A stretch of DNA of 64,000 nucleotides from positions 992,001 to 1,056,000 of the forward strand of contig NZ_AP020335.1 of assembly GCF_013340845.1 (NCBI RefSeq), written 5' to 3'. The stretch comes from Hydrogenovibrio marinus (GTDB lineage Bacteria; Pseudomonadota; Gammaproteobacteria; Thiomicrospirales; Thiomicrospiraceae). Every line of letters starts with the position of its first letter. Within the stretch, counting starts at the first letter, position 1. A model generated the notes under the pieces. The model ran no database searches. It saw nothing but the letters and a program-made list of their open reading frames with translations, and was not told where the DNA came from. Below, piece after piece: positions 1 to 64,000 of this stretch. Both the position numbers and the translations under genes were made by a program.

Positions 1-513
1 TTTAACCCCACAGGCATGAATCAAGTGTGGGCCGGTGATATCACCTATTTAAAAACCGCACAGGGTTGGCTATACCTGAGCGTGGTGATGGACTTGTACT
101 CACGCCGGATTATCGGTTGGTCAATCAGCCCGCGCATGACCACCGAACTCGTGCTTGAGTCGCTCAAGCAAGCCTACTGGCTTAGAAAGCCGCCCAAAGG
201 GGTGATCTTCCATAGTGATCGTGGATCACAATACACCAGTGACGCATTTAGAGCGCAGCTGAAACAATTCAAAATCCGAGCCTCAATGGGCGATGTTGGC
301 GCGTGTTGGGATAATGCCGTGGTTGAAAGGTTCTTTGGCAGTTTAAAGCATGACTGGCTGCTCAAAGTACATCAACCTAACCATGAGCATATGATTGACG
401 ATGTGAAAGCGTATATGCGTTATTACAACTTAGAAAGGCTTCATACAAGCAATGGTGACATGAGTCCTATTGAATATGAAAATTATAAACGTGATGTGTC
501 CGAAATTGCTTGA
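1..513 (+). CDS. IS3-family transposase (OrfB, rve integrase core), 5' truncated by window edge
   Basis: This is the C-terminal catalytic half of an IS3-family transposase, which cuts and joins DNA during insertion sequence movement. Counting from the first Met at base 16, the DDE triad is visible as D8 in DITYL, D68 in HSDRGSQY and E104 in NAVVERFFG, with the 35-residue D-E spacing typical of the family. The YNLERLH and MSPIEYE motifs near the C-terminus are also typical. The frame is open upstream of that Met, so the true N-terminus and the companion OrfA lie outside the window. The visible catalytic core looks intact. Confidence 0.9.
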   Translation, partial: FNPTGMNQVWAGDITYLKTAQGWLYLSVVMDLYSRRIIGWSISPRMTTELVLESLKQAYWLRKPPKGVIFHSDRGSQYTSDAFRAQLKQFKIRASMGDVGACWDNAVVERFFGSLKHDWLLKVHQPNHEHMIDDVKAYMRYYNLERLHTSNGDMSPIEYENYKRDVSEIA

Positions 514-521
514 CCAGTACA
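1..521 (+). mobile_element. IS3-family insertion sequence, right-hand part
   Basis: The window opens inside an IS3-family element: the transposase frame is already open at base 1. The right end is placed at about base 521 because the sequence just after the transposase stop reads TGACCAGTACA and IS3-family elements end in CA; the inverted-repeat partner would lie left of the window, so this boundary is inference. A truncated host gene on the opposite strand runs into the element here, which fits an insertion junction. Confidence 0.7.
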
Positions 522-1145
522 AACCAAGTTTTTATGCGGGTTTGAGGTCTGTTTCTCTTTCCAGCTTCTTTCCTGATGTTTTCCAGCTTCTTTCCTGATG
601 TTTTCCAGTTTCTTTCCAGGTTGTGAGTTATATGCACCTCGTTTTCTGTTTATAAGTACACCTCTTTTTGAGTAAGCATCATCATAAACTGGTGAGCATG
701 GGTTAAACTCTTTGACACAATAAAAGCTGTCATGATTCTTTGCTCTGAATTGTATTTTAGCCTTGCAGTTAAGTTCTGGCTGAATATCTACGAAATGTTG
801 AATTAACTGTTCAGACTTCGAGAACCGGTCATTATTTACCATTCCAAAGCAGAGACGATAGGTGCAAGCAAATTTTGATTTTGTGCGTTCTGTTTTGTAA
901 TTCTTTTTGTTTTTGGAAAGCGTAAAGTTATTAAAAAATAATTCGACTTCTTCATTAGATGTTTTTCCATAAAGTTTGAGGACTAGAGCAGGCTTTCCCT
1001 CATAATTGGTTTTGTACCAATCAAAAGGGATGTAGATGCCTGATATGATCTCATTAAGAATTTGAGGACGAGGGGTGCTATTTCTGGTCTCTATATCAGA
1101 AAATGCTTCTGGATTGTTCCAGTTGTCCATCAATTCAATGTTCAC
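483..1145 (-). CDS. hypothetical protein, 3' end altered by IS insertion
   Basis: I do not recognise this 220-residue protein. It is basic, has no signal peptide or membrane segment, and lies in the integrated element behind the AlpA-type gene. Its last dozen or so codons lie inside the IS3-family element, including the stop codon, so the native C-terminus was probably lost when the IS inserted. The C-terminal region also covers a 22-bp tandem duplication, read in shifting register because 22 is not a multiple of 3. Island genes in this position often encode replication or accessory functions, but nothing seen here proves that. Confidence 0.55.
   Translation of the reverse strand: MNIELMDNWNNPEAFSDIETRNSTPRPQILNEIISGIYIPFDWYKTNYEGKPALVLKLYGKTSNEEVELFFNNFTLSKNKKNYKTERTKSKFACTYRLCFGMVNNDRFSKSEQLIQHFVDIQPELNCKAKIQFRAKNHDSFYCVKEFNPCSPVYDDAYSKRGVLINRKRGAYNSQPGKKLENIRKEAGKHQERSWKEKQTSNPHKNLVCTGQAISDTSRL
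559..620. repeat. 22-bp tandem repeat, 2 exact copies plus a diverged third
   Basis: Two exact copies of a 22-bp unit beginning TTCCAGCTTCTTTCC lie head to tail at 559-580 and 581-602, followed by a partial diverged third copy up to about 620. They lie within the 3' part of the hypothetical gene on the minus strand, 40 bases from the proposed IS end, and would change its frame if the copy number changed. Confidence 0.85.
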
Positions 1146-1173
1146 TAATTTGTGATGCTTATGTGGCTATTTT

Positions 1174-1368
1174 TTAAGCCAAGCCTTGGTTTCGGTCAAT
1201 TATTTTCTGATCTATCCACTCTTTGATTTCACTTTCAATCCAGGCGACTGATTTTTCTGAAAGTTTGACGGGTTTAGGGAATTTTCCATCCTTGGAAAGA
1301 GCGTAAACGTATGAACGGCTAAGGCCTGTTTCAGCCATGACCTGTTTAAGTCTTAATAATTTTTGCAT
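1174..1368 (-). CDS. AlpA-family DNA-binding regulator
   Basis: A 64-residue protein of the AlpA/phage-type excisionase-like regulator family. It has a MerR-like winged helix-turn-helix, seen as the LRLKQVMAETGLSRSYVYAL stretch (residues about 5-24), followed by GKFPKPVKLSEKSVAW, the typical wing of the family. Such proteins activate integrase expression or direct excision of P4-like and related elements. It sits in the same orientation as the integrase, as usual in such islands. Downstream lies the IS-damaged hypothetical gene, starting 28 bases after its stop. Confidence 0.88.
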   Translation of the reverse strand: MQKLLRLKQVMAETGLSRSYVYALSKDGKFPKPVKLSEKSVAWIESEIKEWIDQKIIDRNQGLA

Positions 1369-1486
1369 GATATGACTCCATAGAAATTTTATAAATCAAA
1401 TATAGTTTTATCTGTGCTACGGAGTCGATTTTATGGATTGAGATATTGAAATGTTAGGGGGGTAAAAATCTTTTTTAAGCCCCTTG

Positions 1487-2020
1487 TTAATTGTGCGTAT
1501 TCCTGTATTTTCTATTCTCCCGTAGGAGGGTTTCAAAATCTGGTCTCTTTTGGTCTTTATAGATGTATGGGGTGTCTAAAGTATATGCAACTGCCTTTTC
1601 ATAGCTTCCTAAGTGTTCATGTAGGTAGCAGATAAAGTTTTGGATATAGGTTTGTTGCGGCTTGCCTCTGCCTTTGTGAAAGCGTTTTTTTATCAGTTCT
1701 TCCTCAAAGTTTATTGCTCTTTCGTGAAGTATCTCAAATAGCATTTTTTTTGCATTAGGATGAATGTCGGAATCATCTATTGCTAGGGCTAGAGATTCCG
1801 TTATTTCGATTCCCAGTCTCAGACGGTGGTGTTCAGGATTGCCTAGAAAATCTTCATCAGTCATTTCCTTTACTTGTGTAACCATGCAAGTAATGTATTG
1901 TCGATAATGCTTAAAATGGTTTGTTTCCCATTTTCTAGAGTCACCATAATGACTTTCAAGCATGGTTATCAAAGATGATTCCAATCGTTCAATAAGATTT
2001 TTTTGTAGATTTTCTTTCAT
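1487..2020 (-). CDS. hypothetical protein of the integrated element
   Basis: I do not recognise this 177-residue protein. It appears soluble, mostly helical and charged, with no signal peptide. It begins 5 bases after the integrase stop, so the two genes are probably cotranscribed. Its place between the integrase and the AlpA-type regulator suggests an accessory element function, but no motif supports a specific role. Confidence 0.6.
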   Translation of the reverse strand: MKENLQKNLIERLESSLITMLESHYGDSRKWETNHFKHYRQYITCMVTQVKEMTDEDFLGNPEHHRLRLGIEITESLALAIDDSDIHPNAKKMLFEILHERAINFEEELIKKRFHKGRGKPQQTYIQNFICYLHEHLGSYEKAVAYTLDTPYIYKDQKRPDFETLLRENRKYRNTHN

Positions 2021-2025
2021 TGTGA

Positions 2026-3255
2026 TTAAACACTGTGTTTAAGCGGAATAATATTAGACTCGCTTTTTAGTGCGCCCAGATAATCTGCCCATGCTTGCAT
2101 CATTTTCATTCGTTCTGGCATAAGCTCAGCTTTGTTATAGGTTGCCCTGATTCGATCCTGAGAGGCGTGTGCTAGCTGTAATTCGATGGCGTCCGCACTA
2201 AACCCCATTTCGTTTAAAAATGTGCTGGTTGTGTGTCTAAAGCCGTGTGATGTCATAATGCCTCTGCCAATAGGTTTTCCTGTATTTGGGTTTGTTATGC
2301 GAATAACGGCCTGATTTAGTGTGTTTTCGCTCATTGGTTTGCCCGTTCTTTGGCCGCAAGCTGAGAGAAAAACGAACTCATTGTTTGAAGTAAGTTGCTT
2401 CATGTCTTTAAGAATGGTTAATGCCTGTTCAGATAGTGGTACTTTATGTGGTCTGTCCATTTTCATTTCATCGGCTGGAATGGTGATTAGCTTCTCTTTA
2501 AAGTCGATATACTCCCAACGCAAAAAACGAATGTTGTACGGTCTTAGCATTGATAATGAGGCAAACTGTAAAGCCTTTTTTACGGAATAGTCGCCGCTAT
2601 ACATATCAAGGCCTTTGAGAAAGTTGGCAAAATCTTTCGGGTCTGTAATATGGGCAAAGTTTTGAGACTTTTTCGGTTTTGGTAATAGATCGGCAATGGT
2701 GGCAGCTGGGTTGTTACTTATTAACTGTAAACTAAGTAAATAATTAAAGGTTTGTCGGCAATAGGTTGCAAGGTCTTTAGCTGTTTCTCGCTTATTGGCA
2801 TCTGCAATAGGTTTGAGTAGGTTCAATAAATCGACGGCTGTTATTTCTGTGACAGGTTTTTGATCTAAGTGGGTGAATAAATGGCGTTCCATTTTTGCCA
2901 ATTTCTTTTTTGCAGTAGTAGGGCGTAATTCCTGGGTGTTAAGCATTTCTAATGCGTAAAAGCTGAAGGGCTTAATTTTTAAATCTCTTTGTTGTTCTGC
3001 TTCTCTTGGGTCGATTTTTTTGGCAATTAAGGCTCGTGCATTGTCATGTTTTTCTCTGGCATAAGCTAGAGATATCTCGGGATAAGTGCCAAAAGTTAAT
3101 GTAAAGCGCTTTCCTTTTAAGCTTGTATCAAAGCGAAAAGATTTACTGCCTGCCTTTGTGACATAAACATAAAGACCACCCCCATCAGTTACTTTATAAG
3201 CTTTGTCTTTCGGCTTTAGGTTTTTTACTTTGGCATCTGTTAATGCTCGTTTCAT
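2026..3255 (-). CDS. P4-type tyrosine integrase (DUF4102 arm-binding domain)
   Basis: Site-specific tyrosine recombinase that integrates and excises a genomic island, usually at the 3' end of a tRNA gene. The N-terminal arm-type DNA-binding domain has the family motif DGGGLYVYV (about 24-32) and FGTYPEISLAYAR. The catalytic residues are visible: R238 in MLRPYN, H337 and R340 in SHGFRH, H363 in LAHAS and the nucleophile Y373 in ATYNKA. At 409 residues it is of normal length and appears intact. It reads away from the proposed attachment site immediately upstream, the usual arrangement for this family. Confidence 0.93.
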   Translation of the reverse strand: MKRALTDAKVKNLKPKDKAYKVTDGGGLYVYVTKAGSKSFRFDTSLKGKRFTLTFGTYPEISLAYAREKHDNARALIAKKIDPREAEQQRDLKIKPFSFYALEMLNTQELRPTTAKKKLAKMERHLFTHLDQKPVTEITAVDLLNLLKPIADANKRETAKDLATYCRQTFNYLLSLQLISNNPAATIADLLPKPKKSQNFAHITDPKDFANFLKGLDMYSGDYSVKKALQFASLSMLRPYNIRFLRWEYIDFKEKLITIPADEMKMDRPHKVPLSEQALTILKDMKQLTSNNEFVFLSACGQRTGKPMSENTLNQAVIRITNPNTGKPIGRGIMTSHGFRHTTSTFLNEMGFSADAIELQLAHASQDRIRATYNKAELMPERMKMMQAWADYLGALKSESNIIPLKHSV

Positions 3256-3579
3256 CTGTGCCGTCCTATGTTGTTAGATACCGTAAAAGATACCGTAAAA
3301 TTTACGGTATTTCAATGGGCTTCATGGGACTTTGTGAGACAGTGTTTTATTGTAACATTATGAAAAATAATACTTATTTTTACAGGCTGGACTGTTGTTT
3401 GACATTCTTCGGGCGCGCCATTTATCTTAGTTTTATAATCAGTCACTTAGGGTAATTATTTATTCCATTGTTGTCTCTCAAATAAACCCTTTTCCCTATA
3501 AATTTCATTGTATTTGCTTCTGTCAAAGTTGTGCTAATATGGTTTTTCAGAAACTAAGCCACCTCAAAAGGAGTTAGGC
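3256..3579. other. intergenic region between integrase and diguanylate cyclase gene
   Basis: This non-coding stretch holds, next to the integrase start, two direct copies of ATACCGTAAAA followed by the inverted TTTACGGTAT (about 3278-3311), which may be integrase arm sites or an autoregulatory operator. The tRNA-Arg-like core is at 3408-3420. The remaining 160 bases are AT-rich upstream sequence of the GGDEF gene. I see no convincing ORF in it. Confidence 0.5.
3408..3420 (+). other. candidate attachment-site core, 3' end of tRNA-Arg
   Basis: TTCGGGCGCGCCA matches the 3' end of tRNA-Arg genes whose acceptor stem is GCGCCCG/CGGGCGC with a G discriminator and CCA (a form known from E. coli). 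No complete tRNA precedes it, so it would be the duplicated core left by integration. It lies about 150 bases upstream of the integrase start, as in P4-type islands. The match is short, so this remains a prediction. Confidence 0.5.
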
Positions 3580-4488
3580 GTGGATTTTAGCTCTTCAGAT
3601 TGTTATAGGTTTAAGACATTCATCGAAAACATGAACGATGCCATTGTTGTTGAGAACGAGAATGGTGAGATATCCCTAGCGAACCAAGCCTTTTGTGATT
3701 TGTTCAATATCACAGCATCACCCGAAGAGATTATTGGCGTTGATTGTGCGTATTCGGCACAGCAATCAAAGCATCTATTTAAAGACCCCGAACTCTTTAT
3801 TGAAAGAAAAAACGAAATATTGAGGAATAAAGAACCTGTCCGTCATGAATTGGTTGAAATGGTGGGGGACAAGTTTCTGGAAAGGGATTTTATTCCAATT
3901 TTTGAAGACGGTAAGTATGTGGGGTTGGTTTGGGTTTTTAAAGACCTGACAGCGCATTACATCATGGAGTCACAACTCATGATGTTGACGGACAAAATAC
4001 GAAAGCAAAGCCTGACAGACGCGTTAACGGGCATTGGTAATAGAAGGTACTTGGATAATGAACTACCTAAATACCATGATTATGCCAGACGTCACGACAC
4101 TCCCTTGTGTATAGCGATTATTGACATAGATTACTTTAAGTCCATCAATGATGAGTATGGTCACGAAATAGGAGATCAGGCGCTTGTCCATGTGGCAAAC
4201 TACTTAAAGACGTCTATTCGTTCATCTGACTTGATTGGCCGAATGGGAGGTGAGGAGTTCATGGTGATGATGCCGGAAACTTCCCTGGAAGACGCTGAGA
4301 AATGGGTAATGGATTTGCATGCATTGTACCGTTCGCCTTCTACGCTTAATAAAAGAATGACGTTTAGTGTTGGTATGTCGTGTGCCTTAGCGGATCAAGA
4401 CTATAAGGTGACATTGAATCGAGCAGATCAGGCGTTGTATCAAGCAAAAAGAGAAGGTCGAAACAGGGTTGTTGTTTCAGAGGCTTAG
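3580..4488 (+). CDS. PAS-GGDEF diguanylate cyclase
   Basis: A cytoplasmic enzyme predicted to make cyclic di-GMP from two GTP. Residues about 10-130 form a PAS domain (NMNDAIVVENENGEISLAN); the GGDEF domain follows from about 140. The active-site motif is GGEEF at 223-227 and the metal-binding DIDYFKSIND is present. An inhibitory I-site, RSSD at 214-217, stands exactly five residues before GGEEF, so feedback control by product is likely. There is no membrane segment. The GTG start is chosen for the AAAAGGAG ribosome-binding site six bases upstream. A strong hairpin terminator follows. Confidence 0.92.
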   Translation: MDFSSSDCYRFKTFIENMNDAIVVENENGEISLANQAFCDLFNITASPEEIIGVDCAYSAQQSKHLFKDPELFIERKNEILRNKEPVRHELVEMVGDKFLERDFIPIFEDGKYVGLVWVFKDLTAHYIMESQLMMLTDKIRKQSLTDALTGIGNRRYLDNELPKYHDYARRHDTPLCIAIIDIDYFKSINDEYGHEIGDQALVHVANYLKTSIRSSDLIGRMGGEEFMVMMPETSLEDAEKWVMDLHALYRSPSTLNKRMTFSVGMSCALADQDYKVTLNRADQALYQAKREGRNRVVVSEA

Positions 4489-4503
4489 GCATTAAATGGA
4501 AAT

Positions 4504-4532
4504 AAAAAAGGTCAGCATTGCTGACCTTTTTT
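4504..4532. terminator. bidirectional hairpin terminator
   Basis: A perfect 7-bp GC-rich stem GGTCAGC/GCTGACC with loop ATT is flanked by A6 on the left and T6 on the right, so it can end transcription of both the upstream GGDEF gene and the converging minus-strand gene. Confidence 0.92.
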
Positions 4533-4545
4533 GTTTTAGTGTTGC

Positions 4546-4932
4546 TTATTTCACTAGCGCTTTGCACCAGTCTTCCATAAAGTCGGTAGCGACTTGCATG
4601 GGTGGTTCCATAAAGCTGACCATAAACGAATCGCCTAGATCAACCACAGCAATAGAGCGCGGACGTACTGCCAAAACTTCGGGGTTAGGGATTTTCATGC
4701 CGAAGCAGAAGATAATGTTTTTGGCGTCTTTGATGTCTCCACGGATGTCACCTTCAATGCTTTGTGTGTGGCTGTAGTGGTCGAAAATGGCGATCAGCAT
4801 CGCTTTTGGGTTGGCTTCGATTTCTGACCGCAGTTGTGCAATGATGTCGTCTACAGTAGCGAATTTCGATTCGGACTTGTTAAACTGAATCTTGTAGATT
4901 GGAAACTTTTCCTGGAAGAACTGCTGTTGCAT
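4546..4932 (-). CDS. conserved hypothetical protein (possibly DUF6858-like)
   Basis: A 128-residue soluble protein that I cannot assign a function. Visible features are a central IFDHYSHT stretch, a DAKNIIFCFGMKIPNPEVLAVRPRS core, and a C-terminal DFMEDWCKAL. The layout resembles a small uncharacterised family of sulfur-oxidising bacteria that I recall as DUF6858, but this is from memory. It has a perfect AGGAGG ribosome-binding site and a Fur-like palindrome about 50 bases upstream, suggesting iron-responsive control. Confidence 0.7.
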   Translation of the reverse strand: MQQQFFQEKFPIYKIQFNKSESKFATVDDIIAQLRSEIEANPKAMLIAIFDHYSHTQSIEGDIRGDIKDAKNIIFCFGMKIPNPEVLAVRPRSIAVVDLGDSFMVSFMEPPMQVATDFMEDWCKALVK

Positions 4933-4980
4933 GCTAGCCTCCTAATTGTTCGGGCTATGAAATAGGTTTAAATGAAGAAT

Positions 4981-4995
4981 TGATAATAATTATAA
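4981..4995. promoter_or_regulatory. putative Fur box
   Basis: TGATAATAATTATAA matches the 7-1-7 Fur consensus TGATAATNATTATCA at 13 of 14 defined positions. It lies 49 bases before the start of the minus-strand hypothetical gene and 77 bases before thpR on the plus strand. The region is AT-rich, so a chance match is possible. Confidence 0.45.
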
Positions 4996-5071
4996 ATATA
5001 ATTTATATCTAATAAATCTTATTAATGGAATCTCTAAAACAAAACTAATTGATGTTAATTTAAGTAAGTTT

Positions 5072-5626
5072 ATGCGCATTTTTATCGGTATTGAAGTTTG
5101 TGATGGTGAATTGAAAGATGCTATGTTGTCTTGGCAGCATAATGCGGATCCTTTTTTAGGGGAAAGATGGCGCATGACAAAACCATACAACTTTCATCTA
5201 ACGCTGCGATTTCTGGGGCAGGTTGAGGCTGCTCAGGTTGAGAGCATAATTGAAAATCTACCAGGTTGGGTATCTGACTGCAAAGCTCTGAGTGTGGGGA
5301 GTAAGAAGTTAAATCTTTTACCTAGTGATGATAAGGTGAGGGTGGTGACATTGGCGTTTGAAAACTCTCAGGCATTGCAAGACATGGCGGATAGAGTCAA
5401 TGCTGGACTGATGAGGTTAGGGTTTGATGCGCCAGATTTACCCTTTTTACCGCATATCACGCTTGCTCGTCATAAGGGCAAGCCTTTGAAAGGGTTTGAT
5501 ATAACAGGGGTAGAGTGGCATCAAAATAACGAGGTTCATTTGGTAGTTGATTCAGTCTCGGTGTTTAGTAGTGAGTCGTCATCAAGTGGTGTTGTTTATC
5601 GTCCGTTGTTTAGTATCAATATTTAG
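5072..5626 (+). CDS. thpR: RNA 2',3'-cyclic phosphodiesterase
   Basis: A 2H-phosphoesterase (LigT/ThpR family) that opens 2',3'-cyclic phosphate RNA ends; in vitro members also ligate tRNA halves. The two catalytic HxTx motifs are visible: HLTLRFLGQ near residue 44 and PHITLARHK near residue 128. At 184 residues it has normal family length. It has no clear ribosome-binding site, the upstream sequence being AT-rich. Oddly, bases 5253-5270 within the gene are an exact copy of the dispersed 18-nt repeat, read as the in-frame peptide ENLPGWV between the two motifs. Confidence 0.9.
   Translation: MRIFIGIEVCDGELKDAMLSWQHNADPFLGERWRMTKPYNFHLTLRFLGQVEAAQVESIIENLPGWVSDCKALSVGSKKLNLLPSDDKVRVVTLAFENSQALQDMADRVNAGLMRLGFDAPDLPFLPHITLARHKGKPLKGFDITGVEWHQNNEVHLVVDSVSVFSSESSSSGVVYRPLFSINI
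5253..5270 (+). repeat. dispersed 18-nt repeat, copy inside thpR
   Basis: AAAATCTACCAGGTTGGG, identical to the intergenic copy near base 30015 and matching it for two further bases. It is translated in frame as part of ENLPGWV in thpR. Confidence 0.85.
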
Positions 5627-5744
5627 TGTTTTTACTAATTATATTTCGAAATTATTTCCTTGTTTTTCATCTGGTTACTTGTATTTTTTCATATAAAATG
5701 ACGCTTATTTTTCTTTTTATGGGCGTAAAAATATCGCTTCATTC

Positions 5745-5763
5745 ATGAACCAATTTGGTTCAT
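5745..5763. promoter_or_regulatory. perfect 8-bp palindrome upstream of the ANTAR regulator gene
   Basis: ATGAACCA-ATT-TGGTTCAT is a perfect inverted repeat in the 260-base AT-rich gap after thpR, about 125 bases before the ANTAR gene. It could be an operator or an RNA hairpin. It lacks the paired hexaloop stems expected of an ANTAR target RNA, so I assign no partner. Confidence 0.4.
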
Positions 5764-5886
5764 TCCTGTTTTATTTGCAACACCTACTTTCTCATAAAAA
5801 ATATTAAGTCCTTGATTAATTTCTATAAATAGTATTTGGAATGTTAATTGTTACCAGTAGGCGACATTTAGTTCGGAGGTGCAAAG

Positions 5887-6486
5887 ATGCGTTCAAAGTT
5901 TGATGTATTGATTGTCTCGGATGGCGATGACGTTAGCGAGCTTGAGGCAGGACTGGTTTCAATTGGTGCAGATCAAGTAAAAGTATTGCCAATAGAGCAA
6001 AACATTTTGAAAGCGCTAAATGAAATGCCGGTCGATTTGATGGTATTGGATGTTAAAAAACCAACTGCGAAACTCTTTGAACAGTTTAGCTTGGTAAATG
6101 AATATTGTCCAAAGCCGGTTATTTGCTTTAGTGAAGAGCGTGATAGCAAAGTTATCGAGCAATCAGTAAAAGCTGGTGTGGCCGCTTATATAGTGGAAGG
6201 AAAGGATGTTTCCAGATTGAAACCGATTGTCGAAGTGGCAATGCTGCGTTTCAATGCATGCCAAGCGGTGAAGAAAGAATTGTTGCAGGTTAAGGATAAG
6301 CTGTCACAAAGAGCAATTATTGAGAAAGCCAAAGGTCTGTTGATAGAACATAAAAATATGTCGGAAGATCAGGCCTATAAGACTATGCGAAAAATGGCGA
6401 TGGATCAGGGGAAGAAAATTTCAACGATTGCGCATGAAATATGCGACGTTGTTGCGGCATTAGAAAACACGATGACAAGTGTTTAA
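5887..6486 (+). CDS. ANTAR-domain response regulator (NasT-like)
   Basis: A 199-residue two-domain protein. The N-terminal half is a receiver-like domain, with the expected phosphoacceptor region at LMVLDVKKPT (about 52-61). The C-terminal part is an ANTAR RNA-binding domain (AIIEKAKGLLIEHKNMSEDQ to the C-terminus, about 142-195). ANTAR proteins stop premature termination by stabilising a two-hairpin RNA; NasT does this for nitrate assimilation genes under control of the sensor NasS. No NasS or nitrate gene is in the window, so the target is unknown. The ribosome-binding site CGGAGG is strong, and a clear terminator follows. Confidence 0.85.
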   Translation: MRSKFDVLIVSDGDDVSELEAGLVSIGADQVKVLPIEQNILKALNEMPVDLMVLDVKKPTAKLFEQFSLVNEYCPKPVICFSEERDSKVIEQSVKAGVAAYIVEGKDVSRLKPIVEVAMLRFNACQAVKKELLQVKDKLSQRAIIEKAKGLLIEHKNMSEDQAYKTMRKMAMDQGKKISTIAHEICDVVAALENTMTSV

Positions 6487-6518
6487 ACAAGCAGTTACCA
6501 GCTTGATTTGATACGGAA

Positions 6519-6546
6519 GGCGCATTTCATCTGAAATGCGTTTTTG
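6519..6546 (+). terminator. rho-independent terminator after the ANTAR gene
   Basis: The stem CGCATTTCA/TGAAATGCG with a TC loop is followed by T5, a typical intrinsic terminator 35 bases after the stop codon. Confidence 0.9.
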
Positions 6547-6620
6547 TCTCTAAATAAAATAATAATGGGCGCGGAATTCCGTTGGTTTGTTTGGTCGTTA
6601 AGTAGACAGGTTTATAAATT

Positions 6621-7871
6621 ATGGAAAATTTAAATAGGTTGGATATGGATCAAATAGACCCGTCGGAACTGTCGACGTTAAACACCCTGGAAAACAAGCT
6701 GTATTCAGTTTTTCAACCGATATATAGTTTTTCTAATCAGGCTTGCGTTGGTGCGGAAGCCTTGGTAAGAGGGCGTTCGTTGGAAAATGGCTTTCAGGTA
6801 CCTGTCTATAATTGCTTGGAAGTGCCGGAGGGCTTAACACAAGCCGAATTCAGCCACCAATTGAATCGTATGCATTTTGAAAACTGGGCAAAATTGAAGC
6901 GCCCGGATAATTGGATGTTTTTAAATCTGGATTTTGAAGGTGTGACCTCTTTGGGTGACTTGTACATTTCCGAATTTCTCAAAGATCTCAAGATGCAAGG
7001 CCATGAAGTGGTTATTGAGGTTGTTGAAAGCGAGATCAAAGACGAAGGGTTGTTTGATAAAGTCATTAACACACTTAGAGATTTGGGGTGTTTGATTGCC
7101 TTGGATGACTTTGGTGCCGGACATTCGAATGTGGATCGTATCTGGAAGGCGCAACCAGATATCGTTAAGCTGGATCGAGGAGTGCTGCTTGAAGCAACTA
7201 AGAGCTTAAGAAGCCAAAGTGTGCTACGTAATCTGACCAATCTTATTAAGCAAGCAGGCAGTATCTGCCTGCTGGAAGGTGTCGAAAATAGAGAGCAAGC
7301 GCTGTTGGCGATGGACATTGGCGTTGATTTGGTTCAAGGTTTTTATTTTGCACGCCCTCGCCAGTTGTTGGATCGCATCAAGCAAGGTGAGTCTTGCATT
7401 AAGGAAGTGACTGAGCAATACCCGGCTTATATTGAAGAAAAAGCATTCTTAAAACAAATTCAGAGGAAAGGATACGAAACTTTATTTGAAAGTTTCCTGG
7501 GCATGCCGAACTTGGCGGAACTTGAACTACAGATGGAAAAATTGCTGACGTTATCTTTTGTGAAAAGGTTTTTTATCTTGGATCAAGAAGGTTATCAGGT
7601 CAGCGATGAGTACAATGTCGAAGACAAAGTCAAACAAGTTAGTGTGTTGAAGAAAGGTAAAGGTCTGTGCTGGAAGAATCGCCGTTATTTCGTCAAGGCG
7701 ATACAGTCTCCGGGAAGGTTGTATGTTTCGGAGCCTTACCGGTCATTGATAGATATGCAGCTATGTCTAACGGTTTCAAAAGTGGTGTATATCAATGAAA
7801 ACCCCTTTGTCGCATGCTTTGATGTCAGCTATGTCGACAAATCTACAGAGAGCGTTCAGATATCGGTTTAA
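6621..7871 (+). CDS. EAL-domain c-di-GMP phosphodiesterase with C-terminal sensor-like domain
   Basis: A soluble protein predicted to hydrolyse cyclic di-GMP. The EAL domain covers about residues 25-265 and keeps the catalytic set: E46-A47-L48 in AEALVRG, the Asn in FLNLDF, the Glu in IEVVESE, LDDFGAGHSN, the Lys in DIVKLDR, LLEGVE and QGFYFARP. The C-terminal 140 residues form a separate domain with the series FILDQEGYQVS, NRRYFVKA, SEPYRS and ACFDVSYVD. The same series of motifs is seen in the next gene, so the two proteins probably sense the same type of signal. No membrane segment is visible. Confidence 0.88.
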   Translation: MENLNRLDMDQIDPSELSTLNTLENKLYSVFQPIYSFSNQACVGAEALVRGRSLENGFQVPVYNCLEVPEGLTQAEFSHQLNRMHFENWAKLKRPDNWMFLNLDFEGVTSLGDLYISEFLKDLKMQGHEVVIEVVESEIKDEGLFDKVINTLRDLGCLIALDDFGAGHSNVDRIWKAQPDIVKLDRGVLLEATKSLRSQSVLRNLTNLIKQAGSICLLEGVENREQALLAMDIGVDLVQGFYFARPRQLLDRIKQGESCIKEVTEQYPAYIEEKAFLKQIQRKGYETLFESFLGMPNLAELELQMEKLLTLSFVKRFFILDQEGYQVSDEYNVEDKVKQVSVLKKGKGLCWKNRRYFVKAIQSPGRLYVSEPYRSLIDMQLCLTVSKVVYINENPFVACFDVSYVDKSTESVQISV

Positions 7872-7873
7872 CC

Positions 7874-7906
7874 TATCTTTTGTGTGGGCTTTAAGGCAAA
7901 GATAGA
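7874..7906. terminator. hairpin after the EAL gene, possible terminator
   Basis: CTATCTTT and AAAGATAG form a stem just after the stop codon, with a one-base bulge. There is no T-run after it, so intrinsic termination is uncertain; it may instead protect the mRNA end. Confidence 0.35.
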
Positions 7907-7920
7907 TATGCACCAAAATC

Positions 7921-7958
7921 GAACAAATGCCTTGTCATAATTGCTAGGTTTTGTTCGC
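7921..7958. promoter_or_regulatory. inverted repeat in the promoter region of the glucosylglycerate operon
   Basis: CGAACAAA and TTTGTTCG form an 8-bp inverted repeat with arms 22 bases apart, about 90 bases before the first gene of the operon. This could be an operator for a dimeric regulator. No regulator can be named from the sequence. Confidence 0.35.
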
Positions 7959-8043
7959 TAAATTTCATAATAAATTGCTGATATATAACATAAATTTAAG
8001 AACAGGTCTCCTTCTCGCTTTGATAGGGTAAAAGGGGAGATTT

Positions 8044-8904
8044 ATGCAGGAATTTATTAATCTTTATCAAGACCACCGGGTTGAAATCGAAAAGTTTCTG
8101 ATCGAAACCATTCGAAACAACGGGCAATGCCTGCAGCCTCATGTCGTCGGGATGAAAGGTTTCTTCTCCATTCTACCAAGCCTTGAACTGGTGTATATCA
8201 CCGACAAGTCGTTTGTCCAAATTTCACCGAATGTCTTCAAGAACAAGACCAACAAGTCCGCGGTGGGCAAAAACCGGGATTACTTGGTTTCTAAAGTTAA
8301 ATCTCGTGATGAATTGGTTTCCATTAGTGAACCCTATATCAGTTCTGCAACAGGTGAGTCGTGCGTGACTGTCATGATTGCGGACGGCGATTACTATTAC
8401 TTTTTCGACTTTAATCTACCGACCTTGTTGACCCGCTTTGGGTTGGTGGAGCGCCACCAATTGTTTAACTTGGTCACTAAGAGCTTCTATTTGGTGATAG
8501 GTCTGTCGTTGATGTTCTTTTCAATTATGTCGATAGGCTATGCCTTCTATGATTATGTGATTCAGTTGAATCACCTCGAACAATATAGCCTAGAGAGTAT
8601 TTTCAAACCGATCATTTCTCTGACGATGGGCTTGGCGATTTTCGATTTGGCGAAAACCCTATTGGAAAGGGAAGTATTCTTTAAGGCATATTCTGACAAA
8701 AAAGACGACGCTCGTTTGCTGGCAAAGTTTTTGACGGCAATCATTATTGCCTTGTCGATAGAGGCGTTGATGGTGGTCTTTAAGGTGGCACTGAACGATC
8801 CGGCTCAAATGCTGTACGCCCTGTATTTGATTGTTGGGATTGCATTGATTATTTTGTCACTGGCCTTTTATAACAAGTTTGTCATTAAGAAGCCGGAAAA
8901 TTAA
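8044..8904 (+). CDS. membrane protein with cytoplasmic Cache/PDC-like sensor domain and four TM segments
   Basis: A 286-residue protein with no recognisable output domain. Residues about 1-135 form a soluble sensor-like domain with the series VYITDKSFVQISP, KNRDYLVSK, SEPYISS and FFDFN, matching the C-terminal domain of the EAL protein upstream. Four hydrophobic segments follow, at about 150-175, 190-210, 230-250 and 255-275. There is no signal peptide or transmembrane helix before the domain. It starts an evenly spaced operon (gaps near 45 bases) with the glucosylglycerate genes, so it may sense or regulate osmotic or metabolic state; this role is inferred. Confidence 0.8.
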   Translation: MQEFINLYQDHRVEIEKFLIETIRNNGQCLQPHVVGMKGFFSILPSLELVYITDKSFVQISPNVFKNKTNKSAVGKNRDYLVSKVKSRDELVSISEPYISSATGESCVTVMIADGDYYYFFDFNLPTLLTRFGLVERHQLFNLVTKSFYLVIGLSLMFFSIMSIGYAFYDYVIQLNHLEQYSLESIFKPIISLTMGLAIFDLAKTLLEREVFFKAYSDKKDDARLLAKFLTAIIIALSIEALMVVFKVALNDPAQMLYALYLIVGIALIILSLAFYNKFVIKKPEN

Positions 8905-8949
8905 AGCTTCAAGTGAAGCACTTCCCGCTTTGATTAGGAATTGGCGTTT

Positions 8950-9717
8950 ATGAGTCAAATGGTTATTTTCACCGATTTGGATGGAACTCTACTGAATCAT
9001 CATAACTATGATTATCAGGGGATTTGTCCACTTCTGGTTAAGCTAAAGGAGATGAGGATTCCGGTGATCTTGAATTCAAGCAAGACATTGGATGAACTGG
9101 CCCGTTGGCAAGAACTGCTGAAGCTTGATCCGCCTGTTATTGCAGAAAATGGTGGCGTGGTGCTATTGCCCTCCCATGAAGGGCCTAAAAAAATATTGAT
9201 TGGCAGGCCCTATAGCGAAATCCGCTCTTATTTGAAGCACTTGAGGAAGTCACATCATTGGGATTTTGAAGGTTTTGGCGACTGGACGGTGGCAGAAGTG
9301 ATGAACAAAACCGGTTTGAAGGTCAAAGAGGCTGCATTGGCAAAAGAGCGTGAAGTAACCGAACCGATTATTTGGAAGGATTCACCAGAGGCTTTAGAGC
9401 AGTTTGAAATCGAGTTGGAAAAAGAAGATTTGATCCTGAAGAAAGGTGGACGTTTTTACCATGTGATGGGCAAGCATGACAAAGCCGATGCCATGCAACT
9501 CTTGGTGAATAAGGAATATTTCAGTTGTGGCAGTCTATGCAAAATTATTGCATTGGGTGACAGTGATAATGATTTGGCGATGTTGAATTATGCCGATACC
9601 GCGGTGGTTTTGCCGGCGGCTTCGGGTGAAAAACTGGAGGTGGCAGGTGCGATTTATGTTGAAGATCATGCGCCACTAGGTTGGGTGAAAGCTGTTGAGT
9701 CGATTGTAGGGTTATAA
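8950..9717 (+). CDS. glucosyl-/mannosyl-3-phosphoglycerate phosphatase (HAD family)
   Basis: A HAD-superfamily phosphatase of the MpgP/GpgP type, predicted to remove phosphate from glucosyl-3-phosphoglycerate and release the compatible solute glucosylglycerate. The nucleophile motif DLDGTLL lies at residues 9-15, a middle cap domain follows, and GDSDNDLAML near the C-terminus supplies the metal-binding aspartates. ATG is chosen rather than the TTG nine bases upstream, because the AGGA ribosome-binding site would lie only two bases before the TTG. The sugar specificity is read from the neighbouring synthase gene. Confidence 0.88.
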   Translation: MSQMVIFTDLDGTLLNHHNYDYQGICPLLVKLKEMRIPVILNSSKTLDELARWQELLKLDPPVIAENGGVVLLPSHEGPKKILIGRPYSEIRSYLKHLRKSHHWDFEGFGDWTVAEVMNKTGLKVKEAALAKEREVTEPIIWKDSPEALEQFEIELEKEDLILKKGGRFYHVMGKHDKADAMQLLVNKEYFSCGSLCKIIALGDSDNDLAMLNYADTAVVLPAASGEKLEVAGAIYVEDHAPLGWVKAVESIVGL

Positions 9718-9760
9718 ATGGCGAAGTAGTTAAAGTGAAAAAGCATAGGAGCTTTGAGTT

Positions 9761-10969
9761 ATGGGTGATTTTTTTCAAAACGGAACAGTAACGACATTTC
9801 ATAATCTAACGGATAGGCCGGTTGAAGAGTTGGAAAGAGAGCTTCTCAATTTCAGTCAATCCAAACCACTCGGTATTATCCTGCCATCCTTATTCAGCGA
9901 GCTTGAAGGGCCTGCGCTGAAACACATCGTGAGCGAATTGAAAAAAGTGCCATATCTCAGTCAGATTGTTATCGGTCTGGACAAAGCCAATGCTGAGCAG
10001 TTTGCTTTTGCCAAGGAATATTTCGCTGAATTGGGGAATGTCAAAATTGTCTGGAATGATGGTCCTCGTATGCAAGCCATGACTGCCAAGCTGAAAGAAC
10101 AAGACCTAGCACCATTGGAACGAGGGAAGGGCAGTAATGTCTGGAACTGCTATGGCTACGTTTTGGCGTCAGATCAAGTGGAGGCGGTCGCCCTGCATGA
10201 TTGCGATGTACTGACCTATGACAGAAGCTTGTTGGCACGTTTGATTTACCCTGTGGCTCACCCGACATTTAACTTTGTTTTCTCAAAGGGTTATTACCCA
10301 AGATATGCAGATGGCAAACTTAACGGTCGGGCTTCGCGTTTGTTGGTGACGCCGCTGTTACGTGCCTTGAAAGGTGTCGTGGGAGATGATGCCTTATTGG
10401 ATTATCTGGACAGCTTCCGTTACCCGTTGGCAGGTGAGTTTGCGATGGATGTTCATTGTTTGAAAGAAATTCGCATTCCATACGACTGGGGCTTGGAAAT
10501 CGGGGTGATGTCGGAGGTCTTGAGAAACTATTCAAATCGCCGTATTTGCCAAGTGGACATTGCAGATGTTTACGATCATAAACATCAGAATGTTTCATTT
10601 GAAGACAAAACGGCTGGGTTGTCTCGAATGAGTCAGGATATTGCCAAATCGCTATTCAGAAAACTGGCCGTGAGAGGACATGAGTTTTCTCGCAGTACCT
10701 TGAGAACGATTCGCGCCAAGTATTACCGAACGGCATTGGATCAGCTTGAATCCTATGCATTCGATGCGGAGATGAACGGTTTAAGGTTGGATTTGCACTC
10801 GGAAGAGAAGGTGATTGAATTGTTCGCGAAAAACATCATGGATGCCGGCGTCGGTTTTATCGACAACCCGGGAGAAATGCCGTTTATGCCGAACTGGAAT
10901 CGTGTTGTCAGTGCTTGCCCGACCATTCTCGAAGAGATCAAATTGGCTGTAGAGTTGGATAACGCCTAA
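9761..10969 (+). CDS. gpgS: glucosyl-3-phosphoglycerate synthase (GT81-like)
   Basis: A GT-A fold glycosyltransferase that joins glucose from an NDP-glucose to 3-phosphoglycerate, the first step of glucosylglycerate synthesis. The metal-binding DxD motif appears as ALHDCDVLTYD (about 147-157), followed by FNFVFSKGYYPR and the acceptor-site stretch FRYPLAGEFAMD. The 402-residue length matches the longer GpgS enzymes of bacteria such as Persephonella rather than the shorter mycobacterial type. A good GGAG site precedes the start. It lies directly between the phosphatase and the phosphorylase gene. Confidence 0.87.
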   Translation: MGDFFQNGTVTTFHNLTDRPVEELERELLNFSQSKPLGIILPSLFSELEGPALKHIVSELKKVPYLSQIVIGLDKANAEQFAFAKEYFAELGNVKIVWNDGPRMQAMTAKLKEQDLAPLERGKGSNVWNCYGYVLASDQVEAVALHDCDVLTYDRSLLARLIYPVAHPTFNFVFSKGYYPRYADGKLNGRASRLLVTPLLRALKGVVGDDALLDYLDSFRYPLAGEFAMDVHCLKEIRIPYDWGLEIGVMSEVLRNYSNRRICQVDIADVYDHKHQNVSFEDKTAGLSRMSQDIAKSLFRKLAVRGHEFSRSTLRTIRAKYYRTALDQLESYAFDAEMNGLRLDLHSEEKVIELFAKNIMDAGVGFIDNPGEMPFMPNWNRVVSACPTILEEIKLAVELDNA

Positions 10970-11013
10970 TTGGATTAAATAGACTAAATGTATAGAAACG
11001 CACCGGAGAAAGT

Positions 11014-12780
11014 ATGAGTAATGAAACGCTTCGTCAGATAGAAACCAAACTGCAATCACTCTATCCTGAAAAAGAGGCGGCTTATGCTTACCAACGTATC
11101 GTCGAAATGATAGAAGCCTTTCCTAAGTCAAACTTCGAAGGAGAGCGTTGGAGTCAGGAAGATGCGTTGTTGATCACCTATGGCGATACGTTCCTACAAG
11201 AAGATTTGGCACCACTGGAAACTTTGAAGAAGTTTTTACAGACGCATATCAAAGATGCCATCAATACTGTTCACATCCTGCCGTTTTTTCCTTACAGCTC
11301 GGATGATGGTTTTTCGGTTATCGACTATAAAATGGTCGATCCTGATTTGGGCGATTGGGAACATGTCGAAGGCTTGAAAGAAGCTTATGATTTGATGTTC
11401 GATTTTGTTGTGAATCACGTCTCTCGTGAAAGCTTATGGTTTACCGACTATAAGGCGGACAGGGAGCCCTACAATCGCTTCTTTATTGAAATGGAAGGTA
11501 AAGAGGATGTGTCTCAAGTAACGCGTCCAAGAAACTCTCCGCTACTGGTTCCAGCCTATACACACCGTGGACGCAAGATGGTTTGGGCGACTTTCAGCTC
11601 CGATCAAATTGACTTGAACTTTAAAGAAGTGGAAGTCTTGATCAAGATGGTCGAAGTGCTCTTGATGTATCTGGAAAAAGGGGCGCGTCTGATTCGTTTG
11701 GATGCCATTGCTTTCCTGTGGAAAGAGTTGGGAAGTAACTGTATTCACTTGCCGCAAACCCATACTGCCGTGAAATTGTTTAGAGACATTATGTCCGTGG
11801 CGCGCCCTGAAGCTATTATGCTGACAGAGACCAATGTGCCGCATCAGGAAAACCTGTCGTATTTCGGTAACCAGGATGAAGCCCACATGGTGTACCAATT
11901 TGCTTTGGCGCCATTGGTGTTGCATGCGCTGCACCGTGGTGACGGGCAGTATCTGACGCAATGGGCGAGTGAGTTGGGTGAACCGCCGGAAGGTTGTACT
12001 TTCTTAAACTTTACCGCTTCACATGATGGAATTGGCGTGCGCCCAATTGAAGGTATTTTGCCAAAACGTGAAGTGGATGATCTGATTACCGGTATGCACC
12101 GTTTGGGTGGATTCGTATCCATGAAAAGTAACCCTGATGGTACGGAAAGCCCTTATGAAATCAATATCGCTTTGTTCAGTGCTTTCCGCGAAACGCATAT
12201 GTCCAATGGACCGGATCAATGGCAGGTGGATCGTTTTATTTGTTCCCAGAATATTATGATGACCTTACAGGGAATTCCCGCATTTTATGTTCATAGCTTG
12301 GTGGCGACACCCAATGACTTGGATGGGGTTGAGAAAACAGGGCGAACGCGTTCCATCAACCGTCGTAAGTGGGACTATGAATACCTTCAAGCATTGATCG
12401 AAAGTGGTAGAACTTCTAATGCTGAGGTCATTAAGCGTCTGACGAATATTCTGCAAAGACGTAAAAAACATAAAGCATTCCATCCAGATACACCGCAGCA
12501 GATTGTTGATTTGGGAAGTGATTTCTTTGCGTTATGGAGAGATGGGGAGGGGTTAGTTTTCCCGTTGTTGGCAATTCACAACCTGACGAATGACATCAAA
12601 ATATTGAACTTATCTGAGATAGCGGGCATAGAGCGACACAATTACTGGGTGAACCTATTGGATAATCAAGGGGTTAGTAGTCAAGAAGAGAAGTACGTGA
12701 TTCAGCCGTATCAATCTATTTGGTTGATGCCGGAATCCGTTGATAGTGTTTCTGCTCTGTGGGCGCCGTTTACACCTTAA
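11014..12780 (+). CDS. GH13 sugar phosphorylase, probably glucosylglycerate phosphorylase
   Basis: A GH13 subfamily 18-type enzyme (sucrose phosphorylase family), 588 residues, using a double displacement with phosphate to give glucose 1-phosphate. Visible motifs are ILPFFPYSSDDGFSVIDY, the nucleophile in LIRLDAIAFLWKE, the acid/base Glu in LTETNVPHQEN and the transition-state Asp in TASHDGIGVRP. Sucrose phosphorylases and glucosylglycerate phosphorylases (such as E. coli YcjM) cannot be told apart with certainty by eye; the operon with GpgS and the phosphatase favours glucosylglycerate turnover. Its presence suggests the solute is both made and recycled. Confidence 0.85.
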   Translation: MSNETLRQIETKLQSLYPEKEAAYAYQRIVEMIEAFPKSNFEGERWSQEDALLITYGDTFLQEDLAPLETLKKFLQTHIKDAINTVHILPFFPYSSDDGFSVIDYKMVDPDLGDWEHVEGLKEAYDLMFDFVVNHVSRESLWFTDYKADREPYNRFFIEMEGKEDVSQVTRPRNSPLLVPAYTHRGRKMVWATFSSDQIDLNFKEVEVLIKMVEVLLMYLEKGARLIRLDAIAFLWKELGSNCIHLPQTHTAVKLFRDIMSVARPEAIMLTETNVPHQENLSYFGNQDEAHMVYQFALAPLVLHALHRGDGQYLTQWASELGEPPEGCTFLNFTASHDGIGVRPIEGILPKREVDDLITGMHRLGGFVSMKSNPDGTESPYEINIALFSAFRETHMSNGPDQWQVDRFICSQNIMMTLQGIPAFYVHSLVATPNDLDGVEKTGRTRSINRRKWDYEYLQALIESGRTSNAEVIKRLTNILQRRKKHKAFHPDTPQQIVDLGSDFFALWRDGEGLVFPLLAIHNLTNDIKILNLSEIAGIERHNYWVNLLDNQGVSSQEEKYVIQPYQSIWLMPESVDSVSALWAPFTP

Positions 12781-12958
12781 TCAGCTTTGCACCGCTTTAA
12801 TACACGAATGCATAACCATGAAGCAAATATTACAAAATTATTGAGGGAAAATGATTGAAAAAAGTATAAATTTAATTTAAGTTGTTGAATTTAAATGTTT
12901 ATTTAGTTTTAGGCATGTCGATTGTTATATGATAAGTGTTAAGTTAGAGTGCCTTGCT

Positions 12959-12997
12959 CGCACAAAGCGAATGATTGTTTTGTGCGGGATTTTTTTA
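12959..12997 (+). terminator. hairpin with T-run downstream of the phosphorylase operon
   Basis: CGCACAAA and TTTGTGCG form an 8-bp stem with a 12-base loop, followed by GGA and T7. It lies 180 bases after the phosphorylase stop codon and may end that operon or a small RNA made from this gap. Confidence 0.6.
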
Positions 12998-13034
12998 ACT
13001 TAATCAAGAGTTTATCTGTTGCATCTTTTTGAAT

Positions 13035-13094
13035 TTATGCGAGGTTCATCTGGATGTTTAATATGCAACGATAGTATCTGATTTTTTTAGTCAT
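13035..13094 (-). CDS. possible 19-residue small ORF with perfect ribosome-binding site
   Basis: The ORF MTKKIRYYRCILNIQMNLA is preceded by GGAGGTGATAATG, a near-ideal Shine-Dalgarno at five-base spacing. Directly upstream on the same strand lies the stem of the 13111-13146 hairpin. No downstream minus-strand gene is near enough to be led by it. The good start site is the only evidence, so it is likely chance or an uncharacterised small peptide. Confidence 0.2.
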   Translation of the reverse strand: MTKKIRYYRCILNIQMNLA

Positions 13095-13110
13095 TATCAC
13101 CTCCATTGAG

Positions 13111-13146
13111 CCATTCATAATACCCTCATTATGAGTGGTTTTTTTT
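13111..13146 (+). terminator. rho-independent terminator in the intergenic gap
   Basis: CCATTCATAAT and ATTATGAGTGG form an 11-bp stem with one T-G pair and a six-base loop, followed by T8. No plus-strand gene lies between it and the hairpin ending at 12997, so it either backs up that terminator or ends a short RNA. Confidence 0.75.
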
Positions 13147-13301
13147 ACGCCCGTTTTTAGCTTCCAGAGTCTTTTCTGCTTATAAATCGCCGATTTACGT
13201 TGGTAATGAGTGCTAACAGATAGACAAAACTTGCACATCTCAGTAAAATGCCTGCCCAATTAACCCCTAATAATTTTTTATTCGAAAGAGAGTGATATCA
13301 G

Positions 13302-14024
13302 ATGGGAAGAGCCTATCAAAACCGTAAGGATTCCATGGCAAAGACCTCCAATATGAAAGCGAAGGTCTACTCAAAGTTCAGTAAAGAAATTTACGTTAGC
13401 GCCAAAAATGGCGGGACAGATCCGACGGCTAATTTGTCATTGTCCCATTTGATTGAAAAAGCCAAACAAAACCAAGTGCCTGCACACGTTATTGATAAAG
13501 CGCTGGAAAAGGCTTCTGGTGCAGGTGGTGAAGATTTCGTAACGGTTCGTTTCGAAGGGTTCGGTCCAGGCGGCTGTATGATGATTGTTGACTGTCTAAC
13601 CGACAACAACAACCGTACGTTTGGCGAAGTCAGGGGGGTATTCAACAAAATTAAAGCGAAGTTGGGTACGCAGGGCACAACCGCACATATGTTTGACCAC
13701 CGTGCAGTGTTCGAGTTCAAGCATGACGATGAAGACGCGGTATTGGAAGCTTTGATGGAAGCGGATGTTGATGTGTCGGATGTTGAGTCGGAAGAAGGTT
13801 TGGTTCGCGTATTGACCCCACCAACAGAATACTTCAAGGCAAGAACGGCATTGATGGACACTTTCCCGGGTGTGGCGTTTGAAACCGATGAAATCACTTT
13901 TATTCCTCAAACCTACACTTTGCTGCAAGGCGAAGAGTTAGAAACTTTTGAGAAGTTTATGGATTTGTTGAACGACCTTGATGATGTTCAGGAAATCTAT
14001 CACAACGTTGAAGTAGAAGATTAA
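13302..14024 (+). CDS. YebC/TACO1-family protein, YeeN-type
   Basis: A 240-residue YebC/PmpR-family protein. The family is described both as DNA-binding regulators and, more recently, as ribosome-associated factors relieving stalling. The N-terminus [15 protein letters not shown] and [16 protein letters not shown] are of the YeeN branch rather than the classical YebC branch, which usually begins MAGHSKW. The core GFGPGG and DNNNRT motifs are present. Classical yebC often sits just before ruvC, but the ruvC gene in this window has nadA there instead. A large repeat-derived hairpin follows it. Confidence 0.85.
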
Positions 14025-14047
14025 TCTTAATCTCGCTACTATCTTTC

Positions 14048-14092
14048 ACCCCAACCTGGCAGATTTCACACAAATATCTGCCAGGTTGGGGT
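14048..14092. terminator. convergent hairpin built from two copies of the dispersed repeat
   Basis: Two head-to-head copies of the 18-nt repeat form a perfect 17-bp stem, ACCCCAACCTGGCAGAT with its complement, around an 11-base loop. It lies between the converging YeeN-type gene and the patatin gene. T-runs are short, but the stem is strong enough to separate the two transcripts. Confidence 0.75.
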
Positions 14093-14128
14093 CTTTCATT
14101 TAAGCCAGATTAATTCTCTTAACAAGCG

Positions 14129-16402
14129 CTAGTCAAAGCTCTTTCCAAAATAGAAGTAAATAGATTGCTTACTTGGATTGTGATATCCGTAGGCAAGATA
14201 TGCAGGTCCTAAAGGCGTATTCATGCCGAGGAAAACACTGACAGCTTGTTTAGTCTTATCCCAGTCGATTTTCTCTGGCGCTGTATAGCTACCAAATACA
14301 TTCCCGGCTTCCATGGTAGCACCCAGATAAAGCGGAAAGTGAAATACGGAGTTGCTTTCACCCAGCAGGCGGTAGATGTACTTCAATCGAGCAAAGACGA
14401 TCTGGTTACCTATCAACTCGTTTTGACGAAATCCGGATAACCTCTGGAAACCACCCAAAGTATAAAACTGACTACTCTCAAAACCGATAGGGCCGTTCAT
14501 ATCGGTGTATTCCGCATAGAAATTGAAGGTATGTCGGTGAAAAGAGCGGTAGCTCGAGAGCTTGAAAACATCCGTGTGGCTTTCCAATGAAGGTTCATAT
14601 TTGCTGGAAATGCCCGAAAAACCGTAATATAGCAGCGTACCGGATGTTGGGAAAGCGACATGGTCTAGTGTGTCATGCGCAAGCCCGACGGTGGTGGCGG
14701 TTTGGTGGTATTTGTCGCGGATTTCTTTTGAGGTTTTGTGCCCGATAACCAACTCACCACTTTCATAGTAATACTGGGTGAACAGTCTGTTGTTGGTGGT
14801 GATGTTAACGCCAAGTTCCAAGCCGGTTTGTATGCGCTTTTTATCTAGAGCAATAGAGAAGGTTCCGAAAGATGCATTGTTATAAAGGTAGTTTTCGTCC
14901 TGGTAATCAGCGAAGGGTTTGACGTAAAGACGTTGTCCTTGGGTAATGGGCTGGTAGAACTCAGTGCGTGCATGTTGAATCTCACCGATCTGTAATTCAT
15001 TTTTCCATTCAGCCCCCATATCATTCACTGGCTGGTAGGTGTGTTTGAAGCCCAAGTTGAATTGGGTGTCGTCTCCAAGGTTTGAAGCCAGGTTAAATTT
15101 GAGTTTAAAGAAGTTTGGTCCCCACTCAGGTTCGGAAGTATGTATCACCAACTTTCCTTGACCTTCGTGGTTGATGAAGTCATAACTGACATTTTTGAAA
15201 AAACCCAAACCATACAGATATGAGAGATCCGTTTCCAGTTGGGTTCTGTCTAGCGGTCGTTCGGTTTTCTGATGGATATAATGCAGGATAACGTTGTTAG
15301 CAATGCCTGTTTTATTGTCTAGTTCGATTGTTTTGACAAGCAAAGAATGACTGCGATGTTCGTTAGGTGGACTGTAAGGCTCAGGCAGTGCCAGTTTTCT
15401 TAGTGCATTATCATGCTTGGTTACAGCTTGCTCGCCACGTTCGATAAATAAGATGCTTTTGTCAAAGTCAGTAGAGGTGAACCCAGTTAAGTCAGGACAA
15501 ATCAGGACATCTTTCGAAGTCAGTGTAGAAAGCTGTTGCAAGCTGTTGTTGAGTGTTAGACCGGTAATCAATTGATTGGTGATGTCGACAAAGCTTTTGA
15601 GTTTGTCACGGTGTGCTCGCTCGTCATGTATATCGGAAACGATAACAATGTCTGCGCCCATCTTTCGTACCACGTCAATGGGGGTGTTGTCGGTAATGCC
15701 TCCGTCCACCAAGAGGTGTTTTCCGATTTTAACCGGTGCAAAAATACCCGGTACAGACATACTAGCTCTCAATGCTTGAGACAGGTTTCCTTGTTTTAAA
15801 ACAACGCTTTGACCTGTGGCAATATCGGTAGCAACTGCTCGGAAAGGAATGGGGAGTTTGTCAAAGTTCTCCGACGGCGCGGTATTGAGCAACAGGCTTT
15901 CCAGTAGGACGTCTTGTTTCTGTCCTTGAATCAAGCCGTTGGGCAGACGGAAAGTCCAGTCATGCATGCCGACTTCGCCTTTGATGTAGTAACCAAACTG
16001 CTGTTGCTTACGTCGAAACGACTGGTAGTAACGTTTTGGATCGTCATTGAAAGTTTGCTCCCAGTCGACATGGGTAACGAAGTGCTCTATTTGCTTAATG
16101 GGTAAACCTGCAGCATAGAGACCGCCTATCAATGCGCCCATGCTGGTTCCAGAGATATAGTCGATAGGAATGTGTCTGGCTTCTAACGCTTTGATGACTC
16201 CAATGTGGGCAAGCCCTCTAGCGCCACCGCCAGCGAGCACCAGCCCGATTTTCGGGCGGACATGTTCAGGCGTTTTTTCGCCTTTTACCTCTGGGCCCGG
16301 TGTGGGTTGTACAGGAGTTGAAGGTGTTTGAAGTTCGCTGGCATGAGCATAAGAAAACAACTGAACACTGATTATTAGCAGGATAAGCAGGGAGTGTTTC
16401 AT
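14129..16402 (-). CDS. outer-membrane patatin-like phospholipase (PlpD-like)
   Basis: A secreted fusion protein of the bacterial patatin/NTE class with a C-terminal surface-antigen barrel, as in PlpD. Counting from the chosen start, residues 1-20 are a signal peptide ending in YAHA; the patatin domain follows with the oxyanion GGGARG (58-63), the nucleophile S87 in GTSMG and the DGG aspartate in LLVDGGITDN. A POTRA-like part (about 340-425) and a 16-strand-type barrel fill the rest. The second Met is used because GGCGG lies seven bases before it and a signal peptide then begins directly. Probable type Vd autotransporter or membrane lipase. Confidence 0.88.
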   Translation of the reverse strand: MKHSLLILLIISVQLFSYAHASELQTPSTPVQPTPGPEVKGEKTPEHVRPKIGLVLAGGGARGLAHIGVIKALEARHIPIDYISGTSMGALIGGLYAAGLPIKQIEHFVTHVDWEQTFNDDPKRYYQSFRRKQQQFGYYIKGEVGMHDWTFRLPNGLIQGQKQDVLLESLLLNTAPSENFDKLPIPFRAVATDIATGQSVVLKQGNLSQALRASMSVPGIFAPVKIGKHLLVDGGITDNTPIDVVRKMGADIVIVSDIHDERAHRDKLKSFVDITNQLITGLTLNNSLQQLSTLTSKDVLICPDLTGFTSTDFDKSILFIERGEQAVTKHDNALRKLALPEPYSPPNEHRSHSLLVKTIELDNKTGIANNVILHYIHQKTERPLDRTQLETDLSYLYGLGFFKNVSYDFINHEGQGKLVIHTSEPEWGPNFFKLKFNLASNLGDDTQFNLGFKHTYQPVNDMGAEWKNELQIGEIQHARTEFYQPITQGQRLYVKPFADYQDENYLYNNASFGTFSIALDKKRIQTGLELGVNITTNNRLFTQYYYESGELVIGHKTSKEIRDKYHQTATTVGLAHDTLDHVAFPTSGTLLYYGFSGISSKYEPSLESHTDVFKLSSYRSFHRHTFNFYAEYTDMNGPIGFESSQFYTLGGFQRLSGFRQNELIGNQIVFARLKYIYRLLGESNSVFHFPLYLGATMEAGNVFGSYTAPEKIDWDKTKQAVSVFLGMNTPLGPAYLAYGYHNPSKQSIYFYFGKSFD

Positions 16403-16419
16403 TATGCCGCCTATCATTG

Positions 16420-17274
16420 TCAGCGCTTTCCGTTACCGCCTGCCTTGAGAAGCAGTACATCTAACCAGCGATTGGGGAGGATTCGTTTCAGCCAAGCAAA
16501 CAGATGGGTGGGGATGGTTACCGGGTAGCGAATCTTGGGTTTGTTGGCGGAAATGATTCGTTCAACAACATCACTGACTGCTTCAGGTCCAAGTGTGAAA
16601 GGCGCTGCGGCACCTTCTTTTTCAAGCCGCTGAATCATTGAGTCGTAACTGTCTTGGTGTGCACTTGGTTTGCCGGCAATCCAGCGCTGATACTGCTTGA
16701 ATGAATTGGCGCGGAACTCTGATAAAATTGGCCCCGGTTCAATCAAGCTCACGTGAATGTTGTCTTTTTTAAGCTCAAGTCTTAAGGTATCTGCCAAGCC
16801 TTCAATTGCGAATTTACTCGCATTGTATGCACCGCGGTACGCCATAGCGGCAAACCCCAGAATTGAACTGTTATAGATGATTTTGCCACCGCCGTTTTGT
16901 CGCATGACCGGCACCAGTAAATTGGTCAATTCCTGTGTGCCGAACACATTGGTTTCAAACTGGTAGCGTAATGCATCGCGAGATAAATCTTCCACAGCAC
17001 CCGGTAACCCGAAAGCGCCGTTATTGAACAAGACATCAATTTTACCCTCGGCCATTGTGAGTAATTCATCAACAGCATGATGGATAGAGTCCGAATCGGC
17101 TAAGTCCAACTTCAAACAGTTAATGCCCATTTGGCGGATTTTGGCGACATCTTCTTCTTGCCGGCAACTACCGATAACGTGATAGCCTTTGGCGTGAAGG
17201 GTTTTAAGGGTGTAATGACCGATGCCGGTAGAACAGCCAGTAATGAAAATAGTTAGGTTTGAGTTTGAAGTCAT
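16420..17274 (-). CDS. short-chain dehydrogenase/reductase
   Basis: A classical SDR of 284 residues using NAD(P)H. The cofactor motif TGCSTGIG is at 12-19, the NNGAFG motif in the middle, the catalytic Ser in IIYNSSILG and the YNASK pair (YxxxK). These residues make it catalytically complete, but the substrate cannot be told. It lies 17 bases upstream of the patatin gene on the same strand and is probably cotranscribed with it. The stretch LFAWLKRILPNRWLDVL near the C-terminus is amphipathic and may attach it to a membrane. Confidence 0.9.
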   Translation of the reverse strand: MTSNSNLTIFITGCSTGIGHYTLKTLHAKGYHVIGSCRQEEDVAKIRQMGINCLKLDLADSDSIHHAVDELLTMAEGKIDVLFNNGAFGLPGAVEDLSRDALRYQFETNVFGTQELTNLLVPVMRQNGGGKIIYNSSILGFAAMAYRGAYNASKFAIEGLADTLRLELKKDNIHVSLIEPGPILSEFRANSFKQYQRWIAGKPSAHQDSYDSMIQRLEKEGAAAPFTLGPEAVSDVVERIISANKPKIRYPVTIPTHLFAWLKRILPNRWLDVLLLKAGGNGKR

Positions 17275-17464
17275 GTCGGTGTTTTTGTGGGTAACTTTGC
17301 CAGATATTGTTTGTGAATCTCAATACTTGTCATCTTAGAATATTTCGGTTGGATGCCCAAGCCATAAATGAATGCTTTAATTTCGATAAAACCATTCAAT
17401 TCTTATATAATAAGCCATTCTTTTTATTTCGAGTTTTGTTTTCGGGTTTTGAATTCATTTAGCC

Positions 17465-18148
17465 ATGTCTCTGATTAAACGTTATTTAATTGCTGGATTG
17501 CTTGTGTGGCTGCCTTTGGGTGTCACGATTGCGGCGTTGATTTTTCTGGTCAATCTGTTTGATAAGAGTTTGGTTTTGCTGCCGAGACACCTTCGCCCGG
17601 AATACTGGCTAGGATATGAAATTCCAGGTTTTGGCGTCATCCTATCGTTTTTGTTGATTTTGATTACGGGAATGTTGGTCGCCAATTTCTTTGGTCGTTA
17701 CCTATATGGTTGGTGGGAAAAGTTCCTGGCAAGAATTCCGCTGGTGCGTTCAATTTATATGGCAGTCAAGCAGATTGCGGAAGCATTGTTTGGCTCTGGC
17801 GCGGAAACTTTCCAAAAGGTGTATTTGATTCAGTATCCACGTGAAGGCCTGTGGACCTTGGCATTTCAAACCAGTCGTACCCATGGTGAAGCGCAATTGA
17901 AAACAGGGTTGATTGATGCTGTGAACCTGTTTGTGCCGACTACGCCAAACCCGACTTCAGGATTTTTTCTTATTGCCTCTCGACATGAAATTCTCGAACT
18001 GGATATGAGTGTAGATGATGCATTGAAAATGGTGATATCAGGTGGGGTAGTTGTTCCGCCGTGGAAGAAGGTGCCAGAAGTTGTACCAGACGTCGCACCG
18101 GAAGTTGCCATCCCTGAACAGAATCTAGCGCCGACAAGCGAAAAATAA
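17465..18148 (+). CDS. DUF502-family membrane protein
   Basis: A 227-residue protein of the DUF502 family, unknown function. Two membrane segments are seen (about 8-30 and 50-75), then the family stretch [18 protein letters not shown], a domain containing the [15 protein letters not shown] motif, and a low-complexity [11 protein letters not shown] tail. The gene lies 41 bases before aspS in the same direction, an arrangement seen in several gammaproteobacteria. Confidence 0.9.
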
Positions 18149-18189
18149 ATTTTATTAAAAACAATTTTCAATTTAAAGGTAAAAAACAC

Positions 18190-19968
18190 ATGATGCGTAC
18201 ACACTACTGTGGACAAGTTACAGAAGTCTTAGAAAGTCAAAAAGTCACAGTTGCCGGCTGGGTGCATAGACGCCGAGATCATGGTGGCGTTATTTTTATC
18301 GACTTACGTGACCGTAGCGGCTTGGTGCAGGTAGTGGTAAATCCGGATGATGCGGACAAATTTGCTAAAGCGGAAAGAGTGCGTTCAGAGTATGTGTTGA
18401 AAGTGGAAGGTCAGGTTTGCGCGAGAACACCGGAAACCATCAACCCTAAGATGGTGACAGGTAAGGTTGAAATTGTTGCGGATAGCATTGAAATCCTGAG
18501 TGCTTCTGATCCGATTCCTTTCCAGTTGGACGACAAAAATATTTCGGAAGAAGTGCGTTTGACTTATCGTTATTTGGATTTGCGTCGTGATGAAATGCAG
18601 CAAGCGATGAAAACCCGTTATAAAGTGACACGTTCTATGCGTCGTTACCTAGATGATAACGGCTTTATGGATATGGAAACGCCAATCCTAACCAAATCTA
18701 CGCCGGAAGGGGCGCGTGACTATTTGGTGCCTAGCCGAACGCATCCAAATAAATTCTTTGCATTGCCTCAGTCACCTCAGTTGTTCAAGCAATTGTTGAT
18801 GATGTCTGGTTTTGACCGTTACTACCAAATCACGCGTTGTTTCCGTGATGAAGACTTGCGTGCAGACCGTCAGCCAGAATTCACTCAGTTGGATATCGAA
18901 ACCTCATTCATGACGGAAGAAGAAGTCATGGACATGATGGAAGGGTTGGCAAAGACCATTTTCCGTGAAGCGGTTGATGTGAATTTCGACTATGAGTTCC
19001 CTCGTATGCCTTATTCTGAAGCGATTGAGAAGTACGGTATCGATCGTCCTGATTTGCGTATTCCTTTGCAGTTGGTTGATGTGGCTGACTTGTTGCAAGA
19101 TATTGAGTTCAAAGTATTCTCTGGTCCTGCAAAAGATCCTATGGGTCGTGTTGCGGCATTGCGTGTGCCACAAGGCGGTACACTTTCCCGTAAGGAAATC
19201 GACGATTACACCAAGTTTGTAAGCATCTATGGTGCAAAAGGTTTAGCGTACATCAAAGTCAACGATCTTGCGGCAGGCTTGGATGGTTTGCAGTCTCCGA
19301 TCGTTAAATTCTTCCCTGATCAAGCGATGGAAATCATGCAGCGTGTGGGCGCGGAAGATGGTGATATCGTATTCTTTGGCGCGGACAACGCGAAGATCGT
19401 TAACGAAGCATTGGGTGCATTGCGTTGCAAGCTGGGTGAAGATCTTGGCTTGATCGAAAAAGAATGGGCGCCAGTTTGGGTAGTTGATTTCCCAATGTTT
19501 GAAATGGATGAGAAAACCGCTAGATTGACTGCAATTCACCATCCATTCACGCAGCCTAAAGCCACAACAGAAGAAATTTTGAATCATGACAAGCCAGAGC
19601 TGATGTTGTCTCGCGCTTATGATTTGGTTATCAACGGTATCGAAGTGGGTGGCGGTTCAGTGCGTATCCATGACACCAAAATGCAAGCTGCTGTCTTGAA
19701 GATGCTAGGCATCTCAGATGAAGAAGCCAAAGATAAGTTCGGGTTCCTATTGAACGCTTTAAAATATGGTTGTCCTCCGCATGCGGGTATGGCATTCGGC
19801 TTGGATCGTTTGGTCATGTTGATGGCGAATCGTGATTCGATTCGTGATGTTATTGCCTTCCCGAAAACACAATCTGCTGCTTGTATGCTGACTGAAGCAC
19901 CAGGTGTGGTTGATGATGGACAATTGGCAGATTTGGATTTGCGTTTCCGTAAGCCAGCACGCGATTAA
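18190..19968 (+). CDS. aspS: aspartyl-tRNA synthetase
   Basis: A class IIb synthetase that charges tRNA-Asp. At 592 residues it has the bacterial form with an N-terminal OB-fold ([22 protein letters not shown] region), the catalytic core with motif 2 ([16 protein letters not shown]), the bacterial GAD insertion and motif 3 ([12 protein letters not shown]). Two ATG codons are adjacent; family starts (MRT.YCG) suggest the second, at 18193, may be the true one. An AAAGGT site lies upstream. No GatCAB gene is seen in the window. Confidence 0.96.
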
Positions 19969-20029
19969 GCGCACAATACCCGTTATCTAAAAACCTCTCC
20001 AAATCACGGAAAGGGCATACAATTAATCA

Positions 20030-20054
20030 AAGGCGTGAATGACATTTACGCCTT
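20030..20054. terminator. strong hairpin between aspS and nadA
   Basis: AAGGCGTGAAT and ATTTACGCCTT form an 11-bp stem, with one G-T pair, around a GAC loop. No real T-run follows, so it may be a weak terminator or attenuate expression into nadA, whose start lies 24 bases downstream. Confidence 0.5.
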
Positions 20055-20077
20055 AAGTTTATTCACTTGGAAGAACT

Positions 20078-21181
20078 ATGTCGGAATTATCTCCTACGCA
20101 ACAAGCCTCAGGCTTGGCAAAATCCGTTCCGCTTGAATTGGTTAATAGTATTAACCAATTAGCGCAGTCCGCTACGCCTGCAAAACTTCTCAGCGAAGCA
20201 GAGCGCGACTCTCTCAAAACCAAAATCAAAGCTTTGTTGAAAGAAAAGAATGCTCAAATCGTTGCGCATTATTATGTCGATGCGGAGCTGCAAGCTTTGG
20301 CGGAAGAAACTGGCGGGAAAGTAGCAGACTCTTTGGAAATGGCAAATTTCGGCGCGCAATCCGATGCCGATATTTTGGTGGTTTGCGGGGTACGTTTCAT
20401 GGGCGAGACAGCGAAAATGTTGAGCCCGGAAAAAACAATTCTGATGCCGGATTTGGAGGCGAACTGTTCTCTTGATATCGGCTGCCCGGCGAAAGAGTTC
20501 GCCGAGTTCTGCAAACAATATCCTGACCGTAAAGTGGTGGTGTATGCCAACACCAGTGTTGAAGTTAAAGCGATTGCTGACTGGGTGGTGACATCGGGTA
20601 ATGCCCTGAATATCGTCAACCATCTGAAAGAGCAGGGTGAAAAGATTATTTGGGCGCCTGATCGTCATTTGGGTCACTGGATTCAGAAAGAAACCGGCAT
20701 GGATATGATTCTATGGCAGGGGCAGTGCATTGTTCATAATGAATTCCAGGTGTACGAGTTGAAAAGCCTGAAAGAAAAACATCCTGATGCCAAGGTATTG
20801 GTGCATCCTGAGTCGCCTGAAGAAGTGGTTGATTTGGCGGATGTAGTTGGCTCGACGCGTGTCATGATTGAAGCGGTGAGGGATTTGCCGGATCAAGAGT
20901 TTATTGTCGCGACGGACTTGGGGATTTTCTACAAGATGCAGCAGTTGGCGCCTGAGAAAAAACTGATTGTTGCGCCGACTGCGAGCAAAGATGGGCACTG
21001 CATCAGTTGTGCACATTGTCCGTGGATGGCCATGAACGGCTTGGAAAATCTCTATCATTGTCTTCGTGACAGCACAGGTGAAATCCTGATTGAAGAGAAC
21101 ATTCGCCAAAAAGCTTTGGCATCGGTAAACCGTATGCTAGAGTTTTCCAGACAAGCAGGTTTGGTGAAGGCGAACAAATAG
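20078..21181 (+). CDS. nadA: quinolinate synthase A
   Basis: An iron-sulfur enzyme that condenses iminoaspartate with dihydroxyacetone phosphate to quinolinate, the second step of NAD synthesis. The 367-residue length matches the E. coli-type enzyme. Conserved segments include [22 protein letters not shown] and three likely cluster cysteines in [16 protein letters not shown] and [11 protein letters not shown]. The nadC gene is 32 kb away, and nadE 23 kb. It leads directly into ruvC, 18 bases downstream. Confidence 0.96.
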
Positions 21182-21199
21182 CCTTAAACAGGAGAATAA

Positions 21200-21718
21200 G
21201 TGCCGAAGATTCAACGTATACTAGGTGTCGACCCGGGATCACGCAAAGCGGGATTCGGACTCATTGAATCAGGGCGCTATCATCCTAACTATCTGATTAG
21301 CGGTGTCATCCGTGTCGAAAAGCTCTCAGGTGCAGAGCGCTTAAAAACCATTTTTGAGTCGGTAATGCAGATTCTCGATCAATATCAGCCTGATGTTATG
21401 GCGATCGAGAAAGTTTTCGTATACAAAAACCCCAACTCTGCTATCAAGCTCGGACAGGCGAGAGGGGTAATACTCTGCGCCGCGGCGATGAAAAATGTGC
21501 CGATTATGGAATATACTCCGACCCAGATCAAAAGTACCGTGGTTGGTAACGGTCACGCTAACAAAGATCAGGTTCAATATATGGTGAAGACCTTGTTAAA
21601 ACTCTCGGAAACCCCGCAGGAAGATGCGGCGGATGCTTTAGCGGCGGCCTTGTGTCATGACCGTTATCTGACCTTGGGAATCAACCCCGAAGATATTTCC
21701 AAGGGAACGAAATTTTAA
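21200..21718 (+). CDS. ruvC: crossover junction endodeoxyribonuclease RuvC
   Basis: The Holliday junction resolvase that works with RuvAB. Its four acidic residues are visible: the Asp in GVDPGSRKAGFG, the Glu in AIEKVFVYKN, and the Asp pair in EDAADALAAALCH. The 172-residue length is normal. GTG start with an AGGAG site seven bases upstream. It follows nadA in place of the usual yebC. Confidence 0.96.
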   Translation: MPKIQRILGVDPGSRKAGFGLIESGRYHPNYLISGVIRVEKLSGAERLKTIFESVMQILDQYQPDVMAIEKVFVYKNPNSAIKLGQARGVILCAAAMKNVPIMEYTPTQIKSTVVGNGHANKDQVQYMVKTLLKLSETPQEDAADALAAALCHDRYLTLGINPEDISKGTKF

Positions 21719-21753
21719 GAGTAAGATTCCAGGATTAAATTTTAGGAATAGAT

Positions 21754-22368
21754 ATGATTGGCTTTTTATCCGGTAAACTCCATGCAAAACAACCACCAAT
21801 GCTGTTGATTGATGTCAATGGCGTTGGTTATGAGGTTGAGGCACCCATGTCGACTTTCTACGCGCTGGGTGAGCTTGGTGCACAGGTTACGGTGGTCACA
21901 CATATGCATGTACGTGAAGACGCTATGTTGCTGTTCGGCTTTGCGACGGAGTTGGAAAGAAGCTTGTTCAGAGAGCTGATTAAAGTTAATGGTATTGGCG
22001 CTAAGATGGCGATTGGCATCTTGTCGGCGATGACGGTTAATGAGTTTGTCGGATTGGTGGAAGTCGCTGATACCGCTGCATTGACGAAGATTCCAGGGGT
22101 TGGAAAAAAGACAGCGGAACGTTTGGTGATTGAGATGCGCGATCGTTTGAAAGGCTGGCAGGGCGATGCTTGGATGGGCTTGACGAAATCTAATGCTTCT
22201 GTCGCCACGGCATCGGTGCAAACGAACAGTGCTACATCAACGGCGGTGCAGGCACTGATTACCCTTGGGTATAAACCTGCACAAGCAGAACAAATGGTCA
22301 AAGCCGTTCCAGAAGGGCTGAGTACGGAAGAGACAATCCGTAAAGCATTACAGTCCATCAAGCTTTAA
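21754..22368 (+). CDS. ruvA: Holliday junction branch migration protein RuvA
   Basis: The tetrameric junction-binding subunit of RuvAB. Conserved segments are MIGFLSGKL at the start, the helix-hairpin-helix pairs [12 protein letters not shown] and [15 protein letters not shown], and the C-terminal domain ([15 protein letters not shown]) that contacts RuvB. 204 residues, normal length. The ruvB gene follows only after a 190-base gap that includes a copy of the dispersed repeat, an unusually wide separation for this pair. Confidence 0.96.
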
Positions 22369-22380
22369 TATTTTTTAGAT

Positions 22381-22400
22381 AAAAATCTGCCAGGTTGGGG
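22381..22400 (+). repeat. dispersed 18-nt repeat, single copy between ruvA and ruvB
   Basis: AAAAATCTGCCAGGTTGGGG lies 12 bases after the ruvA stop codon. It has no inverted partner here, so it cannot form the hairpin seen at paired sites. Confidence 0.85.
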
Positions 22401-22558
22401 CATGGAAAAGATAGGTTTTACTACCTATTCTTAGGCTTGTCTTCATTTTTTTGTCATAAAATTCGCCTCAAATATCACGGCATAAATGTTTATAATTGAT
22501 GCCTGTTAAATGAGAATCAACACGCAAAATAGAAGACGGAATAAAGGACTCATTACGA

Positions 22559-23578
22559 ATGATTGAAACGGATCGAATTGTCGGAGGTCAAGCTCAAGAA
22601 GAAGACATGTATGTGTCTCCAAGTGTCCGTCCTCAAATCATCTCCGACTATATCGGCCAGCAAGCTGTTCGTGACCAGCTTCAACTGTCTATTTCTGCGG
22701 CAAAGATGCGCGGCGAACACTTGGATCACGTGCTACTTTATGGTCCGCCAGGGCTAGGAAAAACAACACTTTCGCATATCATCGCTCAGGAAATGGGGGT
22801 GACACTGCGTCAAACTTCAGGTCCTGTCATTGAAAAGCCGGGTGACTTGGCAGCAATCTTAACGCGCTTAGAGCCGCATGATGTATTGTTCGTGGATGAA
22901 ATCCACCGCCTGAGCCCGATTGTTGAAGAAGTGCTTTATCCTGCGATGGAAGATTTTCAGATCGATATCGTCATCGGCGACGGCCCCGCTGCGCAAAGCG
23001 TCAAAATTGATATTCCCCCTTTTACCTTAGTTGGTGCCACCACGCGTGCAGGGTTGCTGACGTCTCCGCTGAGAGACCGCTTCGGTATCGTACAACGTTT
23101 GGAATTTTATTCGGTGGAGGAGTTGTCTCAAATCATCCGCCGCTCTGCGAATATCTTAGGGATTGAATCCGATGATAGAGGGGCAATTGAAATCGCCAAG
23201 CGTTCCAGAGGAACACCTCGTATCGCCAACCGTTTGTTGCGCCGTGTGCGTGATTACGCGCAGGTGAAGGGCAATGGTATTGTTACCGCAGAAATCGCCG
23301 ATGCCGCATTGAATCTGCTCGAAGTCGATCCATTAGGATTGGATAAGATGGATCGCCGTCTTTTGGAATTGTTGATTCATAAGTTTGAAGGGCGCCCGGT
23401 GGGTATTGACAGTATCTCGACGGCGTTGGGAGAAGAGCGTGGCACCATCGAAGACGTGATAGAACCGTTTTTGGTTCAGCATGGTTTTTTAGTGAGAACA
23501 CCGCGCGGTCGTGTCGTCACAGGTCATGCTTATACCCACTTGGGGTTAGAAAACCCGGAAAAAGAATTGTTTGAGTAA
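22559..23578 (+). CDS. ruvB: Holliday junction helicase RuvB
   Basis: AAA+ motor that drives branch migration with RuvA. Walker A is [10 protein letters not shown], Walker [12 protein letters not shown], sensor 1 is in [10 protein letters not shown], and the winged helix has the RTPRGRVVT motif. 339 residues, normal length. Its own upstream region between the repeat copy and the start may carry a separate promoter. Confidence 0.97.
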
Positions 23579-23621
23579 AGCATTATTCGAAACGCATTAG
23601 TTTGAAAAAGGATTGGATTGA

Positions 23622-24320
23622 ATGAGTGATAGTTTGTCTTTAACAGAATTGGTTTTTAATGCCAGCCCGGTTGTACAAGGTGTCATGGCATTGTTGCTGG
23701 CGATGTCGATTATGTCTTGGGCGATTATCTTTGCGAAATCTTTTCAGTTGAAAAAAGCCAGAGAAGCCGCTAACGAATTTGATGAATTGTTTTGGAATAC
23801 ACCAGAACTTTCAACACTTTATACCCAGTTGAATAACGGTGAAGTGCCGATGACAGGTTCTTCATTGATTTTCGATGCCGGGTTTAAAGAGTTTGTACGT
23901 CTTAAGAAGCAAGGTGTTACCGATACTTCAGATTTGGTGACAGGAACACAGCGTGTGATGAAAGTCGCTTTTACCAAGCAGGCTGAGATTTTGGAAAACC
24001 GCATTGCGTCTTTGGCAACGGTAGGGTCTTCTTCACCTTATATCGGGCTTTTCGGAACAGTATGGGGGGTTATGCATGCATTCTCTTCACTGGGTGATGT
24101 ACAAAACGCCACACTTTCAACTGTTGCACCTGGGATTTCCGAGGCGTTGATTGCGACGGCAATCGGTTTGTTTGCCGCGATTCCAGCATCGGTCGCTTTT
24201 AACCGTTTGACAGTCAAAGCGGATAAGTTGATCACGCAATATGAAAACTTTGCCGAAGGGTTCTTGACGATTATCCAACGTCAGGCACATATGGCTGAAC
24301 ACGCAAAAGACAAGGAATAA
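23622..24320 (+). CDS. tolQ: Tol-Pal system protein TolQ
   Basis: Inner-membrane proton-channel subunit of the Tol-Pal envelope constriction system, of the ExbB/TolQ/MotA family. Three membrane segments are visible (about 18-38, 130-155 and 165-195), with the conserved TVAPGISEALIATAIGLFAAIPA stretch spanning the last pair. It starts the run tolQRAB-pal-cpoB; the ybgC gene often found before it is absent, and ruvB lies 43 bases upstream instead. Confidence 0.95.
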   Translation: MSDSLSLTELVFNASPVVQGVMALLLAMSIMSWAIIFAKSFQLKKAREAANEFDELFWNTPELSTLYTQLNNGEVPMTGSSLIFDAGFKEFVRLKKQGVTDTSDLVTGTQRVMKVAFTKQAEILENRIASLATVGSSSPYIGLFGTVWGVMHAFSSLGDVQNATLSTVAPGISEALIATAIGLFAAIPASVAFNRLTVKADKLITQYENFAEGFLTIIQRQAHMAEHAKDKE

Positions 24321-24330
24321 CGGAGTTATT

Positions 24331-24774
24331 ATGTCAATGCGTTCAAGTCTAAGGGGTGGTCACCGTAAAAAATTGATGTCAGAGATGAATGTCGTGCCTT
24401 ATATCGACGTGACACTGATTCTGCTGATTATTTTTATGATTACAGCGCCAATCGTACAGCAAGCGGTGACGGTGGATTTGCCACAGACACCGAAGATCGT
24501 CAACAAAAGCAAAAACAAAGTTTCCAATCAGGTGCCTTTTGTCATTACTGTGACCAAAGAAGGGTATTACAAAACCTCGGATGACACGAAAACGCTTTTG
24601 AGTTTTGATGAGATTGCAGCACAAATCGTGGCACGATCACAGTTGCACCCAGACCAACTATTTACCATTCAAGGTGACAAGTTAACGCCATACCAAAACG
24701 TTATGCGATTGTTCGTGACGTTGAAAGCTAACGGTGTTGATAAGGTTTCCTTGGTGACGCAACCTGAACAATAA
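24331..24774 (+). CDS. tolR: Tol-Pal system protein TolR
   Basis: Single-pass inner-membrane partner of TolQ, of the ExbD/TolR family. The transmembrane helix (about 22-42) contains the essential Asp in VVPYIDVTLILLIIF, used for proton transfer. The periplasmic domain follows, ending KANGVDKVSLVTQP. It lies 10 bases after tolQ. Confidence 0.95.
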   Translation: MSMRSSLRGGHRKKLMSEMNVVPYIDVTLILLIIFMITAPIVQQAVTVDLPQTPKIVNKSKNKVSNQVPFVITVTKEGYYKTSDDTKTLLSFDEIAAQIVARSQLHPDQLFTIQGDKLTPYQNVMRLFVTLKANGVDKVSLVTQPEQ

Positions 24775-24802
24775 TTGTGTATAGGTTTCAGAAAACAGCA
24801 TT

Positions 24803-25819
24803 ATGATTCGATTTATTTCACGACACCCTGTAGCGTTTGCATTGGCGATACTGCTACATATCATTATTTTGCTAGGACTTTCCTATCAAAACTTCATGAC
24901 TCCCGATGACAACACCATCAAGGTGACTTTGACGTCTCCTGATGAAAATGCGGTAGACCAAAAAAACACGGTTGAAAAAATGCAGCCGATGAAAACAACC
25001 TTGTTAGATGCGAAAACCGTACAGGCAGCTTTGGACAAGGTCAAACAGCAGGAAGCTGATAAGAAACGCCAGCAGCAAGAGTTGGCAGCGCAAACAAAAG
25101 AAGAAAAACGCCGTATTGCGTTGTTGCAACAACAGAAAGATGCCGAGCGTAAGAAGATAGAGCAGGCCAAACTTCAAGCTGAAGCTGAGAAGCGTAAAGC
25201 GGAAGAAGCGGCTAAGTTGGCTGAAATCCAAAAACAAAAGGTCGAGGCGGAAAAGCAACGAGCCATTGCTGAAGCGGAAAAAGCTGACAAAGCCAAGCAA
25301 CAAGCAATGCTGGCGGAAAAACAACGTCAGGAAGCCGCGAAGCTTGTCGCTCAAGCAGAGTCTCAAAAAGCAGCGCTACAAGAGCAAATCAAGAAACATT
25401 CGGAAGAGAAAAAACTGCTGGAACAAGAAGCTTTGAAAGCGCGTTTGCAAAAAGAGCAGGAAGAGCAGGAAGCACAAATTCAGCAGCAGATCGCTGCTGA
25501 AGAATCCAAAAAACGTGAGCAAGCCAAAGCCAAGGAATTGCAAAACTTGAAAGAGGTTTATGTTAATTCCATTGCTTCAAATGTAAGGCAAAAATGGCGC
25601 ACTGCTGCCAGAATTTCCGATAAGGCAGAATGTGTTATCAGCATTACTCAAACGCCTAACGGCATGGTCAGTAGTGTAAAAGTCGACCACTGTAATCAGT
25701 TTGCAAATGCGCAGTTCAGAAAGGATGCTGAAAGTGCTGTGTTGCGTTCACAACCTTTGCCGCAGCCTCCTGTGAAAGAAGTGTTTGACCGAAACATTCA
25801 GTTTAAATTCAAACCCTAA
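24803..25819 (+). CDS. tolA: Tol-Pal system protein TolA
   Basis: Inner-membrane protein that spans the periplasm and links TolQR to TolB and Pal. It shows a single N-terminal membrane helix (about 12-32), a long Lys/Ala/Glu/Gln-rich coiled-coil region (about 65-250) and a globular C-terminal domain with a Cys pair (AECVIS and VDHCNQF). 338 residues, in the middle of the known range. The repetitive coding sequence of the helical part is normal for the family. Confidence 0.94.
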   Translation: MIRFISRHPVAFALAILLHIIILLGLSYQNFMTPDDNTIKVTLTSPDENAVDQKNTVEKMQPMKTTLLDAKTVQAALDKVKQQEADKKRQQQELAAQTKEEKRRIALLQQQKDAERKKIEQAKLQAEAEKRKAEEAAKLAEIQKQKVEAEKQRAIAEAEKADKAKQQAMLAEKQRQEAAKLVAQAESQKAALQEQIKKHSEEKKLLEQEALKARLQKEQEEQEAQIQQQIAAEESKKREQAKAKELQNLKEVYVNSIASNVRQKWRTAARISDKAECVISITQTPNGMVSSVKVDHCNQFANAQFRKDAESAVLRSQPLPQPPVKEVFDRNIQFKFKP

Positions 25820-25861
25820 AATCTGTTAAGAACCATTATCAGAACAGTTTAAGAGAGTGTT

Positions 25862-27193
25862 ATGTCCTTGTACCGCATAAATCGTCAATATCGTTTCATT
25901 ACATTTGCATTTTTATTCGCTTGGTTTTCCATCGCCAGAGCGGATTTGACAATCGAAATCGACCATAGCTCCGACAACGCGGCGCCGATTGCGATAGTGC
26001 CTTTCGAATGGAATGATCCGAATGATGCGCCACCTCAAAATTTGGCTCAGATTATTGGTTCTGACCTTTATCGAAGTGGGAAGTTTCGTCCGATTGACGA
26101 TGCAAAACTGCCAGCGAGACCTTCAAAGCTGGAAGATATCAATTACCCGGATTGGCGAGCATTGGGTGCGGACAATATGTTGATTGGCAGCATCAAGAAA
26201 AACGCACAAGGGAACTATGACATTGAAATGCGTTTTGTCGATATCCTGCGTCAAGAACAGGTGATTGGTAAAAAGTGGACGAATATCCCGGCAAGATTAT
26301 TGCGCCAGGTAGCACACGTAATCAGCGACATGTTGTACAAAGAATTGACCGGTATTCGTGGTGCTTATAACACCAAGATCGCTTATGTCACGCTTAGAAA
26401 AGTTGATGGCAAAAAACAGTATAGTTTGGAAATTGCCGACTCTGATGGCTACAACGCACAACCGATTTTGAAATCTTCAGAACCAATTATGTCACCAAGT
26501 TGGTCGCCTGACGGCAAGAAACTCGCCTATGTTTCCTTTGAAAACGGACGTTCTGAAATTGTTTTACAGAGCTTAGACGGCAAGATGCGTAAGATTATCG
26601 CGCAGTTCAAAGGGATTAATGGAGCGCCAGCTTGGTCACCAGATGGCAAACAATTGGCTTTGACGTTATCCAAAGACGGCTCTGCGGATATTTATGTCAT
26701 GAATATGCAAACCGGCAAGCTAAGACGACTTACACGCAATTTGGCCATCGAAACAGAATCAGCTTGGGCTCCGAATGGTCACTCATTGTTCTTTAACTCG
26801 GATCGCAGAGGCAAGCCGCAAATTTTCCAAGTGTTCTTGGATACTGGTGAGATTCGCCGAATTTCTTTTGTCGGTAGTTATAACGCCAACCCTGCGGCTT
26901 CACCGGATGGACGTTATGTTGCCATGGTTAATGGCGGTAATAGTGATACCAATGGTTTTAAAATAGGTTTGTTGGATCTTTACACCAATGATTTCCGTGT
27001 GATCACCAAAACGTATCTGGATGAGTCGCCAAGTTTTTCACCGAATGGTGAAATGATTCTTTATGCGATGAATAAAAACGACAAGGCTCGCCTAGCGGTC
27101 GTTTCCATTGATAACAGTGTGACGCAGGTGTTGAGCGTCAAAGATGGAGAAGTAAGAGCGCCTTCATGGGGGCCTTACCTCGATAGCGAATAG
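25862..27193 (+). CDS. tolB: Tol-Pal system protein TolB
   Basis: Periplasmic beta-propeller that binds Pal and TolA. A signal peptide ends near ARA (about residue 27), followed by the N-terminal domain and WD-like blades with repeated SWSPDGKKLAYVS, AWSPDGKQLALT, AWAPNGHSLFFNS and SFSPNGEMILYA motifs. 443 residues, normal length. Confidence 0.96.
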   Translation: MSLYRINRQYRFITFAFLFAWFSIARADLTIEIDHSSDNAAPIAIVPFEWNDPNDAPPQNLAQIIGSDLYRSGKFRPIDDAKLPARPSKLEDINYPDWRALGADNMLIGSIKKNAQGNYDIEMRFVDILRQEQVIGKKWTNIPARLLRQVAHVISDMLYKELTGIRGAYNTKIAYVTLRKVDGKKQYSLEIADSDGYNAQPILKSSEPIMSPSWSPDGKKLAYVSFENGRSEIVLQSLDGKMRKIIAQFKGINGAPAWSPDGKQLALTLSKDGSADIYVMNMQTGKLRRLTRNLAIETESAWAPNGHSLFFNSDRRGKPQIFQVFLDTGEIRRISFVGSYNANPAASPDGRYVAMVNGGNSDTNGFKIGLLDLYTNDFRVITKTYLDESPSFSPNGEMILYAMNKNDKARLAVVSIDNSVTQVLSVKDGEVRAPSWGPYLDSE

Positions 27194-27244
27194 CAACGAA
27201 TAACCGCCGACAATTTGTCGAAGAAGATGAAACGGGAGAAGAGT

Positions 27245-27895
27245 ATGCAAACACAAATGATGACAAAAATTTTTGGAGCGAAATCCGCCAGTAAAACCTT
27301 GATGGCAATTGGTGCTTTATCCATTTTCTCGGTCATGTCTTTAAGTGGTTGTAGCACCCTGCCTAAAAAGTCGTCGGGTGCAGGCGATGACACCGCAGCT
27401 TCTCAAGAGGAAGGTGGCGCGGCAGGTTCTTCAGCTGCTGATGAAAAGAAAGGCGTTGAAGTAATTGGGGCCAGTGGTGCGAACGGTCTGAACGGCCAAG
27501 ATATCAACGGCTCAAACCTGAACGGTGAACAAGCAGGTCAAAATGGCGCGGAGCAAGAAAAGGTTTACGAGCCAATCATCTATTTCGGTTACGACCAGTC
27601 TGAAGTGGATGACAAAGGAGTTGATATCGCCAAGTACTATGCAAAAATTTTGGTGGATAACCCGCAAGAATCTGTAAAATTAATCGGTAATACCGACGAG
27701 CGTGGTACACCGGGGTATAACCTTGCATTAGGTGAAAAACGCGCCAAAGCGGTGGCTCAAGTCATGATGCTTTATGGGGTATCTCAGGCGCAAATTGATG
27801 TGGTCTCCATGGGTGAAGAACAACCGGCAGTAGATGGTCATACTGAAGCCGCATGGGAAAAAAACCGCCGCGTTCAGATTGAAATCAAACAATAA
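27245..27895 (+). CDS. pal: peptidoglycan-associated lipoprotein Pal
   Basis: Outer-membrane lipoprotein binding peptidoglycan and TolB. The lipobox LSGC follows a signal peptide, then a flexible region with an NGLNGQDINGSNLNGEQ repeat, and an OmpA-like domain with NTDERGTPGYNLALGEKRA. The ATG at 27245 is chosen because GGGAGA lies just before it; the longer TTG start 30 bases upstream has no ribosome-binding site. The Asn-Gly-rich linker is longer than in many Pal proteins. Confidence 0.94.
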   Translation: MQTQMMTKIFGAKSASKTLMAIGALSIFSVMSLSGCSTLPKKSSGAGDDTAASQEEGGAAGSSAADEKKGVEVIGASGANGLNGQDINGSNLNGEQAGQNGAEQEKVYEPIIYFGYDQSEVDDKGVDIAKYYAKILVDNPQESVKLIGNTDERGTPGYNLALGEKRAKAVAQVMMLYGVSQAQIDVVSMGEEQPAVDGHTEAAWEKNRRVQIEIKQ

Positions 27896-27929
27896 ACGTT
27901 AATCGTTTTGACAGCAGGATAGGAACAGA

Positions 27930-28874
27930 ATGATGGGTAAAAAAGGGAATGCTTTAGTCTTAAGTGGTTTAGGGGTTGTACTGCTTTCTCTGTTTTCCGT
28001 ACAAGCCTTCGCCAAGGAACAATCTCTTGAGGATCGTGTTGCGCGTTTGGAGCGTATGGCGAATAACCCGGTTCTGATTCAACTCAGTCGTCAACTTGGT
28101 GAGCAAGAGCGTGAAATTCAGGATTTGCATGATCTGATTGATCGTATGAATTATAAAATGGATCAGCTCACCAAAAAACAGGATGAACGTTATAAAGAAA
28201 CGGATGACCGGTTGAGTAAATTGGAGTCAACCGCTCAGCAGCAGGCTCAAGGTACTCAAGCAGATAGCGACGAAGACGTTGGCGCAGATGTGGGCACAGG
28301 CGCTGCGGCTAGCCAACCACAAACTGCGGCGTCAACGACTGCGCCTGCTGCTACCGGTGCTAAACCAACCGCGAAAGTGGTAGCACCGGTTGCTGTGGCA
28401 AAAACGACCTCTTCTAAGGACGCTAAGCCAGTGGCTGAGGCGACTAAAAAAGCTTCTGATGATACTGCTAAACCGATTGTGACACATGCGGCAACCAAAG
28501 CGGAAAATGCGGCTTACCAAGATGCATTTGCCATGATTAAATCCTCCCAATACAAAGGGGCGGCGAAAGCATTTGCGGACTTCCGTAGCAAATATCCAAA
28601 AAGTGTCTTGGCCAGTAATGCATCCTATTGGGCAGCGGAATCTTATCTGGTGTTGGAGCAAAACGATAACGCAATCAAAGCATTCCAAGATGTGACGGCA
28701 AGTTATCCTGATTCTTCAAAGGCACCTGCGGCACTATTGCGATTGGGGGATACTTATGCCAACCAATCCAAGCCAGCAGATGCAAAAGCGGCTTATCAAC
28801 AACTGGTCAAGCAATACCCTAAGTCAAAAATGGCGGCAAAAGCGAAAAAACGCTTAGAGACGCTTGGCAAATAA
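27930..28874 (+). CDS. cpoB: cell division coordinator CpoB (YbgF)
   Basis: Periplasmic protein that links peptidoglycan synthesis to Tol-Pal activity in cell division. A signal peptide ends at AFA, followed by a trimerising coiled coil (about 30-95), a long Ala/Thr/Lys-rich linker (about 100-185) and C-terminal TPR repeats ([20 protein letters not shown] onward). The linker is longer than in E. coli. Queuosine gene queC follows with only 28 bases between. Confidence 0.92.
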
Positions 28875-28902
28875 ATACATAACAAATTCTACAGATTTAA
28901 AC

Positions 28903-29601
28903 ATGGAACCAACTACACTCAACAAACGCGCTGTTGTTTTATTATCCGGCGGTCTTGATTCAACCACTGTTCTGGCCATTGCTCAATCACAGGGCTATGA
29001 ATGTCATGCTTTGAGTTTTGATTATGGTCAGCGCCATCAGGTGGAGCTACAAGCTGCCGCTCGCATTGCCGAGGCGTGTCAGGTGGCTTCGCATCGTGTC
29101 ATGCAAATGAATATGAACGCGATAGGGGGCTCAGCACTGACCGATAACAATATTGATGTACCAACAGGTGGTGTTGAAGAAAACACCATTCCTGTGACCT
29201 ATGTACCGGCGCGTAATACCATTTTCCTATCCTATGCACTCGGGTTGGCGGAAGTTATTGACGCCGACACCATCTTTATCGGCGTGAATGCGGTGGATTA
29301 TTCTGGTTATCCGGATTGTCGCCCCGAATACATCGAAGCCTTTGAGAAGATGGCAAATCTGGCGACCAAGAAAGGGGTAGAAGGACACAAGATTCATATC
29401 GAAACGCCATTGATTTCCATGACTAAAGCCGAAATCATTCAAACCGGTGCTTCGCTAGGTGTGGATTATGGCTTAACCGTCTCATGCTACCAAGCGAATG
29501 ATAAGGGCGAAGCTTGCGGTGTTTGTGACTCTTGCCGTCTAAGAAAACAAGGCTTTTCAGACGCTGGTGTAGCAGACCCGACACAGTATTATTCCGCTTA
29601 A
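28903..29601 (+). CDS. queC: 7-cyano-7-deazaguanine synthase
   Basis: ATP-dependent ligase that makes preQ0, the precursor of queuosine in tRNA. The PP-loop is [10 protein letters not shown] near the start, and the C-terminal zinc site is [20 protein letters not shown]. The ATG is preferred to an upstream TTG, which would overlap cpoB; the family typically starts about ten residues before the PP-loop. Last gene of the tol-pal run. Confidence 0.95.
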
Positions 29602-29701
29602 TAATCTGTTGCTCAGATGTTTGCGGATTTTGTCTGAAACAGACAAGCCTTTGATTTCACATTGAATCACAAAAAGATTGTCAAAAGATGGCTAAAATGT
29701 C

Positions 29702-29729
29702 TTGCCAATTCGTTTTCAGCTTGTATAAT
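29702..29729 (+). promoter_or_regulatory. sigma-70 promoter of the tRNA-Lys genes
   Basis: TTGCCA and TATAAT are separated by 16 bases, with a perfect -10 element and a GC-rich CGCCCC discriminator after it. Such a discriminator is typical of growth-rate and ppGpp-controlled stable RNA promoters. The start would be about 11 bases before the first tRNA. Confidence 0.8.
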
Positions 29730-29746
29730 ACGCCCCATTCCAGAGA

Positions 29747-29822
29747 GGGTCGTTAGCTCAGCTGGTAGAGCAGTTGGCTTTTAACCAATTGGTCGCGCGT
29801 TCGAATCGCGCACGACCCACCA
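29747..29822 (+). tRNA. tRNA-Lys (anticodon TTT), copy 1
   Basis: A 76-nt gene with acceptor GGGTCGT/ACGACCC and encoded CCA, D-loop AGCTGGTA, anticodon loop CTTTTAA and T-arm GTTCGAATC. All four stems pair. The TTT anticodon reads AAA and AAG lysine codons. Confidence 0.98.
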
Positions 29823-29869
29823 TTCGCCTGGAATCACACTTTCTTTATGCTCTCGCATAATTTCAAAAT

Positions 29870-29945
29870 GGGTCGTTAGCTCAGCTGGTAGAGCAGTTGG
29901 CTTTTAACCAATTGGTCGCGCGTTCGAATCGCGCACGACCCACCA
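29870..29945 (+). tRNA. tRNA-Lys (anticodon TTT), copy 2
   Basis: Identical in all 76 bases to the first copy, 47 bases downstream and without its own clear promoter, so probably part of the same transcript. It is followed by the repeat-built hairpin that may serve as its terminator. Confidence 0.98.
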
Positions 29946-30012
29946 TTTACTCTCCCAAACTTCTAATATTTCACAAGTTGCTTAACCGCAAAGATTTGCC
30001 TGTGTTTGATGC

Positions 30013-30065
30013 AAAAAAATCTACCAGGTTGGGTAAGTAATCAGCCACCCAACCTGGCAGATTTT
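30013..30065. terminator. hairpin from a head-to-head pair of the dispersed repeat
   Basis: AAAATCTACCAGGTTGGGT and ACCCAACCTGGCAGATTTT form a 19-bp stem with one mismatch around a 12-base loop, between the tRNA-Lys genes and the converging minus-strand gene. The A-run on one side and T-run on the other allow termination from both directions. Confidence 0.8.
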
Positions 30066-30074
30066 AAGAGAAAA

Positions 30075-30839
30075 TTAAAGCGTGTTTTGAATTTCTCTTA
30101 AGATTGGAACATCAAGCTTTGCTTTATCAGCAAAGCCTAATGCACGCTTCAAGCGTGCTGGAGCAGAGCGACCCATGCAGCCATGTTGTGGGTCACCTTC
30201 AAATGCTTCCAGCATACCTTCAATTAATGGTTCTCTTGGTTGTTTAGATTGGGTTAGGGTGTCTTGGATATCTAAAACGTCTTGCGCAACTGAATTCATG
30301 ACGTCGGCATGGTTTTCGGCCAATTCAGAAACATTCCCTCCAACTTTCAAACCAGCAATATTGGTTGTCAGAATATACAGGTTTTTTCGAACCAATTCGT
30401 ACAGTAATTCTTCTTCAGAGTCGAGTTGCACACAAGGTAGATCCAAGGTTGCCAGAGCATCAAACACCAGTTTGGCATGTTGACCAAACACTGGAGACGG
30501 CAGCACGACTTTGCTGTCCATGCCTTTTTTCTTTTCAAACCAAACGGAAATAACCGTTGGGTTTTTGATGTTGGTTGCTTCCCAGTCACGAGGCAAAAGT
30601 TCATTTTGTAGCAGGATGGTTTTTTCCTGCCATTGTGCTGGACAGTCCGTCAATGTTTGATGAATGTCGGCTTCACCGACAGCAATTAAAACCGCGACAG
30701 GATTGGGGATGCTTTCAGCAATGTCTTGCATGGATTGTTGACGGTTAACGGCTTGCACCGGGTAACCCAGTTTTAGAAACCCGCGAGCGAAGACGCTCCC
30801 TAGCTCTCCCATACCGACAACAATGATTGGATTTTGCAT
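30075..30839 (-). CDS. NAD(P)-binding Rossmann-fold protein
   Basis: A 254-residue protein with an N-terminal dinucleotide-binding motif IIVVGMGELGSVFARGF (G-x-G-x-x-G at about 8-13), resembling 6-phosphogluconate dehydrogenase or ketopantoate reductase-like families. The rest is helical and shows no catalytic signature I can name, so the substrate is unknown. The inner ATG is preferred because AGGGGC lies just before it. It is a single gene next to the tRNA-Lys hairpin. Confidence 0.7.
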   Translation of the reverse strand: MQNPIIVVGMGELGSVFARGFLKLGYPVQAVNRQQSMQDIAESIPNPVAVLIAVGEADIHQTLTDCPAQWQEKTILLQNELLPRDWEATNIKNPTVISVWFEKKKGMDSKVVLPSPVFGQHAKLVFDALATLDLPCVQLDSEEELLYELVRKNLYILTTNIAGLKVGGNVSELAENHADVMNSVAQDVLDIQDTLTQSKQPREPLIEGMLEAFEGDPQHGCMGRSAPARLKRALGFADKAKLDVPILREIQNTL

Positions 30840-30968
30840 AAATGCCCCTTTTTTGAATAACTTTGTTTTAAAATAGTGCATAGTGTTTAAACTTCCCGTA
30901 TTACCGCTGATTGTGGCGGTTGCATATTGGTTCGGGAAATCGTCATAATTTGGGAAAGGATATTACCA

Positions 30969-31232
30969 ATGAATGCCCAAAAAGCAAAATTTACATGGCA
31001 TTATTATTTGATGGCTTTTGGCGCGCTAATGGCGATGCTGGCAGCTACCTTGTCCGCTTGGGGTGGCGTTGTTAGTGCATTGGGGTTTGCAGTTATTTCG
31101 CATCCTGCCATTCGCTTTGCAGGCGTAGGACGATTTGTTTTTTTGATCATATTCGCGGTGCTGTACGTGTTTGCCTTTCCTGACCCTTCGGTGGTGAAAT
31201 CCATGATGGCAAGCGATGTGGCGCATTCCTAG
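30969..31232 (+). CDS. small two-TM membrane protein
   Basis: An 87-residue protein with two hydrophobic segments (about 10-40 and 55-72) and short polar ends. I do not recognise it. The ATG start has an AAAGGA site eight bases upstream; a TTG 42 bases before it lacks one. It lies 29 bases before the DtxR-family gene, so they may share a transcript, suggesting a link to metal or nitrogen response. Confidence 0.65.
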   Translation: MNAQKAKFTWHYYLMAFGALMAMLAATLSAWGGVVSALGFAVISHPAIRFAGVGRFVFLIIFAVLYVFAFPDPSVVKSMMASDVAHS

Positions 31233-31261
31233 CTTATGCTGTTATTTGGTAGGAGATTGCT

Positions 31262-31924
31262 TTGACCAGCAAAGCCTTTGAAGATTACTTGAAAATCATT
31301 TATAAGCTAGAAGAATCCTTACCGGAAAACGCCGACAAGGGGGTTAGCACGACGGCCATCGCCGAGCGTTTGGCAATTTCTAAAGCCTCCGTTTCCAATA
31401 TGTTGAAGAAGCTCGCGGATAAAGCGCTTATTCGCTATGAGCCTTATTATGGCGTGATGCTGACGGAAGAAGGCAATAAGATCGCGCTGAATATGATTCG
31501 TAAACACCGGATATTGGAACAATATTTGGTGGAAAAGCTTGGTTACTCCTGGGATGAGGTTGATGCGGAAGCAGAAGTGCTTGAACATGCAGTCTCTAAC
31601 CGTCTAACAAACCGCATGTGGGATGCGTTGGGGAGGCCGACCCGAGATCCTCATGGTTCACCAATCCCAAATGAAGAGGGAAAAATGTCCGGCGAAAGCG
31701 GTGAAAGTTTGTCTGAGGTAACGGTTGGGGAGTTGAAGACTGTGGTGCGTATTCAAAACCGAACCCCTGAAGAATTAAGATATCTGTCTTCCATTGGGTT
31801 GACTCGCAATGCAAAGGTCAAAGTACACGAAAAAGCGCCATTCGACGGTCCACTTTCGATAGAAGTGGAAAACGATTCCCATGCATTGGATTTTCGTTTG
31901 GCGCAGTCAATTTTTGTACGCTGA
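31262..31924 (+). CDS. DtxR-family metal-dependent transcriptional regulator
   Basis: A 220-residue metalloregulator of the DtxR/MntR family. Residues 1-65 form the winged helix (AIAERLAISKASVSNMLKKL), followed by the dimerisation domain with metal-ligand type motifs (EEGNKIALNMIRKHRILEQYL and AEVLEHAVSNRL) and a C-terminal FeoA/SH3-like domain (about 145-220). The middle motif DPHGSPIPNEEG is typical. Iron or manganese specificity cannot be told. TTG start with AGGAG seven bases before. It lies 19 bases upstream of ntrB. Confidence 0.88.
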   Translation: MTSKAFEDYLKIIYKLEESLPENADKGVSTTAIAERLAISKASVSNMLKKLADKALIRYEPYYGVMLTEEGNKIALNMIRKHRILEQYLVEKLGYSWDEVDAEAEVLEHAVSNRLTNRMWDALGRPTRDPHGSPIPNEEGKMSGESGESLSEVTVGELKTVVRIQNRTPEELRYLSSIGLTRNAKVKVHEKAPFDGPLSIEVENDSHALDFRLAQSIFVR

Positions 31925-31943
31925 TGTTTAGGAGTGATGTGCT

Positions 31944-33044
31944 TTGAACTTTAACAAGATTGAGCAAAATGTTTCGGAATCGGAAATACTCTCCGGTTTG
32001 ACGACCGCGGTGGTATGGATTGATAAAAACGAAAACATCGGTTTTATCAATCTTGCGGCGGCAGAATTACTGCAATTGAGTCAGTATCGAGTTATCGGTG
32101 TAAACTGGCGTTATATTTTGCCGAAACTATTGGATGATATCCATGCTTGTGGAACAGGACGATTAACCATTCATGAATATAGTATTCGCTTGCCGGATGG
32201 GCAGAAATCGCATGTGACCTGTACTATTTCCTACTATGAGATGGATAATGAAGATGGTTGGCTGATCGAACTTTACGATACTGAGCGTCATCATCGTATT
32301 GCGGAAGAAGACGAACGTTGGCATCAATATGAAGCTGGAAACCTGTTGGTTAGAACGCTGGCTCACGAAATTAAGAACCCTTTAGCGGGTATTTATGGCT
32401 CGACACAGTTATTGAGAAAGCGTTTTCCAGACAATGAAAAAGCCGAAAAGTTTTTGGATGTTATTTCCAATGAAGTGAATCGCCTGAAAAGCTTAGTGGA
32501 TAGGATGCTTGGGCCAAAAGGCAATGATGAACAAGAACCTCACAATATTCACGAATTGATTGCTTATGTGTTGGAAGTGATCAATGGCGAAAAGCCAGAA
32601 AACGTTGCTGTTAAACTTGATTATGACCCGAGTATCCCAGAGATTTCAATGGATTTCGGTGCCATGGTTCAAGCACTGTTGAATTTGGTCAAAAACGGTA
32701 TTCAAGCTATGGAAGATCATGGCGGGTTGTTGACCATTAGAACACGCGTTGAGTCGAAATTTACCTTGGGAACCAAAACCTACCCATTGGTAGCGGTAAT
32801 CAGTGTGATTGATGAAGGAGTCGGAATTGATCCTGAAGTCTTTGATGCGATTTTCTACCCAATGGTTAGCAGTAAAAAAGAGGGGACGGGGCTAGGTTTG
32901 CCGGTCTCTCAGAATATCGTACGTCAGCATGGTGGTTTGATCGTTGCGCAGAGCGAACCAGGAAATACTGTTTTTAATATTTACTTGCCTTTCGATCATA
33001 ATAGAGAAGAAGCACAAAAAATTAGTCATCAGGAAAAACTATGA
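31944..33044 (+). CDS. glnL: nitrogen regulation sensor histidine kinase NtrB
   Basis: Cytoplasmic sensor kinase, normally controlled by P-II protein, that phosphorylates NtrC under nitrogen limitation. An N-terminal PAS domain (about 15-120) is followed by the H-box VRTLAHEIKNPLAG (catalytic His) and the ATPase domain with LVKNGIQAM, DEGVGI and GTGLGLPVSQ. No membrane segment. TTG start with AGGAG nine bases before. ATGA overlap with ntrC shows translational coupling. glnA is not nearby. Confidence 0.9.
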   Translation: MNFNKIEQNVSESEILSGLTTAVVWIDKNENIGFINLAAAELLQLSQYRVIGVNWRYILPKLLDDIHACGTGRLTIHEYSIRLPDGQKSHVTCTISYYEMDNEDGWLIELYDTERHHRIAEEDERWHQYEAGNLLVRTLAHEIKNPLAGIYGSTQLLRKRFPDNEKAEKFLDVISNEVNRLKSLVDRMLGPKGNDEQEPHNIHELIAYVLEVINGEKPENVAVKLDYDPSIPEISMDFGAMVQALLNLVKNGIQAMEDHGGLLTIRTRVESKFTLGTKTYPLVAVISVIDEGVGIDPEVFDAIFYPMVSSKKEGTGLGLPVSQNIVRQHGGLIVAQSEPGNTVFNIYLPFDHNREEAQKISHQEKL

Positions 33045-34501
33045 ATCATCAAAATACGTCTGAATTTCAAGAACCCGTTGTTTGGATTGTTGATGATGAC
33101 GCATCAATTCGTTGGGTGTTGAATGAAGCTCTGGAAGATCGATCTTATGAGGTTCATGCATTTGAGTCTCCTCTGGAAGCACTGAAAAATATCGACAAAG
33201 CACCGCCGACAGTCGTTATCTCGGATGTCCGTATGCCGGAAATGAGTGGTTTGGAGTTCATGGAAGAGATTCATCAGATTGATAAGTCAATTCCTGTGAT
33301 TATCATGACCGCTCATGCTGACTTGAATACTGCAGTACGCTCTTTGCAAAGCAGTGCTTTTGAATATTTGCCGAAACCATTTGAGATTGATGATGCCTTA
33401 ACGGTTATTGACCGCGCGATTAAACGCCATTTATCGGGTGGCAAGAAACCAAGAAAAACGAAAACGACGAAACAGCCTTTGAACATCATTGGTTCTGCAC
33501 CATCGATGCAGGAAGTATTTCGTATTTTGGGGCGTGTATCCCAATTGGATGTAACCGTTTTAATCAACGGCGAAACCGGTACGGGGAAAGAGTTGGTTGC
33601 AAGAGCGTTGTATGAATTGAGTAGTCGGGCGAACCAACCTTTTGTTGCCATCAATACTGCGGCGATTCCTCGTGATTTGCTGGAGTCTGAACTTTTCGGT
33701 CATGAAAAAGGTGCTTTTACGGGGGCTTTGACACAACGTGTAGGGCGTTTTGAGGAAGCGAATGGCGGTACGCTGTTCTTGGATGAAATCGGTGATATGC
33801 CGGTAGATTTACAAACGCGTCTATTGCGTGTTTTAAATGATGGAACTTTCTATCGCGTCGGCGGCAAAACACCAATCAAAACTGATGTGCGTATTATCGC
33901 AGCGACTCACCAAAACATGCGCGAGCTTGTGAAACAAGGGCGCTTCCGTGAAGATTTGCTTTATCGTTTGAACGTTATTCGCATAAAAGTTCCGGCATTG
34001 CGCGAGCGTCGAGAAGATATTATTCCTATCTTGCGTTATTACCTATCTGAAGAGGCCAAAACTTATGGCTTGGAAGAAAAACAACTGAGCCGTCCAGTAG
34101 AGAAATACCTTGAAGGCTTACCATGGCCGGGTAACGTACGTCAAATCCGCAGTTTGTGTACTTGGTTGACGATTATGGCACCAGATAAAACTGTGCATAT
34201 GGAAGACCTGCCATTGGAGTTGAAATCCGGCACGGTCACAGAGTCTGCCTCTGGTAGCAACGGTACAGACGATTGGCAAACGCCATTACAACATTGGGCA
34301 GAAGCATTTCTGGCATCCGGTAAAAGTGGTTTACACACCGAAGCCGAACCGATGTTTGAGAAAGTGTTGATTGATGCTGCGATGCGTGCCAGCATGAATC
34401 ATCGTCAGAAGGCAGCGCAATTGCTGGGTTGGGGGCGAAACACTTTGACCAGAAAGACTCAAGCATTGGAAGAGCGTGATGAATTGCCATCTTCTGATTA
34501 A
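33041..34501 (+). CDS. glnG: nitrogen regulation response regulator NtrC
   Basis: Sigma-54-dependent activator. The receiver domain has the phosphoacceptor in [11 protein letters not shown]; the AAA+ domain has Walker A GETGTGKE, the sigma-54 contact motif GAFTGA and Walker [11 protein letters not shown]; and a Fis-type helix-turn-helix ends the protein ([21 protein letters not shown]). 486 residues, near the usual length. It overlaps ntrB by four bases. No sigma-54 promoter was seen in the window. Confidence 0.92.
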
Positions 34502-34538
34502 TGGCTAGCCGGTGTCGGCGCATACTTAAAGGTATAGT

Positions 34539-35315
34539 GTGTTAAAAGCGCTGTTTCAATTCTTTACCACCCCATATTTTGTCCCTTGGGTTCGAAAAAT
34601 GGGGTTTCTCTACGAAGCCATTGCCATGGATGGACGCTACCATCGGTGCAAGCATCAATGGCAATCGCATTTCGAATATTGCCAGCAGGCGATTTTAAAA
34701 GCCGTCGTCAAGTGCGAACAAAAACGCAGCATTCTTATCTTGGGGGCAGGTTCGCTTAAAGATATCCCTCTGTCAACGCTATCGGAGCAATTTGAGCAGG
34801 TTTACCTTGTTGATCTGGTGTTTCTGAGGTCGGCCAGAAAACAGGCTGCTACCTTTGAAAATGTCGTGCTCATTGAAGCGGATGTAACGGGGTGCCTTGA
34901 GCACGTTTTTCAGGGGAAAATGCATTGTGACCGATCATTGCCTTGGCTGGATAAAGTTGAGGAGATCGACTGTGTGGTTTCTCTGAATCTCACGACCCAA
35001 TTACCTTTGATACCTATCAGTTGGTTGATGAAGAAGCATAACCTTCAAACCGAAGCGGCAGGAAAATTCGGCACGGAAATGGTCGAGCAGCATCTTGCCT
35101 TGCTGAATGGTTTTTCTGGCGTTAAGTGTTTGATTTCTGACCGTTGGATAACGGAGTATGATGTTTCAGGCAATCAGGTTGATGGATTTGATCCTGCATG
35201 GGATGTCCCGTTACCGGAAGCAGAAATTTCATGGGATTGGGAAGTGATTCCCCTAGCGGAATCAACCAACAGAACCTCCCAAATCAACCAAGTTGGCGCG
35301 ACTATTTGGCGCTAA
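34539..35315 (+). CDS. SAM-dependent methyltransferase-like protein
   Basis: A 258-residue protein with a Rossmann-like ILILGAGSLKDIP motif (about 66-78) followed by QVYLVDLVFLRSARKQ, a layout of class I methyltransferases where an acidic residue would bind the SAM ribose. I do not know its substrate. GTG start with AAAGG six bases upstream. It follows ntrC by 37 bases. Near its C-terminus, AAATCAACCAAGTTGG resembles the dispersed repeat with two or three changes, which may be chance. Confidence 0.65.
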   Translation: MLKALFQFFTTPYFVPWVRKMGFLYEAIAMDGRYHRCKHQWQSHFEYCQQAILKAVVKCEQKRSILILGAGSLKDIPLSTLSEQFEQVYLVDLVFLRSARKQAATFENVVLIEADVTGCLEHVFQGKMHCDRSLPWLDKVEEIDCVVSLNLTTQLPLIPISWLMKKHNLQTEAAGKFGTEMVEQHLALLNGFSGVKCLISDRWITEYDVSGNQVDGFDPAWDVPLPEAEISWDWEVIPLAESTNRTSQINQVGATIWR

Positions 35316-35323
35316 TCCAATTA

Positions 35324-35416
35324 TCACAGAAGCTGTGCGCTAAAGTTGATGCCGAACTGATAGTTGTTCGATGAATCATAGAATGCATTGAAGAAAATCT
35401 GACGATGCTTATCCAT
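35324..35416 (-). pseudogene. possible 3' remnant of an outer-membrane protein gene
   Basis: The frame ends in FYDSSNNYQFGINFSAQLL followed by a stop, with alternating polar and hydrophobic residues as in a C-terminal beta strand and turn of a porin-like barrel. A stop codon immediately precedes the only ATG, and no longer homologous frame lies upstream. It may be a decayed gene end or a chance frame. Confidence 0.25.
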
Positions 35417-35651
35417 CTACCCCCTGAAAAACATTCGCCAATAAAAACGTAAAAAATCACATTTATTTTGATTGCTCATGATTCAAGCAGCATAAAAACC
35501 TGGAGAAAGATTTGAGATTGACGCGTTGTGACAAGGCTTTTGGAAGAAGAAAGCCAGGCGGGTTAAAGCCTGTAGAAAATATCAGGCTTTTGTATTTCTC
35601 AAAATAAAAATTATTGATTAGTTTTTTTACGGAATCGACTTAAACTGGCGC

Positions 35652-35665
35652 TTGATCTATATCAA
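35652..35665. promoter_or_regulatory. FNR/ANR-type binding site
   Basis: TTGATCTATATCAA matches the FNR/ANR/DNR consensus TTGAT-N4-ATCAA perfectly. It is centred 45 bases before the GTG start of the cytochrome c membrane protein, so oxygen or NO may control that gene. The promoter geometry is not clear enough to tell activation from repression. Confidence 0.7.
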
Positions 35666-35703
35666 CTAATAATAATTATTTAATACTTCGGGAGAGAGGA
35701 TAA

Positions 35704-36468
35704 GTGGATAAAACTTCATGGCTCAATTTGCCAAGTTTGTCGTTTCCTGTAAAAACATTGTTTACAGGGTATTTAATGGTCACCGGTCTAGGGTTGTTGA
35801 TGGCTGGCGCACAGATCATGTTGACTCACGGTATGGCCGATGGCAAATTTGGTTTGTCGGTGAATGATATTGTTTACAGTTATTACGGAAATCAAACGGG
35901 CACCACACTGGAAGCTAAGCTGAATGGTTCGATGAAAATGAATGCACCGCCACAAGAACGTTTTACATTGATTCAGTGGGCACGTGATGGGGCGCCAAAA
36001 TCAGAATGGGAACCTAAAATCAAACCGATCGTCGACCAATACTGTGCAAAGTGTCACGGTAAGTTAGCGGGCATTCCTGATCTTCCGAAGTATGATGTTA
36101 TCAAGCTCTTTGCCAAAGTGGATCATGGTGCAACTGAAGCGTCCATGGTTCGCGTTGCACATATTCACTTATTTGGGATTTCATTTATTTTCTTCTTTGT
36201 GGGACTGATTTTTTCCATGACTGTCGGCTGGAACCGTTGGGTGAAAGGCACGCTTGTCTTCATTCCATTTGCCTTCTTGGTGGTGGATGTGGCGTCTTGG
36301 TGGCTAACTAAGTGGAACCCTGAATTCGCATGGTTTGTCATCATTGGCGGTTTTGGCTACAGTTTGGCTTCAACCATTATGATTTTCACTTCTTTGTATC
36401 AGATGTGGATTATGCCTTGGCGAGGAAAGTCCTCGGATGAAAATACTTGGCATGTCGATGCAGCCTAG
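35704..36468 (+). CDS. membrane-bound c-type cytochrome protein, uncharacterised
   Basis: A 254-residue protein with a first membrane helix (about 18-40), a periplasmic loop with one heme c site CAKCHG (Cys114, Cys117, His118) and four further membrane segments (about 145-170, 178-195, 205-230, 232-250). The second helix contains AHIHLFG, whose histidines could be metal or heme ligands. It does not match a terminal oxidase or NorC that I recognise. An FNR-type site lies in the promoter region. The GTG start has the ribosome-binding site GGGAGAGGA. Confidence 0.75.
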   Translation: MDKTSWLNLPSLSFPVKTLFTGYLMVTGLGLLMAGAQIMLTHGMADGKFGLSVNDIVYSYYGNQTGTTLEAKLNGSMKMNAPPQERFTLIQWARDGAPKSEWEPKIKPIVDQYCAKCHGKLAGIPDLPKYDVIKLFAKVDHGATEASMVRVAHIHLFGISFIFFFVGLIFSMTVGWNRWVKGTLVFIPFAFLVVDVASWWLTKWNPEFAWFVIIGGFGYSLASTIMIFTSLYQMWIMPWRGKSSDENTWHVDAA

Positions 36469-36484
36469 TTGCCAATAAGTTCTT

Positions 36485-36538
36485 AAAATCTGCCAGGTTG
36501 GGTAGGTGAATCTGTTTGCCCCCAACCTGGTAGATTTT
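36485..36538. terminator. hairpin from a head-to-head pair of the dispersed repeat
   Basis: AAAATCTGCCAGGTTGGG and CCCAACCTGGTAGATTTT form an 18-bp stem with one G-T pair, 17 bases after the cytochrome gene stop. The T-run in the second arm fits a terminator. Confidence 0.75.
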
Positions 36539-36660
36539 CATTATTTTTCTTTCTCTCCCGCATTTTTTCATAGCTTTTTTTTAAGCATTTCCAGTAAACT
36601 TTGCACATTCTGATCCTGGCCCAATTTCTTTCTGGGTGTACTTTCCGTGTGAGGTGTTGA

Positions 36661-37302
36661 ATGCATTTCGTTTTTGCCAAAACTTCTTGGGTTTATAAAG
36701 TTTTTCCTTATTTTAAGTGGACGGTTTATGCGTTGCTGTCGATTAACGTTTACCTGTTTTTCACGGAGCAAACTTTGGTTGAAGGAATCGACTCCTTGGC
36801 ATGGGTGGTCTTGCTACTATTGTTCGAGTGGGAAACCTCTCAATTGGGCAAGCCAGCGCTGTCTAAGTGGAAGAAGTATGGCATTCACCTAGTCAGGTTA
36901 GTTGCTTATGTGTTTGTGGTGGCTTCTGCTATCGAGTACAGCACGGCAAGCTATATCGCTGAAAATGGCCGCCTGGATATGTACAACAGTTGGATATGGT
37001 TAGGCGTGGTGATCGCGTTGGAATATGACGTGTATTTCCCAGGGTATTACCGTAAGTGGGAATGGTGGCTGAGAAATGCCTTGAAGATTGTTATGTATGC
37101 AGCGTTGATTGTGATTGCATTGCTGTGGGGGATGGAGAATTACGAAGGCGCATGGCTGGATTTTTATGATGCGCTATTGTGGATACTGTGCTTTTTTGCG
37201 ATTGAGTTAAATGTGTTTCGATTTGAAGAGGAAATACCTTTTCAAGAAGAAGTGGAGGCTAACCCTGAGTTGGCAAAAGCGTTTGATGAGATGGTTCATT
37301 AG
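36661..37302 (+). CDS. uncharacterised multi-pass membrane protein
   Basis: A 213-residue inner-membrane protein with about five or six hydrophobic segments (around 18-38, 42-62, 78-98, 112-128, 138-160, 172-195). Charged motifs LLLFEWETSQLG and ELNVFRFEEE flank the helices. I do not recognise the family. It lies between the repeat hairpin and a bidirectional terminator as a single gene. Confidence 0.6.
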   Translation: MHFVFAKTSWVYKVFPYFKWTVYALLSINVYLFFTEQTLVEGIDSLAWVVLLLLFEWETSQLGKPALSKWKKYGIHLVRLVAYVFVVASAIEYSTASYIAENGRLDMYNSWIWLGVVIALEYDVYFPGYYRKWEWWLRNALKIVMYAALIVIALLWGMENYEGAWLDFYDALLWILCFFAIELNVFRFEEEIPFQEEVEANPELAKAFDEMVH

Positions 37303-37328
37303 AAGTTATGAGCAAAAAATACATAAAC

Positions 37329-37356
37329 AAAAAAGCCCGCTTAGGCGGGCTTTTTT
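37329..37356. terminator. bidirectional hairpin terminator
   Basis: GCCCGC/GCGGGC with loop TTAG, flanked by A-run and T-run, separates the converging membrane-protein gene and the P-II gene. Confidence 0.95.
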
Positions 37357-37374
37357 ACAGGTTTTGATTGCGAA

Positions 37375-38636
<1,262 letters not shown>

Positions 38637-38679
38637 TCTGTAATCTTTGTTGGTAATCCCGGTGAATCATTCCAGGTAA

Positions 38680-38710
38680 TTGAGAAAATAAACCGATTTT
38701 AATGTATAAT
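38680..38710 (+). promoter_or_regulatory. probable argG promoter
   Basis: TATAAT at 38705-38710 is a perfect -10 element about 50 bases before the argG start; the best -35, TTGAGA at 38680, is 19 bases away, which is longer than ideal. The -10 call is firm, the -35 less so. Confidence 0.55.
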
Positions 38711-38762
38711 TCGCGCGTTTAACAGAACTATATATTTCGCAGGGATTTCAAAGGAAAACAAA

Positions 38763-39974
38763 ATGTCGCAAGTTAAAAAAGTCGTTTTAGCTTATTCAGG
38801 TGGTTTGGATACTTCAATTATCGCCAAGTGGTTGCAAGAAGAATATCAGTGTGAGGTTGTTACCTTCACCGCGGATATTGGGCAAGGTGAAGAAGTGGAG
38901 CCAGCACGTGCAAAAGCTGAAGCGATGGGAATCAAGGAAATCTACATTGAAGATTTGCGTGAAGAGTTTGCCCGTGACTTTGTTTTCCCTATGATGCGCG
39001 CCAATGCCATTTACGAAGGTGAGTACCGTTTAGGAACGTCTATCGCACGTCCATTGATTTCAAAACGTTTGGTTGAAATCGCAAGAGAAACCGGCGCGGA
39101 TGCGATTTCTCATGGGGCGACAGGTAAAGGAAATGACCAAGTTCGTTTTGAGTTGAATGCCTATGCTTTGATGCCAGATGTAAAAGTGATTGCGCCTTGG
39201 CGTGAGTGGGATTTGTTGTCGCGTGAAAAATTGATGGCTTATGCTGAAGAGCACAACATTTCCATTGAGAAGAAAAAAGGTAAGAAATCACCTTATTCAA
39301 TGGATGCCAACTTGCTACACATTTCTTATGAAGGCGGCATTATCGAAAACCCTGAAAATGAACCTGAAGAAGATATGTGGTTGTGGACGGTTTCTCCTGA
39401 GAACGCACCGGATGAAGCAACCTATCTAACCATCGGGTTTGAGAAAGGTGACATCGTTTCAATCAATGGTGAAAAAATGTCACCTGCGACGGTGATGGAA
39501 TATTTGAATCAAGTTGGCGGTGCAAATGGTATCGGTCGTGATGATATCGTTGAAAACCGTTTTGTTGGGATGAAGGCGCGTGGATGTTATGAAACACCAG
39601 CTGGAACCATCATGCTAAAAGCGCACCGTGCGATGGAGTCTTTGACTTTGGATCGTAACGCGGCACACTTGAAAGACGAGTTGATGCCTAAGTATGCGGA
39701 AATGATTTATAACGGTTTCTGGTTTACACCAGAGCGTGAAATGCTTCAGGCATTGATTGATGCATCACAAAAATTTGTTACAGGCGAAGTTCGCTTGAAA
39801 CTTTATAAAGGTAACGTTGTTGTGGTTGGTCGCTCATCTGAGTTCAGTTTGTTCGATGAAGCCATTGCCACTTTCGAAGAAGATGGTGGCGCTTACAACC
39901 ATAAAGATGCAGAAGGGTTCATTAAGTTGAATGCACTACGTTTGAGAACGGCTGCAAAAAGACGTTTAAAATAA
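38763..39974 (+). CDS. argG: argininosuccinate synthase
   Basis: ATP-dependent enzyme joining citrulline and aspartate in arginine synthesis. The N-terminal PP-loop [10 protein letters not shown] at about 10-19, the [14 protein letters not shown] motif and the PWREWD segment are diagnostic. 403 residues, typical of the shorter bacterial class. A terminator follows before pgpA. Confidence 0.97.
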
Positions 39975-39992
39975 GTATTTAAACATGGAAAG

Positions 39993-40031
39993 ACCGCGTG
40001 TTTATCTCATGGGATAACAGGCGGTTTTTTT
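39993..40031 (+). terminator. rho-independent terminator after argG
   Basis: ACCGC/GCGGT with a broken inner stem is followed by T8, 19 bases after the argG stop. The hairpin has a mismatch but the T-run is clear. Confidence 0.8.
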
Positions 40032-40059
40032 ATATTAAGCTTTAACAAAGGCTCTACGA

Positions 40060-40545
40060 ATGACTCGAACCCCGACGTTTAAAGATTTGTTGAAAAACCC
40101 TGTTTTATTTCTAGGGTACGGCTTGGGCTCAGGGCTTTCACCAAAAGCGCCGGGAACGGTTGGGACATTGTTCGGTGGTTTGGTTTTTTTGCCATTAATG
40201 CTTTGGAACTCTGCTCTTGCATGGAGTTTGACCGTTACTGGGTTGTTCCTGGGTAGCTTCATTTGCGGAAAATCCGCTGACTGGTCTGGTGTTCATGATC
40301 ATGGCGGAATTGTCTGGGATGAGTTTGTCGCCATTTGGCTGGTATTACTGTTTTTGCCTGAGCAAAGTTGGCAATATTGGGTATTTGCTTTTGTTGCCTT
40401 TCGCTTCTTCGATATTGTAAAACCCTGGCCTATTAGCTGGGCAGATAGAAAGGTAGCGAGCGGCCTGGGGATTATGTTGGATGACATAATCGCAGCTTGT
40501 TATAGCATAATCATTATTTGGGCAGTGTTTCACTTGTTAGCCTAG
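40060..40545 (+). CDS. pgpA: phosphatidylglycerophosphatase A
   Basis: Membrane enzyme that makes phosphatidylglycerol from its phosphate. The motif GLGSGLSPKAPGTVGTLFG near the start, GIVWDEFVAIW in the middle and the AFRFFDIVKPWPISWAD segment are characteristic. 161 residues with three to four membrane helices. In many gammaproteobacteria it follows thiL, which is absent here. Confidence 0.93.
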   Translation: MTRTPTFKDLLKNPVLFLGYGLGSGLSPKAPGTVGTLFGGLVFLPLMLWNSALAWSLTVTGLFLGSFICGKSADWSGVHDHGGIVWDEFVAIWLVLLFLPEQSWQYWVFAFVAFRFFDIVKPWPISWADRKVASGLGIMLDDIIAACYSIIIIWAVFHLLA

Positions 40546-40634
40546 TTTTTTACAGGCGGATAAGGGATAATTTTGTAAATAATCAAAGCATTAAAAATTA
40601 AAGAAAAAAATAAAAATTAGGTTGGAGACGTAAA

Positions 40635-40931
40635 ATGTTTATTTCGTGTGAAGACGCCAAACGACTCATTAAAGAAAAGAGTGCACAATTTGTTGATGTA
40701 AGAACACCAGAAGAGTTTTCCATGAGCAAACTGCCTGGTGCGGTCAATATTCCTTTGCAGGACATTGATCAAGTTGGTGACAGTATGTTAGATAAGGATA
40801 TCCCGGTTATTGTATTTTGCCGTTCTGGGCAACGTTCACACATGGCAATGCAGATTTTGTTGTCACTAGGGTTTGATGAAGTCTATAACATGGGGCCTTA
40901 CCAATCTTGGTATCAATGTCCTGATATGTAA
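40635..40931 (+). CDS. rhodanese-like sulfurtransferase domain protein
   Basis: A single-domain rhodanese of 98 residues, cytoplasmic. The active-site cysteine is in IVFCRSGQRSHMA and the N-terminal FVDVRTPEEF motif is typical. Such proteins carry sulfane sulfur and may act in sulfur transfer or detoxification. Preceded by a GGAG site and followed by a terminator. Confidence 0.92.
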   Translation: MFISCEDAKRLIKEKSAQFVDVRTPEEFSMSKLPGAVNIPLQDIDQVGDSMLDKDIPVIVFCRSGQRSHMAMQILLSLGFDEVYNMGPYQSWYQCPDM

Positions 40932-40983
40932 GAACAGGTTCTGTAAAGCTTGTTTGCAATGATGTGACAAGTTAATATTGTTG

Positions 40984-41012
40984 AAAAAAGTACCTTAGGG
41001 TACTTTTTTTTT
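40984..41012. terminator. hairpin terminator after the rhodanese gene
   Basis: AGTACC/GGTACT with TTAG loop, A6 before and T9 after, a strong intrinsic terminator 55 bases past the rhodanese stop. Confidence 0.93.
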
Positions 41013-41039
41013 AAGAGCGAAAATTGTTCGGAGAAAAGT

Positions 41040-42302
41040 ATGAAAATCGCATTACATTGGCAAATCCTGATCGCACTGATGCTTGCCGCACTGATGGGCA
41101 GTTGGGCAGGAACAGATAAAGCGATTTTTGGTGTGCTGTGGTTATCGGTTTTTACTTTTATCGGAACTTTGTTCTTGAATGCATTGAAGATGATTGTGGT
41201 GCCTTTGGTGGTGTCTGCGATTATCACCGGTGTGGCAAACATCGGTTCACAAGGTGGTTTTGGACGATTGGGTGCAAAAACTGTTGGTTATTATCTCATG
41301 ACATCATCCATAGCCATTATTGTGGGGCTGACGTTGGTGAATGTAATTCATCCGGGCGTTTCTGGAAATGGTGTTCCCGTTCTTCATACCGATGCAGAGG
41401 TTATGCAGGCCGTTCAAGGCAAATCCGCAGGCGACATTGTTGAGGTCTTTTTGCGAATGATTCCCGTAAATGTCGTCAATGCTGCGGCAACAGGGCAAAT
41501 GCTTGGCTTGATCTTTTTCAGTTTGTTGTTCGGCTATTTTATGACGCGAATCCAGTCCGACTTTAAGCAAACCTTGTCACAATTCTGGAATGGTGTATTT
41601 GAAGTGATGATGTTGATTACCCAGTGGGTAATGAAATTCGCGCCTATTGGGGTGTTTGGTTTGGTAGCGGCCTCTATCGCGAAAACCGGGTTCGATCAAT
41701 TTGAAAACCTCGCTATGTTCTTCCTAACGGTTACTTTGGCACTCGGTGTGCACTTGTTTGTGGTGATGCCAATTTTGTTGAAAACCATCGGTAAAGTGCA
41801 GAATCCTTGGTTGCATTATCAAGCCATGGCGCCGGTGTTGTTGACGGCGTTTTCAACCAGCTCGTCTTCATCGACCTTGCCAGTGACGATTGAGTCCGTC
41901 GAGAAACGTGCTGGGGTTTCCAACCGGATTTCGAGTTTTGTCTTGCCGTTGGGCGCAACAGTGAATATGGATGGCACGGCGCTCTATGAGTGTGTTGCGG
42001 CTATCTTTATCGCACAGATGTTTGGTATCAGTTTGGATTGGTCGACACAGTTATTGATTGTGATCGTCGCTTTGACAACCTCTATCGGCGTTGCCGGGAT
42101 TCCTTCTGCAAGCTTGGTGGCAATCAGTATCATCCTCGTAGCGGTAGGGCTGCCGGCAGAGGCGATAGGGTTGCTGTTGGTCGTCGATCGTTTGTTGGAT
42201 ATGATGCGAACGGCAGTGAATGTTTTCAGTGATTCTGTTGGCGCAGTTATTATTGCGCGTACTGAAGGTGAAACAAACGTTCTGACTGAAAAGCATTTCT
42301 GA
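41040..42302 (+). CDS. dicarboxylate/amino acid:cation symporter (DAACS/SDF family)
   Basis: Inner-membrane secondary carrier for glutamate, aspartate or C4-dicarboxylates, driven by H+ or Na+. It has eight or so membrane helices, the serine-rich hairpin TSSSSSTLPVTIE and the NMDGTALYE cation motif, then the second hairpin region and VVDRLLDMMRTAVNVFSD. 420 residues, normal length. The family distinguishes GltP, GltT and DctA poorly by eye, so the substrate is left open. An isolated gene, not next to a dct sensor. Confidence 0.92.
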   Translation: MKIALHWQILIALMLAALMGSWAGTDKAIFGVLWLSVFTFIGTLFLNALKMIVVPLVVSAIITGVANIGSQGGFGRLGAKTVGYYLMTSSIAIIVGLTLVNVIHPGVSGNGVPVLHTDAEVMQAVQGKSAGDIVEVFLRMIPVNVVNAAATGQMLGLIFFSLLFGYFMTRIQSDFKQTLSQFWNGVFEVMMLITQWVMKFAPIGVFGLVAASIAKTGFDQFENLAMFFLTVTLALGVHLFVVMPILLKTIGKVQNPWLHYQAMAPVLLTAFSTSSSSSTLPVTIESVEKRAGVSNRISSFVLPLGATVNMDGTALYECVAAIFIAQMFGISLDWSTQLLIVIVALTTSIGVAGIPSASLVAISIILVAVGLPAEAIGLLLVVDRLLDMMRTAVNVFSDSVGAVIIARTEGETNVLTEKHF

Positions 42303-42329
42303 TGCATCGGATGTTGATGGAAATAGTGT

Positions 42330-42350
42330 AAAAATCTGCCAGGTTGGGGG
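42330..42350 (+). repeat. dispersed 18-nt repeat, single copy after the carrier gene
   Basis: AAAAATCTGCCAGGTTGGGGG lies 27 bases after the stop codon of the symporter gene and has no inverted partner nearby. Confidence 0.85.
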
Positions 42351-42521
42351 TGTAAGCCTCTTTAAAACGGGCTATTTTTAATGCAATTTTCCGATAAAAA
42401 CTTTAAAATGATCCGCTACATTTAAATATTATAAAACGGCTTTCAATTGGTTACGGTAAGTAATAATATCAAGGGAGTCGTCAGCTATTTTTAATTGGCT
42501 ATTATTGGATTAAGGCACCGA

Positions 42522-43697
42522 ATGAACTTACACGAATACCAAGCAAAATCTTTGTTTTCCGATTACCAAATCCCCATTCCTCAAGGCGTTATGATTTCGA
42601 GCATGGCTCAGCTTGATGCAGCACTGACCGAAGTTGACGGAGATCAGTGGGTAGTGAAAGCGCAGATTCATGCCGGTGCGCGTGGTAAAGCGGGTGGTGT
42701 GAAGCTGGTAGCCTCTAGAGAAGAAGCGCATCAAGTCGCTGAGCAGTTGTTGGGCAGCTCTCTTGCAACTATTCAAACCGCGGGTAAAGCACTTCCTATT
42801 CATTCATTGCTGATTGAGCAAACGCTTAATATCCAAACAGAATTGTATTTGAGCTTATTGGTAGATCGTGTCTCCAAAACGCATACGTTCATTATTTCTG
42901 AAGCAGGTGGAATGGATATTGAAGCTGTTGCCGAAGCGACGCCTGAAAAAATTCTGACCGTTCATATCGATCCAACCGTTGGTTTGATGCCTTACCAGTG
43001 CCGTGAAGTTGGTTTTGCACTAGGCCTTCAAGGTACTGCGTTCAAACAACTGATGGGCGTGATGCAAGGCTTGTATCGTTTGGCGCTGGATAAAGACATT
43101 GCCTTACTAGAGATCAACCCTTTGGTGGTGACTTCGGAAAACAATTTGATTGCACTGGATGCGAAAATCAACATTGATTCAAATGCGTTGTATCGCCAAC
43201 CTGCGTTGGTTGCGATGCGCGATGCAACTCAAGAAGACGAGCGTGAAGCCAAGGCGGCGGACCACCAATTGAACTATATCGCTTTGGAAGGTGATATCGG
43301 TTGTATGGTAAACGGTGCTGGCTTGGCAATGGCCACGATGGACTTGATTAAACTGAATGGCGGGGAGCCGGCGAACTTCTTGGATGTTGGTGGCGGAGCA
43401 ACGCCGGAGCGGGTGTCAGAAGCGTTTAAATTGATTTTGTCTTCTCCTGACGTGAAGTCTATCTTGGTAAATATTTTTGGCGGTATCGTCCGTTGTGATT
43501 TAATTGCGGACGGTATCATTCAAGCGGTGCAGGAAGTTGGCTTAACCATTCCTGTGGTCGTACGCTTGGAAGGAACGAATGTGGAATTAGGAAAAGAAAA
43601 ACTGGCGAAAAGCGGTTTAAGCATTATTACAGCAGACGGACTGGCGGATGCAGCGCAAAAAGTGGTTGCCGCAGCAAAAGACGGGGGAGCTATCTAG
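42522..43697 (+). CDS. sucC: succinyl-CoA synthetase (ADP-forming) beta subunit
   Basis: Beta subunit with the ATP-grasp domain for the TCA step between succinyl-CoA and succinate. Conserved segments are NLHEYQAK at the start, [23 protein letters not shown] and the succinate site in [11 protein letters not shown]. 391 residues. ATG chosen with AAGG six bases before; an upstream TTG start has none. Its TAG stop shares one base with the GTG start of sucD. Confidence 0.95.
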
Positions 43698-44578
43698 TGA
43701 GTATTTTGATTGATAGCAACACCAAAGTTATTTGCCAAGGCTTCACTGGGAAACAAGGAACCTTCCACTCCGAACAGGCGATTGCCTATGGAACCAAAAT
43801 GGTTGGCGGTGTGACGCCTGGTAAAGGTGGAACGACCCATCTTGATTTGCCGGTTTTCAATACAGTAAAGGAAGCGGTTGCTCAAACGGGTGCTGAAGCA
43901 TCGATGATTTATGTGCCACCTGCGTTTGCAGCCGACTCAATTATTGAAGCCATTGATGCCGGTATCAAGGTGATTACCTGTATTACCGAAGGTATTCCGG
44001 TAAATGATATGTTGAAGGTGCGTGCGGTATTGGATAAGTCTGACGCTTACCTGATTGGACCGAACTGCCCAGGCTTGATTACCCCTGGCGACGGTAAAGA
44101 AGGGTGCAAGATAGGCATTATGCCTGGACATATTCACTTTCCCGGGAAGATTGGTATTGTTTCCCGTTCAGGGACTTTGACCTATGAAGCGGTTCATCAA
44201 ACCACGCAAAATGGTTTGGGACAGTCAACCTGCGTTGGGATTGGTGGAGACCCGATTCAAGGTATGAACTTTATTGACTGCCTGGGTCTGTTTGAGCAAG
44301 ACCCTCAAACTGAAGGCATCATCTTGGTGGGTGAAATTGGTGGTCAAGCAGAAGAAGATGCTGCACAATTCATACAAGAGCATGTCACCAAACCGGTTGT
44401 TGCCTATATTGCCGGTGTTACAGCACCTGCAGGAAAACGTATGGGACATGCCGGTGCCATTGTGAGCGGTGGAAAAGGCACAGCAGAAGCTAAGTTTGCA
44501 GCACTAGAAGCGGCAGGTGTGACGGTGGTACGTTCACCTGCGGATCTAGGATCGGCAATCGAAAAGCGATTGGCTTAA
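43697..44578 (+). CDS. sucD: succinyl-CoA synthetase (ADP-forming) alpha subunit
   Basis: Alpha subunit binding CoA, with the phosphohistidine that carries phosphate to ADP. CoA-binding [10 protein letters not shown] near the start, [19 protein letters not shown] and the active His in MGHAGAIV are seen. 293 residues. GTG start overlapping the sucC stop codon by one base, so coupled translation is expected. No other TCA genes are adjacent. Confidence 0.96.
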
Positions 44579-44612
44579 TTGAATCAAGTGTCGGTATTTA
44601 TGAGGCAAAGCG

Positions 44613-46244
44613 ATGTCTGAACAAATCAAGATTGTCATGGCGCAAATCAACCCAATAGTTGGGGATATTGATGGCAACGTGCACATGATTATCGAGGCTG
44701 CTCAGCAAGCAAAGCAACAACATGAAGCTGATATTGTCGTTTTCCCCGAGCTGACCATTACTGGCTATCCGCCAGAAGACTTGTTGTTTAGGCAAGCGCT
44801 TTACATTCAGGTAGATGCTGCGCTGTCTACAATCTGTGAAGCGGTACAAGATGTGGTGGTGGTCATTGGCTATCCAATGATGGACGACTTGGGTGAACGA
44901 TTCAACATGGCTGCATGGATTGAAAAGGGGCAAATCCAAGCCAGCTATATCAAACAAAACCTTCCAAACTACAGCGTATTTGACGAAAAGCGCTATTTCG
45001 AATCAGGCGATCAATCTTGTGTCGTGACTTACAAAGGCGTGTCCTTTGGTTTGTTGATTTGCGAAGATATTTGGAAAATTTCACCAGCCAGCCAAGCAGT
45101 GGCTTCTGGCGCGGAAGCGTTGTTGATCTTGAATGCTTCACCATTCTTTTCTGAAAAACACCAAGACCGAATTGATGTCGTGAAACGCCGCATTTCAGAA
45201 GTTTCTGTACCCGTGATTTATGTTAACCAAATCGGTGGGCAAGATGAACTGGTGTTTGACGGCGGTTCTTTCGCAACCTGTGCCGAGGGCGAAGTGCAAG
45301 TTCAAGCGCCTGAGTTTAAAGAAGCTTTGACCCCAGTCACTTTGTTAAAACAGGGTAACTCTGTTGCCATTATGCCGGGCGAACAAGCGGAGCTTTATGA
45401 AGATGAAGCGCGAGTGTACCAAGCATTGGTGATGGGGGTTCGCGATTACATTCAAAAGAATGGGTTCAATGGTGCGCTCCTTGGACTCTCGGGAGGTATT
45501 GATTCTGCTCTAACACTGGCGATTGCAGTTGATGCGCTGGGTGCAGATAAAGTCGAGGCAGTGATGATGCCTTTCCGTTACACCGCCGACATCAGTATTG
45601 AAGATGCAAAATTGGAAGCAGATGCTCTTGGTGTGCATTATCATTCGATTCCAATCGAAGATATGTACAACGCGTTCGAGTCGGCATTAGCCACTCGTTT
45701 TGAAGGCTATGAACCTGATTTGACTGAAGAGAACCTTCAAGCGAGAATTCGTGGAACTGTGTTGATGTCGATTTCCAATAAAGTTGGTAAATTGGTGTTG
45801 GCGACCAGTAACAAGTCTGAAGTGGCAGTGGGCTACTCTACCTTGTATGGTGATATGGTTGGCGGCTTTTCACCACTGAAAGATGTTCCAAAGACGTTGG
45901 TCTATCGCTTGTCGAAGTATCGTAATACCTTATCTCAAGTAATCCCGGAAAGAGTCATTACTCGACCACCTTCCGCGGAGCTTCGCCCTGATCAAAAAGA
46001 TCAAGATTCGCTTCCAGACTATGATATTCTTGATTCAATCATTGAGAACTATGTAAAATACGATAAATCACCTACACAAATTGTAGAGGAATTCGGCTTT
46101 GAAGCCAAACAAGTGGAATCTGTTGTTAGAATGATTAATCGTAGCGAGTATAAAAGGCGACAAGCGGCGCCTGGCGTGAAGATCACCAAAAGAGCTTTCG
46201 GCAGAGACAGGCGTTATCCAATCACAAACCAATATCGGGAGTGA
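44613..46244 (+). CDS. nadE: glutamine-dependent NAD+ synthetase
   Basis: The last step of NAD synthesis, using glutamine. An N-terminal nitrilase-fold glutaminase domain (about 1-270; catalytic Glu in FPELTITGYPPEDLL, Cys in LLICEDIW) is fused to the synthetase domain with PP-loop LSGGIDSALTLAIA (about 291-304). 543 residues, the long glutamine-dependent type. With nadA and nadC elsewhere in the window it completes much of the route. Confidence 0.96.
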   Translation: MSEQIKIVMAQINPIVGDIDGNVHMIIEAAQQAKQQHEADIVVFPELTITGYPPEDLLFRQALYIQVDAALSTICEAVQDVVVVIGYPMMDDLGERFNMAAWIEKGQIQASYIKQNLPNYSVFDEKRYFESGDQSCVVTYKGVSFGLLICEDIWKISPASQAVASGAEALLILNASPFFSEKHQDRIDVVKRRISEVSVPVIYVNQIGGQDELVFDGGSFATCAEGEVQVQAPEFKEALTPVTLLKQGNSVAIMPGEQAELYEDEARVYQALVMGVRDYIQKNGFNGALLGLSGGIDSALTLAIAVDALGADKVEAVMMPFRYTADISIEDAKLEADALGVHYHSIPIEDMYNAFESALATRFEGYEPDLTEENLQARIRGTVLMSISNKVGKLVLATSNKSEVAVGYSTLYGDMVGGFSPLKDVPKTLVYRLSKYRNTLSQVIPERVITRPPSAELRPDQKDQDSLPDYDILDSIIENYVKYDKSPTQIVEEFGFEAKQVESVVRMINRSEYKRRQAAPGVKITKRAFGRDRRYPITNQYRE

Positions 46245-46253
46245 GATTTTGTT

Positions 46254-48134
46254 ATGATCGACCAGAGGGTTTCTAAGAGAGCAATTCAGTATCTTAATGA
46301 TCCACAGTGCCCGATCGATCCATCGGATTCCGTATCCCTAGAGCAAACGGAGCTGTTGTTACAGTTGCAGCGTGATGTGCTCGAAGATATTGTCATCACA
46401 AGAAATGCTTACGATGTTGTCGACAAAATCTGTAAGCTCGCAGAAGAAATCCTACCCAATTCCGTCGCTTCCGTAATGTTATTGAAGCATGACGAACTGT
46501 TTGTTTATTGTGCTCCGAGTGTTCCGCCAGAAGGGATTCAGCGTCTAAATGGCCTGAAACCAGGACCAAACTCCGGCTCTTGTGGCAACGTAGTCTATAG
46601 AGAAAAACCAGCCTTTGTAACCGACACCTTTACCGATGACCGCTGGAAAGACTTAATGCCTATCGCGGAAGATTTCGGGCTAAGAGCCTGTTGGTCTGTT
46701 CCAGTAAGAACGGAAAAGAATGAGCTGGTAGGAACCTTTGCATTAACCAGCTTTGAAACACGCGCGCCTTCCTTATTTCATCGCCGTCTACTGGATACCT
46801 GTAGCTTTCTGGTGAGTATTATTTTAAAACGTGAAAAGCTTGAAAAGCGCTTAGTTGATGCTGCCTACTTTGATTCCTTAACAAAATTGTCTAACCGTGA
46901 AAAGTTACAGTTGGATTTGAACACTTTCATGGCGCAAGGAAAAGAGTTTGTTCTGGTCTTTGTTGGTTTGGATCGTTTTAAATCAGTGAATGATACCTAT
47001 GGGCATGAGACAGGGGACTATGTTTTGTCTCAAGTGGCGAAGCGTCTATCCACAAGCTGTAATATTGCTCTAGGCGTTTACCGTATTACTGGGGACGAGT
47101 TTGCCATAGCCATTGAAAGTCCTCAAAGTCTTCAGGCTTGTGAAGCTTTGGCGCAACAAATTGAGATCGTACTAAATCCTTCATTCAGTTTTAACGACGC
47201 AGAATTTTTTATACGTGCATGTGCTGGTTTTGCCTACCCATTGGGTGATGGTGATACTGTTTCTGAGTTGATGAGACGTGCCGATACTGCGATGTATGCA
47301 GCCAAAGAGTCGAAAGATAAGAATTTCGCGGTATTTACACCGCAAATGGCAGATAAGGTACAAGAGCAAGTGCAACTTGAAAGGGATCTGCATAGAGCTG
47401 TTAGAGATGATGAATTTGAAGTATTTTATCAACCTGTTATGGAAGCGGATGGTCGAACTATCCATTCTATGGAAGCATTGATTCGCTGGCACCATCCCAA
47501 AAAGGGCTTGATTGTGCCAACGGTATTTATTCCTTTAGCGGAAGAAGCCGGTTTGATTCCTCAAATTTCTTGCATAGTGGTTGAGCATACTTTGCAGTTC
47601 TTGAATGACCTTAAAGCTAAAAGCCTTCCCCTGCATCGAGTCTCCATCAATCTTTCCGGTAGAGAATTCAACCATAAACACATTAATGAATTAATGGGGA
47701 TGATAGAAGATCAAGGATTGACCAGTCACTTTGAGTTTGAACTGTTGGAAAGTTATTTGATGGAAAATGCGGAGGAGGTTATCTCCTTGTTGGATTCTGT
47801 CAGAAAGCGCGGTATCAGTATTGCGATTGACGACTTTGGAACCGGGTACTCATCACTCAGTTATCTAAAGAAGTTCCCAGTAGATAAGATCAAAATTGAT
47901 CAGTCTTTGGTGAAGGATATTATCTCGGATCTCAATGATTTAGAAATCAGTAAGGCGGTCGTTGCCATGGCACGAAGCTTGGGCTTAAGCGTCGTTGCTG
48001 AAGGGGTTGAGACCGAAGCTCATAGTCAGCTATTATCTGAGTTGGGCGTTGATTATCTTCAAGGCTACTTCTTCTCGAAACCTATACCTGCTCCTGAAAT
48101 GGAAGCCTTTCTATACAAGTCTGAAAACGCTTAA
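46254..48134 (+). CDS. GAF-GGDEF-EAL c-di-GMP phosphodiesterase
   Basis: A 626-residue cytoplasmic signalling protein. A GAF domain at about 40-190 (SGSCGNVVYREKP) is followed by a GGDEF domain (about 205-365) whose motif is ITGDEF, with T in place of the first Gly and no I-site RxxD. The EAL domain (about 385-620) is complete: MEALIRWHHP, the NLSGREF Asn, DDFGTGYSSL, KIDQSLV, AEGVET and QGYFFSKP. It is predicted to degrade c-di-GMP, with the degenerate GGDEF likely regulatory. It lies nine bases after nadE. Confidence 0.9.
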   Translation: MIDQRVSKRAIQYLNDPQCPIDPSDSVSLEQTELLLQLQRDVLEDIVITRNAYDVVDKICKLAEEILPNSVASVMLLKHDELFVYCAPSVPPEGIQRLNGLKPGPNSGSCGNVVYREKPAFVTDTFTDDRWKDLMPIAEDFGLRACWSVPVRTEKNELVGTFALTSFETRAPSLFHRRLLDTCSFLVSIILKREKLEKRLVDAAYFDSLTKLSNREKLQLDLNTFMAQGKEFVLVFVGLDRFKSVNDTYGHETGDYVLSQVAKRLSTSCNIALGVYRITGDEFAIAIESPQSLQACEALAQQIEIVLNPSFSFNDAEFFIRACAGFAYPLGDGDTVSELMRRADTAMYAAKESKDKNFAVFTPQMADKVQEQVQLERDLHRAVRDDEFEVFYQPVMEADGRTIHSMEALIRWHHPKKGLIVPTVFIPLAEEAGLIPQISCIVVEHTLQFLNDLKAKSLPLHRVSINLSGREFNHKHINELMGMIEDQGLTSHFEFELLESYLMENAEEVISLLDSVRKRGISIAIDDFGTGYSSLSYLKKFPVDKIKIDQSLVKDIISDLNDLEISKAVVAMARSLGLSVVAEGVETEAHSQLLSELGVDYLQGYFFSKPIPAPEMEAFLYKSENA

Positions 48135-48151
48135 ATAGAGGTGTTTAAGCG
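48128..48151. terminator. hairpin spanning both convergent stop codons
   Basis: CGCTTAAA/TTTAAGCG around an eight-base loop includes the stop codons of the GAF-GGDEF-EAL gene and bamD, which converge with 10 bases between. There is no T-run, so termination may depend on Rho or the hairpin alone. Confidence 0.4.
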
Positions 48152-48951
48152 CCGTCCTGGTTTGCGCTATCTAGTTCTGAATTCTTGTTACGCTTCTGGT
48201 TAAAGTCGATAACTTTTTGGACATTGTCAGCATTGGTTTTCATGCCCAGTTTCTGATAGCTGTCTCGCATGAGAATCAAAGAGTCCATGTTAACAATTGA
48301 TCTAGGGTAGTTGGTGACAACCAGTCTTGCGCGATTTGCTGCTGCCAAGTAAGCTTTACGCTTGTAGTAATAAGTGGCGACCTGATACTCGTGACGCGCT
48401 AGGCGGTTGCGTAGAATAATCAAGCGTTTTCTAGATGCAGCGGCATATTTGCTGGTTGGAAAACGGTTAATCAACTCCATATAGTCTTGATACGCATCTT
48501 CTGTTGAAGCCATGTCTCGGTAAGCAGGGTCGGTCAACCAGCTATCAAACCAGCTTTTATTGATGGAGTCTGCTGCTAGTGCTTTCAGGTAAAGTGCATA
48601 GGGAATAGCGCGATGTTTAGGATATAGGCGAATGAATTCGGCTAATTCTCGCTTAGCAGATTCCGGTTCGTCGTATTTGTAGTAAGCGTAGGCAAGCTCT
48701 AAATAAGACTGCTCAGCATATTTTCCATACGGGAAGTAAGACTGCAATTTTTCATAATACTTGATTGCTGTTTCCCATTGCTCGCTGTTGTAGGCTTCTT
48801 TTGCGTGATCGTAAAATTCTTTAACCGTCCATTTGGATTCGTCTTTTTCAACTAATGAAGAGCAACCGTTAAGCGCAAAAACGGAAAGCAATAGAGAAAG
48901 AATCAGGAAGGTTTTCAACGGGCTGCGGAAACGCATCGATAGTGAGTTCAT
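48145..48951 (-). CDS. bamD: outer-membrane assembly lipoprotein BamD
   Basis: Essential lipoprotein of the BAM complex that inserts beta-barrel proteins. A signal peptide ends in the lipobox LNGC (Cys about 30), followed by TPR repeats from YDHAKEAYNSEQWETAIKYY onward, with the typical AYYKYDEPESAKRELAEFIRLYP segment. 268 residues. It is divergent from rluD, as in E. coli (yfiO/yfiI). Confidence 0.95.
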   Translation of the reverse strand: MNSLSMRFRSPLKTFLILSLLLSVFALNGCSSLVEKDESKWTVKEFYDHAKEAYNSEQWETAIKYYEKLQSYFPYGKYAEQSYLELAYAYYKYDEPESAKRELAEFIRLYPKHRAIPYALYLKALAADSINKSWFDSWLTDPAYRDMASTEDAYQDYMELINRFPTSKYAAASRKRLIILRNRLARHEYQVATYYYKRKAYLAAANRARLVVTNYPRSIVNMDSLILMRDSYQKLGMKTNADNVQKVIDFNQKRNKNSELDSANQDGA

Positions 48952-49097
48952 TTAGTCTAGTTGGTTAGAATTCGGTTAGAATATGCAAAACACAAATTAT
49001 AGCACAGGCTAAAAATAGTCATAGACTATTCGGTGCCTCTTAATAACTTTGTCATGATGTCTCTAACAATAAGATATTGATGTAAGAAGGAACGACT

Positions 49098-50147
49098 TTG
49101 ACGCAACAAGAATTAACCACCACCATCCCATTAGACAAGATTTCATCCAGATTGGATGCCGTCCTTGCTGAGCTGTATCCAGATTACTCCCGTAATAGAA
49201 TTCAGGATTGGATCAAAGTCGGTAATGTGACGTTGGATGGCAAGGTTCAGAAAAAGCCAAATTTCAAAGTATTGGGTGGTGAAAAAGTGGTCTTGCAAGC
49301 AGAGCTGGATGACGAAGTCGTTTATGAAGCCCAAGAAATGGAGCTGGATATTATTTATGAAGATGACGATATCCTGGTTATCAACAAACCTGTAGGAATG
49401 GTGGTTCACCCTGGCGCAGGAAATCCTGATGGCACATTGCTGAATGGCTTGTTGTTTTATTCTCCGGCGCTACGGGAAGTGCCACGAGCGGGGATCGTTC
49501 ATAGGTTAGACAAAGATACATCCGGCTTGATGGTAGTAGCCAAAACTGTTCCTGCCCAGACGCATTTGGTTGAGCAGCTTCAGCGTCATGCGGTAGAGCG
49601 AGTTTATGATGCCGTTGTGGTTGGAAAGGTCATTTCCGGTGGTAAGGTAACCAAAAATATTGGTAGACACCCAACGGATCGTAAGCGTATGGCGGCTTTG
49701 AGCGTTGGGGGGAAAACGGCTGTTTCCCATTATCGTGTGTTGGAACGTTTTCGAGAGCATACTCATGTCCGTGTTCAGTTGGAAACAGGACGTACTCACC
49801 AGATTCGCGTGCATATGTCTTCTATCGGATTTCCTTTGGTTGGTGATCCGGTTTATGGCGGGCGCTTACGCATTCCAAAAAGTATGATGCCGGAGTTTGT
49901 TGATTATCTTCGTAACTTCAAGCGCCAAGCATTACATGCCGGAATGCTCAGTTTAACTCACCCGATTAGCGGTAAGCTGATGAAGTGGAAGGCACCGATG
50001 CCTGACGATATGTTGGATTTGATCGACATGCTTCGAGACGATATGGATGACTTCCAAGCTCAGTTTCATGGTTATGACGAGTATGACTACGACTATGATA
50101 ACGGCGTAGAAGTTGAGTGGGTCACCGATGCCGATATTGCAGATTGA
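49098..50147 (+). CDS. rluD: 23S rRNA pseudouridine synthase RluD
   Basis: Makes pseudouridine in helix 69 of 23S rRNA. An S4-like domain (about 15-75) is followed by the catalytic domain with GIVHRLDKDTSGLMVVAKT, where the Asp is the nucleophile, and GRTHQIRVHM. 349 residues, longer at the C-terminus by an acidic Asp/Tyr-rich tail (YDEYDYDYDN). TTG start with AAGGAA before it. The pgeF gene overlaps its end. Confidence 0.94.
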   Translation: MTQQELTTTIPLDKISSRLDAVLAELYPDYSRNRIQDWIKVGNVTLDGKVQKKPNFKVLGGEKVVLQAELDDEVVYEAQEMELDIIYEDDDILVINKPVGMVVHPGAGNPDGTLLNGLLFYSPALREVPRAGIVHRLDKDTSGLMVVAKTVPAQTHLVEQLQRHAVERVYDAVVVGKVISGGKVTKNIGRHPTDRKRMAALSVGGKTAVSHYRVLERFREHTHVRVQLETGRTHQIRVHMSSIGFPLVGDPVYGGRLRIPKSMMPEFVDYLRNFKRQALHAGMLSLTHPISGKLMKWKAPMPDDMLDLIDMLRDDMDDFQAQFHGYDEYDYDYDNGVEVEWVTDADIAD

Positions 50148-50898
50148 GGATTTAACGCTTGTCCAACCAAATTGGACAGTTTCCAATAAAGTAAAAGCCT
50201 TTTGCACCACTCGCTTGTCAGGGCGGAGCGAAGGTGTTTACGAGTCTTTCAATCTTGCCTCGCATGTTCACGATGATATGGCAGCTGTTCATGCTAATCG
50301 TCAAAAACTAAAAGAAACACTCAACCTTCCTTCAGAACCCTTTTGGCTTGATCAGCAGCATACAACAGTCGCGGTCGCTTTTTCGGACGCATTAAGTGAT
50401 CAAAAGCCAGTGGCTGATGCAGCTTGGACACAGCAAAAAGGTCAGGTGCTAACGGTTATGACAGCTGATTGCCTGCCAATTATTTTGGTAGACGATGACG
50501 CATCAATTGTAGTTGTCATTCATGCCGGTTGGAGAGGGCTGGCAGAGGGGGTTATTGAGAATACCCTAGCAAAGCTTCCTGTTGAATCTCAATGTTTGCA
50601 GGCATGGATTGGTCCTGCAATTTCACAGTCTTTTTTTGAGGTAGGTGGAGAGGTATTGGATGCTTTCGTTGAAAAACGTGTGGGCGCTCTGGACTTCTTT
50701 AAACAATCGGAAGCAGACCCTTCGAAATATTTTGCGGACTTACCCAACCTGGCAGATTTTATCTTGCATGAATGTGGTGTCCGTGAGGTTTCTTTAAGTG
50801 GGTTGTGCAGCTATGCACAGCAGGAATTATTCTACTCTTATCGTAGAGATGGAGAGACGGGCCGCATGGCGACCCTGATCTGGTTAGATGCTGATTAA
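50128..50898 (+). CDS. pgeF: purine nucleoside phosphorylase YfiH (laccase-domain, PgeF-type)
   Basis: YfiH-family copper/zinc protein, reported as a purine nucleoside phosphorylase and as an enzyme correcting peptidoglycan precursor errors. The metal site is formed by HIS and CYS residues in VMTADCLPI, VVIHAGWRGLAEG and the GPAI region. 256 residues from the ATG, which starts 20 bases before the end of rluD; a TTG 15 bases upstream is less likely. The gene includes an exact copy of the dispersed repeat on the minus strand at 50742-50760. Confidence 0.9.
   Translation: MPILQIEDLTLVQPNWTVSNKVKAFCTTRLSGRSEGVYESFNLASHVHDDMAAVHANRQKLKETLNLPSEPFWLDQQHTTVAVAFSDALSDQKPVADAAWTQQKGQVLTVMTADCLPIILVDDDASIVVVIHAGWRGLAEGVIENTLAKLPVESQCLQAWIGPAISQSFFEVGGEVLDAFVEKRVGALDFFKQSEADPSKYFADLPNLADFILHECGVREVSLSGLCSYAQQELFYSYRRDGETGRMATLIWLDAD
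50742..50760 (-). repeat. dispersed repeat, copy inside pgeF
   Basis: ACCCAACCTGGCAGATTTT is the reverse complement of the repeat and identical over 19 bases to the right arm at 30047-30065. It is read in frame as LPNLADF in pgeF, at the start of a helix. Confidence 0.88.
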
Positions 50899-50939
50899 AC
50901 CTTTTAAAGTTTGATTAAATGTTCTAAGTGATCGTTAAA

Positions 50940-52931
50940 TTATTTCAGGCCGCTATTGATAAAGCTTTCACAACGTTCAACCTCTTCAGGAAGGCCTTGA
51001 ATGATTAAGGCATCATCCACTCTGACCATGGTTTTCGGGTCAGGATCGTCACCACGAACGTGTCCACGTTTGACCGATTTCAATGTGACATTGAAGTTTT
51101 CACAATCCAATTCCTCAAGTGTCTTGCCAACCGCATAAGCAGATTCGTTGATATAAATCGACTGAATGATCTGACCCGTTTGAGACTGGTCGAAAGGGGT
51201 GATGTCCGTTTCACCGGGATAAAGCCCTTCCAGCAGACCATAGCGATTCTTGCGAGCCTCTCTCGTTTGTCTAATGACTTGACTGGGCGGGTGACCTAGC
51301 ATCAGAAGCAAGTGTGAAGCGAACATGATGCTCGACTCAAAGGTATCTGGAATAACTTCGGTGGCTCCTGCGGCAATCAGTTCTTGTAGGTGGGTGTCAT
51401 CCTGTGTTCTCACCAATACTGGTAGATCCGGTGCGACATGTTTCAACGTCTTAAGCGTTTTGATGACCGCATGATAGTCATGGAAACTGATGATCGCGAC
51501 TTTTGCATTATGAATGTTTGTGGCATGCAACACGCTTTCTTTAGCGGAATCCCCGAAGTAGACACGTTCACCACTTTGCGCGGCTTCTTGTACACGACGT
51601 ATATCCATGTCGAGCGCAACGAAAGGTTGGTGAGACTTCTCTAGGAACTTGGCAGTGGTTTGTCCCACACGTCCAAAGCCCAAAATAACCACGTGATCTT
51701 TAAGGAATTTAGAGTCTTCTTCAATGGTTTTTTCGATGTCAGCGAAATTGGAGCTATAACTTTCCTTGCAAACGGTTTTGGCAATGGTGCCATTGAATTT
51801 GATGATGAAAGGTGAGGCAATCATGCTCAATACCGCCGCGGTCAGCACCAGCTGGCTGAGCTCTAAAGAAAGTAAGTTGTTAGATAGTGCAAGAGTAATC
51901 AGCACCAAACCGAATTCACCAACTTGCCCCAAAGAAAGAGCTGTTCTCAATGCAACGCCTTCAGGGTGTTTTGCATACTTCATCACAAAGAAGATAGCGG
52001 CTACTTTCAGCAGGATAATGCCAAATGTAATCAGAATGACGGAAACGAAATGTTCCAACACCAGTTCAGGCGAAATAATCATCCCCACTGTGATGAAAAA
52101 CAGCCCAAGCAAAATATCTTGGAAGGGACGAATGTCTGCCTCGATTTGATGGCGATACTCTGTCTCACCTAACATCATCCCCGCCATGAAAGCCCCTAGT
52201 GTCATGGAAATGCCCATTTCTTCGGTAAATGCCGCCGCGGCTAGTACCATGGTCAAAACCGTTAGCGTAAACAGTTCTTGTGACTTTGAAGAGGCAACTT
52301 CATGGAAAATAGGGCGCAGGATGTAGCGTCCGACTAAAAGAATAACAACAACAACGACAAGCCCTTTTACTAGCGAAACACCAAGCTCCGCGGCTAAGCC
52401 GTCACCTGTTGCGGAAGCTAATGCCGGAATCAAAATCAATAAGGGGATTGCCATGATGTCTTGGAAGATCAAGATACCAACGGTTGCTCGACCATGGCGT
52501 GTTTGAATTTCGGATTGTTCAGTTAGCTGTTTGATAACGATTGCCGTTGAAGATAAGGCAAAGGCACTGGCAATGACGAAGCTGGTTTCAAAGTTCAACC
52601 CAAAACCGAAATGAGACACCAGATAAACCACGAGACCAGTCACGAAAACCTGCATAGCGCCCAGTCCGAAAACAGCTTTTCGCATCGCGATCATCTGCGA
52701 CAAAGAGAATTCCAAACCAATGGCGAACAATAGGAAAACCACCCCGAATTCGGCGAGAAACTTAACATTTTCCTCACTGTGGATAAATCCAAGCCCAAAA
52801 GGGCCTACGACCACGCCAACAGCAATATAGTTCAATATTGCCGGGATATGGGCTCTGCGGGAAATAGAAATCAGCACGACCGTTAAAATCAGAATCGAGA
52901 CGATTTTAACGAACATATGTTGATCGGCCAT
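50940..52931 (-). CDS. CPA2-type monovalent cation:proton antiporter with RCK domains
   Basis: A 663-residue KefB/YbaL-like transporter that probably exchanges K+ or Na+ with H+. The membrane part (about 1-380, twelve or so helices) has the SALSSTAIVIKQL motif; a TrkA-N NAD-binding domain follows (VVILGFGRVGQTTAKFLE, about 413-430), and a TrkA-C domain ends the protein (about 575-660). The glutathione-gating partner KefF/KefG is not adjacent. It is a lone gene, reading away from nadC. Confidence 0.92.
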   Translation of the reverse strand: MADQHMFVKIVSILILTVVLISISRRAHIPAILNYIAVGVVVGPFGLGFIHSEENVKFLAEFGVVFLLFAIGLEFSLSQMIAMRKAVFGLGAMQVFVTGLVVYLVSHFGFGLNFETSFVIASAFALSSTAIVIKQLTEQSEIQTRHGRATVGILIFQDIMAIPLLILIPALASATGDGLAAELGVSLVKGLVVVVVILLVGRYILRPIFHEVASSKSQELFTLTVLTMVLAAAAFTEEMGISMTLGAFMAGMMLGETEYRHQIEADIRPFQDILLGLFFITVGMIISPELVLEHFVSVILITFGIILLKVAAIFFVMKYAKHPEGVALRTALSLGQVGEFGLVLITLALSNNLLSLELSQLVLTAAVLSMIASPFIIKFNGTIAKTVCKESYSSNFADIEKTIEEDSKFLKDHVVILGFGRVGQTTAKFLEKSHQPFVALDMDIRRVQEAAQSGERVYFGDSAKESVLHATNIHNAKVAIISFHDYHAVIKTLKTLKHVAPDLPVLVRTQDDTHLQELIAAGATEVIPDTFESSIMFASHLLLMLGHPPSQVIRQTREARKNRYGLLEGLYPGETDITPFDQSQTGQIIQSIYINESAYAVGKTLEELDCENFNVTLKSVKRGHVRGDDPDPKTMVRVDDALIIQGLPEEVERCESFINSGLK

Positions 52932-53096
52932 AAAGATGTTTTTCCTAGTTAATGGTTTGAAAGTGTAATTAAGTTGATTTTAACTTTATCATTTAATGTA
53001 TTGATTACTAATGATAATGTCAAAAGTTACCGTCTTGAAGCGGTTTAATTGTGCAAAGTTAGGTCTGTGAGTTCGGTATTTATCGGTAAGACTGAG

Positions 53097-53939
53097 TTAC
53101 AAGAACTCGAATCGCATAGATAAATCCACGGCGCGAATATTTTTTGTAATAGCGCCGGTAGAAATAAAGTCGACTTGCGTGCTAGCAAGCGTAGAAAGTT
53201 GTTCCAATTCGACGTTGCCGGAGACTTCAAGTTTGGCTTGCCCATTGTTCATTTGAACAGCTTCACGAATCATCTCAAGACTGAAGTTATCCAGCATAAT
53301 GATATCCGCACCTGCTTCCAAGGCTTGCTTGACTTCATCCAGTGTCTCAGTTTCAACTTCTACTGTGGTATTGGGGTATAACTGCTTGGCAGAGTAAACA
53401 GCGTTTTGAATGCCGTGCGCCGCCATAATATGATTTTCTTTCAGTAGAATAGCATCGTACAACCCGATTCTATGGTTTTTTCCACCACCACAATGTACCG
53501 CATATTTTTGTGCTAGGCGTAATCCCGGCAATGTTTTTCGCGTATCCAGTAATTGCGTATGAGAACCTTGTAGCTTCTCGACATAACGTGCAGTTTCAGT
53601 CGCAGTTGCCGAAAGCGTCTGTAAAAAGTTCAAAGCACTTCTTTCGCCGGATAATAAGATTCTGGCATTGCCATTCAATTCACACAATATCGTGCCAGCT
53701 TTGACAGATTCACCTTCTTTACAGTGCCAAACGATTTCGGTTGCCGGGTCTAAATGTTTGAAAACAGCATCAAACCATGGTCTTCCACAAATAACCGCAT
53801 CTTCCTTGGTGATAATGTGTGCCTTGGCTTGCTGCTGCGCAGCAATCAGAGAAGCACTTAAGTCACCAGTGGCAATGTCTTCTTTTAATGCAGTTTCAAT
53901 ATTTAGCTCAAGGTGTTGGAAGTAATCTAATTCAGGCAT
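53097..53939 (-). CDS. nadC: nicotinate-nucleotide pyrophosphorylase (carboxylating)
   Basis: Converts quinolinate to nicotinate mononucleotide. Conserved segments include ALKEDIATGDLSA, TRKTLPGLRLAQKYAV, GGGKNHRIGLYDAILLKENH and the C-terminal STGAITK. 280 residues, normal length. It is divergent from ampD, as in E. coli. The following gap to ampD has no clear promoter on the minus strand. Confidence 0.96.
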   Translation of the reverse strand: MPELDYFQHLELNIETALKEDIATGDLSASLIAAQQQAKAHIITKEDAVICGRPWFDAVFKHLDPATEIVWHCKEGESVKAGTILCELNGNARILLSGERSALNFLQTLSATATETARYVEKLQGSHTQLLDTRKTLPGLRLAQKYAVHCGGGKNHRIGLYDAILLKENHIMAAHGIQNAVYSAKQLYPNTTVEVETETLDEVKQALEAGADIIMLDNFSLEMIREAVQMNNGQAKLEVSGNVELEQLSTLASTQVDFISTGAITKNIRAVDLSMRFEFL

Positions 53940-54132
53940 GAAGTTATTGTGTGTAAGTTGTTTTGGAATATTGTACCTGAGAAGGACGTTGAATACTGAT
54001 TTTGAACGCTATCAGACTTAAATATTTTTACATTAAATAAAACCGTTTTCAGTATTTAAAAGTGTGGTTGTGAACGATTGGAAGTGAGCAATCAATGTGT
54101 GAAATCTAGCAAAGAAAGTAACTCTGTGTACA

Positions 54133-54729
54133 ATGATTGTTTTAAACCCTGTATCTAAAAGTTTTGGAATGGTATTGAAAGTAGACTTGGAAACCGGCTT
54201 GTTAAAGCAGGCCAATTTTGTTCCCAGCCCGAATTGTGACGAGCGTCCAGAGGGGACAGAGATTGATTTGATTGTGGTTCATGGCATCAGTCTGCCGCCG
54301 GGTCAATTTGGTGGGCAAGGCGTTGAGCAGCTCTTTACCAATCGACTGAATCCTGAAGAGGATCCTTATTACAAGACGATAGAAGGATTGAGGGTCTCTG
54401 CCCATCTGTTTATCAATCGAAAAGGTGAGGTGATTCAGTTTGTGCCTTTTCATTTGCGAGCGTGGCATGCAGGGGTTTCTCGTTATCAAGAGCGAGATAA
54501 GTGCAATGATTTTTCGATAGGCATTGAGCTGGAAGGAACGGATCACACGCCTTATACCGCATCACAATATTCAGCACTGAAAAAAGCCGTTCAGGCGATT
54601 ATGGAAGCCTATCCCTCTATTCCGAAGGATGCGGTGACAGGGCATGAGCATATTGCACCCGGCAGAAAAACTGATCCCGGCCCTTATTTCATGTGGGCGG
54701 CAATTCGATCATCGGATACTAAGGCTTAA
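54133..54729 (+). CDS. ampD: 1,6-anhydro-N-acetylmuramyl-L-alanine amidase AmpD
   Basis: Cytoplasmic zinc amidase that recycles cell wall turnover products. The zinc ligands are the His in LIVVHGISLPPG, the second His in the GHEHIAPGRKTDPG motif and its Asp. 198 residues from the first ATG; family starts usually lie nearer the second Met at 54169, and neither has a good ribosome-binding site, so the start is uncertain. Its stop is five bases from the end of the convergent zinc-binding protein gene. Confidence 0.93.
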   Translation: MIVLNPVSKSFGMVLKVDLETGLLKQANFVPSPNCDERPEGTEIDLIVVHGISLPPGQFGGQGVEQLFTNRLNPEEDPYYKTIEGLRVSAHLFINRKGEVIQFVPFHLRAWHAGVSRYQERDKCNDFSIGIELEGTDHTPYTASQYSALKKAVQAIMEAYPSIPKDAVTGHEHIAPGRKTDPGPYFMWAAIRSSDTKA

Positions 54730-54733
54730 ATGG

Positions 54734-54982
54734 TTAAGCAATCCAGCCGCCGCCGTTGTTATTTTTCTTTGAAGGTGAGGTTGGCGAATTGTCTGTTTTC
54801 GGCTCAAACCGCATACAGGGTTCTCCCGAGGTTTCATAGACCACGACGCTTGGCAGTTTTTGTGTCTTAAAGCCAAACGCACGACATCCCTTGGGTTTTG
54901 CATTATCCCAAGTGACAAAAAAGTGTCGGCATTTAAAACAATCTACCGGTTCAAAGTTTGAATCTGGATTAACCGTACTCAT
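54734..54982 (-). CDS. small conserved zinc-ribbon-like protein
   Basis: An 82-residue protein with CFKCRHFF, KGCRAFGFKTQKLPS and EPCMRFEPK, four cysteines that could bind zinc. This pattern belongs to a small conserved uncharacterised family. The C-terminus is low-complexity (Ser/Pro/Asn). Convergent with ampD. Confidence 0.8.
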   Translation of the reverse strand: MSTVNPDSNFEPVDCFKCRHFFVTWDNAKPKGCRAFGFKTQKLPSVVVYETSGEPCMRFEPKTDNSPTSPSKKNNNGGGWIA

Positions 54983-55155
54983 TCTAGGGTATAAATTTTT
55001 TTAAGTCGCAATTAATAATTGTTATGCTAATATTTTGCAAAATTTGAAAGAAATGCTTTTAAACTAATTTTAAAGCAAAGATTAGGCAGTGTGCATTGCT
55101 TAATGCATTTTATATTGTTTAAATTGAAATAATCTTAAATAAAAAGGGATTGATT

Positions 55156-55671
55156 ATGGCTCAAGTCGGTCTTTTCTACGGTACTGATACTGGAAACACT
55201 GAACGCGTCGCAGATATGATTAAAGACAAAATCGGTGCTGACAAGGTTGATGTCTACGATATCGCTTCTGCAAGTGCTGCGGATTTTGCAAAGTACGACA
55301 AAATTATTCTAGGTCAGCCGACTTGGTATTATGGTGAACTGCAAAGCAGCTGGGATGACTTCTGGGATGACTTCAAGTCAGTCGATTTCACCAACAAACA
55401 AGTTGCTTGTTTCGGTTTGGGTGACCAAGCGGATTATGCAGAATATTTCTTGGATGCGATGGGACTTATGCATGACGTTGCATTGGAAAATGGCTCGATT
55501 CCAGTTGGTTATTGGTCAACAGACGGTTATCAGTTCGATGAATCAAAAGCGGTTACCGAAGACGGTGAGTTCTTCGTTGGTTTGGCGATTGATGAAGACC
55601 AGCAGCCAGAAATGACCGCTGAACGTGTCGACCAATGGGTTGATCAAATTAAGGAAGAAATGGAGTTTTAA
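55156..55671 (+). CDS. fldA: long-chain flavodoxin
   Basis: FMN electron carrier that replaces ferredoxin under iron limitation. The phosphate loop is YGTDTGNTERVAD at about 9-21; the isoalloxazine aromatic is in QPTWYYGELQSSWDDF, and the long-chain insertion is visible. 171 residues. The ATG is preferred to the TTG six bases upstream because AAAGGGA lies six bases before it. A weak Fur-like sequence occurs at 55013-55027. Confidence 0.93.
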   Translation: MAQVGLFYGTDTGNTERVADMIKDKIGADKVDVYDIASASAADFAKYDKIILGQPTWYYGELQSSWDDFWDDFKSVDFTNKQVACFGLGDQADYAEYFLDAMGLMHDVALENGSIPVGYWSTDGYQFDESKAVTEDGEFFVGLAIDEDQQPEMTAERVDQWVDQIKEEMEF

Positions 55672-55685
55672 GCTTTCATTTCATG

Positions 55686-55718
55686 AAAATCTACCAGCCC
55701 CAACCTGGTAGATTTTTG
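55686..55718 (+). terminator. terminator after flavodoxin built on the dispersed repeat
   Basis: AAAATCTACCAG and CTGGTAGATTTT form a 12-bp stem with loop CCCCAAC, then T-run. Only the right arm is a full-length repeat; the left arm is cut after CCAG, giving a compact classical terminator 14 bases past the stop codon. Confidence 0.85.
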
Positions 55719-55934
55719 GTTTTGCCAACCAGCATCAAATTTCTCTTTCCTGTTATCACTATCTTCTTGTTTTTTCTTAAAAACCAGCGATTTTCGCTTG
55801 TTATTCCAATAAAAAGTCGTATAATCTCGCCCTTTCAGAGCATACATATCTGAATTTCCTTGCTTCACTGACCTGAATCCACATTGATTCGTGAGTTGGG
55901 AGGCTTTTTTATTAATCCATAAGGAGATCCATTA

Positions 55935-56288
55935 ATGCGTCATTATGAAGTCGTATTTTTAGTGCACCCTGATCAAAGTGAACAGGTGCCAGCAATGATC
56001 GAGCGTTACCGTGGTGTAATCGAAGAGAAAGGTGGTTCTATCCACCGCTTGGAAGACTGGGGACGTCGTCAATTAGCTTACCTTATCAACAAAGTCCACA
56101 AAGCGCATTACGTTCTAATGAACATCGAGTGTGATCAAGATACTCTTAGTGAGTTGGAAAACTTGTTCTACTACAACGATGCAGTTCTTCGTAATATGTT
56201 TATCAAGCGTAACGAAGCAGTTACAGAGCCTTCTGTAATGGCTAACTACAAAGAAGACAAGCGTAGAGGAGTTGAAAACAATGGCTAG
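55935..56288 (+). CDS. rpsF: 30S ribosomal protein S6
   Basis: Small-subunit protein that pairs with S18. The N-terminus [17 protein letters not shown] and the [15 protein letters not shown] segment are diagnostic. 117 residues. Start preceded by AAGGAG. It overlaps rpsR by eight bases, which is unusually tight. Confidence 0.97.
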
Positions 56289-56508
56289 AAATTTCGGAAG
56301 AAAAAAATTCTGTCGTTTTACTGCAGAAGGCGTTAAAGAAATCGATTACAAAGATTTAGATACTTTAAGAAGCTATATTACTGAAACAGGTAAAATCGTT
56401 CCAAGTCGTATCACTGGAACAAGCGCAAAATACCAACGTCAGCTTGCTACTGCTATCAAGCGTGCTCGTTATATTGCGTTGTTACCTTACACAGATCAGC
56501 ATAAATAA
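56281..56508 (+). CDS. rpsR: 30S ribosomal protein S18
   Basis: A 75-residue S18 protein with [16 protein letters not shown] and the basic [18 protein letters not shown] stretch. The ATG used is within the last codons of rpsF; a TTG nine bases upstream is less likely. The AGAGGAG site lies inside rpsF, nine bases before the ATG. Confidence 0.97.
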
Positions 56509-56539
56509 GTTTGGCTGAAAGGAAACAATAGGAAGTCCT

Positions 56540-57427
56540 ATGCTATTTATTGCTAACTATGTCATGAAGGGTCAACTTCCGGCCTACATAGCGACAGCAA
56601 TTTTAGCGCTTTTGACCGTTTGGTTCGGTCCGGTGGGAATGTTGCTTGGTGCGGTTATCGCACTGGTGACATTGAGAGTCGGTTCTGGCGAAGGGTTGAA
56701 AGTTTTAACTGCAGCAGTAGCGATCAATTTAGTGGCAACACAAGCGTTTTTAGGCGCATCGTTGCCGGCGATAGTCGCTATTGTGGAGTATATGGTGCCG
56801 GTTTGGTTGATGGCGTGGGTGTTGAGAAGCACCAATTCATTAACATCGGCGCTAAGCTTAGGTATGTTAATGACCGGTGCAGTGGTTATCACTTTCCATA
56901 TGATGGTGGGGGATACAACTGCTTGGTGGTCGAACATGATGAATACGGCGTTATTACCTTATGTGAAAGAAGCAGGGGTAGAAGCGCCGGCAGACGTGAT
57001 TGCAACCCTGTCAGAAGTGGCGACCATGTTGCTGGCCATGTTTATGGTCGTACTGTGGTTCTCTATCCTGTTATTGGGTAGATGGTGGCAAGGCAGGTTG
57101 TATCATCCTGGTCAATTTCAACAGGATTTTTATCAGATTCGATTGCCTAAGAACTTGGCGTATTTGGCGGTGGTGCTGGCGGTTGCCGGACTTGTGTTCA
57201 AGTCAGGAATAGTTCAGGACTTGTCAGGCGTGATGATGGCAGGGTTGATGTTCCCTGGCCTAGCGATAGCACACCATGCGGTAGCGGTTAAGAAAATGGG
57301 AAATGGCTGGTTAGTTGGCCTTTACGTATTATTGTTTCTGTTTCCACAAACGATTTTGATTTTGGCGACAATAGGCTTGATAGATACTTGGTTAGATATC
57401 AAAAGCCGTTGGTCGCAAGATAGTTAA
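56540..57427 (+). CDS. DUF2232-family membrane protein
   Basis: A 295-residue YybS-like membrane protein with eight or so hydrophobic segments, of the DUF2232 family. In several gammaproteobacteria such a gene lies between rpsR and rplI, as here. Function unknown; a role as a membrane component or transporter is suggested only by topology. Confidence 0.88.
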   Translation: MLFIANYVMKGQLPAYIATAILALLTVWFGPVGMLLGAVIALVTLRVGSGEGLKVLTAAVAINLVATQAFLGASLPAIVAIVEYMVPVWLMAWVLRSTNSLTSALSLGMLMTGAVVITFHMMVGDTTAWWSNMMNTALLPYVKEAGVEAPADVIATLSEVATMLLAMFMVVLWFSILLLGRWWQGRLYHPGQFQQDFYQIRLPKNLAYLAVVLAVAGLVFKSGIVQDLSGVMMAGLMFPGLAIAHHAVAVKKMGNGWLVGLYVLLFLFPQTILILATIGLIDTWLDIKSRWSQDS

Positions 57428-57448
57428 GATTAAATAGAGGTTTGAGCG

Positions 57449-57904
57449 ATGAACGTTATTCTGCTTGAAAAAGTACAAAAACTAGGTGGCTTGGGTGACC
57501 AAGTTACTGTTAAATCTGGTTACGCGCGTAACTTCCTAATTCCACAAGGAAAAGCGAAACCAGCAACTAAAGACAACATTGCTGAGTTTGAAGCGCGTCG
57601 TGCTGAGCTTGAAAAACAAGCTACCGAAGCACTAGCTGCTGCACAAGCAATTTTCGAAAAAATGAACGGAACAGTTGTTTCTATCGAATCTGTTGCAGGT
57701 GACGAAGGGAAACTATTCGGTTCGGTTGGTACTGCTGACATTGCTGATGCATTGCAAGCAGCTGGTTTCGATGTTGAGCGTAAAGCGGTACGTATGCCTG
57801 AAGGTTCACTACGTCACGTTGGTACTTTCGAAATCGATGTTGAGCTACATTCTGATGTAGTTGCATCTATCACTGTTGAAGTAAAAGCGACTGCGGAAGC
57901 TTAA
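57449..57904 (+). CDS. rplI: 50S ribosomal protein L9
   Basis: Large-subunit protein joining two domains by a long helix. The N-terminal motif [21 protein letters not shown] with the typical [13 protein letters not shown] stretch is diagnostic. 151 residues. A strong terminator follows. Confidence 0.97.
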
Positions 57905-57917
57905 TTACTAATCAACT

Positions 57918-57948
57918 AAAAAAAGCGAGGCTTGTCCTCGCTTTTTTT
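57918..57948. terminator. rho-independent terminator of the rpsF-rplI operon
   Basis: AGCGAGG/CCTCGCT with a five-base loop, flanked by A6 and T7, just after rplI. Confidence 0.95.
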
Positions 57949-57974
57949 ATGCCTAAAATCCAGAGAGCATTGTC

Positions 57975-57994
57975 AAAATCCGCCAGGTTGGGGG
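57975..57994 (+). repeat. dispersed 18-nt repeat, single copy before dnaB
   Basis: AAAATCCGCCAGGTTGGGGG carries a C at position 7, the only such variant here, and is followed by GGTAAGTAAT, shared with the copy near 30035. It lies between the rplI terminator and dnaB. Confidence 0.85.
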
Positions 57995-58120
57995 GTAAGT
58001 AATGACGCGGGATAAAATTCAGTAACAAGAATCTCAAATTTTTTGTTCCCGCGGTTATAATAGATTTTCTTTTTTATCCTGGAAATGGGATATATAAACC
58101 TATAACAATTTTCAGAATCG

Positions 58121-59545
58121 ATGTCAGAAGAATCCTTATTTAAAACCCCACCTCATTCCATAGAGTCAGAGCAGTCCGTTATCGGCGGCTTGATGCTTGA
58201 TAATGAGAAGTTTGAGGATGTTGCCGTCCAGTTGCATGAGCAGGATTTCTACACTCAGCAGCACCAAGTTATCTATGCGGCAATTACCCAGTTGCATCAA
58301 GCCGGTAAGCCATTTGATTTGGTAACGGTTCTGGAAAAGCTTCACTCCACCGGTAAGTTACAGGACGCGGGTGATAAGCAGTATTTGATGGATTTGGTGA
58401 CGAATACGCCAGGCGCCGTCAACATCCACTTCTATGCGGATATCGTGCGTGAGAAAGCCATTTTACGTTCATTGATTCACGCATCCAATGAAATTTCCGA
58501 AGCCAGCTATTTCCCACAAGGTCGTGATGTTCGCGAGATTTTGGACTTGTCCGAGCGCAAAATCATGGGTATTGCCGAGCATGGCGCTGGTGAACAAAGA
58601 GAATACCAAACCCTTACTTCATTGTTGAGTTCAGCGGTCAATACCATTGACCAGCGTTTCAATTCGGATGGTTCGATTACTGGTCTGGAAACCCATTTGG
58701 CCGAGTTTGACGGTGTGACTTCCGGTTTGCAAAACGGTGATTTGATTATCGTTGCCGGGCGTCCTTCGATGGGTAAAACCACTTTCTCGATGAACATTGC
58801 GGAAAATGCCGCGGTTAAAAGCCTTGCGCCTGTCGCAGTGTTCAGTATGGAGATGCCTGCCGAGCAGTTGGTGCTGCGTATGATCAGTTCTATCGGTCAT
58901 ATCGATGCGGAAAGAATTCGTAAAGGGAACTTTGAACCGGAAGATTTCACCAGCCTGAACCGTGCAGTGACAGTATTGTCTCAAGCCAAAATGTATATTG
59001 ATGATACGCCTGCGCTGATGATTACCGACTTGAGAGCGCGCGCTCGTCGTATTGATAAAGACATTCGTGATGAGCAGTATAAACAAGCAGTGGCAGAAGG
59101 TAAGGAAAACCCTGAAAGTCATGTCACGGGTATCGGTTTGATCGTAATCGATTACTTGCAGTTGATGCGCGGTTCCACCAATACCGACAACCGTGTAAAC
59201 GAGATTTCCGAAATTTCGCGTGGTTTGAAAGCCATTGCCAAAGAGTTGAATGTACCCGTTATTGCCCTGTCTCAGTTGAGTCGTAACTTGGAAAACCGCC
59301 CGGACAAACGTCCGAAAATGGCAGATTTGAGGGAATCCGGAGCCATCGAGCAGGATGCGGATTTGATCATCTTCATCTATCGTGATGAAGTGTATAACCC
59401 GGATACCCAAGACAAAGGTACTGCGGAAATTATTCTTGGGAAACACCGTAACGGTGCTTTGGCAAACGTGCGCTTGGCCTTCCTTGGTAAGTACACCAAG
59501 TTTGAGAACTTCGCCCATATGGATTTGGATGATGATCCTTATTAA
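58121..59545 (+). CDS. dnaB: replicative DNA helicase DnaB
   Basis: Hexameric 5'-3' helicase of the replication fork. The N-terminal domain (SIESEQSVIGGLMLDNE) is followed by the RecA-like core with Walker A AGRPSMGKTTF (about 212-222), LIVIDYLQLM and SQLSRNLENR. 474 residues, no intein or insertion. alr follows 54 bases on, the usual gammaproteobacterial order. Confidence 0.97.
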   Translation: MSEESLFKTPPHSIESEQSVIGGLMLDNEKFEDVAVQLHEQDFYTQQHQVIYAAITQLHQAGKPFDLVTVLEKLHSTGKLQDAGDKQYLMDLVTNTPGAVNIHFYADIVREKAILRSLIHASNEISEASYFPQGRDVREILDLSERKIMGIAEHGAGEQREYQTLTSLLSSAVNTIDQRFNSDGSITGLETHLAEFDGVTSGLQNGDLIIVAGRPSMGKTTFSMNIAENAAVKSLAPVAVFSMEMPAEQLVLRMISSIGHIDAERIRKGNFEPEDFTSLNRAVTVLSQAKMYIDDTPALMITDLRARARRIDKDIRDEQYKQAVAEGKENPESHVTGIGLIVIDYLQLMRGSTNTDNRVNEISEISRGLKAIAKELNVPVIALSQLSRNLENRPDKRPKMADLRESGAIEQDADLIIFIYRDEVYNPDTQDKGTAEIILGKHRNGALANVRLAFLGKYTKFENFAHMDLDDDPY

Positions 59546-59599
59546 GTTAGCGACTCTTAAGCCGAAAGAGCGAAAAGCTTCACAATCTCGGACGACACT

Positions 59600-60685
59600 A
59601 TGACGCTTTACCGTCCCGCGCAAGCCATTATCAACTTAGCCGCCTTAAAACATAACTTGCAGCAGGTGAGAAAACTTGCGCCTTCATCTAAAGTGATGGC
59701 TGTCATTAAAGCCAATGGTTACGGGCATGGTATTCAACGTGCGGCGAATGCGCTTTCTGCTTGTGATGCCTATGGCGTGGCGTCTATCGATGAAGCCATT
59801 ACTTTGCGTCAAGCCGGATTTTTACATCGCATTGTGTTGCTGGAAGGCTTGTTTTCCGAAGCGGAAGTTATTCAAGCGCTTAACCACCGACTGGACATTG
59901 CGGTACACGCGTTTCATCAGTTGGACTGGTTGATGTCGTTGGATGCATCACAACATATTTCAATCTGGCTGAAGTTCGACACAGGCATGCATCGTCTTGG
60001 GTTTTATCCTGAGGACAGTGATGCGATAGCCGAGCGGTTGTCACAGTTGAAGTGCTCGACTCAAATCCATTTGATGTCGCATTTCTCCAGTGCGGATACA
60101 GATGAAGCTTTCACCATGAAGCAATTTAATCGTCTGTTGGAAATTGACAAGCGCTTTCAAGCGCCTAAAAGTATTGCCAATTCAGCCGGTATCCAGCGCT
60201 TTCCGCAAACCCACATGAATTGGGTTCGTCCTGGCATTATGCTGTATGGTGCCAGCGCAGGTGTTGAAGGTTCAGATGAGACGGTAAATTTGAAACCGGC
60301 CATGGTGCTTAAATCAAAAGTGATGAACCTAAAGTGGGTGGATGCTGGAGAAACCGTCGGCTATGGCAATACCTGGCAAGCAGAACAAAAAACACTTCTG
60401 GCGGTGGTTGCTGTCGGTTATGGTGACGGCTATCCAAGACATGCGCCGGCGGGAACGCCTGTCTGGATTTGTGGCCGCAAAGTACCCTTGGCCGGAAGAG
60501 TGTCGATGGATATGATTACCGTCGATGTCACCGAGATTGCCGACCAAATTCGCATGGGTGATGAAGCCATTCTTTGGGGTGAGGGCGTAACCGTTGATGA
60601 AGTAGCCGAAAAATGCGGCACCATCGGTTATGAGTTGTTATGTCAGGTAACGCCTCGTGTACCGCGTATAGAAATTGAAGTTTAA
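59600..60685 (+). CDS. alr: alanine racemase
   Basis: PLP enzyme that makes D-alanine for peptidoglycan. The PLP lysine is in VIKANGYGHG (about 38), and the second catalytic Tyr is in VGYGNTW; GYGDGYPR and SMDMITVD are also conserved. 361 residues. A 16-bp tandem duplication lies across its stop codon. Confidence 0.96.
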   Translation: MTLYRPAQAIINLAALKHNLQQVRKLAPSSKVMAVIKANGYGHGIQRAANALSACDAYGVASIDEAITLRQAGFLHRIVLLEGLFSEAEVIQALNHRLDIAVHAFHQLDWLMSLDASQHISIWLKFDTGMHRLGFYPEDSDAIAERLSQLKCSTQIHLMSHFSSADTDEAFTMKQFNRLLEIDKRFQAPKSIANSAGIQRFPQTHMNWVRPGIMLYGASAGVEGSDETVNLKPAMVLKSKVMNLKWVDAGETVGYGNTWQAEQKTLLAVVAVGYGDGYPRHAPAGTPVWICGRKVPLAGRVSMDMITVDVTEIADQIRMGDEAILWGEGVTVDEVAEKCGTIGYELLCQVTPRVPRIEIEV

Positions 60686-60705
60686 AAAAATTGAAGTTTA
60701 AAAAA
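60674..60705. repeat. 16-bp tandem duplication at the alr stop codon
   Basis: ATTGAAGTTTAAAAAA occurs twice in direct succession. The first copy includes the alr stop codon; the second lies just before the Nudix gene start. It looks like a recent slippage duplication. Confidence 0.9.
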
Positions 60706-60722
60706 TAATAAAAGAGCAAAGC

Positions 60723-61337
60723 ATGACAAAACAGCTTGAGTTGATTTCCGAAAGTCGTCACTTTGATGGTTTTTTCAAGATAGATGAAATCACTTTCCGC
60801 CATACGCTTTATCGCGGTGGTTGGTCACCTGTGCTGAAAAGAGAATTGTTTGGTCGCGGTGAAGCCGTCATTGTGCTGCTTTATGATCCCAAAGCCGAGA
60901 AGGTCGTGTTGATTGAGCAATGCCGAGCCGGTGCGCTTGGCAGAGCAGGGCTTGGTAGAGAAGCTGAGAAATCACACACAGCTTGGTTGATTGAACCGGT
61001 TGCAGGTATGATTGACGAGGGTGAAGAGGCGTTGGATGCCTGTCAGCGTGAAGCGCAAGAGGAGGCGGGCGTTGAGTCTGCAGAGTTTGAGTTCGTTTGT
61101 CGTTTTTACCCTAGCCCAGGCGGCAGTGATGAGATTCTGCATCTTTATGCGGCTGACATTGATTCGACCCAGTTGCCGGAATATGCCGGGTTGGAACACG
61201 AAGGTGAAGATATTCGCATCATCCAGTATTCTTTTGAAGAGGCGAAACAAAAACTCAAGAAAGCCGAGTTCAATGTTGCCAGCACCATTATTGCTCTGCA
61301 ATGGTTGTTTTTTCAGAAACTGAACCCCTTATTTTGA
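60723..61337 (+). CDS. nudF: ADP-ribose pyrophosphatase (Nudix)
   Basis: Hydrolyses ADP-ribose to AMP and ribose 5-phosphate. The Nudix box G-MIDEGEEALDACQREAQEEAG matches the GX5EX7REUXEEXGU pattern (residues about 96-118). 204 residues, like E. coli NudF. It lies between alr and a small membrane protein gene. Confidence 0.93.
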   Translation: MTKQLELISESRHFDGFFKIDEITFRHTLYRGGWSPVLKRELFGRGEAVIVLLYDPKAEKVVLIEQCRAGALGRAGLGREAEKSHTAWLIEPVAGMIDEGEEALDACQREAQEEAGVESAEFEFVCRFYPSPGGSDEILHLYAADIDSTQLPEYAGLEHEGEDIRIIQYSFEEAKQKLKKAEFNVASTIIALQWLFFQKLNPLF

Positions 61338-61361
61338 TTTTTAGCGATTGGTAAAGAAGCC

Positions 61362-61766
61362 ATGTTTTGTTTATTTCGTAACTCCAAAATTATCTACCCT
61401 CTGAACCTTTGGGTGTGGCTGGCGAGTATGGCTCCGGTTGTCTATTGGCTGTATTTTGCGTTCGTTGAAAAATCTTTCCTGCAAAATTTCTTAAGCGGTC
61501 AGTCATTGTTTATTGATTTGTTGCTGGGTCTGCCAATCGTATTGATATTCGGCATTGTCATTTACGCCATGGTTTATTGGTTGCTTAAATTCATTGTGAT
61601 TATGCTTTGGCCGCAAATGATCGAAAAGCTCGACAACACTTCAGAAGAAGATCAAATGCCGGATCCTAGCCTAGGTGAGAATTACTGGATGGAAGCGCAT
61701 GACGAAGAGCCGCATTCCGTTAAGCCCGATTCTCGCAAGCACGACTCTGACAAGCCACATTCTTAA
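61362..61766 (+). CDS. uncharacterised small membrane protein
   Basis: A 134-residue protein with two hydrophobic segments (about 15-33 and 48-75) and a hydrophilic His/Asp/Ser-rich C-terminal tail (KPDSRKHDSDKPHS). I do not recognise it. It lies 24 bases after nudF and 17 before the MATE gene, so they are probably cotranscribed. Confidence 0.65.
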   Translation: MFCLFRNSKIIYPLNLWVWLASMAPVVYWLYFAFVEKSFLQNFLSGQSLFIDLLLGLPIVLIFGIVIYAMVYWLLKFIVIMLWPQMIEKLDNTSEEDQMPDPSLGENYWMEAHDEEPHSVKPDSRKHDSDKPHS

Positions 61767-61783
61767 TCCCTCTTGAGGTTTAC

Positions 61784-63181
61784 ATGAATGGGATACTGAC
61801 TTTTTCCTTTGATGCCTTTTTGAAGGAAACCCGAAAACTCATCACGATTTTCGTGCCTATCCTGATTGCACAACTCGCTGTCACGGGGTTAGGCGTTGTC
61901 GATACCATTATGTCGGGGCGCGTGGGTACCAACGATCTCGCCGCAATAGGGTTAGGGAGTAGCGTGTTGTTCCCAGTAATGATGATTGCCATTGGTATAT
62001 TGATGTCGTTGACTTCTTTGGTTGCCAAGCTGGAAGCCAAAGGCGATTTTCAATCTCTAGGAGAATACCTTTCACAAGGCATTTGGTTATCGATTCCCAT
62101 AGGACTTCTGATGTGGGGAGTCTTAACCTATTCAGACCTTTTCTTAAAGTTTCTTCCTTTATCGCCACCAGTGTTTCATCTAACGGATGATTATCTGGAT
62201 TACATTGCCTGGGGGCTTCCAGGGCTAGGGTTTTACTTTGCCTATCGCTTCTTTTGGGAAGGGCTCAGTCTAACCATGCCGACAATGGTTATCAGCCTCG
62301 GCGCACTGGTACTGAACATTCCTCTTAATGCGCTTTTCATCTATGGTTGGGGGCCGATAAAAGCTTACGGTGCGGCAGGGTGCGGTATTGCCTCTTCAAT
62401 TGTCATGTGGTGTATGTTGTTGGCGGCATTGTGGTTTGTGTACGGACGTCTGGCTCGCAATCCAGAACGACAGGAAATGGACTTAAGCAAATTCCACCCG
62501 CCCAAATGGCAAGGCCGTATTCGGTCTATGTTGGCGATTGGGGTGCCTAACTCCTTAGCCTTGTTGTTTGAAGCTAGCTTGTTCAGCCTAATCGCCATTT
62601 TGATCGTTAAGCTCGGTACGTTAGCGATTGCTGCGCATCAAGTCGCGTTGAGTTATTCCTCTTTGGCGTTCATGTTACCCATCAGTATCTCATTAGCCGC
62701 GGCAATTAGAAGTGGGCAGGCTTATGGTAAAGGCAGCCGACTGGAAGTGGAAACAAGAGTTTACTCTGCGGTGATTTTTGCCATTCTTGTTGCGATTGTG
62801 ACAGCACTATTAACCTATTTCTTAAGACTACCAATTATTGAACTCTATACCGAGAATACTCAGGTGATTCAGTTAGCGATGAGCTTGCTGGTCATTGCCG
62901 CTTTGTATCAGGTGTTTGACGCTATTCAAGTTACCACTGCAGGCGCGCTCAGAGGGCTACACTCAACGCATACCACGATGTGGATTACCTTGTTTGGTTA
63001 TTGGGTTGTTGGGCTCGGTGGTGGTTATCTGCTGACGTTCGGTTCTCCTTACAATGCGCCTTTGGGGGTTGCAGGTTTCTGGATAGGCATTTTGCTGGGG
63101 TTCGTCTTCTCGGCAGTTGCGTTGCAAATCAAAGTAGCGCACTTGATTCGCCACCTGAGCAGAAAAGGGGAGTTGGTGTGA
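61784..63181 (+). CDS. MATE-family multidrug efflux pump (NorM-like)
   Basis: Inner-membrane exporter of cationic drugs or metabolites driven by Na+ or H+. Twelve membrane helices are expected in 465 residues; typical segments are QLAVTGLGVVDTIMSGRVG near the start and the IAAHQVALSYSSLAFMLPI in the middle. The stop codon overlaps the GTG of ychJ. Confidence 0.93.
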   Translation: MNGILTFSFDAFLKETRKLITIFVPILIAQLAVTGLGVVDTIMSGRVGTNDLAAIGLGSSVLFPVMMIAIGILMSLTSLVAKLEAKGDFQSLGEYLSQGIWLSIPIGLLMWGVLTYSDLFLKFLPLSPPVFHLTDDYLDYIAWGLPGLGFYFAYRFFWEGLSLTMPTMVISLGALVLNIPLNALFIYGWGPIKAYGAAGCGIASSIVMWCMLLAALWFVYGRLARNPERQEMDLSKFHPPKWQGRIRSMLAIGVPNSLALLFEASLFSLIAILIVKLGTLAIAAHQVALSYSSLAFMLPISISLAAAIRSGQAYGKGSRLEVETRVYSAVIFAILVAIVTALLTYFLRLPIIELYTENTQVIQLAMSLLVIAALYQVFDAIQVTTAGALRGLHSTHTTMWITLFGYWVVGLGGGYLLTFGSPYNAPLGVAGFWIGILLGFVFSAVALQIKVAHLIRHLSRKGELV

Positions 63182-63603
63182 ACAAGTTGAATGACTTAAC
63201 AGGCAAGGCGTGCCTTTGTGGTTCCGGGCAACTTTATGAAAACTGCTGTCAACCTTATCATCTATCTCAAAGTTGGCCTGCTACCGCAGAGCAGCTGATG
63301 CGCTCACGTTATGTTGCTTATGCACTAGGGCTCACGGACTATCTACAAAACACTTGGGCAAAATCTACCAGGTTGGGATCACTGGACTTGGAATCAAACC
63401 TCATTTGGACAGGGCTTGAAATCGTTGCAACACAGCGGGGTATGCCGTTTGATGACACTGGAAAAGTGCATTTTAAAGCGCATTATCAAGTGAAAGATCA
63501 ATCTGGAAAGGTCTTGGATTCAGGTGTCATGGAGGAAGTCAGTGACTTCATTCGTGATGAGAACCATCACTGGGTCTATTTAGACGGAAAAGTAGAGGGA
63601 TAG
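63178..63603 (+). CDS. ychJ: YchJ-family SEC-C motif protein
   Basis: A 141-residue protein with the N-terminal SEC-C zinc motif CLCGSGQLYENCCQP and the NTF2-like YchJ middle (LMRSRYVAYALGLTDYL). Function unknown. The GTG start, with AAGGGGA before it, overlaps the MATE stop as GTGA. A copy of the dispersed repeat lies in frame at 63360-63377 and encodes KSTRLGS in a region variable among YchJ proteins. Confidence 0.88.
   Translation: MNKLNDLTGKACLCGSGQLYENCCQPYHLSQSWPATAEQLMRSRYVAYALGLTDYLQNTWAKSTRLGSLDLESNLIWTGLEIVATQRGMPFDDTGKVHFKAHYQVKDQSGKVLDSGVMEEVSDFIRDENHHWVYLDGKVEG
63360..63377 (+). repeat. dispersed 18-nt repeat, copy inside ychJ
   Basis: AAAATCTACCAGGTTGGG reads in frame as AKSTRLG within ychJ. 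This is a different register from the copy in thpR, though the strand is the same. Confidence 0.85.
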
Positions 63604-63668
63604 CTAAAGTAGCTAGCTTAGCGGGCTATTTAAAGCGATCAATTCTGACCGCTTTATATGTCAAAGTG

Positions 63669-63836
63669 TTAATCTTCAGTCGGCTTATCTTCCATATCTT
63701 CAGCGACTTCATCTTTGTTTTTAAAGACGCGGTACAGCCACCAAACGGATACGCCAACGATTAATATGGATGCTACCAACAGGCCAAACGTAATGCCTAA
63801 AGCGGAAGTGACTTCTTCCATCCCTATGCTATGCAC
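63669..63836 (-). CDS. small single-TM membrane protein
   Basis: A 55-residue protein with one membrane helix (ITFGLLVASILIVGVSVWWLY) and an acidic C-terminal tail. Not recognised. GTG start preferred because AGAGGTG lies five bases before it; an ATG 33 bases upstream has none. Confidence 0.55.
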   Translation of the reverse strand: MHSIGMEEVTSALGITFGLLVASILIVGVSVWWLYRVFKNKDEVAEDMEDKPTED

Positions 63837-63943
63837 AAAAACACCTCTATTATTATGATCAAACGGCACATAAGTTTCTGCCGAAATCTTTTAATTGCTT
63901 GAAATACGAAGAAATCGTAAAGAAAGTTTTTCTTCTATTTCCA

Positions 63944-63973
63944 TTGATTAAAATCTTTGGTACATTCTACAAT
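63944..63973 (+). promoter_or_regulatory. probable promoter for a gene beyond the window
   Basis: TTGATT and TACAAT are separated by 18 bases, facing right, close to the window end. No coding start is visible before the edge. Confidence 0.35.
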
Positions 63974-64000
63974 AGTTGCAGTTAATTCAATATAGAAGTT

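Follow-up and report, generated by a model that had tools for sequence, protein, structure and literature searches.

Adjacent genes of Hydrogenovibrio marinus share a YkuI-like Cache sensor, joined to an EAL domain or to four membrane helices and possibly linked to nitrogen supply

YkuI of Bacillus subtilis (PDB 2bas and 2w27) consists of an EAL domain followed by an intracellular Cache domain, without a membrane part. To our knowledge, no signal has been reported for the YkuI-type EAL proteins; the pockets of Cache domains bind very different molecules. The same fold is adopted by the dCache_1 and sCache domains of chemoreceptors and kinases, which PMC4822843 describes as principally extracellular and placed between two transmembrane helices. 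Nitrate-responsive antitermination, as outlined in PMC3795266, is the task of the NasS-NasT system. Here we analysed a 64-kb stretch of the H. marinus genome (the window), in which two neighbouring genes resemble these systems in part. The host is a sulfur-oxidising bacterium.

Both open reading frames lie on the forward strand where the preliminary description had put them. The first (6621..7871) encodes a protein of 416 residues, hereafter EAL-Cache, a predicted soluble c-di-GMP phosphodiesterase with the domain order of YkuI. Its EAL domain (residues 24-246, 129.6 bits against Pfam EAL) is followed by a C-terminal YkuI_C-like Cache domain of approximately residues 268-414 (7422..7862), delimited by profiles and a low-confidence model. 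In an alignment of 22 sequences, E46, N102, E133, E136, D162, D163, K183, E219, E222 and Q239 are invariant, which we take to be the EAL catalytic residues. The active site is thus intact, and phosphodiesterase activity and its control by the sensor are predicted. The second gene (8044..8904) encodes a membrane protein of 286 residues, hereafter Cache-4TM, composed of an N-terminal YkuI-like Cache domain (residues 6-135, 8059..8448) and a four-helix membrane region (residues 139-281, 8458..8886).

As first noticed by eye, the two proteins share a series of motifs in the same order, namely FILDQEGYQVS/YITDKSFVQIS, KNRRYFV/KNRDYLV, SEPYRS/SEPYIS, CLTV/CVTV and FDVS/FDFN (EAL-Cache/Cache-4TM). 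Direct comparison by BLASTP gave an E-value of 1e-4 over 43 residues, and hhalign with small family profiles (29 and 15 sequences) gave a P-value of 1.5e-6. The profile-profile comparison with larger profiles (26 and 22 sequences) reached a P-value of 6.6e-9 with a probability of 95.8% over 103 columns, in agreement with the earlier proposal that one sensor-type domain is common to both genes. The hhalign negative controls, pairing the four-helix part with the EAL-protein tail and the Cache part with the EAL domain, yielded no match. Against Pfam YkuI_C (gathering cut-off 26 bits), EAL-Cache scored 14.2 bits and its tail alone 16.3 bits, both under the cut-off, and Cache-4TM gave no match; a relative in a soluble MCP exceeded the cut-off with 26.3 bits.

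Structural similarity search using Foldseek revealed that the Cache domain of Cache-4TM most resembles YkuI (E-value 5.5e-6), and all four matches below an E-value of 0.001 are YkuI chains. Superposition against 2w27 gave a Z score of 13.3 with an rmsd of 2.9 over 126 residues, compared to a Z score of 10.6 for the next protein. The whole model of EAL-Cache is of low confidence (pLDDT 54.8). YkuI is its first Foldseek match. In superpositions, the alignment to YkuI runs across both domains with a Z score of 10.8 and an rmsd of 16.1, and the tail (residues 274-414) superimposes onto the sensor of sporulation kinase D with a Z score of 11.7 and an rmsd of 3.7 over 127 residues. Rather than unrelated folds, the comparison points to a PDC/Cache fold on both sides, specifically YkuI-like for the membrane protein. 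On the basis of the profiles for both and of the fold for Cache-4TM, the two proteins carry YkuI_C-like Cache sensors, which are predicted to be intracellular.

Unlike YkuI, Cache-4TM has a membrane part, and unlike the dCache_1 and sCache proteins, its Cache domain is predicted to be cytoplasmic and precedes a C-terminal four-helix unit. The model (pLDDT 80.4) has no transmembrane helix ahead of the Cache domain and shows four long helices past residue 139. The loops carry 1 and 0 Lys/Arg residues outside and 6 and 3 inside, which favours, as a prediction, an N-terminus on the inside. A hydropathy scan also flags residues 34-52, a segment that the model places within the Cache domain. Searches of Pfam, NCBIfam and PDB sequences gave no match over the cut-off for the membrane protein, consistent with the earlier view of a four-helix protein without a known output domain. 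Conservation within the protein is highest in the four-helix region, with GLAIFDLAKTLLEREV and AIIIALSIEALMVVFK as highly conserved segments, and this region also occurs in stand-alone paralogues of about 140-200 residues. At least 455 of 500 candidate stretches from genome contigs are Cache-4TM relatives, and the best 80 come from 14 Thiomicrospira-type genomes and otherwise mostly from Campylobacterota. Cache-4TM represents a large, functionally blank family that is common in Campylobacterota and sulfur-oxidising gammaproteobacteria. Distant members approach or exceed the dCache_1 cut-off of 45 bits (44.5 bits in one, 48.1 bits in the member from genome G082).

A profile built from EAL-protein tails only (A3), searched in 369 Gammaproteobacteria genomes, found 44 matches in 39 genomes. 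Classification by frame reading of 40 of these matches together with the window (41 in total) assigned 15 EAL-Cache and 19 Cache-4TM proteins, four soluble MCP-Cache proteins (one confirmed with Pfam, the rest called by similarity), two with a Cache domain and one helix (by eye) and one fragment. Domains of the dCache_1 type are common in such genomes, with 77 matches at E ≤ 1e-10 in 94 genomes searched; comparison of the lists showed that only four of the 77 are also A3 matches, all four being Cache-4TM proteins.

Cache-4TM adjoins nrt, nas or nir genes in part of the Campylobacterota and in several families of gammaproteobacteria. Among 79 readable loci, in which neighbours were named by eye, nrtC lies directly upstream in eight; within a distance of four genes, 12 loci have a gene of the nrtA/nrtB type and six have amt/glnB, likewise named by eye, whereas 61 of the 79 named loci have no recognised nitrogen gene beside Cache-4TM. 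The NrtC calls of loci L070/L121, L132, L133, L142 and L145 exceed the TIGR01184 cut-off; as the NrtC label given by eye also covers other ABC ATPases (for instance beside c28 in L180, L181 and L185, and in L079 and L068), it was counted only beside NrtA or NrtB. The candidate label NasA was not used for one molybdopterin-enzyme cluster of Campylobacterota (L146, L154, L158), and a frame of 966 residues in L269, which gave no family match, was not named NirB. In the class-wide sample, six of 24 readable Cache-4TM neighbourhoods contain a nitrate cluster (L232, L236, L266, L265, L269, L239), one contains amt-glnB (L231), and 17, the window included, have no recognised nitrogen gene; these counts leave aside seven of 40 loci in which ORF calling missed the Cache gene, which was then classified by frame. 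The Cache gene was likewise missed by ORF calling in L258, L270 and L271, and the G265 neighbourhood lies outside the count. Within the host's family, a nitrate transporter lies within four genes of Cache-4TM in only two of 34 genomes (G021, G034). EAL-Cache genes also occur near nitrate genes. In L254 the gene lies between NrtC and NarK, in L077 it immediately follows nrtC, in L070 it is part of a cluster with nrtABC, and in L104 an ANTAR gene and nrtABC diverge from it. Outside the family, L254 holds the only EAL-Cache protein within a nitrate cluster. The window genome has its nas cluster about 630 kb away, free of both EAL-Cache and Cache-4TM (L264).

A match to TIGR01184, the model for the nitrate transporter, is present in 20 of 29 genomes with Cache-4TM versus 70 of 340 others (p 1.4e-7) and in 9 of 16 genomes with EAL-Cache versus 81 of 353 (p 0.005); within the family, 26 of the 34 genomes that have Cache-4TM and 11 of the 28 that do not give such a match (p 0.004), and the EAL orthologue against nrtC gave p 0.07, all by Fisher's test, which ignores phylogeny. 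The 29 genomes are a set of 30 minus G115, where only the four-helix part matches, with G198 (partial) and G265 (in-frame stops) kept; the 16 EAL-Cache genomes take in G321, whose frame is unread. The wider association of Cache-4TM with nitrate genes is partial and recurs across families and phyla.

We propose, with about an even chance of being right, that both proteins sense the nitrogen supply and pass this information on to c-di-GMP and to a membrane output, the ligand being deduced from the neighbourhoods and the output of the four helices putative. The cytoplasmic signal would be nitrate, nitrite or some other indicator of nitrogen. In EAL-Cache, the sensor would control the EAL phosphodiesterase, which would lower c-di-GMP, whereas in Cache-4TM it lies ahead of four membrane helices that may provide a membrane output. 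For the Cache-4TM family and the YkuI-type EAL proteins, nitrate or a different nitrogen signal thereby becomes a testable candidate ligand.

A less probable, still tenable explanation is that the two proteins merely belong to a common Cache subgroup and receive different signals, their chromosomal closeness reflecting operon shuffling. Consistent with it, the tree (FastTree, midpoint root) is cleanly split by output, one clade comprising the 36 EAL-type Cache domains and the other the 48 of 4TM type plus six MCP or one-helix domains (supports 0.85 and 0.89), and the two genes lie far apart in G029 and G031 and on different contigs in G036. However, the EAL-tail profile fetches Cache-4TM while passing over the many dCache_1 receptors. 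The pair is not unique to the window: of the 14 family genomes possessing both genes, 11 have them in a cluster, several of these being close relatives. The EAL orthologue and Cache-4TM also co-occur in the family (Cache-4TM in 14 of 16 genomes with the orthologue versus 20 of 46; p 0.003, Fisher's test, ignoring phylogeny). An origin of the pair by local duplication is ruled out, because the tree separates all EAL-type from all 4TM-type Cache domains. For the same reason, a single ligand for both domains is something we only infer from the shared neighbourhoods.

Downstream of the pair, three forward-strand genes encode a HAD protein of the mannosyl-3-phosphoglycerate-phosphatase family, presumably a glucosyl-3-phosphoglycerate phosphatase (8950..9717; TIGR01486, 206.9 bits, over the cut-off of 164.75), a presumed glucosyl-3-phosphoglycerate synthase (9761..10969; NF040724, 335.5 bits, under the equivalog cut-off of 700) and a GH13 sucrose-phosphorylase-like enzyme, presumably a glucosylglycerate phosphorylase (11014..12780; TIGR03852, 222.1 bits, under the cut-off of 334.4). 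The product is presumed to be glucosylglycerate. Among the genes, a scan of region 4900-13400 gave no Rfam match up to E 1, and promoter and terminator scans resembled shuffled sequence (15 sites versus a mean of 17.7, and 8 versus 7.0). We know of no description of sensor genes of this type beside glucosylglycerate genes. As described in PMC11009771, glucosylglycerate is a nitrogen-free compatible solute made in nitrogen starvation, where it replaces glutamate, and phosphorylase genes of the GH13 type tend to sit near glucosylglycerate genes; the presumed enzymes downstream here correspond to the synthase, phosphatase and phosphorylase types of the gene sets given there.

The preliminary description had tied the pair to osmolyte genes. 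This link stands in one clade, where Cache-4TM lies directly upstream of gpg genes (12 of 62 family genomes), whereas elsewhere the recurrent association is with nitrate uptake and assimilation. It is fairly unlikely, in our judgement, that the Cache domains are sensors of the osmolyte pathway, for salt, glycerate or glucosylglycerate, with incidental nitrate neighbourhoods. In the family, the 12 gpg neighbourhoods do outnumber the two nitrate neighbourhoods, and in two genomes, G006 and G008, gpg genes accompany ANTAR and Cache-4TM although no ABC transporter for nitrate is present. However, GpgS is present in 40 of the 62 family genomes and adjoins Cache-4TM in only those 12, no gpg gene lies within four genes of Cache-4TM in any Campylobacterota map, and nitrate neighbourhoods recur across unrelated families. 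Under the nitrogen-supply reading, the circuit in the clade of the window would be joined to the glucosylglycerate genes, as suggested by gene families for the pathway and by the literature for the physiology. If true, chemolithoautotrophs would couple their nitrogen status to c-di-GMP and to the synthesis of a compatible solute that contains no nitrogen.

That the membrane protein is a small channel or transporter, in which the Cache domain gates the flux of the sensed ion, such as nitrate or nitrite, is unlikely: the conservation and stand-alone paralogues of the four-helix part and the position right after nrtC in eight loci would suit it, but no transporter family matches over the cut-off.

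Upstream of the EAL-Cache gene lies a gene (5887..6486, forward strand) for an ANTAR RNA-binding regulator of the NasT/AmiR type, with 65.4 bits against Pfam ANTAR (cut-off 27.3) and a weak receiver domain (Response_reg, 21.7 bits, under the cut-off of 30.2). In 13 of the 16 family genomes with an EAL orthologue, such a gene immediately precedes the EAL gene. Similar to NasS-NasT, a NasT-like ANTAR gene stands beside Cache genes in the window and in several nitrate clusters; by contrast, the window cluster lacks NasS, the NasS-like gene of this genome (G000:C1:1639091) being inside the nas cluster, and some nitrate clusters yielded no NasS-like protein. The NasS search found no second NMT1_2-type protein in G336, G082 and G229 (one genus), G386, G220 and G232, each with an ANTAR and a Cache gene in a nitrate cluster. 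The comparison leaves aside G186, whose nrtC lies on a separate contig and whose Cache-4TM gene is separated from the ANTAR gene by glgC, and G087, a genome with Cache proteins of both kinds and several NMT1_2-type matches. Because of these clusters, and because the ANTAR-Cache order also occurs in the window, one might speculate, with quite a low probability, that intracellular YkuI-type Cache proteins are unrecognised nitrate or nitrogen sensors that replace NasS, holding or releasing NasT-like ANTAR antiterminators, and that, through exchange of the attached EAL, 4TM or MCP module, the same nitrogen signal would reach not only RNA antitermination but also c-di-GMP, chemotaxis and the membrane.

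The neighbouring chemoreceptor of 860-880 residues had been considered as the site of a third sensor copy; the one tested carries PAS and MCP domains and no such copy. In some relatives, a PAS chemoreceptor lies between or beside the two genes, and one cluster therefore brings together c-di-GMP, chemotaxis and putative membrane outputs.

The EAL protein (window 6621-7871, +; EAL-Cache, together with its relatives) and the membrane protein encoded after it (8044-8904, +; Cache-4TM, an N-terminal Cache domain followed by four helices) carry one common sensor-type domain, as the preliminary description had proposed, and BLASTP and profile-profile comparison agree on this. Both genes were confirmed at their reported positions on the window sequence, which spans bases 992001-1056000 of its genome, and the five motif pairs linking the EAL tail with the N-terminus of the membrane protein are all present in the same order. 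Single-sequence BLASTP aligned the two proteins with an E value of 1e-4 across 43 residues, and small profiles of the two families (29 and 15 sequences) matched with a P value of 1.5e-6, beside two negative-control profile comparisons that gave no match. HMM-HMM comparison of the two domains with larger profiles yielded a probability of 95.8% and a P value of 6.6e-9 over 103 aligned columns.

A profile of the EAL tail only, searched against 369 gammaproteobacterial genomes, gave 44 matches in 39 genomes. The 41 classified matches (the window itself and 40 others retrieved and read frame by frame; the other three lie outside the classification) comprise 15 EAL-Cache proteins, 19 Cache-4TM proteins, four soluble chemoreceptors, two Cache proteins with one helix and one fragment. 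Domains of the dCache_1 type are plentiful in comparable genomes (77 matches across 94 genomes), yet by list comparison only four of the 77, all Cache-4TM, overlap the matches of the EAL-tail profile. Thus, the two domains of the window belong to one YkuI-like subgroup of the Cache superfamily; YkuI_C is described as mainly intracellular, a trait shared with just one other Cache family (PMC4822843). In a tree of 90 domains the EAL-type and 4TM-type fall apart, which rules out local duplication as the source of the pair.

Structure prediction likewise gave Cache matches for each protein rather than unrelated folds. For the model of the membrane protein (36 sequences, pLDDT 80.4), the sole Foldseek matches to solved structures under an E value of 0.001 are four chains of Bacillus subtilis YkuI, and a second aligner superimposed predicted residues 6-135 on YkuI with a Z-score of 13.3 and an RMSD of 2.9 over 126 residues, the next protein scoring 10.6. 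The model of the EAL protein is weak (six sequences, pLDDT 54.8); as a whole it ranks YkuI first in Foldseek, and its tail (residues 274-414) matched Cache structures, including the sensor of sporulation kinase D with a Z-score of 11.7 and an RMSD of 3.7. Its alignment to YkuI (Z-score 10.8) covers both domains with an RMSD of 16.1 and has little bearing on the tail.

The model of the membrane protein has no long membrane-spanning helix ahead of the Cache domain, and the numbers of K and R residues in the window protein put both termini and the middle loop inside. Together, these features predict a sensor on the cytoplasmic side. Conservation within Cache-4TM is highest in the four helices, which also stand alone in paralogues of ~140-200 residues; stand-alone homologues of this membrane half occur at L106:5314-5802, L107 and L109-L113, with 24-32% identity. 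Pfam and NCBIfam searches found no output or transporter family over cut-off, in line with the earlier view that the protein has no output domain. Its nearest named relative among the matches listed is from Hydrogenovibrio sp. JE_KL2 (98%). In the named genome collection, at least 455 relatives are encoded among the 500 candidate stretches listed; the best 80 of those listed comprise 14 Thiomicrospira-type genomes, the remainder being mostly Campylobacterota as judged by record title.

In an alignment of 22 EAL proteins, the residues that we take to be catalytic are all invariant, and the EAL protein is therefore likely an active phosphodiesterase, as judged from sequence. The same sensor has a third output in soluble chemoreceptors with the MCP domain first and a C-terminal YkuI_C-like Cache domain (L244:8297-9421, L245, L229 and L235); Pfam was run for L244 only, which exceeds the YkuI_C cut-off with 26.3 bits. 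A separate chemoreceptor of 860-880 residues lies directly 3' of the EAL gene in seven of the 16 family genomes with an EAL orthologue (L066:8135-10726, with PAS and MCP by Pfam; L067, L068, L070, L074, L077 and L078, alike by eye), and is missing from the window cluster.

Among the 62 family genomes, 16 have an EAL orthologue, 34 have Cache-4TM, including four distant copies with ~30% identity and one divided between two contigs, and the two genes occur together in 14. The pair is clustered in 11 of these 14: directly adjacent in seven (G000, the window genome of 2.49 Mb on a single contig, and G005, G007, G009, G012, G014 and G023), separated by a PAS chemoreceptor in three (G022, G046 and G047), and reversed in G021, whose EAL gene is broken into two frames. 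The two genes are far apart in G029 and G031 and on different contigs in G036. In 13 of the 16 genomes the EAL gene is immediately preceded by an ANTAR gene, which encodes a NasT/AmiR-like RNA-binding regulator. The presumed glucosyl-3-phosphoglycerate synthase GpgS is present in 40 of the 62 genomes and the gpg genes adjoin Cache-4TM in 12, several of them close relatives; the osmolyte link first suggested thus holds for one clade and not beyond it.

Co-occurrence points to nitrate, by tests that ignore phylogeny: in the class sample of 369 genomes a nitrate transporter accompanies Cache-4TM in 20/29 genomes vs 70/340 (p 1.4e-7) and EAL-Cache in 9/16 vs 81/353 (p 0.005), and in the family the figures are 26/34 vs 11/28 for Cache-4TM (p 0.004) and 13/16 vs 24/46 for the EAL orthologue (p 0.07). 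Cache-4TM lies within nitrate clusters in six of 24 class-sample genomes with a readable neighbourhood, in the orders Cache-4TM, ANTAR, NrtA, NrtB, NrtC, porin-like (L232, L236 and L266, one genus); Cache-4TM, porin-like, NrtC, NrtB, NrtA, two ANTAR (L265); ANTAR, NarK-type (311.3 bits vs a cut-off of 311.7), Cache-4TM, nitrate-reductase-like enzyme (L269); and Cache-4TM, NirB, a 111-residue frame, nitrate-reductase-like enzyme (L239). It adjoins amt-glnB in one (L231). An EAL-Cache protein (~32% identity) sits between NrtC and NarK in L254; within the family, EAL-Cache has a nitrate transporter within four genes in G021, G061 and G054 (L070, L077 and L104), and one T. arctica cluster (L070/L121) holds two ANTAR genes, a NasS-like gene, NrtABC, Cache-4TM, EAL and chemoreceptor. 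In the named collection (80 loci fetched, 79 readable, one map without the gene), with names assigned by eye from protein clusters, nrtC is directly 5' of Cache-4TM in eight of 79 loci; 12 loci have an nrtA/nrtB-type gene within four genes, and six have amt/glnB within that distance. NrtC exceeds the TIGR01184 cut-off in L070/L121, L132, L133, L142 and L145, and NrtB its own in L132.

Several counts stand against this link, however. Most Cache-4TM genes have no recognised nitrogen gene beside them: none of the nrtA/nrtB/nrtC-type, amt or glnB lies within four genes in the other 61 of the 79 loci, and no recognised nitrogen gene is adjacent in 17 of the 24 class-sample genomes, the window among them. 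Within the family, a nitrate transporter lies within four genes of Cache-4TM only in G021 and G034 (2/34). Neither EAL-Cache nor Cache-4TM is present in the nas cluster of the window genome itself (L264: nitrate-reductase-like enzyme, NirB, NrtABC, PP2C-kinase, NasS-like protein and ANTAR), and the gpg-linked G006 and G008 lack a nitrate ABC transporter.

NasS-NasT is described as a pair dissociated by nitrate or nitrite (PMC3795266). The nitrate clusters of G336, G082, G229, G386 and G220 combine an ANTAR gene with a Cache gene, and a NasS-like query found a single NMT1_2-type protein in each, NrtA by cluster position (that of G082 with a weak TAT-signal match); in G232 the same search found none. 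In a bolder reading, a Cache protein filling the role of NasS would explain clusters that lack a second NMT1_2-type protein; an ANTAR protein working alone would also account for them.

Building on established domain identity, gene order and co-occurrence, we propose that the cluster probably works as a whole in the following way. A cytoplasmic nitrogen signal would be bound by both Cache domains, whereupon the EAL protein would alter c-di-GMP and the membrane protein would relay the signal to the membrane or act there; the ANTAR protein (window 5887..6486, +) would control read-through into the operon, and the downstream gpg genes (8950-12780, +) would make and recycle glucosylglycerate, described as a nitrogen-free anion that stands in for glutamate under nitrogen limitation (PMC11009771). 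No description of the EAL-Cache/Cache-4TM pair was recognised from titles and abstract starts, including literature on cytoplasmic Cache with nitrate and c-di-GMP, EAL with nitrate assimilation/nrtABC, and YkuI-EAL-PDC, and none was found joining Hydrogenovibrio to glucosylglycerate, both weak evidence of absence with subscription papers mostly outside the scope; within the same scope, none was found on "PDC sensor domain-containing protein".

Further features were seen around these genes. The nitrate cluster of the window genome encodes a PP2C phosphatase-Ser/Thr kinase fusion (L264:13169-14896, below equivalog cut-offs), relatives of which, at some loci, adjoin a gene for Cache-4TM or EAL-Cache. 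A distant EAL-Cache gene (L104:5246-8119, 29% identity) diverges from a 396-residue ANTAR-type gene ahead of nrtABC, and the T. arctica EAL gene consists of two overlapping frames (L070:5622-6876), by decay or sequencing error. Left of the window cluster lie, by eye, a transposase-like frame (16-513) and a phage-type integrase-like frame (2026-3255). A PAS-GGDEF diguanylate cyclase (3580-4488) is encoded ~2 kb 5' of the EAL gene; among the fetched stretches, L061 and L062, from the two closest relatives, alone have an orthologue (85%) at the same place.
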